This document shows positions 1-43,887 of a stretch of 43,887 bases of DNA, one piece after another. Below the pieces are notes generated by a model that searched no databases, had not been told where the DNA came from, and saw only the letters and a list, made by a program, of their open reading frames with translations. Within the stretch, counting starts at the first letter, position 1; every line of letters starts with the position of its first letter. Location of the stretch: positions 1 to 43,887 of the forward strand of contig JACPZZ010000020.1 of assembly GCA_016195275.1 (NCBI GenBank), written 5' to 3'. The position numbers and the translations under genes were made by a program. The DNA is from Candidatus Aenigmatarchaeota archaeon (lineage in GTDB: Archaea > Aenigmatarchaeota > Aenigmatarchaeia > JACPZZ01).

Positions 1-197
1 AGGCACCGGATTCTCCTACTGTGGGTTTCGGCGGTGAGATAGACGAAGTGAAAATCTACAACAAAGCAATCGGCGATATTAATATACAGCCCAGCCAATC
101 GCAGCTTGTAATCAATTATCCCGGCACTGAAGGAAAGCATATTGTGCGCGTAGGCACATCATCAGGTGTTGTTGAAACTTCTGTCAACTGCCAGTAA
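1..197 (+). CDS. C-terminal fragment of LamG/concanavalin-like domain surface protein (5' end outside window)
   Basis: Translation ...GGEIDEVKIYNKAIGDINIQPSQSQLVINYPGTEGKHIVRVGTSSGVVETSVNCQ* closely matches the C-terminus of the LamG pilin-like protein at 23735..24727 (IIDEVKIYNRAL...VVDYPATAGRHNVRIGTSSTIVETGVICQ). Confidence 0.8.
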   Translation, partial: APDSPTVGFGGEIDEVKIYNKAIGDINIQPSQSQLVINYPGTEGKHIVRVGTSSGVVETSVNCQ

Positions 198-230
198 ACA
201 AGCTTTAATATCGCACATACCTCTCTATTT

Positions 231-504
231 TTGCAGAGAATAGGCCGGGGAGCTAAGGGTTCCTTGTGACCACAAACCCCTTCAGGTGGGGCCGAAGCTG
301 GAAGAAGGTATGCGCTTTAACGCAAACCCAAGGGTTCGACGACGAAGTCCTGTCCTGTTGGGTCGTTTGTCCGGTGAACCTGGTCAGGTGCGGAAGCGAG
401 CAGCCATAAACCGAGCGTGCGACGCTTACAGGGTAACGGGATGGAGAAGAGCCTTCGGATAATTTGCGCTGCGGCGTATATCGACTGAAGGCGCTTCTCT
501 GCAC
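231..504 (+). ncRNA. Archaeal signal recognition particle RNA (7S/SRP RNA)
   Basis: Contains the SRP domain IV signature GGTGAACCTGGTCAGGTGCGGAAGCGAGCAGCCATAA (about 372-410). The ends form a perfect 9-bp terminal helix, TGCAGAGAA (232-240) with TTCTCTGCA (495-503), as expected for archaeal helix 1. An A/T-rich box A-like CTTTAATAT lies about 25 nt upstream. Exact ends inferred from the helix. Confidence 0.9.
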
Positions 505-535
505 TAATTTTAAGCAGACCGCCCAATGTTATTCC

Positions 536-1261
536 ATGAAGCCAAAAAACACAATGATTTTCATTGCCGGGCTGATTTTGCTGCTGGTTTTCGTAAATAT
601 GGGTGGCCACCTTCAGGCAAAAGATTCTGACAAATCTCTGTACATAACTGACAGCAGCTATGCAACCATGCTTATACCTGCGGTTGACGAAACCGGGGAG
701 GGAATCGTAACAAACCTTACAGTCCAGGTCAAACTAGGCAGCGGCCGCTCGTTGGTTGACATAAACAACCTATTCTTCTGGGTCGACACCCAGAATTCGA
801 TACGCACAGCCAAGGACGTGGCACAGAAATTCACGGGCGCGGACCTGAAAAATTACGATATAATATATTCAATTGTGGCAAACGCATCGGCTGTTGAGGG
901 CCCGTCCGCAGGCGCGGCGATAGCCATAGCCACAATAGCGGCGCTGGAGAACAAAAATTTGAAGCGTGACGCAATGATCACGGGGACGATAAACCCTGAC
1001 GGCTCGATAGGCAAGGTGGGCGACGTGATGGCAAAAGCTGCGGCTGCTAAAAGCTTCAATGCGACGCTCTTCCTGATTCCTGCCGGTCAATCGGAGCAGA
1101 CAACAAACGGCTACGAAAAGGCATGCAAAAATTATCTGGTTGCAAGAACCTGCTCCTCGGTGTGGATGTCGAGGAGCGTGGATGTCGGAAAAGAGGCTGG
1201 CATCGAAATCGTGGAAGTAAGCGGCGTGAAAGACGCGATGCGCTATCTGGTGGTGGAATGA
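536..1261 (+). CDS. Stand-alone Lon-type (S16-like) serine protease with N-terminal signal/TM segment
   Basis: The ORF extends upstream into the SRP RNA, so ATG at 536 is preferred. N-terminal hydrophobic segment MIFIAGLILLLVFVNMGG, then Lon proteolytic motifs VEGPSAGAAIAIATIAALE and MITGTINPDGSIGKVGDVMAKAAAAK (Ser/Lys dyad). Confidence 0.85.
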   Translation: MKPKNTMIFIAGLILLLVFVNMGGHLQAKDSDKSLYITDSSYATMLIPAVDETGEGIVTNLTVQVKLGSGRSLVDINNLFFWVDTQNSIRTAKDVAQKFTGADLKNYDIIYSIVANASAVEGPSAGAAIAIATIAALENKNLKRDAMITGTINPDGSIGKVGDVMAKAAAAKSFNATLFLIPAGQSEQTTNGYEKACKNYLVARTCSSVWMSRSVDVGKEAGIEIVEVSGVKDAMRYLVVE

Positions 1262-1839
1262 GGCTGCACAAAGATGAGATAAAGGATATGCTGCTGGCTT
1301 CGGCCGCGCTTATTTTCATATTCTCCTATCCGGAATTTTTGTCGCAGCCGTCCCTGCTTTTCGCCTCGGCCATGGCGATAGCAAGCGGCTTTGTGCTGCA
1401 TGAACTTGCGCACAGGTTTGTTGCCAATAAGTTTGGCGTGACCGCGCGGTTCGCAATGTGGAAAGAGGGGCTTGCCATCGCGTTGATCCTTGCCATAGCG
1501 ACGAACGGCAGTTTCGTTTTCGCTGCGCCAGGCGCGGTCATGATCAATAGCGTGCGTTTTTCGCTCCGAGGGCTTGTGGCACTGGGTAAAAAAGAATACG
1601 GCATAATTTCCGCGGCCGGACCTGTTACGAATTTGTTCCTGGCCGCAGCTTTCGCACTCCTGCACTCTTCCACAGCAGACAACTTGTTCCTTTACGCAGC
1701 CCATGTAAACGTTTCGCTGGCCCTGTTCAATATGATACCAATTCCGCCGCTGGACGGGTCGAAAGTCATTTCATGGAGCCTTGCAGTATGGGCTGTGATA
1801 ATCGCTGCGATAGCCTTGTTCAGGATCTTTTTAGCCTAG
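1258..1839 (+). CDS. M50 family (site-2 protease-like) membrane metalloprotease
   Basis: HELAH zinc motif (FVLHELAHRFVANKFG) and NMIPIPPLDGSKV motif; multiple hydrophobic segments. ATG at 1258 overlaps the stop of the upstream gene. Confidence 0.85.
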   Translation: MRLHKDEIKDMLLASAALIFIFSYPEFLSQPSLLFASAMAIASGFVLHELAHRFVANKFGVTARFAMWKEGLAIALILAIATNGSFVFAAPGAVMINSVRFSLRGLVALGKKEYGIISAAGPVTNLFLAAAFALLHSSTADNLFLYAAHVNVSLALFNMIPIPPLDGSKVISWSLAVWAVIIAAIALFRIFLA

Positions 1840-1849
1840 GTTGACAAAA

Positions 1850-2548
1850 ATGGGAAAAAGGTTTTTTGAGATCGATGCGGCGCGCGGGGCTGCAATCATC
1901 CTGATGATCCTTTATCACGCCGCTTTCGACCTGCAGTATTTCGGAATCTATAAGCTTGAACTTGGCTGGATTTTCTGGTATTTTTTCCCAAGGCTGATCG
2001 CATCCACGTTCATCGTCATCACCGGCATTTCGCTCACCCTGAATTACAACAAATCCAAGGTTGACGCTAAAAAAAGATTCGTATTGCGCGGGCTGAAAAT
2101 TTTCTGCTTCGGGCTTCTGATAACGGCTGCAACATACCTGTTTTTGCCGAAAGGTACGATATTTTTCGGGATACTTCACTTCATAGGCGTTTCCACAATA
2201 GCCTCTATCCCTTTTTTGAGGATGCGAGAAGAAGCGCTTTTACCTGCCGCCGTTGTTTTTCTGGCAGGTTTTTACACGGGTTCGCTCACCACGGATTCGC
2301 CGTGGCTGCTTTGGCTGGGGCTGATGCCAAAAGATTTTTACACGTTTGACTACTTCCCGGTTTTTCCGTGGTTTGGCCTTGTCCTAACCGGCATCTATCT
2401 GGGAAACAAATTTTATCCGGGCGGTAAAAGGTCTTTCGGAATAGGAGAATTTTCATCAGGCTTTCTCGAAACGCTGGGCCGAAACTCGCTCCTCGTTTAT
2501 CTGCTTCACCAGCCGGCGATAATTCTCCTCCTGGCTTTTTTGCGTTAA
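1850..2548 (+). CDS. DUF1624/heparan-alpha-glucosaminide N-acetyltransferase-like membrane protein
   Basis: N-terminal RFFEIDAARGAAIILMILYHAAFDLQYFG is typical of DUF1624 proteins; multi-TM. Confidence 0.75.
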   Translation: MGKRFFEIDAARGAAIILMILYHAAFDLQYFGIYKLELGWIFWYFFPRLIASTFIVITGISLTLNYNKSKVDAKKRFVLRGLKIFCFGLLITAATYLFLPKGTIFFGILHFIGVSTIASIPFLRMREEALLPAAVVFLAGFYTGSLTTDSPWLLWLGLMPKDFYTFDYFPVFPWFGLVLTGIYLGNKFYPGGKRSFGIGEFSSGFLETLGRNSLLVYLLHQPAIILLLAFLR

Positions 2549-2802
2549 ACGTCAAAACTCAGCGGGCCGTATTTCACGGTCACGTTTTTGCTGGCTTTTA
2601 TTATCCTTGATTTCAGTTTTTTGAGGTTCTTCGCGACAGCATAGCCCCTTACTGCAATCTGCGCCGCGACAACCGGGTTTTTAATTTCGACCACTACCCT
2701 CTCCTTTTCTACCCTGACTTCAGCGGCTTCCCGGCCTTTCAACGATATGCCGAATTCGAGCTTTTTGGCCAGTCTTTCCTCAAGGAATTTCACCAGATCC
2801 AT
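2545..2802 (-). CDS. Hypothetical protein
   Basis: 85-aa ORF with charged, structured composition; tandem with the 2804..3016 ORF. Confidence 0.6.
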   Translation of the reverse strand: MDLVKFLEERLAKKLEFGISLKGREAAEVRVEKERVVVEIKNPVVAAQIAVRGYAVAKNLKKLKSRIIKASKNVTVKYGPLSFDV

Positions 2803-2803
2803 T

Positions 2804-3016
2804 TCAGCGCCCTTTCTTCTGCGGTATTGCAGTGACTTCCACGTTGCCGTTAAGCTTCAATTTTATTTTTCCCAGGTTAACTTTAACGCCGTTAAGGTCG
2901 AATTTTAAAGTGCCTCCCTCGTCTATAACAGATTCCAGGATCTCCTCAATGAACTCTTTATTCCTGCCTGCAATCTTTTTTATGAGCTTACCGCCGCTAT
3001 CACCGAATAATTTCAA
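2804..3016 (-). CDS. Hypothetical protein
   Basis: 70-aa ORF immediately upstream of, and co-oriented with, 2545..2802. Confidence 0.55.
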   Translation of the reverse strand: MKLFGDSGGKLIKKIAGRNKEFIEEILESVIDEGGTLKFDLNGVKVNLGKIKLKLNGNVEVTAIPQKKGR

Positions 3017-3183
3017 ACAATCACCTGGTTTTGATTATATTTCCTGTTTAAAAAAGATGTTTTTTCCTGAAAAATCCCCGAAAAAAATATTTTCCGGGTT
3101 TTTCTGCAAATTTTCGACAAAATTTTTTTTCTAAATTTATTTTCATTGGAATTTTTTCTGAATATCAAAAACAGTCTATACAT

Positions 3184-3194
3184 ATCTTTAAATC
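3184..3194 (+). promoter_or_regulatory. Putative box A (TATA) of the polyamine operon
   Basis: ATCTTTAAATC lies about 30 nt upstream of ATG 3221, consistent with a leaderless or near-leaderless archaeal transcript. Confidence 0.5.
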
Positions 3195-3220
3195 CATTGC
3201 AAATAAAAGTATTATTAGAA

Positions 3221-3649
3221 ATGGAGAAAAAAATTTTAGCTAGTTTGAAATCAAAAAATAACGACGCTTCAAGCGGGCTTGCAGAATGGAAGAAGACAAA
3301 AACGATCGGCATACACCTTGTTGCGGAGCTGGTGGGCTGCGATTTTGAAACGCTCAACGATGAAAAAAAGATAAAGGAAGCCATGTTAAACGCGTCGGCT
3401 GCCGCCAAGTTCACGGTTCTGGACGTCTTGATAAAAAAATTTAATCCGCAGGGCGTGACGGCTTTATTGCTGCTTTCAGAATCCCACTTTTCGCTTCACT
3501 CCTGGCCCGAAATGGGTTATGCCGCAGTCGACATGTTTACATGCAGCAAAACTTCCGATCCCCAAGAAGCCTTTAAAGTGCTTCTGAACTACTTTAAACC
3601 AAAGAGGTACACGAGCAGGGAGATGGCAAGGGGCCCAAATGCCGTTTAA
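3221..3649 (+). CDS. speD: S-adenosylmethionine decarboxylase proenzyme (class 1B, SpeD/SpeH)
   Basis: Pyruvoyl-processing motif LLLSESHFSLHSWPEMGYAAVDMFTCS. Start at 3221 preferred over the upstream TTG (3146) because of the box A position. Confidence 0.93.
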   Translation: MEKKILASLKSKNNDASSGLAEWKKTKTIGIHLVAELVGCDFETLNDEKKIKEAMLNASAAAKFTVLDVLIKKFNPQGVTALLLLSESHFSLHSWPEMGYAAVDMFTCSKTSDPQEAFKVLLNYFKPKRYTSREMARGPNAV

Positions 3650-4586
3650 ACTGGAAAACTACGTTTCTGAGATTCCATTTTCCTACGAGCCTGATTCGTA
3701 CGGCCATTTCATGAAGGTCGACAGGGTGCTGTTTGAAGGACGTTCAAAATACCAGAGTGTGAAGGTCATAAACAATAAAATATTCGGCAACGTCCTGCTT
3801 TTGGACGGTTTTTTCCAGGTTTCGGAATTGGATGAGCATCTTTACCATGAGCCCCTGGTCCAGCCGGCCATGTTCTCGCACCCGAACCCGAAAAACGTGC
3901 TTATCGTCGGCGGCGGTGATGGAGGAGCGCTGGAAGAAGTTTTAAAGCACGGCACTGTTGAACGTGTCGTGATGGTTGAACTTGACAGTGAGGTGGTAGA
4001 AATTTCTAAAAAGCACCTGAAATCGGTGTGCAAGGATGCCTTTTCCGACAGAAGGATAAAACTTGTGATAGATGACGGCAGGAAATTCGTGGAGAATACC
4101 AAAGAAAAGTTTGACGTTATCATCGTTGATCTAACCGACCCTTTTGGGCCGTCGAAAATGCTTTATACAAAGGAATTTTATACCGCAGTTTCAAACGCGC
4201 TTACAAAAGACGGAATCCTGGCGCTTCACTCCGAATCTCCGCTGCTTGCACCCAAGGCTTTCAAAGTGATAATAAAAACTTTGAAATCCGTTTTCAAGCA
4301 TGTCAACGTGCATCTGGGGTTCGTAAACACGTACGCCACTGTGTGGTCCTTCGCCAACGCATCGAATTCCATTGACGTTAGAAAATTAAGCCCGGACAAT
4401 ATGAAACAAAAATGCAGGGAAAGGGGCGTCAAAGACCTGAAATACTATGCTCCGGAATTGTACCCAAACGCTTTTGAAGTTACGAATCAAATAAAGAAAA
4501 TGCTTGAGGAGGGTGCAAAGATATCAACAGACAAAAATCCTCTTGACGTAGACGCGAAACTTTCAAATACAGGGGCGGTTGCATGA
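3639..4586 (+). CDS. speE: Spermidine synthase / polyamine aminopropyltransferase
   Basis: VLIVGGGDGGALEEVLKHGTVERVVMVELDSEVVEISKKHL and DLTDPFGPSKMLYTKEFY motifs. Confidence 0.93.
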   Translation: MPFKLENYVSEIPFSYEPDSYGHFMKVDRVLFEGRSKYQSVKVINNKIFGNVLLLDGFFQVSELDEHLYHEPLVQPAMFSHPNPKNVLIVGGGDGGALEEVLKHGTVERVVMVELDSEVVEISKKHLKSVCKDAFSDRRIKLVIDDGRKFVENTKEKFDVIIVDLTDPFGPSKMLYTKEFYTAVSNALTKDGILALHSESPLLAPKAFKVIIKTLKSVFKHVNVHLGFVNTYATVWSFANASNSIDVRKLSPDNMKQKCRERGVKDLKYYAPELYPNAFEVTNQIKKMLEEGAKISTDKNPLDVDAKLSNTGAVA

Positions 4587-5809
4587 ATACAGGAACAGTT
4601 CTAATAATCGGGGCGGGCGGTGTCGGCAGTGTGGCCGCCCACAAATGCGCGCAGAATCCAGAAGTTTTCAAGAAAATCCACCTGGCAAGCCGCAGCTTGG
4701 AAAAACCGAATGCCATAAAGGCTGACATTAAAAATAGGTGGGGCGTGGATATTGAAACTCACCCCGTCGATGCGGACAAGGTTCCGGAGGTTGTCTCATT
4801 AATCCAGGAGGTGAAGCCGGATGTTGTCATTAACGTTGCGTTACCTTACCAAGACCTGACAATAATGGATGCCTGCCTTGAAACGGGCGTACACTACATA
4901 GATACAGCGAATTACGAGCCGCCGGACGTGGCTCATTTTGAGTACAGCTGGCAGTGGGCGTACCAGGACAGGTTCAAGGAAAAAGGAATCATGGCCGTAC
5001 TTGGTGCAGGATTTGATCCGGGCGTGTCAAACATGTACTGCGCCTACATACTCAAAAAATTCTATGACAAGATCAGGTTCATTGATATTCTCGACGCCAA
5101 CGCAGGCAATCACGGACACGCTTTTGCAACCAACTTCAATCCAGAAATCAACATACGCGAGGTTACCCAAATCGTCCGGCATTGGGACAAGGGAAAATGG
5201 GTCGAAACTCCGGCTATTTTAGACCAGAAAAGCGCTCATTTCACCTTTGATTACCCGGTTGCGGGCCCGAAAGAAAGCTATCTGCTTTACCACGAGGAAC
5301 TGGAGTCTTTGGTTAAGAATATTCCCGGGCTTGAACGCATCCGCTTCTGGATGACATTTTCAGAAAATTATCTAAACCACCTTCGCGTAATGCAGAATAT
5401 CGGGATAACCCGGATAGACGAGGTGGAGTTTGAGGGAAAGAAAATCGTTCCAATAAAGTTTTTGAAGGCCCTGCTGCCGAATCCTGCGTCCCTTGCAACA
5501 AATTATACGGGAAAGACGGTAATAGGCTGCATTATCACGGGTGTAAAAGACGGCAAAGAGAGCACCAAATACATCTACAACGTGTGCGACCACGCGGAAT
5601 GCTTCAGGGAAGTGGGGTCGCAGGCGATTTCCTACACTGCAGGCGTTCCACCGGTGGTTGCAGCGATGATGGTGATGAAAGGCGTGTGGAAAGGGGCTGG
5701 TGTTTATAATATGGAACAGCTTGACCCTGAACCTTTCTTGGAAGCAGTTTCGAAGAACGGTTTGCCGTTTGAAGTTGTGGATTACGAAACATTGCCTGAA
5801 AAGATTTGA
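4583..5809 (+). CDS. Carboxynorspermidine/carboxyspermidine dehydrogenase (saccharopine dehydrogenase family, Lys1-like)
   Basis: N-terminal Rossmann motif VLIIGAGGVGSVAAHKCAQ; YIDTANYEPPDVAHFEYSWQWAYQDRFKEKGIMAVLGAGFDPGVSN; located directly before nspC. Confidence 0.88.
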   Translation: MNTGTVLIIGAGGVGSVAAHKCAQNPEVFKKIHLASRSLEKPNAIKADIKNRWGVDIETHPVDADKVPEVVSLIQEVKPDVVINVALPYQDLTIMDACLETGVHYIDTANYEPPDVAHFEYSWQWAYQDRFKEKGIMAVLGAGFDPGVSNMYCAYILKKFYDKIRFIDILDANAGNHGHAFATNFNPEINIREVTQIVRHWDKGKWVETPAILDQKSAHFTFDYPVAGPKESYLLYHEELESLVKNIPGLERIRFWMTFSENYLNHLRVMQNIGITRIDEVEFEGKKIVPIKFLKALLPNPASLATNYTGKTVIGCIITGVKDGKESTKYIYNVCDHAECFREVGSQAISYTAGVPPVVAAMMVMKGVWKGAGVYNMEQLDPEPFLEAVSKNGLPFEVVDYETLPEKI

Positions 5810-7038
5810 TATCCTGGTGTTTTCATATATTGGGGCGCTTGATATTGCCTAACGACGAAATATTTGAGCCGTATTGGGAAAAAGACGGGGCCAAGCTTTT
5901 TTCTGATTTTGACCCTTCATACGTGAAAACGCCGGCTTACGTTGTTGATCTTGGCATCCTTGAAAACAACCTCAGAATACTTGCAGATGTGAAAAAGCGA
6001 ACCGGCGCTAAAATACTTCTTGCCCTCAAGAGCTTTGCGATGTTCAGCGCTTTTCCCCTGATCAGGAAATATCTCGACGGCGTGTGCGCAAGCTCTGTGA
6101 ACGAAGCGCGCCTTGGCAGGGAAAAGTTCGGGAAAGAAGTGCACACATTCGCTCCGGCGTACAGCGACAAAGACATCGAAGAGCATTTGAAATATTCCGA
6201 CCATGTAATTTTTAATTCCTTCCAACTCTGGGAACGGTACAAAGGTGTTATCAAAAAAAGCAAGCGTAAAATTGAGGTTGGTATCCGCATAAACCCGGAG
6301 TCGGCAGGGGCGGAGAACGACCTGTACAACCCATGCGCGCCATGTTCACGGATGGGCGTTACGCTGCGGGAATTCCGGCAAGATAAGCTTGACGGAGTCG
6401 ACGGGCTGCATTTCCATGCCTTGTGCGAACAGGGCGCGGAAGACTTGGCAAACGTGCTTGAACATGTCGAAAAAAAATTCGGCCCGTATCTTTCAAAGAT
6501 GAGATGGATCAACTTCGGCGGCGGGCACCACATCACGAGAAGTGATTACGACACTGGCTTGCTCTGCAAACTGGTATCGGATTTCAAGAAAAAATACGGC
6601 GTCGACGTGATTTTGGAGCCTGGTGAGGCTGTTGCGCTCAACGCCGGAGTTTTGGTCGCATCCGTACTGGACATCGTAAAGAATGATATGGAGATCGCGA
6701 TTTTGGACTCGACAGCCGAGGCGCATATGCCCGATGTTTTGGCGATGCCTTACCGTCCTACGATAGTGGGGGCTGCGAAACCCGGTGTGAAGAAATACAC
6801 TTACCGCATTGGCGGCATAACCTGCTTGTCCGGGGACGTAATCGGCGATTACTCGTTCGATAAGCCGCTGCGCATAGGAAACAAACTGGTGTTTGCCAAC
6901 CAGGCTATTTACACTATGGTGAAGAACACAACTTTCAACGGCGTGCGGTTACCTAACATAGTCATACGCGAAAAAGACGGCAAACTACGAATTGTGAGGC
7001 AATTCGGCTGCGAGGATTTCGAGCGCCGTTTGTCGTAA
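5806..7038 (+). CDS. nspC: Carboxynorspermidine decarboxylase (PLP-dependent, alanine racemase-fold)
   Basis: VKTPAYVVDLGILENNLRILADVKKRTGAKILLALKSFAMFS (PLP lysine region), HFHALCEQG, LEPGEAVALNAGVLVASVLDI. Confidence 0.9.
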   Translation: MISWCFHILGRLILPNDEIFEPYWEKDGAKLFSDFDPSYVKTPAYVVDLGILENNLRILADVKKRTGAKILLALKSFAMFSAFPLIRKYLDGVCASSVNEARLGREKFGKEVHTFAPAYSDKDIEEHLKYSDHVIFNSFQLWERYKGVIKKSKRKIEVGIRINPESAGAENDLYNPCAPCSRMGVTLREFRQDKLDGVDGLHFHALCEQGAEDLANVLEHVEKKFGPYLSKMRWINFGGGHHITRSDYDTGLLCKLVSDFKKKYGVDVILEPGEAVALNAGVLVASVLDIVKNDMEIAILDSTAEAHMPDVLAMPYRPTIVGAAKPGVKKYTYRIGGITCLSGDVIGDYSFDKPLRIGNKLVFANQAIYTMVKNTTFNGVRLPNIVIREKDGKLRIVRQFGCEDFERRLS

Positions 7039-7040
7039 GC

Positions 7041-8657
7041 CTATTTTCCGGCGCACGCCTTTATAAAACCGGAGAAAAGCGGGTTAGGTGCGGTTAATCT
7101 TGAGGTAAACTCGGGATGGAACTGTGCCCCGAGGAAAAATTTCAGTTTTGGAAGCTCGCCGATCTGTTTTATCCTTTTGTCGGGCGTAGAGCCGGACATA
7201 ACAAACCCATTTTTCTCCAATATCCCAATATATTTGGGGGATATTTCGTAACGGTGGCGGAACCTTTCCACAACATAATCTTTTCCATAAAGATTTCCCG
7301 CAACCGTATTCTGCTTGACAACAACTTTCTGCCCGCCAAGCCGCATCGTAGCGCCATAATTTTTACCTTCGATGATTTTTACCTGTTCCGGAAGTATATC
7401 GATGACAGGATATTCTGTGTCAGGGTTAATTTCGGTGCTGTTCGCGCCTTCCAGGCTGCATACGTTTCTGGCAAACTCGATAACCGCGAGCTGCAGGCCA
7501 TAACACAAACCAAAAAACGGGATATTGTTTTCACGGGCGTACTTTATTGCGGCTATCTTGCCTTCTATTCCGGTGCTGCCGAAACCGCCCGGCACAATTA
7601 TGCCGCTTAATTTGGCAAGTTCGGCCAGCTTTTCAGGGTTTTTTTCAAACTTCTTTGAATCTATCCAGACTATTTCCGGCTTGACATCATGCCATGCAGA
7701 AGCGTGCTTGACCGCTTCTATAACAGATATGTAAGAATCCGAAAGTCTGTAGTCTCCGATGTCAAAATATTTTCCTACTATTCCTACGTTTATTACTGTC
7801 TGCGCGTTTTTCATCCTTGATACCAGCTCTTTCCATTTTTTCATGTCCGTACCGGCCGGTTTGAGATTCAGTTTCTGAAGAACTTTTTCCCCGAATTTCT
7901 GTTCCTCGAAAATCAGCGGCAATTCGTAAACATTTTCCACGTCAGGGTTGGATATTATGTCGTTCTCACGCACATTGCAGAACATGGCTATTTTTTCCTT
8001 GCGCACTCCGTCAACAGGATATTCGGAACGGCATACTATGAAATCCGGAATTATGCCCGTCTGCATCAACGCCCTGACAGAATGCTGCAGGGGCTTGGAT
8101 TTCATTTCTCCCAAATGGCGCAGCACGGGCAGAAAGCCTACGTGAACAAACACCGTGTTCTCGCCGTCGAATTTTATCTGGCGGGCGGCCTCCAAAAAAA
8201 GTATGTTCTGGTAATCGCCGACAACGCCGCCTATTTCCACAAGGACAAAATCAGCCTTTGTCCTGTTTGCGACGTTCTTGATCCTTCTTTTTATCTCGTC
8301 GGGTATGTGCGGGATGACTTCAACGGTCTTGCCCAAAAATTCGCCGCGGCGTTCCTTCTCTATGACTTCGCGATAAACCTGGCCCGTGGTTATGTTGTGC
8401 TCTTTGCTTATGGTAACATCCAAAAACCTTTCGTAATGGCCTAAATCCTGGTCTGTTTCCCCGCCGTCTTCGGTAACCCAGACTTCGCCATGTTCCGTAG
8501 GGCGCAGCGTGCCCGCGTCTACATTTATGTAGGGGTCTATTTTGACAGCGGTCACACTGAAGCCTTTGGATTCCAGGACGCGCCCGAGCGAGGCGGTTGT
8601 AAGGCCTTTACCAAGGCCGCTTACAACACCGCCCGTGACAAAAACGTAGCTGGCCAT
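7041..8657 (-). CDS. pyrG: CTP synthase
   Basis: MASYVFVTGGVVSGLGKGLTTASLGRVLESKGFSVTAVKIDPYINVDAGTLRPTEHGEVWVTEDGGETDQDLGHYERF; glutamine amidotransferase domain PFFGLCYGLQLAVIEFARNV. Confidence 0.98.
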   Translation of the reverse strand: MASYVFVTGGVVSGLGKGLTTASLGRVLESKGFSVTAVKIDPYINVDAGTLRPTEHGEVWVTEDGGETDQDLGHYERFLDVTISKEHNITTGQVYREVIEKERRGEFLGKTVEVIPHIPDEIKRRIKNVANRTKADFVLVEIGGVVGDYQNILFLEAARQIKFDGENTVFVHVGFLPVLRHLGEMKSKPLQHSVRALMQTGIIPDFIVCRSEYPVDGVRKEKIAMFCNVRENDIISNPDVENVYELPLIFEEQKFGEKVLQKLNLKPAGTDMKKWKELVSRMKNAQTVINVGIVGKYFDIGDYRLSDSYISVIEAVKHASAWHDVKPEIVWIDSKKFEKNPEKLAELAKLSGIIVPGGFGSTGIEGKIAAIKYARENNIPFFGLCYGLQLAVIEFARNVCSLEGANSTEINPDTEYPVIDILPEQVKIIEGKNYGATMRLGGQKVVVKQNTVAGNLYGKDYVVERFRHRYEISPKYIGILEKNGFVMSGSTPDKRIKQIGELPKLKFFLGAQFHPEFTSRLTAPNPLFSGFIKACAGK

Positions 8658-8683
8658 GAATATCCTTGAACAATTTACACAAG

Positions 8684-8694
8684 CTTAAATAAAT
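8684..8694 (-). promoter_or_regulatory. Putative box A of pyrG
   Basis: ATTTATTTAAG on the minus strand, about 27-37 nt upstream of the pyrG ATG. Confidence 0.45.
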
Positions 8695-8787
8695 TGGGCT
8701 TTGATATAACTCTTTTATAGCCTGTTTTTCTGCGGCCCGAAAAACCGGATATTATTTATTATCAGACTTGGCCAATGTTTAGTTAGC

Positions 8788-11310
8788 ATGTACGAGATTA
8801 TTGTAGGCCGCAATTCGGACGACCTGAAAAAATACGGTTCTATCGGAACAGCCTACATAGGAAAGCATGTTGTCGGAACGGGCGAAGATGCGCACACCAC
8901 GAGCAAAATACTTCTTGACCTCATAAGGCCGCACGTGATGCTGGTATGCGGCAAGAGGGGCAGCGGAAAATGCCTGCACGGGGACACTCTAATAACATTA
9001 AGTGACGGCTCTGTTGCGCCGATCAAAGACCTGGCAAACGATACAAGAAGTGTTCTCGGCTTGAATAATGACCTTAAAATCGGCGTCCTGCAAAAAACGG
9101 AGTTTTTCAAGAGACGCGTGGACAAATTGGTAAAAATCAGGCTGCGGAGCGGGAAAGAGATAAGACTCACGCCGGAACACCCGCTCCTTACAATCAAGGG
9201 CTGGAAACAGGTTAACGAATTGTCAATAGGTTCCAGAGTAGCAACGCCCAGAACACTGGATTGTTTTGGGAACAAGGAGTTGGAGGATTACAAAACAAAA
9301 CTCTTGGCATACCTTATAGCCGAAGGGCATTTGGGAAACGGATTCGTATTGTTCAGTAATAGCGACCCGGAAATGATGAGCGAATTCAAAAGCTGCGTCG
9401 AAGAGTTTGTTTTATCCAATCCTGTGAGAAATGAATTTGGCCAGTTTTCCAAAGGAAATTATGGAGCCAATACCAAATCTTCGATTACCAAATGGTTGAT
9501 AGGCCTAGGGCTATATGATAAAAGGTCGGCCGGCAAATTCATACCTGACTGCGTTTTTAATTTGCCAAGAAATCAGCTTTCCTTGTTTTTGAACCGCCTT
9601 TTCAGTTGCGACGGAAGTTTGTATAACAAGAAAGGAAGGAATCGTACCCAATGGGAGATCTCCTACTCATCAAGATCCGAGATACTGATAAGGCAGGTGC
9701 AGCATCTTTTATTGCGCTTCGGTGTATTGTCGAGAATAAGGCCCAAGATCACAAAAATCAACGGGAAAAGGATACCATCATTTGAAATTGTTGTTGGCAG
9801 TGAATCTGTAACGACCTTCATAAAGAGGATTGGATTTTTCGGCGAAAAAAAAGGGTTGCAAAAGGTGTATACGGCAAACGAGCACGTAATAAAGAGGAAT
9901 CCAAACACAGACACTATACCAGAGGGAATATGGGACATATACAGACCCAAAAACTGGGCTGAATTGGGCAGAAAAATGGGTTATTCTATGGGCAAAGCGC
10001 TTAGAACAAGCATCAATTATTCCCCGTCAAGGCAAAAGCTTTTGCAGATGGCGGAAGCTGAACAGAATGAAAATTTGGCGTTGCTCGCCAAATCCGACAT
10101 ATTCTGGGACGAGATAATAATGATGGAAGAATTGGAAGGCAGTTTTGATGTTTTCGATATATCGGTGCCAGAATTTCACAATTTTGTCGCGAATGAAATA
10201 ATTGTTCATAACAGCTACTCGGCTGGCGTGATCGCAGAAGAAATGGCTGCGCTGCCAAAGGAATTAAGGGATAATCTTGCATTTATCATTATCGACCCGA
10301 TGGGCATATACTGGTCAATGAAAAACCCCAACGAAAAGGATTCCGACCTGCTGCGCAAATGGGACTTAAAGCAAAAGGGCGTTGACATCAGCCTTTTTGT
10401 GCCGGGCTCCAAGATAGCCGAGTACGAATCTGCGGGCATATTGTGGGACCATACAATATCGCTGCCTGCCGGAGAATTTACGGCAGAGGACTGGGCTATA
10501 ACCTTCAACATAGAAATGTTCAGCGATGCGGGAGTTTTGCTGGGGCGGGCCATAAAAAACCTGAAAGAGAAATCAACTGCGTACGGCGTAAAAGACATCA
10601 TAAACGAGATCGATTCCGACAAGCGCGCGGACCAGAAACACAAGGACGTTTTGCGCAGCCTGTTTGAGAACATAGATTCATGGGGCATATTCTCAAAGGA
10701 GAAAATCTCCCTTGAAGAGATGTTCAAGCCCGGCTCGATATCCGTTATCGATATTTCGCATTACGAAGGCTGGGCCATAAAAAACCTTTTCGTCAGCCTT
10801 ATTTCCAAAAAAATTTATCAGGCAAGGCTGCTGTCAAGGAAAGAGGAAGAGGCCAAGTCGATTGCGGGCGAGGAGAAATCCGGAATGCCAATGGTCTGGT
10901 TAATGATCGACGAATCGCACCAGTTCCTGCCGAACGACGCGAAGACAACATCAACGGAGGCTTTGTTAACTCTTGTTAAACTGGGCCGCGAACCGGGCAT
11001 ATCCACGGTTTTCATAACCCAGCAGCCCTACAAACTGCATCCGGATGCGTTGTCGCAAACGGACGTGGTTTTGTCGCACCGCTTAACTTCAGAGCAGGAT
11101 GTTAAAGCCCTTGAAACTGTCATGCAGACATACCTCCTTAACAACATCCAAAAAAGCATCGACGACCTTCCGAAATGGAAAGGAACGGCAATAATACTTG
11201 ACGACAATTCCGAGAAATTGTACAGCTTGGTTGTGCGCCCGCGCACAAGCTGGCATGCGGGCGGAAGCCCGATCGCGATCAAAAACGATCAAGGCACCAG
11301 GAATAATTAG
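8788..11310 (+). CDS. HerA/FtsK-like (DUF87-type) ATPase containing an in-frame intein
   Basis: The split P-loop GKRGSGK|...|SYSAGVIAEEM is restored on removing the intein; WLMIDESHQFLP Walker B; STVFITQQPYKLHPDAL. HerA-like architecture. Confidence 0.88.
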   Translation: MYEIIVGRNSDDLKKYGSIGTAYIGKHVVGTGEDAHTTSKILLDLIRPHVMLVCGKRGSGKCLHGDTLITLSDGSVAPIKDLANDTRSVLGLNNDLKIGVLQKTEFFKRRVDKLVKIRLRSGKEIRLTPEHPLLTIKGWKQVNELSIGSRVATPRTLDCFGNKELEDYKTKLLAYLIAEGHLGNGFVLFSNSDPEMMSEFKSCVEEFVLSNPVRNEFGQFSKGNYGANTKSSITKWLIGLGLYDKRSAGKFIPDCVFNLPRNQLSLFLNRLFSCDGSLYNKKGRNRTQWEISYSSRSEILIRQVQHLLLRFGVLSRIRPKITKINGKRIPSFEIVVGSESVTTFIKRIGFFGEKKGLQKVYTANEHVIKRNPNTDTIPEGIWDIYRPKNWAELGRKMGYSMGKALRTSINYSPSRQKLLQMAEAEQNENLALLAKSDIFWDEIIMMEELEGSFDVFDISVPEFHNFVANEIIVHNSYSAGVIAEEMAALPKELRDNLAFIIIDPMGIYWSMKNPNEKDSDLLRKWDLKQKGVDISLFVPGSKIAEYESAGILWDHTISLPAGEFTAEDWAITFNIEMFSDAGVLLGRAIKNLKEKSTAYGVKDIINEIDSDKRADQKHKDVLRSLFENIDSWGIFSKEKISLEEMFKPGSISVIDISHYEGWAIKNLFVSLISKKIYQARLLSRKEEEAKSIAGEEKSGMPMVWLMIDESHQFLPNDAKTTSTEALLTLVKLGREPGISTVFITQQPYKLHPDALSQTDVVLSHRLTSEQDVKALETVMQTYLLNNIQKSIDDLPKWKGTAIILDDNSEKLYSLVVRPRTSWHAGGSPIAIKNDQGTRNN
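8971..10212 (+). mobile_element. Intein (Hint domain plus LAGLIDADG homing endonuclease) inserted in the Walker A motif
   Basis: Begins with Cys (CLHGDTLITLSDGSVAPIKDL), contains a TPEHPLLT block B-like motif, two dodecapeptide-like motifs (LLAYLIAEGHLG, FLNRLFSCDGSL), and ends EFHNFVANEIIVHN followed by Ser (+1). 1242 nt = 414 aa. Confidence 0.95.
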
Positions 11311-12575
11311 TGACATACCCCCACCCCTAAAGGATGTGGGCTTCTTGCTTCAATGACGGAACTGTTGTTACATCTCCACAAGCGTTACTTCCCGTCTGCC
11401 CGACGGTAGCTCTTATGAGTATATTTCGTGCAGCATTCAGGTCTCGGTCAATTGACAGACCACAAGACGGACAATTGTGGACTCTTTCCGACAATTCTTT
11501 TTCCACGAGTTCTCCACAATTACTACACATCTTTGTTGTGTTTTTTGGGTCTACGAATACAATTTTGCAACCAGCACTTTCAGCCTTGTAGCTAATCATA
11601 TTCGCAAACGTATTCCATCCAGCATCGTTGATTTGCTTGCCAAAGTTCTGTTCTGACATTTCTTTAGAGGCAAGCTTCTCAAGAGCTATGAGGGAATAAG
11701 TATTGACAAATCTTGTTGAAGTCTTATGAAGGAAGTCAGTCCGTGTATTGGCAACTTTCTCGTGGAGCAAAGCAACCCTATGCTTGGCTCTCTTTCGATT
11801 CTTGCTTCCTTTCTTTTTCTTCGATAGTCTCTGTTGCAATAGAGCAAGTTTCTTTTCATACTGTTCCGGATGCCTTGGATTCTTTATAACTTCCTTATTT
11901 GAAAGGACTGCGAATTTTGTAAGCCCGAGATCGATGCCGACTTGTTCTCCTTGATTTATTTTCGGAGTTTGAGGTTCAGTTTCAATACAGAATGTGGCGA
12001 ACCATTTGCCTGAAGATTCTCTCTTCAAAGTGAGGGTCTTTATTTTGCCTTCAATTTCCCTATGCTTCTTGATGTTTATTTCCCCGAAGGGGGTTGCTTT
12101 GAGTTTCTTATCAAGACTAAACCCGGCTTGTGGATAGTTCAGACTTTTTATCCGATCTATACTCTTGAAGCGTGGGTATCCGCACTCCTTGCCCTGCTTT
12201 CTCATCTTGACCATGCGCCATAACGCTTTCTGAAGCCTGTGAGAAAGCGTCTGGGCTACTTGCGAATACAAACCGCTGTCCTTTACCATTGTTTGCATTT
12301 CGTTTTTTGTGAGGAATTTCTTTGTTTCGTCATATTTTTTCTTGTTAGCTTCAAGGAGCATGTTCCATAGATTCTTTTCTATCCAGAGATGTTCTTTCAT
12401 TTGCGTTACCTGTTTCTTTGATGGATAAATTCTGAATTTATAGGTTCTCATTACATCCCCTTCTGTTGGGTATGACACGCCCTGTATTTATGCATTTTGC
12501 TTGCAGCGTTCCGATATGTTCGCTCTCATCCCACAGCTGAAGCATATGGGATTTCCCGCTCGCTTTCGTTAAGGA
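11311..12575 (-). mobile_element. IS200/IS605 (IS607-like) family element with tnpB only; right boundary approximate
   Basis: Begins one base after the ATPase stop. Hairpin-forming end on the minus strand, GAAGCCCACATCCTTTAGGGGTGGGGGTATGTCA. Opposite side has the stem ATCCCA-CAGCTGAAGCATA-TGGGAT followed by TTCCCGCTCGCTTTCGTTAA, typical of such element ends. No TnpA found. Confidence 0.7.
11327..12451 (-). CDS. tnpB: RNA-guided endonuclease TnpB (IS200/IS605 OrfB)
   Basis: MRTYKFRIYPSKKQ N-terminus; RuvC motifs GIDLGLTKFAVLS, LIALEKLASKEM, DRDLNAARNI; zinc ribbon CSNCGELVEKELSERVHNCPSCG. All catalytic motifs present. Confidence 0.95.
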   Translation of the reverse strand: MRTYKFRIYPSKKQVTQMKEHLWIEKNLWNMLLEANKKKYDETKKFLTKNEMQTMVKDSGLYSQVAQTLSHRLQKALWRMVKMRKQGKECGYPRFKSIDRIKSLNYPQAGFSLDKKLKATPFGEINIKKHREIEGKIKTLTLKRESSGKWFATFCIETEPQTPKINQGEQVGIDLGLTKFAVLSNKEVIKNPRHPEQYEKKLALLQQRLSKKKKGSKNRKRAKHRVALLHEKVANTRTDFLHKTSTRFVNTYSLIALEKLASKEMSEQNFGKQINDAGWNTFANMISYKAESAGCKIVFVDPKNTTKMCSNCGELVEKELSERVHNCPSCGLSIDRDLNAARNILIRATVGQTGSNACGDVTTVPSLKQEAHIL

Positions 12576-12613
12576 ACAGAAAGCTTAAATAACTATGTTA
12601 TTATGATTATCAG

Positions 12614-12985
12614 ATGACATCGGGAAAAGAAAGGGCCAACTGGCCGGATAAAACTGACACCTTCAAGGTAGTACAACTTTACGTGGACGACGAACCCTAT
12701 CTAAGGTTCGGAAGCGCAGACTCTATCCACGGCCACATTTTAGCTGATTGTCTGGACAAACTTAAAGTGCCTTATCACACAATGCCGAACCAAGACGGGG
12801 ATGAAATACCTATTGCGGAAGGCGAAAGATACAGGGCCTCGGGTATGGGATACGGCATTGTGTTACCTGAATTAACAGAGGTATCTTTCCTTGGTAACAG
12901 CGCAGATTATCAGATCGGCATAGACGCAGACCATTTGCAAAAGATCAGGGAAATATCGCCTGACTGGGTTTTGGAGATGAAATGA
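12614..12985 (+). CDS. Hypothetical protein
   Basis: 123-aa ORF with box A-like GCTTAAATAA about 30 nt upstream (around 12582). Confidence 0.65.
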   Translation: MTSGKERANWPDKTDTFKVVQLYVDDEPYLRFGSADSIHGHILADCLDKLKVPYHTMPNQDGDEIPIAEGERYRASGMGYGIVLPELTEVSFLGNSADYQIGIDADHLQKIREISPDWVLEMK

Positions 12986-13038
12986 ACACGACTAATCTTC
13001 TCCGTAAAACACATTAATCAAGCAGTTGAATCTCTTTT

Positions 13039-14595
13039 GTGCCGTACATAGAACACCCCCTCATCAAAGGCAACGCGATAGAATCCCGTGTATACCAGGA
13101 GAAGATACTCGCCACCGCTATAACAAAAAACACGCTTGTCGTGTTGCCGACAGGGCTGGGAAAAACTGCGTTATCGGCGATGCTTGTCGCCCACACGCTG
13201 CAAAACAAGCCTGACAAAAGGGTTTTGTTTTTAGCGCCTACGAGGCCTCTGGTAATGCAGCACAAAAAGTCCTTTGAGAAATTTTTCAACATTCCGGAAA
13301 ACGAGATAGAGGCGATAACAGGTTTTATAGATCCCATGGACCGCGAATTTTTATACAGGAAAAAAATAATATTCGCAACGCCGCAAGTTGTGAAAAATGA
13401 CATAGCAAACGATTTTTTGGACATGGAAAAATTTTCGCTGCTCGTCTTTGACGAGGTCCACAGGGCGCGCGGCGCGTATGCGTACACAGAAATTGCGCAG
13501 GAGTTCTTGAAAATTTCGAAGAATGGGCGCATACTCGCCTTAACGGCGTCGCCCGGCTCTTCCAAAGAAAAAATAAACCAGATGTGCGCCGAGCTTGGGA
13601 TAGAGGCAGTCGAAATACGGCTGGAAACGGACGAGGATGTGGCGCCTTATGTGAAAGAAAAAAACGTGGAGTGGGTTTTCGTGGAACTGCCAGAAGAACT
13701 TGGCGAAGTGCGTGACATGCTGAAGAATTACATTGAAAAACGGGCGAAAAAAATCGACACGCTTTCCGTCAATGCGACAAAGGGGCGTTTGATAGAACTT
13801 CAAAGGCAGATGCAGGACCGCATAAGGAAAGGCGACAAATCGGCCTTTTTTGCGGTATCTTTAATCGCTGAATTGCTGAAGGTGGAGCATGCGGTTGAAA
13901 TGATAGAGAGCCAGGGCGTTTTGGCGCTGTCTAACTACCTTAAAAAAATGTCCGCGGACGCATCAGAAGACAAGTCCCGCGCAGTAAAGAGGATAATGGC
14001 CGACCAGGAAATAAAGCTTTGCGTGCAAAAAACCGAGGAACTTCTGGAAAAAGGCGTGGAGCATCCCAAGATTAAAGAGCTGATAAAAATAGTGGCTGAA
14101 GTTTTCGACGATAACAAGGAAGCGAAGATAATCATCTTTTCAAATTACAGGAATACGGTAAGCCAAATAGTGCGCGCCCTGAAAACGGTAAGCGATGCCA
14201 GGCCTGTGGCCTTCATAGGCCAGGCCACAAAAGGCGATTATGACGAAGGGCTGACACAAACAGAGCAGATGAAAAGGCTTCAACTGTTTCGCGAAGGCTA
14301 TTACAACTGCCTGATAGGAACTTCTATATCCGAGGAAGGCCTGGACATACCCGCGGTCGACGTTGCCATATTCTACGAGCCCATCGCATCCGAAATAAGA
14401 TCCATACAAAGGCGCGGGCGCGTCGGCCGCAGCGTAAAAGGAAAGATATTTGTTTTGATAGCTAAAAACACGCGGGACGAAGCTTATTACTGGTCTTCCC
14501 ACCATAAGGAAAGAAGAATGAAAAGCATTCTCACCAAAATGCAGGGCAGGGAACTTAAATTCGGCGGGGGTCTTGAAAAATGGGCCAAAAATTAA
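13039..14595 (+). CDS. Hef-type SF2 DEAH helicase (helicase part only)
   Basis: VLPTGLGKTALSAML, LVFDEVHRARGAYAYTEI, LALTASPGS, GTSISEEGLDIPAVDVAIFYEPIASEIRSIQRRGRVGR. No nuclease domain; GTG start. Confidence 0.92.
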   Translation: MPYIEHPLIKGNAIESRVYQEKILATAITKNTLVVLPTGLGKTALSAMLVAHTLQNKPDKRVLFLAPTRPLVMQHKKSFEKFFNIPENEIEAITGFIDPMDREFLYRKKIIFATPQVVKNDIANDFLDMEKFSLLVFDEVHRARGAYAYTEIAQEFLKISKNGRILALTASPGSSKEKINQMCAELGIEAVEIRLETDEDVAPYVKEKNVEWVFVELPEELGEVRDMLKNYIEKRAKKIDTLSVNATKGRLIELQRQMQDRIRKGDKSAFFAVSLIAELLKVEHAVEMIESQGVLALSNYLKKMSADASEDKSRAVKRIMADQEIKLCVQKTEELLEKGVEHPKIKELIKIVAEVFDDNKEAKIIIFSNYRNTVSQIVRALKTVSDARPVAFIGQATKGDYDEGLTQTEQMKRLQLFREGYYNCLIGTSISEEGLDIPAVDVAIFYEPIASEIRSIQRRGRVGRSVKGKIFVLIAKNTRDEAYYWSSHHKERRMKSILTKMQGRELKFGGGLEKWAKN

Positions 14596-15248
14596 TTCCC
14601 ACCGGAAAGGTATTGATCGTCGTCGATGTGCATGAAAGCGGGACCGACATCGAAAAACTTCTTGCGTCTTACGGCGCGCAGGTGATTTTAAGAAGCATAG
14701 AGGTGGGGGATTACATACTTTCGGACCGCGTTGCGGTTGAGCGTAAAACAACTGAAGACTTCCTGAACTCTATAAAGGACGGGCGCCTGTTTTCGCAGCT
14801 AATTGAATTGTCAAGAAATTTCGATTCGCCCATACTCGTGCTTGAAGGCAACGGCCTTTTTTTGCGAAGCAAAATGCACCCGAACGCGATACGCGGCGCC
14901 ATAGCGAGCATAGTCACGGATTACAAAGTGCCGATACTGACTACAACAGGGCTTGAAGAAACGGCGGCGCAGATCTTCTGGATTGCCAAGCGGGAGCAGG
15001 AAGAATTGAAAAAATCGGTAAGCATACGCGGCGAGAAAAAGGGCGAAACGGCGAGGCAAAAGCAAGAGTACTTGCTGGCAGGGCTGCCAAATGTCTCAAA
15101 GATAACGGCGGAAAGGCTTCTGAACCACTTCGGATCCCCGCTGGAAGTTTTTAACGCCTCTGAAAACGATCTTATAGAGGTCGAAGGTGTCGGCAAGAAA
15201 ACGGCAAAAGGCATAAAATCCGTGTTAGAATCTGAATGTGAGGATTAA
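14580..15248 (+). CDS. ERCC4/XPF-type nuclease with C-terminal HhH (Hef nuclease part)
   Basis: VGDYILSDRVAVERKTTEDFLNSIKDGRLFSQL (the GDY...ERK nuclease motif of the XPF family) and a C-terminal helix-hairpin-helix FGSPLEVFNASENDLIEVEGVGKKTAKGI. Overlaps the helicase ORF by 16 nt. Confidence 0.92.
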   Translation: MGQKLIPTGKVLIVVDVHESGTDIEKLLASYGAQVILRSIEVGDYILSDRVAVERKTTEDFLNSIKDGRLFSQLIELSRNFDSPILVLEGNGLFLRSKMHPNAIRGAIASIVTDYKVPILTTTGLEETAAQIFWIAKREQEELKKSVSIRGEKKGETARQKQEYLLAGLPNVSKITAERLLNHFGSPLEVFNASENDLIEVEGVGKKTAKGIKSVLESECED

Positions 15249-16316
15249 ATGAGACAAGGGCTGATCGTAGGCATTGATCCGGGCGTGACTACGGCAGTCG
15301 TAATGCTGGACCTGAATGGAAACATAATGGATGCAAAAAGCAGGAAATTCTTTTCTTTCAACGATATAATAAGCTGCGTATCGGCCCAGGGCGATCCTGT
15401 AATAGTTTCAAGCGACGTCAACCCGCCGCCCCGTTTGGTCCAACGGGTTGCGTCCGCGTTCGGCGCAAGGCTTCATTATCCTTCCGAATTGATAACGGCT
15501 GTTAAGAAAGCCGGGATAAGCAAATGTCTGACGCACAAATTCAACGACCATGAAAAAGACGCTTACGTGGCCGCAACAATAGCGTTTGAAAAATTCAGGA
15601 AGGATTTTGAAAAGATAGATTCGATGCTCAAGGACGATGAAAAAGGCTACGCTGACAAGGCTAAAAACTTGTTAGTGAAAGGCGCTCCCAGCATAAAGGA
15701 GGCGATTGACTCAGCCGTTATCAAAACGGCTGGGGAGGGCGCTGATTATGAACAATTTAAAAAAATTCTGGGCGGCAGGGCCAAGGAGATAAGCATGTTG
15801 CGCAAGATGCTGAATTTTTACAGGAAAGGCAAACCGATAATTATAGACAAGCGCGAAAACAGTCCAACGCCAAGGGAGATTAAACTGGAAAATGAGTTGC
15901 GCTCGTCCAAACAACGTGCTGAAAAGGTCGAGGAAGCGGTTAAATCTGCGAAACGGGTTTTTCGAAGGTTTATTGAAGGCTGGATACCCGCGCTTGTCGC
16001 TGCCGACTTTAAGAAAGAATCGTTGAAAGCTGTCGAATCCTGCGGCCTGAGAGACAGGTGGCTGATAATCCTGAATAATACCGGGATATCGCGCGATGCG
16101 CTAAGTTTCCTTGAAACCAAGGGTGTGCAGGGCGTGGTGTGCGGAAACAGCAGGCTGTTGTCAGAGTTTAAAACCGTTTCCCACATGGATATCTCGGAAG
16201 CTGATTTCGAGTGCGCCGAATGGGCAGGCGCATTAAACCCGTCTTCGATGAAAAGCGGAATAGAAAGCGTCAGGGAAGATTTTATCAAATGGGCGAAGAG
16301 TGTTTCAGATGGCTAG
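15249..16316 (+). CDS. DUF460 (RuvC-like nuclease fold) protein
   Basis: GLIVGIDPGVTTAVVMLDLNGNIMDAKSRK N-terminus and central coiled coil. Confidence 0.75.
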   Translation: MRQGLIVGIDPGVTTAVVMLDLNGNIMDAKSRKFFSFNDIISCVSAQGDPVIVSSDVNPPPRLVQRVASAFGARLHYPSELITAVKKAGISKCLTHKFNDHEKDAYVAATIAFEKFRKDFEKIDSMLKDDEKGYADKAKNLLVKGAPSIKEAIDSAVIKTAGEGADYEQFKKILGGRAKEISMLRKMLNFYRKGKPIIIDKRENSPTPREIKLENELRSSKQRAEKVEEAVKSAKRVFRRFIEGWIPALVAADFKKESLKAVESCGLRDRWLIILNNTGISRDALSFLETKGVQGVVCGNSRLLSEFKTVSHMDISEADFECAEWAGALNPSSMKSGIESVREDFIKWAKSVSDG

Positions 16317-16857
16317 GATACGCCTTAATCAGGAGCAGGGCAGGCTCTGGGTTGTAGTGAAATTTTTATTAAGGCTGACCGCGCTTTCACTGCCTCTGTA
16401 TATCGTGTTATGGGCTAACCCGAGCTTCGACTTCATCCAGTATGCTGTACGAGACAGTGTTTTATCCCTCACACAGGCTGTCGGTATCGATGCGGAAGTT
16501 GACGGGTTTGACCTGAAACTGGGCACTGTAGACGGCGCTGTGACGCTAAACATAGCCGCAGATTGCACAGGCTGGAAATCCGCTGTTGCGTACGTTGCGC
16601 TCCTGTTGGCTGTTCCCGGGATCAGCAATAGAAAACGCCTTATCGGGCTTGCCGGGATACCAATCCTTTACGCCGTAAATGTGCTAAGAATAGCCTTTTT
16701 GGTCTGGGTAGTGAATGTGATGGGTTTCGGCTATTTCCGCATTTTCCATGAATATCTGTGGAAACTCGGCCTGTCGCTGGCTGTCCTGCTCGTGTGGTAT
16801 GTGTGGCTGACAAAAATAGCGGACAGGATAAAGCCTGAAAAGTTTATATCATACTGA
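16309..16857 (+). CDS. Exosortase/archaeosortase family transpeptidase-like membrane protein
   Basis: Catalytic triad regions: ADCTGWKSAVAYVALLLA (Cys), ILYAVNVLRIAFLVW (Arg), FRIFHEYLWKLGL (His). Confidence 0.88.
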   Translation: MARIRLNQEQGRLWVVVKFLLRLTALSLPLYIVLWANPSFDFIQYAVRDSVLSLTQAVGIDAEVDGFDLKLGTVDGAVTLNIAADCTGWKSAVAYVALLLAVPGISNRKRLIGLAGIPILYAVNVLRIAFLVWVVNVMGFGYFRIFHEYLWKLGLSLAVLLVWYVWLTKIADRIKPEKFISY

Positions 16858-16873
16858 AAAGAAACTTTATTTG

Positions 16874-18352
16874 ATGCCCGAAATGATGATGAGTTCTCCG
16901 GAAGACCCAAAGTTAAGGACTTTGGAGGAAAAGCTTTCTGAAATGGAAGACTACCAGCTGCTTAACAAATTAGATATCATAGCCCTCAAAGAACAGCTGG
17001 AACACATTGAAAAGATGTCACAGGCGCTTACGCCGGAAACGCAGCAAAGGCTGGCATGGGTCGAGCAGGTAACGAAAAGCGACAAATTCCAGTCCATAGA
17101 AAAGCTTATTGAAGAAGTGCATAACATAGAATCGACCCTGAGCCAGGCAAAAACCGGTTTATCAACCGAGCAGATTGAAAGCCTCAAGAATGAAATTTCC
17201 GGCAAGATCTCACAGGACGTTTCCTTACTCAAACAGAAACTTGAAACCGCGCCTATGGGAAAAATCGCAGTTCCGGTGTCAACGTCGTTTGACCCGAGCG
17301 GTTTGGAGAATGAAATAAACGAGTTGAGGGCAAAGATCTCAAGGATGGAAAGTTCGGAGTCTTCCGGAAACTCAAACACGGACAAAAGACTCACGGAGCT
17401 TCAAAATAGAATGGACAATGCAGCACAAGGTTTGACGCAGGCGGACAGGGAAGCCATGCTGCAGGAGTTTGACGCAAGATTGCAGGCTGCTGCCAACAAA
17501 ATTTACGCCGAAATGAGATCTTCGTTACAATCATCTGGAAAAACTACGGATGACGAGTTAAAAATGGACAAGACCGCCATAGAAGACCTGCGAAAACTGG
17601 TTGAGGGTGCAAAAGCCGACATCGAGAGCGAGCTAAACACGAAATTCGCGGACCTGGAAACGCGCATAAAGCCCATGGAAAGCTACCCGGATTTCCGCAA
17701 TGAATTAAAAGCTGAAGTCGATAAGATCAGCGACTTCACCATGCGCGACCTGAACCAGAAAATGAATCTGCTGCAGGAAGCGATTTCAAAATCCGGCATG
17801 GATGAGACCAAACGTGAAATATACGAAGATTTCCACAAGTTCAAGATTTCGATAATCGACCAGATATCAAACAGCGCGGAAGACGTGGAGAACAAGGTTA
17901 TGCCGCAGATTAATTCATGGCGTTCCGAGGCGGACAAGGCGCTCCAGAAGAACAAAGACGCCTATGCGGAGTTAGTCAAGTTCAGGATATCAACAATGGA
18001 CGAGATGAACAAGAAGACAAAGGAGATAAAAGATTCTGTGATGCTTCAGGTTCCGGCGGAAATACATTCGATGAAAACGGATCTAGATGCGAAGATGCAA
18101 AAATTCGAGTCGCAGGTTTCTGAAATAAAAATATTAAAATCCGATGTCGAGGAGTTCCGCAAGAAACTGGAACGGTCCAACGTAGGAGAGCTTAACAAGA
18201 TCGCTTTGGAGGTTGACCGCGTCAAGGCAAGAAGCGAATGGTTGGAGGATGAATTATTGAAAAAGGACATCACAGCCATTAATGAAAGGATTGGCGAACT
18301 GGAAACCGAAATACAAAGGACAAAAGCCATGATGCCTGTTATTCTGGAATAA
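16874..18352 (+). CDS. Long coiled-coil protein of unknown function
   Basis: About 490 aa, rich in E/K/L/S heptad-like repeats, no TM segment evident. Confidence 0.75.
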   Translation: MPEMMMSSPEDPKLRTLEEKLSEMEDYQLLNKLDIIALKEQLEHIEKMSQALTPETQQRLAWVEQVTKSDKFQSIEKLIEEVHNIESTLSQAKTGLSTEQIESLKNEISGKISQDVSLLKQKLETAPMGKIAVPVSTSFDPSGLENEINELRAKISRMESSESSGNSNTDKRLTELQNRMDNAAQGLTQADREAMLQEFDARLQAAANKIYAEMRSSLQSSGKTTDDELKMDKTAIEDLRKLVEGAKADIESELNTKFADLETRIKPMESYPDFRNELKAEVDKISDFTMRDLNQKMNLLQEAISKSGMDETKREIYEDFHKFKISIIDQISNSAEDVENKVMPQINSWRSEADKALQKNKDAYAELVKFRISTMDEMNKKTKEIKDSVMLQVPAEIHSMKTDLDAKMQKFESQVSEIKILKSDVEEFRKKLERSNVGELNKIALEVDRVKARSEWLEDELLKKDITAINERIGELETEIQRTKAMMPVILE

Positions 18353-18365
18353 ATTAATTCTTCCT

Positions 18366-18773
18366 CTACACCGGTTTCAACAGTTCTGCTGTACTAAATA
18401 TCTTTATGCTTTCTTTTCCGCGATAATCCGGATCATTCGTCCAGATTCCGTCGCATTTCAAAGCCAGATAGCAGGCGACATAAGGCACATCCTTTACATC
18501 TTCTCTCATTAGTTTGCCTGCATTTTCCATGTGAGCCTTATATTCGTCGGCAGCAATTATTGTTATCTTTTCAAAAATCAGGGCCATTAGCAACTCAAAT
18601 TCTTCCCTATTCAACCCTGCCTTCTCGCATATTTCATTTTCATACTTGCGGATTTCGTCGATGACGAAATCAGGAGAAACAAACTCAAATTTGCCGTTGA
18701 TTATTATTTTTCTCGCTGCGCTGCCCTTTACCAAGGCGGCGATGACCATGTTGGCATCTATGACAATTTTCAT
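18366..18773 (-). CDS. PIN domain toxin (VapC-like)
   Basis: MKIVIDANMVIAALVKGSAARKIII; DVPYVACYLALKCDGIWTNDPDY acidic motifs; co-oriented with a VapB-like ORF. Confidence 0.88.
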   Translation of the reverse strand: MKIVIDANMVIAALVKGSAARKIIINGKFEFVSPDFVIDEIRKYENEICEKAGLNREEFELLMALIFEKITIIAADEYKAHMENAGKLMREDVKDVPYVACYLALKCDGIWTNDPDYRGKESIKIFSTAELLKPV

Positions 18774-18774
18774 A

Positions 18775-18996
18775 TCATAATCCGTGTCTTCTGGCCACTT
18801 CCTTCTTAATCTTCCTGCCTATCTCGGTAGCTTCTTTTTCAGTCAGTTTGCTTTTTGAGACCAGCTTATCCACCAACTCCAGCTTTTTGGCATGCTCCCA
18901 CATAGCTACCCTGGCCACCTCGCTCCATCTCACTTCTTTATGCCTTTCCATAATTTTTTTCAGGTCTTCCGGTACGGCCAATGTCATATTTGTCAT
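18775..18996 (-). CDS. VapB-like antitoxin (RHH-type)
   Basis: MTNMTLAVPEDLKKIMERHKEVRWSEVARVAMWEHAKKLE; one base from the PIN gene. Confidence 0.85.
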   Translation of the reverse strand: MTNMTLAVPEDLKKIMERHKEVRWSEVARVAMWEHAKKLELVDKLVSKSKLTEKEATEIGRKIKKEVARRHGL

Positions 18997-19093
18997 AAAA
19001 CCACCTAAGCATAATAAGTATAAACACTTATTTAAGGTTTTCTATTGAATAGTTTCTAGCGTAGAAACTGTTTTTTGAACATTTATAAATTTC

Positions 19094-19528
19094 ATGACAA
19101 ATATACCGGTTATGGAAAAACCTACTTTTGAAAACAAAATAGCTATTGTGTTGTCTGAAAACCTTGCGCCTTGGCAGGAGCTTAACATAACAGCATTCTT
19201 GTCAAGCGCAATAGCAAGTCACTTCCCGGAAACCATGGGAAAAGATTTTGTCGACGCTTCCAGGGTAAGCTATCCAGCCATGTTCAGACAGCCTGTAATG
19301 GTTTTTAAGTCCACGGCGGCGGAATTGAAAAATTTGTATGGAAAGGCCAAGGGAAGAAGTTTGAATATCGGAATTTATACAAAAAAATTATTTGAGACGC
19401 AAGGCGACCAGAACATTCAAGCTATAGCCGAGTTCAAAGAAGAGGGGCAGGATTATGTTGGTCTGGTCTTTTACGGTAAAAAGAGCCGTGTTGACAAAGT
19501 TTTGGAAGGCCAGAAATTACACATTTAA
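19094..19528 (+). CDS. DUF2000 family protein
   Basis: KIAIVLSENLAPWQELNITAFLSSAIAS ... YPAMFRQPVMVFKSTAAELKNLYGKA pattern of DUF2000. Confidence 0.75.
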   Translation: MTNIPVMEKPTFENKIAIVLSENLAPWQELNITAFLSSAIASHFPETMGKDFVDASRVSYPAMFRQPVMVFKSTAAELKNLYGKAKGRSLNIGIYTKKLFETQGDQNIQAIAEFKEEGQDYVGLVFYGKKSRVDKVLEGQKLHI

Positions 19529-20394
19529 TTTCCCATTATTTTAAGTATCCAGTAAATGGCATCCCCATAAACTACCGTGAATAAAAATGCGAACAGGAAC
19601 ACGGGCGTGAAACGGACGCCTTCCTTGATTTTAATGTAGCCGCCTTTTGCGCGAAGCTTCCTTATCAGGCCCTTGTCCGGCATCCTCAGCTGTCTCATGG
19701 TTACGGGTATGTCGCCGTAACGCAGCTTAGAAGCGGGTATTTTTTTGACAAATATTTTTTGGTCTATGATTTTTACATAACCCCATAGCAGGAGAAGAAA
19801 AACGGAATAGACAGTAAAACTTGCCGGTATGGAAAAAAGCGCTGCGCTTGGCTTGATACCGAAGCTTCCTGCCATCAGGTAAGCGGAGCCGAATGCAAAG
19901 GCGGATACACCAAGAATGGCCAACATGAGATTTTTTGAATTCCTGATCAAGTCCTTTTTCAATTCCCCTAAAATCCAGCGGTTTTTAATGCCTAAAGCAA
20001 GGGCGTAAACGACCATGTAAATGCCGCCAAACGCAAACACGTTTGAAATCAGCATCAGCGGAAGCGGCAAAAGGTAAACAGGACTGAACAAACCGGTTAC
20101 CAATGGGAACAGAAAACCCAGCGCGCCCAAAACAAAGGCGTCCCCGTCTGCCCAGCTGCCGACAAGATACAGTATGTAGCCGATGCCAAACAACAAGAGG
20201 CCGTTTATCATGGACGCGGTGAAGACTGAAAGGTTGTTAACTGCAAGACCTTGTGCAAGCTTTACCAGGACTGTTGCGATTATCATGCTGTAAGGGGCCC
20301 AGTCCGGAAACTCGGTTGTTTTAAGGTCTTTGTAGCCGACATAGGCGAAGCCGATAAAACCGGTTGCGATCAGCAATATGTCAAACATCAACAT
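19525..20394 (-). CDS. A24 family prepilin/preflagellin peptidase
   Basis: Aspartyl motifs YVGYKDLKTTEFPDWAPY and GSWADGDAFVLGALGFLFP; multiple TM segments. Confidence 0.88.
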   Translation of the reverse strand: MLMFDILLIATGFIGFAYVGYKDLKTTEFPDWAPYSMIIATVLVKLAQGLAVNNLSVFTASMINGLLLFGIGYILYLVGSWADGDAFVLGALGFLFPLVTGLFSPVYLLPLPLMLISNVFAFGGIYMVVYALALGIKNRWILGELKKDLIRNSKNLMLAILGVSAFAFGSAYLMAGSFGIKPSAALFSIPASFTVYSVFLLLLWGYVKIIDQKIFVKKIPASKLRYGDIPVTMRQLRMPDKGLIRKLRAKGGYIKIKEGVRFTPVFLFAFLFTVVYGDAIYWILKIMGN

Positions 20395-20420
20395 AAATTA
20401 CATTCACACGGCTAAAAAGT

Positions 20421-20612
20421 TTAGTGTGGATAAAACCGGATATATGAAAGGTGCGTCAGTAACCGCACTTTATTTCCGCTCTTTGTGAGTCTTGAAGAAT
20501 AATCGATCGTATACCCTGCATGTTCGTATGTTCCTATTCCCGGGTAGGAAGAACCGACTGGTCGTAGGGTTAATCTCTCCATGATTTCTGGTTTTGGTGT
20601 CATCTGCAACAC
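20421..20612 (-). pseudogene. Truncated paralog of the N-terminal domain of the protein at 27197..27970
   Basis: PEIMERLTLRPVGSSYPGIGTYEHAGYTIDYSSRLTKSG aligns with PEIMEKLVMQPVSSSYPTLGSSYSHKGHQIEYAPRLVRTG; the similarity then stops. Could be a genuine short protein. Confidence 0.55.
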
Positions 20613-20650
20613 TGATGTTTTATCGGGGCAAGATATATAAAATTTATCAT

Positions 20651-21679
20651 TCAGCCGAACGTGAACGTGTAAAGCATAAAATCGCCGGTTGCCCCTATTT
20701 CCACAAGATGCCTGTTTGATGCGTCGGAATTAACAATGTTGTAAAGCCTGAAGCCGCTGATTTTTACGGTTCCGTCGGCAACGTCGTCGCCGGCGTCCTT
20801 GGTTTTTCCGTCAACCAATATCTTCAATGTTGCGTTTCCACCAGCGACGATGTTAACGGATTTTGCGGTGTAGACCAGGGATATTTTGCCGCTTTGCGAA
20901 ACCAGTTGCGAATTATCGCGGTTATTTTTCCACAAGCCTTCAAGGTAGGCGATGTTGTTTTGTGTTATCTCCGCAGATTTGTAGTCAACTGTTTTTTCCG
21001 GCTGGAAGCCTTCGGCATTGCCGAGGTTCTGGCGCGCAAAGGCGTAGCCGAAATAAATCTCCGGGGTTTGAACAAAACCGGGCTGCACGCCGCTGACGTT
21101 TGTAGTTGCTAGTCGTAATGAACTATTGGCTTCTTTCAGGAGTTTTTGTATCATTTTTTCCATTTCGTCGTAACCGCCTTCTCCTATGTGGTCGTACCTG
21201 ATAAAACCGTTTGCGTCTACAAGGTATTTACGCGGCCAGTAGTTGTTTTTGTAATTCTTCCATGTGACGTAATTGTTGTCCATCGCGACAGGATATTTTA
21301 TCCCGTTTTTATCAACAAAGCTTTTTACGTTGTCGTAGTTTTTTTCAAATTCAAATTCGGGCGTGTGGACGCCGATGATAACCAGGCCTTTGCCTGCATA
21401 CGCCTCGTGCCAGGCTTTTATGTACGGCAAAGTTCGAATGCAGTTTATGCAGCTGTATGTCCAGAAATCGATTAAAACCACCTTACCCTGCAATTCAGAA
21501 ATTTTCAACGGCTCCGAATTTATCCAGTTTGCGATTCCTTCTATCTCAGGAGCTTTCTGCATTGACAACACACCGCCGATATTAACTTCCTTTACAAGCC
21601 CGGGGCCGTAAACGAATACCAGTGCGAGCAGCACAAGAATTATTGCCGATGGCAGCCAGCTGGTTGCGTTTTTTTTCAT
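20651..21679 (-). CDS. Membrane-anchored thioredoxin-like protein (DipZ C-terminal-like)
   Basis: N-terminal TM; VVLIDFWTYSCINCIRTLPYIKAWHEAYAGKGLVIIGVHTPEFEFEKNYDNVKSFV (CINC active site). Confidence 0.88.
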   Translation of the reverse strand: MKKNATSWLPSAIILVLLALVFVYGPGLVKEVNIGGVLSMQKAPEIEGIANWINSEPLKISELQGKVVLIDFWTYSCINCIRTLPYIKAWHEAYAGKGLVIIGVHTPEFEFEKNYDNVKSFVDKNGIKYPVAMDNNYVTWKNYKNNYWPRKYLVDANGFIRYDHIGEGGYDEMEKMIQKLLKEANSSLRLATTNVSGVQPGFVQTPEIYFGYAFARQNLGNAEGFQPEKTVDYKSAEITQNNIAYLEGLWKNNRDNSQLVSQSGKISLVYTAKSVNIVAGGNATLKILVDGKTKDAGDDVADGTVKISGFRLYNIVNSDASNRHLVEIGATGDFMLYTFTFG

Positions 21680-21683
21680 TGTC

Positions 21684-22400
21684 TCATCCTATTGGCGTGA
21701 GGATGCTGGCCGGCAATACCAGGTTCGCCACTGCTGCAAGCTGGCCTGTGAAGACCAGAATACCGATGATTACCAGGAAAATGCCTGATATCAGGGTGAA
21801 ATATTTCATGAACCTGCCCGACTTTGCAATAATGTCCATTGCCTGGGAAGTGAAAAGGCCTGTGAGCAGGAACGGCATGCCGATTCCCGCAGAATATGCC
21901 AGCAGCAGGTAAAAGCTGTTCACAGGCTCTGTTATAGCCAGTGTCAATACCGCGCCCAGTATCGCGCCTATGCAAGGGGTCCAGCCCGCGGCAAACGCAA
22001 CGCCGAAAAGGAAGGATGTCAGGTATCTGTAACGGGTTTTTATGCGTAATCTGTGTTCTCTGTCCAGAAAAGGTAATTTAAGGATGCCTATCAGGTAGAG
22101 GCCCAGAAGGATGACAAAAACGCCGCCCAGGCGGCTTAACAAAAGCCTCAATTCAAACGCTATGCCAGCGAATATGGTGTGTACGATAACGCCGAGAATG
22201 GAAAACACCAGCGAAAATCCCAGCACAAAAAGCGCTGCGTTTATGAAAACTTCGGGCCTGTGGTAGTTTCCGGATTTTATCCTGTCAAAACTTATTCCGG
22301 ATATGTACGCTATGAATGCGGGGACCAGTGGCAGGATGCACGGCGACAGGAAGGACAAAACACCTGCCACAAATGCTATGAATATGCTCAATTCGGCCAT
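21684..22400 (-). CDS. ccdA: CcdA-like cytochrome c biogenesis / thiol-disulfide transmembrane protein
   Basis: FVAGVLSFLSPCILPLVPAFIAYISG and FGVAFAAGWTPCIGAILGAVLTLA. Confidence 0.93.
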   Translation of the reverse strand: MAELSIFIAFVAGVLSFLSPCILPLVPAFIAYISGISFDRIKSGNYHRPEVFINAALFVLGFSLVFSILGVIVHTIFAGIAFELRLLLSRLGGVFVILLGLYLIGILKLPFLDREHRLRIKTRYRYLTSFLFGVAFAAGWTPCIGAILGAVLTLAITEPVNSFYLLLAYSAGIGMPFLLTGLFTSQAMDIIAKSGRFMKYFTLISGIFLVIIGILVFTGQLAAVANLVLPASILTPIG

Positions 22401-22475
22401 GTGAATATCTCAGCTTTCCGCATTATATATATTATTTCTTATGGGAACGCGAAATCTGGTATCAGGGATGCAAAG

Positions 22476-23756
22476 TTGGACCTTGACGATATCATCAGCG
22501 TTTTGATCTTCGTAACGTTTTTCACGCTTTCAATCGCGTATTTCTCCACGCTCAACAAGCCGGACCGCATAGAATTGGAGGCGCTTGCGGCTGATATAGC
22601 GGACAAACTTCTTACTCCGCAATACCTTATGTGGAACGCGACCAAAACCAATGTTTTCATCAATGCCAGCTCGGCGCAGAACCTGTATCCCATAGACCTT
22701 TACATGGCATTCCCGAACCAGACAAAATCCGATTCGGTGCGGGCAAGATATTACGACAGCGGCAAAGGCGTCGGCTTCGTTTATGCCAACGTTACCAAAA
22801 GCGAACTTGTCATGTTAGCTAATTTAAGCGCGGGAAAGAACATCATAGAAGTATTTTACAGCGACACCAATTCCACGGCTGTTACGCCCAATTCAGACCT
22901 TGTTTCAAACGGGCTGCAGTTCTCGAACACAGACCTTGACGCCGAGATTGCATCGACCGGCGATATAGTTTCTGTAAGTTATAGAAACGGCGACAATCCG
23001 TGGCTGAGGGACAGGACGTTTGTCGGGGTTGCGCGCTTTGAGGCGAGTTCTTACACTTTATCGCACGTGCCGCTGAGGCTGCAATACGATTTCACAAACG
23101 GCTCCGCGACAAAGACGTTCAAGATCTATGCGTTCAATCCTATCATACGCGTAAATATTTCGACGGCTGCGCACACATGGAATACAAGATTTGCGACAGC
23201 GATTAACCGGACTTTTACTACAAGCGATTTAAGCATGAACGGCACGGACACGCAGGTTTTCTCCGGCACAACGGATTTCGCGGACGTGTACACCTCGCCG
23301 GGCGCGACAACAACGGGCATAGCCTTTTCGGACAAGAATATGAGCGCGACAATATTTGACGGCGCATCTTACCGCGAATTTAATGTTTCAGGCCCTAACG
23401 CAGCGGTTTATGAGATGTATTACCATCACGGCTCGTATACGAACGGTAAGCCGTACAACGACCTGCGGATATCCCCGAGCACAACGCAGCTTGCCGCTGA
23501 ATTGGTTTCCGGAATAAAGTCATCCAAGATAACCGACCTGAACGCTACAACCTATGCTACGCTGAAACAAAACGTGGGCGCGTCAAAAGATTTCCATGTG
23601 CAGATTGAAAACTCCAGCGACGGGACATTGCTGCTGGATTACGGCAAAGACCCTTTCAATTTCACCGAGGTTGTCGTGCACAGAAAAGCTGTCAATTTGA
23701 TGACGGCGGACTACGATTTCCAGAAATTAATAGTGTGGGTGAAGACGTGGAGATAA
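22476..23756 (+). CDS. Secreted/membrane-anchored protein of a pilin-like cluster
   Basis: N-terminal hydrophobic segment LDLDDIISVLIFVTFFTLSIAYFSTL; Asn/Thr-rich extracellular-like body. ORF open from 22179, but the 5' part overlaps ccdA antisense; TTG at 22476 follows TATA-like ATTATATATATTA (22423-22435). Confidence 0.75.
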   Translation: MDLDDIISVLIFVTFFTLSIAYFSTLNKPDRIELEALAADIADKLLTPQYLMWNATKTNVFINASSAQNLYPIDLYMAFPNQTKSDSVRARYYDSGKGVGFVYANVTKSELVMLANLSAGKNIIEVFYSDTNSTAVTPNSDLVSNGLQFSNTDLDAEIASTGDIVSVSYRNGDNPWLRDRTFVGVARFEASSYTLSHVPLRLQYDFTNGSATKTFKIYAFNPIIRVNISTAAHTWNTRFATAINRTFTTSDLSMNGTDTQVFSGTTDFADVYTSPGATTTGIAFSDKNMSATIFDGASYREFNVSGPNAAVYEMYYHHGSYTNGKPYNDLRISPSTTQLAAELVSGIKSSKITDLNATTYATLKQNVGASKDFHVQIENSSDGTLLLDYGKDPFNFTEVVVHRKAVNLMTADYDFQKLIVWVKTWR

Positions 23757-24727
23757 AAGGAATAACACCGGTAATTGCATTGGTCATGCTTTTGCTGGTA
23801 ACAGTCGGGCTTGTTGCTATATCGTATGTTTGGTTCAATTCGGTTATTTCCGGATCTGTCAGCAAGGCTGTTTCGATCCCGGCTGGCGGCGCATATTGCT
23901 CCGGAGGTAAAATACAGGCTTATGTCCTTAACATCGGCGACACGGACATAAGCGCGCCGGATATTGCTGTTGCTGATGTTGACGGCGTTAGTGTTATTAA
24001 CAATGGTTTAGTCGGTTGGTGGAGATTTGACGAAGGCGCTGGTTTAACGGCGGCAGATTCTTCGGGATTTGGCAACACAGGAACGCTGACGAACATGGAT
24101 ACCAACGACTGGGTTCCGGGAAGGTCTGGGAATGCGCTGGATTTTGACGGGGTGAACGATATGGTCAGCATCCCCAATTTTGGAAGTACCGCGCCTAACA
24201 GAGAAATAACTCTTACAGCATGGGCTAACTTAAGGCCTTTCACAGTGGGTACACAAAGGGATTTCATAAGCCTTTTCGACGGCAACAACAGGATCAATGT
24301 TCATATGCCTTGGGATGGTAACGCCATTTGGCAATATGGAAACCCGATAGACGGGTGTAGCATTGATATAACCAGCATAATCACTGCTGGCACATGGCAT
24401 TTCTTTGCGTTTACGGCGAACAATAACACAGGAACATCAGCAATAAATATCGACGGAATTGAACGGTGTACTGGACCCGCCAACGCTTTTACTCAAGTTG
24501 CGAAGCCTTTGATGATTGGAGGCAGATCTTCTAACCCATTCAGCGGCATAATAGACGAAGTGAAAATCTACAACCGCGCATTGTTGCCGGCGGAAATAAA
24601 ATTCCTTTACGGAATCAAGACTGGAGATTCTGCGCTCGTTGTTGATTATCCGGCAACCGCAGGCAGGCATAATGTTAGAATAGGAACATCGTCAACTATT
24701 GTTGAAACAGGAGTTATATGTCAATGA
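23735..24727 (+). CDS. Type IV pilin-like N-terminus with LamG/concanavalin-like domain
   Basis: Class III signal peptide-like EIKGITPVIALVMLLLVTVGLVAISYVWF; LamG signature GLVGWWRFDEGAGLTAADSSGFGNTGTL ... IIDEVKIYNRALLPAEIKFLY. Confidence 0.88.
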   Translation: MGEDVEIKGITPVIALVMLLLVTVGLVAISYVWFNSVISGSVSKAVSIPAGGAYCSGGKIQAYVLNIGDTDISAPDIAVADVDGVSVINNGLVGWWRFDEGAGLTAADSSGFGNTGTLTNMDTNDWVPGRSGNALDFDGVNDMVSIPNFGSTAPNREITLTAWANLRPFTVGTQRDFISLFDGNNRINVHMPWDGNAIWQYGNPIDGCSIDITSIITAGTWHFFAFTANNNTGTSAINIDGIERCTGPANAFTQVAKPLMIGGRSSNPFSGIIDEVKIYNRALLPAEIKFLYGIKTGDSALVVDYPATAGRHNVRIGTSSTIVETGVICQ

Positions 24728-25107
24728 GAAAAGGCATGATGCACACCATTGAAGCGATATTCGCGATACTGATAATTATGTCATTCCTTCTGATATTGCG
24801 GACGAAATTACAGCCGGCCGAGGACACGGGCAGGGAGCAGGCCATCGCGTTGCAGGCATTGCAGGCGCTGGACCAGCAGGGGCTTTTGAGAAGCTATGCG
24901 ATAGACGAAAACCACCTTGGCATGAACACGCAGGCGCATGCGGTTGTTCCGACCGAGCTTAACCATACGACAAGGCTTTGTTATTCCGGCGACCGGTGTA
25001 TTGGCGATGCGCTTCCTGACAGGAACGTTTTCACCGCATCGTACATAATCGCGGGCAATAGCACATATTTCAAACCGGCGCAGGTCCTGCTGCACATATG
25101 GAGATGA
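24718..25107 (+). CDS. Pilin-like membrane protein
   Basis: N-terminal RKGMMHTIEAIFAILIIMSFLLILRTK; overlaps the upstream gene by 10 nt. Confidence 0.75.
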   Translation: MSMRKGMMHTIEAIFAILIIMSFLLILRTKLQPAEDTGREQAIALQALQALDQQGLLRSYAIDENHLGMNTQAHAVVPTELNHTTRLCYSGDRCIGDALPDRNVFTASYIIAGNSTYFKPAQVLLHIWR

Positions 25108-25111
25108 AAAA

Positions 25112-25678
25112 ATGAAAAAAGGGCAATTCTTTGTCATCGGCGCTCTCGTACTTATACTGTTCATGTTTTACGCGACGTACAATTCGAGGTTTGAAGTTGC
25201 AAAACCTGTTGATTACACAAAGGACCTCTTTTCCAATGTAAAATCCGAGGTTTTGCGGTCCGCTTCGTTAGCGTATTACCAGGGCCCTTATTCGTCGTCT
25301 GTTGAGAGCAATGTCACTTATTTCCTGGATTTCGTGCGCAACGCAACACAGAGCCAGCGGTCTGAGGTATTGGCAATAATATTCCTGCCCGTATTTTCAG
25401 ACTACAACGTGAGCGTTGTCAATTTCCTTACATCCCCGATTGACATCAACGTGACTGTGGGAGGAGTTGAGCGAAATACGACAAGCCTGACCGACAAAAG
25501 CTCGGTGCGTTTCGTGTTTAACACAGTATCCCATAACTCAACGGTTAATGTGACTTACGTCAGAAACGGGGTTAAAACCTCAAATGTATTCAACCTGACG
25601 GCGCGAAAGTTAAACACTTACGTTGACATCAAGCTGTTTTCATCAAAAGTCACCTGGACGGACAAGGTTGTAGGATAG
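25112..25678 (+). CDS. Pilin-like protein
   Basis: N-terminal MKKGQFFVIGALVLILFMFYATYNSRFEV; Asn/Thr/Ser-rich body. Confidence 0.75.
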   Translation: MKKGQFFVIGALVLILFMFYATYNSRFEVAKPVDYTKDLFSNVKSEVLRSASLAYYQGPYSSSVESNVTYFLDFVRNATQSQRSEVLAIIFLPVFSDYNVSVVNFLTSPIDINVTVGGVERNTTSLTDKSSVRFVFNTVSHNSTVNVTYVRNGVKTSNVFNLTARKLNTYVDIKLFSSKVTWTDKVVG

Positions 25679-25761
25679 CGGATTTATTTTAATTGGGATA
25701 AACCAAATAGTATAAGCCTTTCTTTTTTAAAAAAAGAAAAAGCTAAGGGAAAAGAGAAATT

Positions 25762-26487
25762 ATGGCAACAGGCAGGAAAGGTATAAGCCCGCTAATAGCA
25801 GGCGTAATTTACACAGGACTGGTTGTGACAACCGTAACTTTAGTCATAACTTTGGGGTTGCCGCAACTGGACAGGATAACAGAGTCAACGCTTTATTTGA
25901 ATGTAAGGGAAGGCATGAACAACCTGGACAAGGCTATAGAAAAGGTCGCTTCGGAAGGCCGCGGTTCTGTGCGCATTGTTCCCTTAGAGATACGGAACGG
26001 CGACTTTACGATAGACGATGTTAACGACCTTGTCAAGTACGAGATTGAAACTGTTTCCGAGATAGTCTCGCCCCGCACGGCTGTCCAGTTCGGAAACTTG
26101 GTAATAGGTTCCAACGCCGATGTCAACGCATCCGAAAACGCGACGCATTACACGCTCAAGAATTCCAGGCTGCAAGTAACGCTGCGCAAATTCGGCTCGC
26201 CGTCTTCCCAGACCAGCGTAAACACAACAGAACTGGTTCAAGAAATTAAGGTCCTATCCACAAACAAAACGCTTCCGATCACGCCAAACCGCACGGTGAT
26301 GCAATTTTTGGTCAATAACGACGCTTCCTCCTCATCGGGAACAGGGTTCACAACACTGCACGAAGCGGGAACGGTTCTATCGCAGGGCAATGTCAGCGTC
26401 TACGTCAACGCAGCTTCAGGGCCTTACACCATGGACATGATACTTGAGGCCGAAGCCGACTATATCACGGTGCTGGTAAAAAGTTAA
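25762..26487 (+). CDS. Archaeal type IV pilin-like/archaellin-like protein
   Basis: N-terminal GRKGISPLIAGVIYTGLVVTTVTLVITLGLPQ. Confidence 0.8.
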   Translation: MATGRKGISPLIAGVIYTGLVVTTVTLVITLGLPQLDRITESTLYLNVREGMNNLDKAIEKVASEGRGSVRIVPLEIRNGDFTIDDVNDLVKYEIETVSEIVSPRTAVQFGNLVIGSNADVNASENATHYTLKNSRLQVTLRKFGSPSSQTSVNTTELVQEIKVLSTNKTLPITPNRTVMQFLVNNDASSSSGTGFTTLHEAGTVLSQGNVSVYVNAASGPYTMDMILEAEADYITVLVKS

Positions 26488-26532
26488 ACGTTTATACGGG
26501 GACGCCGGCAAATAATTTATCAGGCTGATCCG

Positions 26533-27003
26533 ATGGCGAAGAACTCAACCAAAAAGGGCGTTTCCCCGCTGATCGCGACCGTGCTTCTTGTCGCTTCGAC
26601 TATAACACTGGCGATTGTTGTTGTGCCCTGGGCCATAAATTTCGCTCAAAACCAGATAACGGTCATCACAAATCAGGGCGAGGAAAAAGTCAATTGCATA
26701 GAAGCGGGCCTGAATTTCCAGGCCGCTGATATCGGTTATAACACACTGACAAACCCTTCAGCAGTGAATGTCACCATATCCAATACAGGGCTTGTTGGGC
26801 TTTATGATTTCCGCTTTCAGTTTAAGCTGGGCGATACGTATTCCGGGTTGTATTCGCCGACAACCCAATACAACTCATCGTCAAAGGTAAGCCCGCAACA
26901 AAAAGTGACTTTGAACGCAAGCATACCCCAGCTTTCCGGAACATTGAAGGCTGTGCGGGTGATATCCAATTACTGCAAAGTCGCGGCAGAGGTCACATTA
27001 TAA
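26533..27003 (+). CDS. Archaeal type IV pilin-like protein
   Basis: N-terminal KKGVSPLIATVLLVASTITLAIVVVPWA (DUF1628/archaeal pilin-type N-terminus). Confidence 0.85.
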   Translation: MAKNSTKKGVSPLIATVLLVASTITLAIVVVPWAINFAQNQITVITNQGEEKVNCIEAGLNFQAADIGYNTLTNPSAVNVTISNTGLVGLYDFRFQFKLGDTYSGLYSPTTQYNSSSKVSPQQKVTLNASIPQLSGTLKAVRVISNYCKVAAEVTL

Positions 27004-27196
27004 ACTATTTGCATTTTCGAGGGGCTTAAGAATTTATGCCCCCCCCCGCTTAACATTATATAATTCAAAAAGTTGCATAAAAAATAATGCAAAGAAGCGG
27101 TAGTTATAGTTTGTATTTTTTAAGGAATTCCGCCAAAGGCATTTTTCCGTAATCATCTTCCGTTCCTTTCGGCGATGCGTTCTCTACGCTTATGGG

Positions 27197-27970
27197 TTAA
27201 ATTGTAATTATTTCTTTTTCAATTTCCGGCAACGAACCCCGAACTGGACGGAAAGCACCGTCCCACTTCGCAGTCGAGCGAGCAGAGTCCGCATTGACCT
27301 CCAACCACCCCTCGCCCCCACCGCGAAGCCACACGACAGCAACATCTCGATGCTTTGATCTGCTGTCTTTACTAGGATTTTCATTAAACCATGAATGGGT
27401 TGTATATGGTGCGTGAGGTAAATGAATATCACAGTCTTTTGTTACGCTGGGTAATCCAGAAAGTTCGTCCCACTCGACGACAACACGACCGTTGCCTTCG
27501 GGAACTAGGATTTCTCCTATTGCATTATTTCCAATTAAAAGTTCTCTAACCCAATATTTATCTCCTTGACCGTTTGTTTCATATTTATGAGGGTCGCAAC
27601 CTTTCGGGACGCGCAGGCCTGTTTCCGTCAATTGCCAGATGTAAACAGGCAACTCGTTTCGCCAGATGTAAACATGGGACTCGTTTCTTGCGAAGAGGTC
27701 GTAAAACACTTCTGCCGTTCTCGGATCTATGCCAGCTTTCTCCATGCCAAGCTGGATTGCCAATTCTTCAGCTGCTGTTGACATTCTTTCGCCTTTTGGA
27801 ATTCCACCCCTAGACTTGTAGTAATTTTTACCTGTTCTTACAAGTCTGGGCGCGTATTCGATTTGATGGCCTTTGTGGCTGTAAGAACTTCCCAGTGTTG
27901 GATAACTTGAACTAACTGGTTGCATTACGAGCTTTTCCATAATTTCGGGGTTTGATGCCATGTGGAACAC
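27197..27970 (-). CDS. Hypothetical protein with N-terminal domain shared with 20421..20612; possible in-frame extension to 27104 past a TAA
   Basis: 257-aa ORF; N-terminus PEIMEKLVMQPVSSSYPTLGSSYSHKGHQIEYAPRL; no family recognised. Confidence 0.65.
   Translation of the reverse strand: MFHMASNPEIMEKLVMQPVSSSYPTLGSSYSHKGHQIEYAPRLVRTGKNYYKSRGGIPKGERMSTAAEELAIQLGMEKAGIDPRTAEVFYDLFARNESHVYIWRNELPVYIWQLTETGLRVPKGCDPHKYETNGQGDKYWVRELLIGNNAIGEILVPEGNGRVVVEWDELSGLPSVTKDCDIHLPHAPYTTHSWFNENPSKDSRSKHRDVAVVWLRGGGEGWLEVNADSARSTAKWDGAFRPVRGSLPEIEKEIITI
27634..27687. repeat. Tandem duplication of a 27-nt unit (2 copies, 3 mismatches)
   Basis: GCCAGATGTAAACAGGCAACTCGTTTC followed by GCCAGATGTAAACATGGGACTCGTTTC; encodes NESHVYIWR/NELPVYIWQ on the minus strand. 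Confidence 0.9.
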
Positions 27971-28100
27971 TGGTATTTAGTCGATAGTAAAGGATTTAAG
28001 CGTTAAATATGGCAAAATTTTGAAAAATCGTTAGAAATTCATTGCTTTGTTTATTCCCATCACGACTTTTTCAATGTCAGGCAGATATAATTTCTCCGTT

Positions 28101-28400
28101 TTATAAAAATAATCCGGAAATTGTGAAAATTATCATCAGCATTATCACGATGAAAAGGAAACCGAAAGTCACGTTTTTGTAAAATTCCGCCCTTGTTTTT
28201 TCGCGCACTCCGGCTTCCTGTTCCAATCTGTTCTGCTTCTCGTTTGCCAGGTTGTCAGCCATCTTCTGCAGGTCTTCCGTTGTAAGGCGTGAAAGGTATT
28301 CTATGTCGTACGGCTGCTGGCCCAGGTCTTCGCGTATTCCGTTGACAGCATCAATCAGCTCCTGCTTGTCCCTCTCCACCACCGTGTTCATAAATATCAT
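28101..28400 (-). CDS. Small protein with C-terminal TM anchor
   Basis: Charged helical N-terminus and C-terminal FYKNVTFGFLFIVIMLMIIFTISGLFL. Confidence 0.65.
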   Translation of the reverse strand: MIFMNTVVERDKQELIDAVNGIREDLGQQPYDIEYLSRLTTEDLQKMADNLANEKQNRLEQEAGVREKTRAEFYKNVTFGFLFIVIMLMIIFTISGLFL

Positions 28401-28453
28401 TGTTGGACGACTGATAAATCGTTTTTATTTCTTGGGTTTGCTAATTTATAGGA

Positions 28454-29113
28454 ATGGAAGAAAAAAAACGGCTTAGCCTCAAAGACGGCGGGATTATAAT
28501 AAAATTCGTGCGGAAGGCTGTCGAGGAATGGGTGAGCAACAACAAAACCGTACACGATGCCCCGTCACACCCTTTTTTCAATGAACGCCATGGCATCCTT
28601 TTGACGCTTTACCAGTCCGGAAAATTCCACGGCAGGATAGGATACCCTTACCCGATAAAAAGCGCTGCCGACGTGCTTGTGAGATGCGCGGTCTCTGTAT
28701 GCCAAGATCCACGGTCGCCAGCGCTAAAGTCCGGCGACCTGAAAAACGTGGTTGCTGAAGTTTCCATATTATCAGAGCCCCACCCGCTGTTAAAGCCTTA
28801 TGAAAAAAACTTTGAACCTCCCAAGCACGGGCTGGTGGTCGTGCGCGGAGCGAAAAAGGCTATGATGATGCCCGGGGATTTCACAGTAAAACCGAACGAA
28901 GCAATGGCAGAGATAATGAAACGCGCCGAGATTGAAAAAAACCTGCTAAACGACCCGCTGACAAAATTCTACAAGTTCCACGCCCAGACGTTTTTCGAGA
29001 CCCTGCCGGAAGGGCCTGTGCGGGAAAAGGTTTACGCCGGGAATGGAAAGATAAAACAAGCAAAGGCTGCGAAAAGGCCTGCCAGGCCAAAGAAAAGCAA
29101 GCGGCGCAAATGA
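28454..29113 (+). CDS. AMMECR1 domain protein
   Basis: HGILLTLYQSGKFHGRIGYPYPIKSAADVLVRCAVSVCQDPRSPALKSGDLKNVVAEVSILSEPHPL matches the AMMECR1 domain layout. Confidence 0.82.
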   Translation: MEEKKRLSLKDGGIIIKFVRKAVEEWVSNNKTVHDAPSHPFFNERHGILLTLYQSGKFHGRIGYPYPIKSAADVLVRCAVSVCQDPRSPALKSGDLKNVVAEVSILSEPHPLLKPYEKNFEPPKHGLVVVRGAKKAMMMPGDFTVKPNEAMAEIMKRAEIEKNLLNDPLTKFYKFHAQTFFETLPEGPVREKVYAGNGKIKQAKAAKRPARPKKSKRRK

Positions 29114-29146
29114 TTTAAGCATAAGACAACCGATTAGGTATGGAAT

Positions 29147-29202
29147 AAGCTTTTCTTTCAAACAACCTTTCTTAGAAAGAAAGCTTGACCAAAGAAAAGC
29201 TT
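29147..29202 (+). promoter_or_regulatory. Nested inverted repeat in the spacer/leader upstream of rps15
   Basis: Perfect 12-bp inverted repeat AAGCTTTTCTTT (29147-29158) / AAAGAAAAGCTT (29191-29202) enclosing a second 7-bp hairpin CTTTCTT-AGA-AAGAAAG (29167-29183). Confidence 0.7.
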
Positions 29203-29239
29203 AACCAAAAGAAATTAAATTCAGGAAAGATGATTGTAT

Positions 29240-29662
29240 ATGCCAAAAAGATCGAAATTCCTGCAAAAGCCCTCGTGGGTCACGCACACAGAGGATGAAG
29301 TAGAGCAGATCATAGAGAAGCTTGTAAAAGAAGGCAAGCAGTCTGCGCAAATAGGGACTGTCTTGCGCGACCAGTACGGCATACCGTCTGCCAAGGCCGT
29401 ATCCGGAAAAAGGATATCCAAAGTGATGAAGGAAAAGAAGATTTATCCAAAATTGCCTGAGGATCTTTTCAATTTACTGAAAAACGCTGTCCGTTTGAGA
29501 TCTCACCTAGAGAAGAACAAGCGCGACGCGCACTCGAAAAGAGGGTTGGAAAAAACGGAATCGCGCGTAAGGGACCTTGTGAAATACTACATCAAGACTG
29601 GTTCGCTGCCGGCTGACTGGAAATACGACCATGAACGCGCAAAGCTGCTCGTACAGGAGTAA
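29240..29662 (+). CDS. rps15: 30S ribosomal protein S15
   Basis: MPKRSKFLQKPSWVTHTEDEVEQIIEKLVKEGKQSAQIGTVLRDQYGIPSAKAVSGKRI; RLRSHLEKNKRDAHSKRGLEKTESRVRDLVKYY. Confidence 0.96.
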   Translation: MPKRSKFLQKPSWVTHTEDEVEQIIEKLVKEGKQSAQIGTVLRDQYGIPSAKAVSGKRISKVMKEKKIYPKLPEDLFNLLKNAVRLRSHLEKNKRDAHSKRGLEKTESRVRDLVKYYIKTGSLPADWKYDHERAKLLVQE

Positions 29663-29740
29663 TTTCTTCTTTTTTAGTTTTTGGCGATATTATCAATTAA
29701 TATAACCTTTTAGAAAGCTTAGTCAAAGTGGGTTTTTTGA

Positions 29741-31189
29741 TTGTTAGACAAACTTGAATCGCTGGTGAAAGAAGCGCAAAAAGCTGCAGACGCAATTAGC
29801 AACCACAAAGACCTGGTGCGTGCGGTTTCGCACATAGATTGCGACGGGGTGTGCAGCGCAGCGATAATTGTGCGCGCGCTTTCGAAAAAGAGAAAAACCT
29901 TTCATTTCAGCTTTGCAAAGTACCTGAACGACGCAATGATTAATGGGCTTGCGGAAGAGGCAAAACAAGGACGATGGAAACTCCTTGTTTTCACAGACTT
30001 GGGATCCGGCGCAGCATCGGGCTTGGCGCCGATTCTTGAATACGCGAAAATCATTATAGCAGACCACCACATGCCTGCCAAAAAGGACGGGTCGGAGCAA
30101 TTTTACACCCATCCTAACCTGATTCACGTCAATCCGCTTTTATTCGAGTTAAAAGAGGATATATCAGGCTCCGGGATGACTTATATACTTGCCCGTGCTT
30201 TAGATCCGGCAAACATAGTCTCTGGTGATATAGCTATCATCGGAGCCATAGGAGATGCACAAACAGGCAGCATTGGCGACAAATGGCAGGTTTTAGGCTT
30301 AAACCAGGAGATTTTGAAGGATGCGGAACGCGTCGGCTCTCTAAAGGTTACGAAAGGCATACGGTTATGGGGGCGGTTCTCAAGGCCGGTACACAAGGCT
30401 TTGGAGATGTCAATAGATCCCTATATACCTGGAATAACCGGAAACGAGTCTGCGGCTGTGCAATTTTTGACCGAACTTAGGATACCTGTAAAAAACAATG
30501 GAAACTGGCGCTCTTTGTCCGAATTAACAAAAGAGGAGCAGCAACGCTTGGTAAGCGCTATTATAATAGAGCGTTTGCGACATAATGATCCGAACCCGAC
30601 ACAGATATTCGGAGACGTCTATGAATTACCGCACCAGACCGGTGAATTTAGAGATGCGCAGGAATTTGCGACAATAGCCAATGCCTGCGGCAAATCGTTG
30701 CAAGGTTATTTAGCAGTGGGCGCGTGCCTGGGCGACGAAGAAAAAATCGGGCGCGTGCGCGAAACTGTTGCAGGTTACAAGAAACAGATCGGGTCAATGG
30801 TCAGCTGGGTTTACAAGAACAAGGACAACCCTGAAATCGTGCGGTTAACGGAAAAAGCCGCGTTTGTGTTTGGCGACGACAAGATAAGCGAAGACCTGAT
30901 ATCAACCGTTTCTTCCATAGTGCACCGCTCCGGCTTTCTGGGGCGCAAGGTGCTGATAGGTTTTGGAAAAGCTCCTGACAACGGGATGAAAATATCCGCC
31001 CGCACAGACGACGATTCTGACATAGACATGAACCAGTTGATGCGGGACTGCGTCAAAGAAGTGAGCGGCAACGGCGGCGGGCATTTGCGCGCAGCCGGCG
31101 GGCAAATACCTTCTGACAAGGTTGAAAGGTTTGTCGAGTTGGTTACCGGCTATCTGGCAAAGTTGAAAAACCCGGAAATTAAAGCTTAA
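29741..31189 (+). CDS. Archaeal RecJ-like DHH phosphoesterase/exonuclease
   Basis: LVRAVSHIDCDGVCSAAIIVRAL; IIIADHHMP (DHH); GNGGGHLRAAGGQIP (DHHA1). Confidence 0.93.
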   Translation: MLDKLESLVKEAQKAADAISNHKDLVRAVSHIDCDGVCSAAIIVRALSKKRKTFHFSFAKYLNDAMINGLAEEAKQGRWKLLVFTDLGSGAASGLAPILEYAKIIIADHHMPAKKDGSEQFYTHPNLIHVNPLLFELKEDISGSGMTYILARALDPANIVSGDIAIIGAIGDAQTGSIGDKWQVLGLNQEILKDAERVGSLKVTKGIRLWGRFSRPVHKALEMSIDPYIPGITGNESAAVQFLTELRIPVKNNGNWRSLSELTKEEQQRLVSAIIIERLRHNDPNPTQIFGDVYELPHQTGEFRDAQEFATIANACGKSLQGYLAVGACLGDEEKIGRVRETVAGYKKQIGSMVSWVYKNKDNPEIVRLTEKAAFVFGDDKISEDLISTVSSIVHRSGFLGRKVLIGFGKAPDNGMKISARTDDDSDIDMNQLMRDCVKEVSGNGGGHLRAAGGQIPSDKVERFVELVTGYLAKLKNPEIKA

Positions 31190-31232
31190 TAATCATTCGG
31201 CTGCTAATAACTGATGACAAAACGGTTTTTTT

Positions 31233-31814
31233 ATGGCAATAACGGCTGCAGCACAGAAAATCTGGAAAGGCAAGGAATGGTTCAAGGTAATGGCGCCTAA
31301 CGAACTTGGAGATTACGTTATAGGCGAGACGCCCACACTGGACGCAGACTCGCTGGTCGGGAAAACGATAGAAGCGAGTTTAATGGATTTGGGCGGGGAT
31401 CCTGCAAAATATTTCTACAAATTGAAATTCCGGGTCACTTCCGTGCAGGCGGACAAGGCCGTGACAAGATTAGAAGGGTTGTCATGCACGCGCGATTATG
31501 TTTTACGAATGAGCCAGCGAAGAACGCGGCAGGTCCGTGCGGTTATGGACGTGAAAACAAAGGACGGGTGGAGCATTCGCGTTAAAGCGATTAACGTCAT
31601 GAACGGCGTTGTGCAGTCCCAGATAAGCAAGCGCATAAGGAAATTGACCGAAGAGATGGTCAAGTCCGCGTCAGCGCAATTAACAATGTACGAATTTTTA
31701 AATGAAATAATTTCCGGCGCACTGCAGACAGAAGCCCGCGAAGCGGGAAGCAAAATTTATCCTGTGCGCATTTTCGAAGTCACGTCGATAGAAGTTTACA
31801 GCGCAGCCAAGTAA
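31233..31814 (+). CDS. rps3ae: 30S ribosomal protein S3Ae (eS1)
   Basis: WKGKEWFKVMAPNELGDYVIGETPTLDADSLVGKTIEASLMDLGGDPAKYFYKLKFRV. Confidence 0.96.
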   Translation: MAITAAAQKIWKGKEWFKVMAPNELGDYVIGETPTLDADSLVGKTIEASLMDLGGDPAKYFYKLKFRVTSVQADKAVTRLEGLSCTRDYVLRMSQRRTRQVRAVMDVKTKDGWSIRVKAINVMNGVVQSQISKRIRKLTEEMVKSASAQLTMYEFLNEIISGALQTEAREAGSKIYPVRIFEVTSIEVYSAAK

Positions 31815-31839
31815 AATTTAATTTTGTTCTACTACCGGC

Positions 31840-32058
31840 CTATTCCTTAACAGCTATAGCCACAGAAATCCAGAACCAGCCCGTGCCAAGGAAAAGCAAA
31901 AATGCCACGAAAAACGCGATCAGGTAGCCGGCATCGCTGACGCCTGTCGTCTTGTCAAGATGGCCCATTATCCATGCGCCGATCATTGCGGACAAGGCGC
32001 CCAAAACCCACACCACGACATGTTTAGAGGAGTCTTCTTTTGTGTGATGGCGAACCAT
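31840..32058 (-). CDS. Small two-TM membrane protein
   Basis: HVVVWVLGALSAMIGAWIMGHL and AGYLIAFFVAFLLFLGTGWFWISVAIAV hydrophobic segments. Confidence 0.6.
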   Translation of the reverse strand: MVRHHTKEDSSKHVVVWVLGALSAMIGAWIMGHLDKTTGVSDAGYLIAFFVAFLLFLGTGWFWISVAIAVKE

Positions 32059-32211
32059 AAACTGGATTGTGATTTTGGATTAATATAACTTTTTAACTGT
32101 GGGTTACTCTATTTCCGGTTATTTGCCTCCGAGACTGACAATTAGACAACGAAACACCCCAAAATAAAGAATTTAAATATGATGGCAGAACATTTCTCAG
32201 CGTGATACAAT

Positions 32212-32358
32212 ATGATATTTTGTGAGATGTGCGGGACGGAGATTGAACCTGGCGAGGACGTTGTCAGCAAGGGCCGGATAGTCTGCAAGGCGTGCGCCGG
32301 TGTTGTTGAAAGCGTCGCGGAACCGGTTGAAGAAACCGAGGAAACAGAGGAAGAGTAA
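32212..32358 (+). CDS. 48-aa zinc-ribbon microprotein (below the ORF track cutoff)
   Basis: MIFCEMCGTEIEPGEDVVSKGRIVCKACAGVVESVAEPVEETEETEEE*; CxxC...CxxC; box A ATTTAAATAT (32171-32180) about 32 nt upstream. Confidence 0.75.
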   Translation: MIFCEMCGTEIEPGEDVVSKGRIVCKACAGVVESVAEPVEETEETEEE

Positions 32359-32414
32359 AGGCTTCGGACGGCTGAGTCGGCCTTTAAAAGGGCGCTTTTA
32401 TGCCTTTCGTAAGG

Positions 32415-32423
32415 TATTTATAA
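32415..32423 (+). promoter_or_regulatory. Putative box A of the TBP gene
   Basis: TATTTATAA about 32-40 nt upstream of ATG 32455. Confidence 0.5.
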
Positions 32424-32454
32424 TCGTTTTTTGAATATCTTTTAGCGGTTTGAA

Positions 32455-33003
32455 ATGACTGGTTTTGACATAAAAATTGAAAACGTTGTCGCTTCCGCTA
32501 CGTTAAACGCGAAGATACCGCTTGACAAGATCGTCGGTTTTCTCGAAGGGACGGAATACGAGCCGGAGCAGTTTCCCGGGTTAGTTTACAGATTAAAAGA
32601 CCCGAAGGCCGCGGCGCTTATTTTCAGCTCAGGCAAGATTGTCTGCACAGGCGCTCGTTCGCCGGAATTAGCAGGCAAGGCCATAGCGAAGGTTGTTGAG
32701 ATGATACGTTCCGCTTCGATAAAGGTTCCTCCCGGTTATACGACTCAGGTTGAAAACATCGTGGCATCGGCAAAGATACACGACGAGCTTAACCTTGACG
32801 ATATCGCCTTTTCCCTGGAAAACGCCGAGTACGAGCCGGAGCAGTTTCCCGGGTTAGTTTACAGGATGGCCGACCCCAGGGTCGCGTTCCTTCTTTTTGG
32901 TTCGGGAAAAATCGTATGCACTGGCGGAAGAACAATCAGCGATGTCAACAAGGCTGTGAAAAAGCTCCACGAAAAGTTAAAGTCTATCAAGGCGATAAAG
33001 TAA
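32455..33003 (+). CDS. tbp: TATA-box binding protein (TBP)
   Basis: Two saddle repeats (IKIENVVASATL...EYEPEQFPGLVYRLKDPKAAALIFSSGKIVCTGARS; TQVENIVASAKI...EYEPEQFPGLVYRMADPRVAFLLFGSGKIVCTGGR). Confidence 0.98.
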   Translation: MTGFDIKIENVVASATLNAKIPLDKIVGFLEGTEYEPEQFPGLVYRLKDPKAAALIFSSGKIVCTGARSPELAGKAIAKVVEMIRSASIKVPPGYTTQVENIVASAKIHDELNLDDIAFSLENAEYEPEQFPGLVYRMADPRVAFLLFGSGKIVCTGGRTISDVNKAVKKLHEKLKSIKAIK

Positions 33004-33223
33004 ATTCTCTCCGGTTACTAACAGGGCGCGGCACAAAAACCAGCAGAATAGCATTGACAGGGTGTGAAGGGCGTCGGTACACAAAGTTCTATCGGCACTT
33101 TACAAGCGAATTATTAATAAGCGTTTTCTGCCATCCTTCCATTGGAACACTTGAAACAACGGGGTTCTATCACAGCCGTCTTAAATATGGGGTGTGTAGT
33201 AGTTTTACGACTTTCGTGGTTTT

Positions 33224-35236
33224 ATGGAAAAAGAAGAAATAACCAAAAGGTTCATTCACTTTTTAAGAGAGAAATATTACCAAGATTTGCTGGAAGCTGT
33301 ACGCAGCGGACTCCCGTCCCTGGAAATCGATTTCAAGGTTCTGGACGAATTTGACACCCCGCTTTCCGAAAAACTTTTGTACCAGCCGGAAGAAACGCTG
33401 AAAATTTTCGACCAGTCTTTGAAGGAAATTGATTTGCCGGACAGCGTGGAAATCAGATTCCGTTTCAGAAACCTGCCGGAGTTTGCGTGCATACCTATAC
33501 GGCATTTACGGTCGCATCACATTGGACAGTTTGTTTCTGTCGAAGGAACTGTGCGCAGATCTTCGGAAATACTTCCGGAAATTTCGGAAACGGTGTGGAT
33601 CTGCCCGCAATGCGGCTCTAGAATTGTTCTTGAACAGAATGAACGCACCATGAAGAAGCCCATTAGCTGCGACTGCGGGTACAAAGGCCGGTTTGAATTA
33701 TTCAGCAAAAAGCTCGTCGATACGAGATGGATACAAATTGAAGAGCCGTTTGAATCGACGGAAGGCGAGAAGCCTTCGCAGTTAAACATCTATCTTTGCG
33801 ACGATTTGACATCACAGAGGATGCGGCCGAAGACGGACGCCGGCAACAGATTAAGAATCACGGGTATCATGAAAGAAGTTCCCAAGGTGACGCAGAAAGG
33901 AAGGCGGTCTGTGCAATTGGACATACTGCTCGCGGCGAATCATGTAGAAACAACAGAGATCGAGGCGTCCGAATTGAAAATAACTCCGGAGGATGAGCAG
34001 AGAATAATTGAATTGTCGAAAGATCCCAACGTATACGAAAAGGTCATCGGTTCGATAGCAACATCGACTTATGGCTTACAAGAGATAAAAGAGGCGATCG
34101 CATACCAACTGTTCAGCGGCGTGCCGCATATTATGAAAGACGGCACGAGAATACGAGGCGATATACACATCCTTCTGATAGGCGAGCCTAGTACTGGAAA
34201 AAGCCAGCTGTTAAAACTTGTTTCCAAACTTGCGAACCGGGGCAAATACGTTTCCGGCAAGGGTTCCAGCTCTGTGGGGCTGACAGCGAGCGTCTTGAAA
34301 GACGAGCAATTTTCGGGCGGCTGGGTCCTAGAAGCGGGTGCAATTGTTCTTGCGAACAAAGGTTTATGCAGCATAGACGAATTCGAAAAAATGCACGAGA
34401 ATGATCAAGTCGCACTTCACGAATGCATGGAGCAGCAAACAGTTTCCGTTGCGAAAGCTTCGATAATAGCTACCCTGCCCGCCCAAACCGCAATGCTCGC
34501 TGCTGCAAACCCGAAATTCGGCAGGTTTGATTTCATGAAAGGGATTGCGGAGCAGATCACTGTTTCAGAGACGCTTTTATCCAGGTTCGATTTAAAATTC
34601 GCATTGTTTGATGTGCCGGATCTGGAAAAGGATACAAAAATTGCGGAGCACATGATGAAAAGCCGTACATTGGAAAATTATTCGGAGGGCGAGCCCGTCT
34701 TCGATCCTATATTTTTGCGCAAGTATATCGCGTATGCAAGGAAAAACTGCTTTCCCAAAATGACCGCCGAGGTGGGCGAAATTATCAAAAAATTTTACAT
34801 AGAAACAAGATCAAAGTACGTGCAGCGCGGGCCGATTTCAATAACGCCGCGACAATACGAGGCATTGATACGATTAGCGCAGGCGTCGGCGAAAATGCGC
34901 CTGTCTCCTGTTGTGACAGAGGATGATGCGAGACGCGCGATAAAGCTTTTGCAAACGTCGCTGCAGCAGCTGGGGCTGGACAAGGACACAGGCCTTATCG
35001 ACATAGATAAAATCGAAAGCGGGACTTCATCCAGCCAGAGAAACAAGATACTGGCTATCCTGGATATTGTGGATTCATTAACAAAGGAAATCGGCAAGGT
35101 TATACCTATCGAAGACGTGCTCGCTGCGGCCGGAAACGAAGGTATAAATGAATCAGACACCATGGAGGTTATTGAGCGGTTAAAGCGTGACGGCCAGTTA
35201 ATGGAGCCGAAATACAAGCATTTGCAGAAGGTGTAA
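33224..35236 (+). CDS. mcm: Replicative minichromosome maintenance helicase MCM
   Basis: HILLIGEPSTGKSQLLKLVSKLANRGKYVSGKGSSSVGLTASV; GAIVLANKGLCSIDEFEKM; TLLSRFDLKFALFDVPD; N-terminal zinc motif WICPQCGSRI...CDCGYKG. Confidence 0.98.
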   Translation: MEKEEITKRFIHFLREKYYQDLLEAVRSGLPSLEIDFKVLDEFDTPLSEKLLYQPEETLKIFDQSLKEIDLPDSVEIRFRFRNLPEFACIPIRHLRSHHIGQFVSVEGTVRRSSEILPEISETVWICPQCGSRIVLEQNERTMKKPISCDCGYKGRFELFSKKLVDTRWIQIEEPFESTEGEKPSQLNIYLCDDLTSQRMRPKTDAGNRLRITGIMKEVPKVTQKGRRSVQLDILLAANHVETTEIEASELKITPEDEQRIIELSKDPNVYEKVIGSIATSTYGLQEIKEAIAYQLFSGVPHIMKDGTRIRGDIHILLIGEPSTGKSQLLKLVSKLANRGKYVSGKGSSSVGLTASVLKDEQFSGGWVLEAGAIVLANKGLCSIDEFEKMHENDQVALHECMEQQTVSVAKASIIATLPAQTAMLAAANPKFGRFDFMKGIAEQITVSETLLSRFDLKFALFDVPDLEKDTKIAEHMMKSRTLENYSEGEPVFDPIFLRKYIAYARKNCFPKMTAEVGEIIKKFYIETRSKYVQRGPISITPRQYEALIRLAQASAKMRLSPVVTEDDARRAIKLLQTSLQQLGLDKDTGLIDIDKIESGTSSSQRNKILAILDIVDSLTKEIGKVIPIEDVLAAAGNEGINESDTMEVIERLKRDGQLMEPKYKHLQKV

Positions 35237-35240
35237 TGGT

Positions 35241-35996
35241 ATGACGATAACGGAAACGAAAAAAAGGATGACTGCAAAAAAAGCGAGGATAATAGACATA
35301 GTCAATGGACGCTACACGCCCGCGGACGGCATGAAACCGGGCTACATACTAACACCTTACGGAATGAAGGTATCGCGCGCACGCATAATGGCGACTGTTG
35401 TAAATAAATTCATTTCCGAGGACAAGAATTTCGCATCTGCCACGCTGGACGACGGAACGGAAACCATACGCGCCAAATCCTTCGGTTCGACAAAGTTCTT
35501 TGACAACGTTAATTTGGGCGATTCTGTTGACGTGATCGGAAAGGTGAGATATTACAATGACGAAATATATACCGCGCCGGAAATCGTGATTAAAATCGTT
35601 GATCCGAATTTCGAGTCTTTGAGGCGTTTAGAGTTGGTCAAGCAACACATGGACTGGAAAAGGAAGAATGAGATAATATCGGAGGCGTTAAAAAAATATG
35701 CGCCTGATAAGGTCATGGAATCCGTAAAGGGCGGGATGAGCGTAGAAGACGCCGAATCGCTGCTGGAATTTTTATCCGCGCCTTCCCCTGCAGAAGAGAA
35801 AAAGGACGAAGCTGAAGAGGCGAAGAAGGCTGTTTTGAACATTGTAACTGAACTGGACAAGGGCGATGGCGTGACGTACGCGGAATTAATGTCCAAGGCT
35901 GGCGTTGACGAGAAAACGTTTGACAAAGTCGTTAACGATTTGCTTGAAGAAGGTACGTGTTACGAGCCACGGCCGGGTCAGTTAAAGAAGTGTTGA
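35241..35996 (+). CDS. RPA32-like single-stranded DNA binding protein (OB fold plus C-terminal wHTH)
   Basis: SRARIMATVVNKFISEDKNFASATLDDGTETIRAKSFG OB-fold; C-terminal winged-helix-like segment; directly downstream of mcm. Confidence 0.75.
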   Translation: MTITETKKRMTAKKARIIDIVNGRYTPADGMKPGYILTPYGMKVSRARIMATVVNKFISEDKNFASATLDDGTETIRAKSFGSTKFFDNVNLGDSVDVIGKVRYYNDEIYTAPEIVIKIVDPNFESLRRLELVKQHMDWKRKNEIISEALKKYAPDKVMESVKGGMSVEDAESLLEFLSAPSPAEEKKDEAEEAKKAVLNIVTELDKGDGVTYAELMSKAGVDEKTFDKVVNDLLEEGTCYEPRPGQLKKC

Positions 35997-36184
35997 TGCG
36001 TAAGTCTGTCCTAGTGTATTCGGGAAAAAGGCTTCCACCACAGCAGAAATACCCAGGTTTATCAACGGTAGAGGCACAGTCCATTCAACTATCGATAGTT
36101 GGAGAGATGCTGAGCAGGGCTATACAGGATAATCTAATTTAGAATTCTATTTAACTTCTGTCCAAGAAATATTTTATTGATCCT

Positions 36185-36457
36185 ATGGACAAAGACACCA
36201 TAAAAAAGGTTTCAGAGGTTGCGAGGCTAAATTTAACGGATGAAGAGCTAACGGATTTCGGCAAGGATTTTGACAGCATACTGGATTATTTCTCAAAACT
36301 GCATGACGAGAAGCTGAAAGACCTTCCGTCTAAAGAAACTGCGAGCGTGTTGCGTAATGACGAAACTTCAATAGACAACGTTATCCCGGAAAAAATCCTT
36401 GACAACGCGCCTGAAAAAGAGAATAACCTGTACAAAGTCCCGAAGGGATCCAAATGA
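36185..36457 (+). CDS. gatC: Asp/Glu-tRNA amidotransferase subunit C
   Basis: DTIKKVSEVARLNLTDEELTDFGKDFDSILDYFSKL. Confidence 0.95.
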   Translation: MDKDTIKKVSEVARLNLTDEELTDFGKDFDSILDYFSKLHDEKLKDLPSKETASVLRNDETSIDNVIPEKILDNAPEKENNLYKVPKGSK

Positions 36458-37803
36458 AGCTTAGTGAGAAAGTGCAAGCCTACTTGGACGCCATAAATAG
36501 GAGCAAATTAAACGCGTTCGTATCGATAAATAAAAACGCGGAGAACGACGCGGAAAAAATACAAAGGAAAATCAATTCGGGCAAGGCCGGCAGGCTTGCG
36601 GGTTATGTCTTTTCCATCAAGGATAACATCGCTGTCAGCGGCATGCGATTAACGTGCGCTTCGAAGATGCTGGAAAATTATGTTTCACCTTACGACGCTA
36701 CTGTTGTTAAACGAATTATAGCCGAAGATGGTTTGATAATCGGAAAAACAAACATGGACGAGTTTGCGTGCGGCGCTTCGGGCGAGACGAGCTATTTCGG
36801 CCCGACGTTAAACCCGCACGATGAAAAAAGGGTTCCAGGAGGATCTTCTGCCGGATCTGCGGCGTCGGTTGCGGCAGGCCTGTGCGACGTTTCATTAGGC
36901 TCGGATACCGGAGGTTCGATCCGCTGTCCTTCGTCGTTCTGTGGCGTTTTTGGTTTGAAGCCGACTTACGGTTCTGTGTCACGTTACGGGCTTGTAGACA
37001 TGGCGATGAGTCTGGACCAGATTGGACCGATAACAAAAAACGTTTCTGACGCTGCGCTGGTATTGTCTGTGATAAACGGTTCCGACAAAATGGATAACAC
37101 TGTAGTAAAAAGGCAAGAAGATTACACAAAATTCACAAGAAAGAACATAAAAGGCATGAAAATAGGCGTTGTTGAAGAATTCTTTGACGGCTGCGACCAC
37201 AACGTTGAAAAGGCTGTCCGCGACGGTATTGAAGCTTTAAAGGGCAAAGGCGCGGAAATCGTAAATGCGTCTGTTCCGAAAACTTCTATCGCTGTTCCTA
37301 CATATTACCTGAACATGTTCGCAGAATTTTCCTCGGCAATGCAGAAATTTGACGGGTTGAAATACGGATTCCGCAAGAATGGCAGCGATTTAAACGACAC
37401 GGTTGCGGAAAGCCGCAGTGCGCTTGGCGAAGAGGTTAAACGCAGAATCTTGCTGGGAACGTACATAACGATGAAAGAGTTCAGGAGCAAGTGGTATTCT
37501 ACTGCGTTAAAGGCGCGTGAAGCGATAAAGCATGAAATGCTGGCCGCACTTAAAAAGTGCGATCTTTTAACCGGGCCGACAATGCCGTTCACCGCGTTCA
37601 AACTGGGCGAAAAGATCAAAGATCCGATTGAGATGTATTTATCTGACATGCTGACTGTTTCGGCTAATTTGTCAGGATTGCCCGCTGCTTCAATTCCTTT
37701 GAACGTAAAAGGGTTGCCTGTTGGAATGCAGCTACACGCAAACGCTGGTGAGGAAGGAAAGATTCTCGCTGCTGCGGCGGCTTACGAGAGGGCGACCAAA
37801 TGA
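36454..37803 (+). CDS. gatA: Asp/Glu-tRNA amidotransferase subunit A
   Basis: Amidase signature FSIKDNIAVSGMRLTCASKML ... PGGSSAGSAASVAAGLCDVSLGSDTGGSIRCPSSFCGVFGLKPTYG. Confidence 0.98.
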   Translation: MKLSEKVQAYLDAINRSKLNAFVSINKNAENDAEKIQRKINSGKAGRLAGYVFSIKDNIAVSGMRLTCASKMLENYVSPYDATVVKRIIAEDGLIIGKTNMDEFACGASGETSYFGPTLNPHDEKRVPGGSSAGSAASVAAGLCDVSLGSDTGGSIRCPSSFCGVFGLKPTYGSVSRYGLVDMAMSLDQIGPITKNVSDAALVLSVINGSDKMDNTVVKRQEDYTKFTRKNIKGMKIGVVEEFFDGCDHNVEKAVRDGIEALKGKGAEIVNASVPKTSIAVPTYYLNMFAEFSSAMQKFDGLKYGFRKNGSDLNDTVAESRSALGEEVKRRILLGTYITMKEFRSKWYSTALKAREAIKHEMLAALKKCDLLTGPTMPFTAFKLGEKIKDPIEMYLSDMLTVSANLSGLPAASIPLNVKGLPVGMQLHANAGEEGKILAAAAAYERATK

Positions 37804-39155
37804 AAGGCGTCAAAATAGGTTTGGAAATACACGAACAGCTTGATACAAAATCAAAGTTATTCTGCACATGCCCGACAGATTATCGCGACGCCGAACCGAA
37901 CAAGTCAATATGTCCTGTATGTACCGGACAACCGGGCTCCAAGCCTTTCGGATTGAATGAAAAAGCTTTGAATGCTGCGATTAAAATCGCCATTGCGCTT
38001 AATTGCAAAATAGTTGCTGACAAACCTGTGCAGATGCGCAGAAAGCATTACATCTATCCTGATTTGCCCAGCGGTTACCAACGAACTTCGGAATCAATAG
38101 GCGTTGACGGCAATCTTGACAGCGTCCAAATACACGAAGTCCATATCGAAGAGGATCCGGGGCGTTTTTTCCTGCGCGAAGGGTTTGTTGATTTGAACAG
38201 ATCCGGAACGCCGTTGATCGAGATAACTACGGATCCGGTTTTCGATTCGCCACAGCACGCGCGCGAATGGCTTGAGAAGTTAGCTTCGATACTGGACTAT
38301 CTGAACGTCACGAAAAAAGAGGAAGGAACCATGCGAATAGACGCAAATATTTCATTGAACAACGGAAACAAAGTCGAGATTAAAAACATCAACTCGTTCC
38401 GGAATGTTGAAAAAGCGCTGACTTTTGAGATAACAAGACAGGGGGATTTATTGAGAAGAGGCCAAACCGTTGAACGGGAGACGCGCCACTTTGACGAAAA
38501 AATGATTTTAACTTCGCCTTCGCGTAAAAAGGAGACGGAAGAAGATTATCGCCACATGCCTGATCCCGACATACCGCCTTTGACGATAAAAAAATATCTG
38601 GTTGATAAAATAAGAAAAACGCTGCCGGAATTGCCTCAGGCGAAAACAAAAAGATTCGTAAAGCAGTACAAATTGTCAGGACAAAACGCTGAAAACATAG
38701 TTTCGGACCCGTACGCTGCGGATGTGTTTGAGGCCGTTGTTAAAACTATTGACCCTGTGCTTGCGTCGAACTGGTTCGTTGGCCAGTTAAAGAAGACGTT
38801 AAACTACAACAACATGAAGTTGCGCGACTCGAAGATGACGGAAAAACAGCTGTCGTCATTACTGAAACTGACAGAGAAAGGAAAAATAACAGAGCGCGCT
38901 GCAGAACTTGTGCTGCGGGAGATGGTTTTGCGGCCGGCTGAACCGGAAAAGGTAATCGAAAACCTCGGAATTTCGGATTTCGGGGACTTAAACACGATAA
39001 TAAAAAGTGTGGTTGATAAGAACGAGAAAGCCGCAGCGGATTACAAAACAGGCAAAAAGGAGGCGTTCGAGTTTTTAGTCGGGCAGGTTATGAAGATAAC
39101 CAAGGGTTCTGCGGATCCGGAAAAGATACGAAAACTGCTGAAGAAGAGATTGTGA
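37800..39155 (+). CDS. gatB: Asp/Glu-tRNA amidotransferase subunit B
   Basis: IGLEIHEQLDTKSKLFCTCPT; RKHYIYPDLPSGYQRTSESIGVDG; DLNRSGTPLIEITTDP. Confidence 0.98.
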   Translation: MKGVKIGLEIHEQLDTKSKLFCTCPTDYRDAEPNKSICPVCTGQPGSKPFGLNEKALNAAIKIAIALNCKIVADKPVQMRRKHYIYPDLPSGYQRTSESIGVDGNLDSVQIHEVHIEEDPGRFFLREGFVDLNRSGTPLIEITTDPVFDSPQHAREWLEKLASILDYLNVTKKEEGTMRIDANISLNNGNKVEIKNINSFRNVEKALTFEITRQGDLLRRGQTVERETRHFDEKMILTSPSRKKETEEDYRHMPDPDIPPLTIKKYLVDKIRKTLPELPQAKTKRFVKQYKLSGQNAENIVSDPYAADVFEAVVKTIDPVLASNWFVGQLKKTLNYNNMKLRDSKMTEKQLSSLLKLTEKGKITERAAELVLREMVLRPAEPEKVIENLGISDFGDLNTIIKSVVDKNEKAAADYKTGKKEAFEFLVGQVMKITKGSADPEKIRKLLKKRL

Positions 39156-39156
39156 T

Positions 39157-39477
39157 ATGAAGACGCTCAAATTCTCTGACCCGCTGCCGGACATGATTTC
39201 GGACGGAAAGAAAAACGTAACATGGAGGATTGACGACGAAAAAGGCATAGCTGAAGAGGATCTACTCTCGTTATGCAGAATCGACGGGATGGAATTCGCA
39301 AAGGCAAAAGTTATCAAAGTAAAAGAAACCGAATTTGGAAGACTGACCTCCGAGGATAAAAAAGGCCATGAAGAATTTTCTTCAGAAAAGAAGATGTATG
39401 ACACCTTTTCAAAGTATTACAGGACAAAGGTAACACTAAACACAAAAATCAAGGTTATTAAGTTTGAACTGCTCTAA
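39157..39477 (+). CDS. ASCH-domain-like protein
   Basis: MKTLKFSDPLPDMISDGKKNVTWRIDDEKGIAEEDLLSLCRIDGMEFAKAKVIKVKET; ASCH-like beta barrel pattern. Confidence 0.65.
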   Translation: MKTLKFSDPLPDMISDGKKNVTWRIDDEKGIAEEDLLSLCRIDGMEFAKAKVIKVKETEFGRLTSEDKKGHEEFSSEKKMYDTFSKYYRTKVTLNTKIKVIKFELL

Positions 39478-39487
39478 GAATTCAAAC

Positions 39488-39562
39488 GGGCCCGTGGCGT
39501 AACCAGGACTAGCGCGGAAGGCTTCGGACCTTCATGTGCGGGTTCAAATCCCGCCGGGCCCT
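39488..39562 (+). tRNA. tRNA-Arg (anticodon TCG)
   Basis: Acceptor GGGCCCG/CGGGCCC; anticodon arm GAAGG-CTTCGGA-CCTTC (TCG at 34-36); T-arm GCGGG-TTCAAAT-CCCGC. Confidence 0.93.
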
Positions 39563-39613
39563 CACCCTTTCGGGTATGGAACCTTTATATGCCGGTACAC
39601 CCAATGGAGATGG

Positions 39614-39799
39614 GTGGAGCAGAAGTACAGCTATCTTCTTTCAGACGCGGACATTCGGCGCTGGCACGCCAATTTAGCTAGAGGCTCACTCATCACTGCA
39701 AACGTGTATCTCAAACGACTTGGCTACCTCTGCGAGATGCACAAGGTGTCACCCCAGCAGATCGCTGCTTTTGCGGATCGCCCCGCTCAAGTCCTGTGA
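39614..39799 (+). pseudogene. Truncated tyrosine integrase (N-terminal core-binding/SAM-like domain only)
   Basis: VEQKYSYLLSDADIRRWHANLARGSLITANVYLKRLGYLCEMHKVSPQQIAAFADRPAQVL*; lies 52 nt after the tRNA. Box A-like CTTTATAT (39583-39590) sits about 25 nt upstream of the GTG. No catalytic domain follows. Confidence 0.6.
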
Positions 39800-39958
39800 A
39801 AAAGTAACCTTGAACCTGTGCATGTCGAAGGACCAACACACAAGCTGCTGGCTTCCCAACAACACCTGCACCGTGCCCCTCGGAGGCTCTCCGCACTCCG
39901 GGCAGGAGACCATGACCTCATTGCCGATTTGTGGGAAACTTCTTCGCATCATGTTCAA
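39749..39958 (-). CDS. Small CxxC protein, hypothetical
   Basis: VSCPECGEPPRGTVQVLLGSQQLVCWSFDMHRF; preceded by the SD-like TAGGAG. Confidence 0.5.
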   Translation of the reverse strand: MNMMRRSFPQIGNEVMVSCPECGEPPRGTVQVLLGSQQLVCWSFDMHRFKVTFSQDLSGAIRKSSDLLG

Positions 39959-39966
39959 CTCCTAAA

Positions 39967-40350
39967 TTAGTAGTGGTCTGGCGCGTCGATTGTGCGCCTC
40001 ATTCCAAATGGAAGACTCTGCTGACGCAGCTTCAGGATGTTCGTGCCCTGCGCCACGTACTCCGGCAGCACCGAGCGGCTGAGATAGGCGGACTGCGTGG
40101 GACCCATGTACTCCGGCGGCTGCTTGCTGAACAGCGGCAGCGGTTGCGGGAATCTCGTCTTTGGAACACGCCGATTCAGCATACCTTCGAGCGAGTTCCT
40201 ATAAAGCGCCCTCGCTTCAAAATCTCGGTTCGGATAGACCCTGTTCCTGTTCGGCCTGTTGGCGTACGAGACCTTATGAGTTTGTCTCGCCTTAGCTGCC
40301 TTCGCTCTCTGCTTCTTGTAAACCCACCTCGGGACCTTTCGGTTGGACAT
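39967..40350 (-). CDS. Hypothetical basic protein
   Basis: 127-aa ORF preceded by the strong SD AGGAGGTGAGCG-ATG; K/R-rich N-terminus. Confidence 0.6.
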   Translation of the reverse strand: MSNRKVPRWVYKKQRAKAAKARQTHKVSYANRPNRNRVYPNRDFEARALYRNSLEGMLNRRVPKTRFPQPLPLFSKQPPEYMGPTQSAYLSRSVLPEYVAQGTNILKLRQQSLPFGMRRTIDAPDHY

Positions 40351-40360
40351 CGCTCACCTC

Positions 40361-40615
40361 CTAGAATCCGTCGCATGACTTGTAGCCGCATCGGACACAG
40401 AACCAGCACGCCCGCTGACGTTGAAACTGCGTGCCGCAGCCAGGGCATGATTCCCCATCATTGGCCGCAATGCGGGTAGCGATGCCGCAGCCCTGCGAGA
40501 CTGGAGTCCTAATGTGCGACAGGCTCCATCCTCTGCGGCAAAGCTGATTCATTGGTCTTATCGATCTCCATGTGCTTTTCTTGAGTCCAGGTTTAGCTGC
40601 GTCTACCAGTGGCAA
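40361..40615 (-). CDS. Small multi-cysteine zinc-ribbon protein
   Basis: C-terminus CGIATRIAANDGESCPGCGTQFQRQRACWFCVRCGYKSCDGF; start uncertain. Confidence 0.5.
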   Translation of the reverse strand: MPLVDAAKPGLKKSTWRSIRPMNQLCRRGWSLSHIRTPVSQGCGIATRIAANDGESCPGCGTQFQRQRACWFCVRCGYKSCDGF

Positions 40616-41378
40616 TGACCTTCGCTTTTACGCCCGCTGACTCAAGATCGGCGGTCACGATGGATGCCTTCTCTCTGGTTAGTCCAGATATGATCTGTAC
40701 TGGGGCCCGCTCCACCAGTGCCTTGGCTCCCTCCAAATCAATGCCATCGACCACTTCGCGTACTTTCTTGATCCCGGCTACCTTGTTAGGGCCAACACCC
40801 AGAAGGACGACGGCCCAGGCGCAAGCCTGATCCGTAGCCTCATTCGCCGCCCCATCAAGCGGCTCTTGTGAGGCCTGTTCGAGGATCTCCTGGAGCTGCT
40901 TGTCGAGTGCGGTCGCCTGGGTGGGCTTGTTCTTCGGTTCAAAGGCGCGCAGAACCTGTTTGGGCGCCTTGCCTGCGACGACCACTAGGGAGTATATGCG
41001 GTCCATTCCGATGGCCTTGGCCAGCATCCTGTCGAAGACGTACTTGAAGGCGCGCGAATCGAAACACTTCGCAGGGCCGACGATGTCGAATGCCACCCCC
41101 AAATCGCCGTCGTCGTTGATTACGGCCTTCCCCACTCCTTTTCTGTTGAAGAAGGCGACCACCTGGGCCATCTGCCTCTGCTTGTCCTCGGGAACGTTGC
41201 CCAAGCCCCCGATGTAGAGGTAGCCTTCGGTTATGCCCTCGTCGATCCCCTCTGTAACAGTGGCCTGATAGCGGCGCCCACGGTACCCGAACGGCACGAC
41301 CAGGTCTCCGTCGCTGTCCACCTCATATCGGATGCCCTCCGAGTCGAAGAACCCCTTGCCTGAGTTGATGATGTCCAT
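40593..41378 (-). CDS. YbjN-like N-terminal domain fused to a bacterial ribosomal L7/L12 C-terminal-like domain
   Basis: N-part IRYEVDSDGDLVVPFGYRGRRYQATVTEG...VINDDGDLGVAFDIVG; C-part WAVVLLGVGPNKVAGIKKVREVVDGIDLEGAKALVERAPVQIISGLTREKASIVTADLESAGVKAKVIA (bL12-CTD pattern). SD CAGGAGGTTGC before the ATG. Confidence 0.75.
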   Translation of the reverse strand: MDIINSGKGFFDSEGIRYEVDSDGDLVVPFGYRGRRYQATVTEGIDEGITEGYLYIGGLGNVPEDKQRQMAQVVAFFNRKGVGKAVINDDGDLGVAFDIVGPAKCFDSRAFKYVFDRMLAKAIGMDRIYSLVVVAGKAPKQVLRAFEPKNKPTQATALDKQLQEILEQASQEPLDGAANEATDQACAWAVVLLGVGPNKVAGIKKVREVVDGIDLEGAKALVERAPVQIISGLTREKASIVTADLESAGVKAKVIATGRRS

Positions 41379-41630
41379 AGTGCAACCTCCTGTCGGGCTA
41401 ATTTACCTGTTTGCACGTGACGCCGCCGGTTTGGTCTTGTCGCCTATACTGCCTACTACTACCCTCAATCTGAGTTTTTGCTTCTCAAACCCACGCTAAC
41501 ATGGACTTTGGCAAAGTTTCACAACAGGGTCGATGCGCCCTATCGCACAGTTGAGCTACCAGAATCCCAGCAATTATTCTAAGTTGCAGTAGAGCGACAA
41601 CGAGGCAGAAAGATGGCTAGCGAGAGCCGT

Positions 41631-42335
41631 CTAAATGATTTTTAACGGCACGTCATTACCAGAGGAGTCGTACATGGCTACAAGTGTTTTCCCGTTGGCC
41701 GCGATCCGCCTGTAGAGGTCACTCATGTAGTCGTCTGTGAGCGCCTCGACCAATTCGCTAATGTCGAGACGCCCGTGGTGGACTACCCGTTTTCTTAGGC
41801 TTTCAAGCCTTTCAGCCTGAACGAGCAGGGCATCTCTGGCCGGTGGACCGCGCGCATTTTGGATCAGCCCATCTAGGAACCGCTTGTTGAGGCCGTCGCT
41901 GAGGGCCACGCCGCTCACGTAACCCATGAAACCAGCCACAATGGTCCCGTTGAAGGGTCGCTCGTACTTCTGCTCCAATAACTTGAGTCGGGTAAGGTCT
42001 GGCAGGGCAATCCAGTCGTGAGATTCAGATGAAGGTTTCGTGTTAATCGTGGGATGAGAGTGAACTTCTGAGATGACGTAGCCGTGGCCACTATCGATCA
42101 CGTTACTGACGATGTCGAGCCAGCCCCCTAGGTCGTTCCGTGAGTACCTGAATGGCACATCCCGCCATGTATCCATCTGTTTGTCCGCGTGAGAGGAGGC
42201 GAGAAGAGCGAAATACTCCGCGCCCTCAAGGGCTTCCCGCAGATGTATCGATCCATCCATGTCCAACCCAAGGTGTCTTCCCATTGCCGCAGATACAAAT
42301 TCACGCAAAACAGGGCGATGGAGTCTGTAGCTCAT
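41631..42335 (-). CDS. Possible JAB/MPN-like (JAMM-related) protein
   Basis: GHGYVISEVHSHPTINTKPSSESHDWIALPDL resembles the JAMM HxHP...S..D motif with non-canonical spacing. TATA-like TTATAA about 27 nt upstream of the ATG at 42335. Confidence 0.5.
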   Translation of the reverse strand: MSYRLHRPVLREFVSAAMGRHLGLDMDGSIHLREALEGAEYFALLASSHADKQMDTWRDVPFRYSRNDLGGWLDIVSNVIDSGHGYVISEVHSHPTINTKPSSESHDWIALPDLTRLKLLEQKYERPFNGTIVAGFMGYVSGVALSDGLNKRFLDGLIQNARGPPARDALLVQAERLESLRKRVVHHGRLDISELVEALTDDYMSDLYRRIAANGKTLVAMYDSSGNDVPLKII

Positions 42336-42502
42336 GGATGGGATATAGCAGAGCAATGTTATAAGCCTTTCCACACAGCCGCGATGAAACTAAACGACGA
42401 CCAGGTGTAGCATGAAAAAATCGAAACCCACCGAAAGGGACCCCACGGTGAAACTAGCCCAGATCGCGATGTATCATTTATGAGTAGGAGTTAGACAAGC
42501 CG

Positions 42503-42943
42503 ATGGCGATACCTTTTATGAGTTACGAGGAATTCCTCGTGGCGCTTCGCGACATCTACGTGAAGCCCGGGAGCAATAATCCCGGACTGGGCCCTGATCC
42601 TGAACTCTTTGATGGGATAGCTCGCCTGCCGGAGAAGGTCCAACAGCTTGGCCGACGTGAGAGGTCCTTACTCACCAAACCCCTTCTGAGATTTTTTCAA
42701 GAGGATGTCAACCGCTATGCCGGGGTCAAGAGACTGTGTGTCCAGGAGTACTGGCTTGTACGAGAGCGGACAAACATGAGGGAAGCGATTACGGAAGTGT
42801 TGGAGGAAGAAATGCGCCAGTCTCTCCAGAAACTAAACAAGGTTCGGAAATCTCGTGTCATAACTGATATGGAAACTTGCGTCCGGCGGAATATGTTCGA
42901 TAGTGCTGCCGACTCAGGCCTCGCGGCACTTCTGTTGAGTTAG
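42503..42943 (+). CDS. Hypothetical protein
   Basis: 146-aa ORF with SD-like TAGGAG upstream. Confidence 0.6.
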   Translation: MAIPFMSYEEFLVALRDIYVKPGSNNPGLGPDPELFDGIARLPEKVQQLGRRERSLLTKPLLRFFQEDVNRYAGVKRLCVQEYWLVRERTNMREAITEVLEEEMRQSLQKLNKVRKSRVITDMETCVRRNMFDSAADSGLAALLLS

Positions 42944-42969
42944 CTACACGGCATCCGAGGAGGAATATC

Positions 42970-43749
42970 ATGGAAGGCTGCCTCAAAGTTCTAAAGCTTC
43001 AGGTGGGAAAACAACTCTCGGCGTCTGAAGCCGCCAAGCTCGCGAAGCAGAGCGAGATTGACGCACACCTAAAGGAATGCAAAAGTTGCCGCGAGTTCCA
43101 CACCAGCCTCGTGCGCAGGGTGAAGCTTCAAGAAGGATCTGACTTGTTCGATGCTTTTGTCGAGGAACGCCACCCTTCCCTGCGGGAGCTTGGCAAGGCT
43201 ATCACTGGCGAGATCAAGACGCAGTTCAAGACACTCGCCTCTCTCAAGCCCAACGAATGGTCTTTGGAACGGCCGTCAGGCGTTCTGGCCGCCTTGGGCA
43301 TGTCGTCTGGTGAAGAGGGGAGCGCGGTCAGCGTGGCTAGCCAGCTCGCACTCCTAGCGGTGGTTAGTGAGGCTTCCGGTCAAGAGCAACGGCCAACGGT
43401 GACCAAGAAAACGAGAGAGGAAACCATTCCCTTCCAGAACGAAGGCACGAGCACCACCGCCGCGACGGAGATCATCGCTAGCGAGTTGGCTATTACCGCA
43501 GTAGTGGCGCTGTCTGTGGTGTTCACCAAACGTATCCTGTGTTGCCATCGACCATGCGATGGTATGTGCGCCAAAATATGCCGCGCTGTTCCTTGTCAGC
43601 CCACGGCCAGTCCGGCCTCGTGTCCTCCCAAGACCGAATCACGCTTAGCTTTTCCGGCTCGTAGCGACGCATCTTGTTCACCATCGACTCGGAAGCGCAG
43701 AGCGCGACCCAGTTCTTCATCCATCGGGGATAGATCAGACTCGTCTTGA
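42970..43749 (+). CDS. Protein with N-terminal zf-HC2/anti-sigma-like zinc finger; C-terminal limit uncertain
   Basis: DAHLKECKSCREFH (HxxxCxxC); a hydrophobic segment AATEIIASELAITAVVALSVVF. Preceded by SD GAGGAGGAATATC-ATG. The last about 75 aa overlap a plausible minus-strand gene. Confidence 0.55.
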   Translation: MEGCLKVLKLQVGKQLSASEAAKLAKQSEIDAHLKECKSCREFHTSLVRRVKLQEGSDLFDAFVEERHPSLRELGKAITGEIKTQFKTLASLKPNEWSLERPSGVLAALGMSSGEEGSAVSVASQLALLAVVSEASGQEQRPTVTKKTREETIPFQNEGTSTTAATEIIASELAITAVVALSVVFTKRILCCHRPCDGMCAKICRAVPCQPTASPASCPPKTESRLAFPARSDASCSPSTRKRRARPSSSSIGDRSDSS

Positions 43750-43798
43750 TCACCTGCATATCAATGGGCGCTCCTGACTCAAATAGACGATGGTCCAC
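43523..43798 (-). CDS. Hypothetical protein
   Basis: YPRWMKNWVALCASESMVNKMRRYEPEKLSVIRSWEDTRPDWPWADKEQRGIFWRTYHRMVDGNTGYVW; globular-looking; follows a partial minus-strand CDS ending at 43813. Confidence 0.5.
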   Translation of the reverse strand: MDHRLFESGAPIDMQVIKTSLIYPRWMKNWVALCASESMVNKMRRYEPEKLSVIRSWEDTRPDWPWADKEQRGIFWRTYHRMVDGNTGYVW

Positions 43799-43812
43799 GC
43801 TGAGGTCGCCGT

Positions 43813-43887
43813 CTACTCCTCTCCGAGAGCTTCCGTGATGAGACGGTCCACATCCCGGTTAGTCTTGTCTGCGGCGTGTTTGGAGCG
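43813..43887 (-). CDS. C-terminal fragment of a minus-strand CDS (continues beyond window)
   Basis: Open to the window edge: RSKHAADKTNRDVDRLITEALGEE*; coding-like composition. Confidence 0.4.
   Translation of the reverse strand, partial: RSKHAADKTNRDVDRLITEALGEE

What the first reader, a model, noticed from the sequence alone, without database searches (positions are those of the whole stretch)
40593..41378. YbjN-like domain fused to a bacterial ribosomal L7/L12 C-terminal-like domain
The C-terminal about 75 aa follow the bL12-CTD pattern (NKVAGIKKVREVVDGIDLEGAKALVERAPVQIISGLTREKASIVTADLESAGVKAKV). bL12 is absent from archaeal ribosomes, and the CTD is the bacterial docking site for translational GTPases. 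A fusion to a YbjN-like/chaperone-like domain in a mobile-looking region suggests a decoy or modulator of translation factors, or a novel adaptor.
Basis: partly seen in the sequence, partly recalled or inferred. Interest (0 to 1): 0.65.

Follow-up and report, generated by a model that had tools for sequence, protein, structure and literature searches.

The report
Archaeal mobile-element chaperone–L12 fusion protein
A DNA island inserted next to a tRNA gene in an archaeon carries a real gene that joins a chaperone-like domain to the factor-docking domain of a bacterial ribosomal protein that archaea do not have; similar docking domains occur in phage proteins, but this pairing and an archaeal host were not seen before in what I searched.

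Summary
The gene is on the minus strand (41378→40593, 261 aa). Residues 189-253 match the bacterial ribosomal protein L7/L12 C-terminal domain (Pfam 3.4e-11). Residues about 3-149 are a YbjN domain: αβββαββα model at pLDDT 88, best PDB match the YbjN homologue DR1245. The gene lies in a GC-rich insert that starts exactly at the 3' end of tRNA-Arg. It shares genes with a second island of the same archaeal genome. The contig end overlaps another contig of this genome by exactly 141 bp, and that contig leads back into host genes that a sibling species keeps beside the same tRNA. So it is cargo of an integrated element, not a chimera. No other L12 domain above cut-off was found in 392 genomes of the host's relatives. 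The closest CTDs found are non-ribosomal Solirubrobacter paralogues (clade support 0.97). Most factor-docking residues are kept, but four near-invariant CTD positions differ. bL12-CTD fusions are already known in phages (Mizuno 2019), so this is a new variant: a new partner domain and an archaeal host. Most likely an element-encoded adaptor (chaperone domain plus docking domain). Direct action on translation factors is unproven; the host uses archaeal-type factors.

The parts
40593..41378 (-). 261-aa YbjN + L12-CTD fusion gene (P0001)
   Evidence: Open frame with ATG and AGGAGG; Pfam L12 3.4e-11, YbjN 0.0089
40932..41372 (-). YbjN / type III secretion chaperone-like domain (residues 3-149)
   Evidence: hhalign 95%; model pLDDT 88; Foldseek best hit DR1245 4h5b, E 3.2e-05
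40815..40931 (-). Linker (residues 150-188), probably flexible with one helix
   Evidence: Between the two domain matches; helix 155-169 only in the low-confidence single-sequence model
40620..40814 (-). Ribosomal L7/L12 C-terminal-like domain (residues 189-253)
   Evidence: PF00542 over cut-off; secondary structure b-a-a-b-a-b
41386..41391 (-). Shine-Dalgarno AGGAGG of the fusion gene
   Evidence: Sequence
39488..39563 (+). tRNA-Arg(TCG), insertion point of the element
   Evidence: ARAGORN; homology to sibling genomes G002 and G004 stops at its 3' end
39614..39799 (+). Truncated tyrosine-recombinase N-terminus (61 aa), TATA-like box about 27 nt upstream
   Evidence: 34% identity to a frame in same-class genome G105; assignment to integrases from sequence pattern
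39967..40350 (-). 127-aa element protein of unknown function
   Evidence: 90%-identical 296-bp segment on contig C24 island of the same genome
40361..40615 (-). Zinc-ribbon ORF; its longest form overlaps the end of the fusion gene
   Evidence: CPxCG...CxxCG motif; related copy on C24
41631..42335 (-). JAB/JAMM-like protein, probably leaderless with archaeal TATA box
   Evidence: Weak PADLOC JAB 0.009, Pfam Prok-JAB 0.095, HSHP motif
42503..42943 (+). 146-aa protein of unknown function
   Evidence: Only weak hits
42970..43749 (+). zf-HC2-like protein
   Evidence: Weak Pfam 0.01; strong SD
43747..43887 (.). 141-bp terminal overlap with contig C20 of the same genome
   Evidence: 100% identity, longest terminal overlap exactly 141 bp

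Best explanation
It is cargo of a roughly 7-kb element integrated at tRNA-Arg of an archaeal chromosome, encoding a non-ribosomal two-domain adaptor. Shown: the gene, both domains, the integration context, and kinship of the CTD with non-ribosomal L12-CTD paralogues rather than with rplL-encoded bL12. Inferred: the YbjN domain, by analogy with YbjN and type III secretion chaperones, holds a client polypeptide (perhaps as a dimer), and the tethered L12-CTD acts as a docking knob that brings the client to a partner protein, ancestrally a translational GTPase. In this host, which uses archaeal translation machinery, the partner is probably no longer bacterial EF-Tu or EF-G but a protein not yet identified, or the module is used when the element resides in a bacterium.
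For: Domains. Not a ribosomal protein: the bL12 N-terminal domain is absent and replaced by YbjN, and the host's relatives have no other L12 domain above cut-off. CTD groups with two Solirubrobacter non-ribosomal L12-CTD proteins (support 0.972). Integration: GC step from 0.46 to 0.58; homology to siblings ends at the tRNA 3' end; shared 90%-identical segment with a second island flanked by archaeal genes; 141-bp overlap leading to C20, whose host genes (dehydrogenase, LysRS-like) lie beside the same tRNA in G004. YbjN relatives act as chaperones or protein stabilisers (PMC3575483), and TY-chaperones occur in ADP-ribosylation-centred conflict systems (PMC9503650). L12-CTDs embedded in larger phage proteins, as in rIIB-like proteins (PMC6375957), show that mobile elements reuse the module.
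Against: No orthologue was found, so selection on the gene cannot be tested. No client or partner is known. Adaptor function rests on analogy. The insert has a truncated integrase, so it may be decaying. Only one genome and one assembly support it, and no reads were available.
Confidence: 0.5

Rival explanations
1. Translation-factor decoy or modulator: the CTD titrates or recruits EF-Tu/EF-G-type GTPases, most plausibly when the element is in a bacterial host.
For: K65, V66, A67, I69, K70, R73, L80 and K84 are kept; K65 and K70 are needed for EF-Tu binding (PMC10602876); phage bL12 domains keep factor-contact residues, and one phage bL12 fusion protein was found by mass spectrometry in ribosome preparations (PMC6375957); 4 of 5 element genes have a strong SD against 1 of 28 host genes (Fisher p 6e-4), fitting a recent SD-using host.
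Against: Host uses archaeal translation machinery; aEF1A docks on the aP1 tail (PMC6791870); V68G, G79D, K81E and E82G alter near-invariant positions of the CTD; two element genes look leaderless with archaeal TATA boxes, so the element is not purely bacterial.
Confidence: 0.2
2. Passive passenger: a bacterial gene carried in by the element that has no function in the archaeon and is decaying.
For: Neighbouring integrase is truncated; no orthologue in 156 phylum genomes, plasmids, phages or viral contigs; divergence at conserved CTD positions.
Against: Frame intact over 261 aa with a strong SD; both folds retained; core docking residues conserved.
Confidence: 0.2
3. Assembly chimera or bacterial contamination joined at a tRNA gene.
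For: The gene sits in the last 4.3 kb of the contig with different GC; bacterial-looking domains.
Against: Shared 90%-identical segment with an island inside archaeal contig C24; exact 141-bp overlap to C20 with host genes syntenic in G004; no second bL12 in the bin; listed contamination 0.25%.
Confidence: 0.05
4. Protease adaptor: the CTD works like ClpS, which shares the L7/L12-CTD fold (from memory), feeding YbjN-bound clients to a protease.
For: Shared fold (knowledge); chaperone partner domain.
Against: Sequence matches Ribosomal_L12, not ClpS, in Pfam; no protease gene recognised nearby apart from a weak JAB-like hit.
Confidence: 0.05

Closest known systems
Phage proteins with embedded bL12 domains (Mizuno et al. 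2019, PMC6375957), e.g. rIIB-like proteins of Pectobacterium CB4 and Erwinia N4-like phages
   Same: An L12-CTD as a module of a larger protein on a mobile element, core factor-contact residues kept
   Different: There the partner regions are not YbjN (rIIB-like and others) and the hosts are bacteria; here the partner is a YbjN domain and the host is an archaeon
Non-ribosomal L12-CTD paralogues of Solirubrobacter phytolaccae (locus L022, 116 and 189 aa)
   Same: Closest CTDs found (52% and 39% identity; clade support 0.972); no ribosomal N-terminal domain
   Different: Short or tandem L12-CTD proteins without YbjN, in a bacterium
YbjN family / DR1245 / AmyR (PF10722; 4h5b, 6vu7, 5fr7)
   Same: Same fold and alpha-beta3-alpha-beta2-alpha order
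   Different: These are stand-alone proteins; Pfam score here is below the family cut-off
Ribosomal protein bL12 (rplL)
   Same: C-terminal domain
   Different: No bL12 N-terminal domain; the host is an archaeon in whose relatives no bL12 was found

Membership tests
Ribosomal protein bL12 | L7/L12 C-terminal domain | tested here: met
   PF00542 43.8 bits against cut-off 25.9
Ribosomal protein bL12 | Whole-protein L12 equivalog score and N-terminal domain that binds the stalk base | tested here: not met
   NCBIfam L12 42.5 against 84.4 bits, matching only from model position 47; N-terminus is YbjN
Ribosomal protein bL12 | Factor-binding residues K65, V66, I69, K70, R73, L80, E82, K84 (list partly from memory) | tested here: inconclusive
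   All kept except E82, which is G; V68, G79 and K81 also changed
YbjN family (PF10722) | Profile score over the curated cut-off | tested here: not met
   16.7 against 22 bits
YbjN family (PF10722) | Homology by profile comparison and alpha-beta3-alpha-beta2-alpha fold | tested here: met
   hhalign 95%; model and fold search
Mobile-element bL12-domain proteins | L12-CTD inside a larger non-ribosomal protein on a mobile element | tested here: met
tRNA-integrated archaeal element | Insert begins at the tRNA 3' end with an integrase gene beside it | tested here: met
   the integrase is only a 61-aa N-terminal fragment
tRNA-integrated archaeal element | Repeat of the tRNA end at the other border | tested here: not met
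   No exact copy of 12 nt or more in C20:12000-18504; the true far border may be elsewhere or degraded

The most novel reading that the evidence does not exclude
A mobile element has carried a bacterial factor-docking domain into an archaeon, where, delivered by a chaperone domain, it engages archaeal translational GTPases (aEF1A or aEF2) and so modulates translation for the element's benefit.
Probability: 0.08. Interest if true: 0.8.

Novelty: new variant of a known kind. Interest (0 to 1): 0.45.

Why it matters
The L12 C-terminal domain is the bacterial dock for translational GTPases, and no other copy above cut-off was found among the host's relatives. Finding it on an element of an archaeon, joined to a chaperone-like domain, extends the reuse of this module by mobile elements from phages to archaeal elements. 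It also gives a small, testable protein for asking whether a bacterial factor-docking surface can find partners across domains of life.

Tried and rejected
Searches for relatives of the whole protein found none: GTDB contigs, viral contigs (also with the N-terminus alone), plasmids (only rplL), phages, and 156 phylum genomes. N-terminus in 400 Chloroflexota and 397 Actinomycetota genomes: only weak, unconvincing matches (the Actinomycetota ones were not read). CTD in 291 Chloroflexota genomes: the frames read among the 30 best matches all look like ordinary bL12, so a Chloroflexota source is not supported. Folding the whole protein without an alignment gave pLDDT 40 and was used only for secondary structure. 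A mixed alignment misplaced the YbjN rows and was dropped. A tRNA-end repeat at the far border was sought and not found. The 251-aa protein on C20 looked YbjN-like by eye, but hhalign gave only 23%, so it is not claimed. The sigma-70-like promoter scan was at chance level. Considered and rejected: chimera, ClpS-type adaptor.

Full report
OBSERVATION. The ORF at 40593-41378 is real and lies on the minus strand (ATG at 41378). It has an AGGAGG Shine-Dalgarno. Its length alone is only moderately unusual for this DNA; homology is what makes it a gene. Pfam finds Ribosomal_L12 at residues 189-253 (E 3.4e-11, over the cut-off) and YbjN at 10-100 (E 0.0089, below the cut-off). Solved bL12 chains are matched by the same C-terminal stretch.

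N-TERMINAL DOMAIN. hhalign of residues 1-160 with a set of Chloroflexota YbjN proteins gives 95% probability over residues 7-149, against at most 0.7% for 20 shuffles. [quoted passage not shown] Foldseek ranks DR1245 first, then type III secretion chaperones, E. coli YbjN and AmyR; a profile of the alignment also finds DR1245 by sequence. Caveat: the alignment rows were YbjN proteins, so the model is not fully independent of that choice.

C-TERMINAL DOMAIN. In an alignment with 103 L12 CTDs, P0001 keeps K65, V66, A67, I69, K70, R73, L80 and K84 (E. coli numbering) but has G for V68, D for G79, E for K81 and G for E82. V68 is V in 98 and A in 5 of 103; G79 is G in 102 of 103; E82 is E or D in all 103. 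K65 and K70 are known to matter for EF-Tu binding (PMC10602876). The tree places P0001 with two Solirubrobacter L12-CTD proteins that lack the ribosomal N-terminus (support 0.972). The alignment is short, so I treat this as moderate evidence.

HOST AND CONTEXT. The contig encodes archaeal TBP, MCM and S3ae, and contig C24 of the same genome encodes archaeal-type RadB, aIF-2 and RFC. GC rises from about 0.46 to 0.58 after tRNA-Arg. Nucleotide identity with sibling genomes G002 and G004 runs through tRNA-Arg and stops at its 3' end. A truncated tyrosine-recombinase N-terminus lies right behind the tRNA; its nearest match is in a same-class genome. A 296-bp stretch at 40166-40459 is 90% identical to part of a GC-rich island on C24 that is flanked by archaeal genes. 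The last 141 bp of the window are identical to the end of contig C20, the sort of overlap an assembler leaves between neighbouring contigs; C20 then runs through element-like genes into a dehydrogenase and a LysRS-like gene that lie beside tRNA-Arg in G004. The join is strongly supported but not proven, because a repeat could give the same overlap. I estimate the element at about 7 kb.

ORIGIN SIGNALS. Four of five element genes have a strong SD against one of 28 host genes (Fisher p 6e-4), so the element seems adapted to an SD-using host. Two element genes look leaderless behind archaeal TATA-like boxes (read by eye). The signals are mixed and do not name a donor.

RARITY. PF00542 scores above cut-off in 1 of 392 genomes of relatives (275 genera): this gene. 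No relative of the whole protein was found in any collection searched. The genome searches cover samples, not all genomes.

KNOWN COUNTERPARTS. Mizuno et al. found bL12 domains in seven phages, often inside much larger proteins and at varying positions (PMC6375957). I found the same in Pectobacterium, Erwinia and Enterobacter phage rIIB-like or similar proteins, a crAss-like phage, Streptomyces phages and a mobilizable cyanobacterial plasmid. YbjN-like TY-chaperones occur in ADP-ribosylation-centred conflict systems (PMC9503650). I found no paper describing a YbjN-L12 fusion, in a library that lacks most subscription journals.

MECHANISM. I favour a non-ribosomal adaptor: the YbjN domain holds a client and the tethered L12-CTD docks it onto a partner. 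The domains and the context are shown; client, partner and benefit are inferred. In the archaeon it faces the problem that aEF1A docks on the aP1 tail (PMC6791870) and that the CTD surface has changed at near-invariant positions.

VERDICT. A genuine and unusual fusion in a genuine integrated element: a new variant of the known reuse of L12-CTDs by mobile elements. Function is open.

Noticed in passing
G000:C24 about 38.5-78.2 kb (L013, L016, L017): Roughly 40-kb GC-rich island in an archaeal contig with a serine recombinase, HerA/VirB4-like ATPase, MalT/BTAD-type regulator, zinc-ribbon proteins and a tyrosine integrase at its right border; shares genes with the window element.
   Followed up: partly
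L195:1048-3147, L191:1027-3159, L192:1042-1968, L194:1168-1683: L12-CTD modules inside phage rIIB-like proteins (699 and 710 aa), a 308-aa crAss-like phage protein and a 171-aa protein of a MOBQ cyanobacterial plasmid.
   Followed up: partly
L022:3629-4558: Two neighbouring non-ribosomal L12-CTD genes in Solirubrobacter phytolaccae, one with what looks like a second, degenerate L12-like repeat.
   Followed up: partly
window 41631-42335: JAB/JAMM-like gene, apparently leaderless, with an archaeal TATA-like box about 24 nt before its ATG.
   Followed up: partly
window 8788-11310: HerA-like ATPase carrying an intein (intein N-terminal model 1.5e-13).
   Followed up: no
window 11327-12478: TnpB-type RNA-guided endonuclease gene (NCBIfam 3.3e-83).
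   Followed up: no
L126 just after 2184 (G002, behind its tRNA-Arg): A second, imperfect copy of the tRNA 3' end, suggesting another integration at the same tRNA in a sibling species.
   Followed up: no
window 39967-40350 and L013:12609-12935: Conserved 108-127 aa element protein (MSNRKVP...) whose C-terminus diverges between the two copies, function unknown.
   Followed up: no
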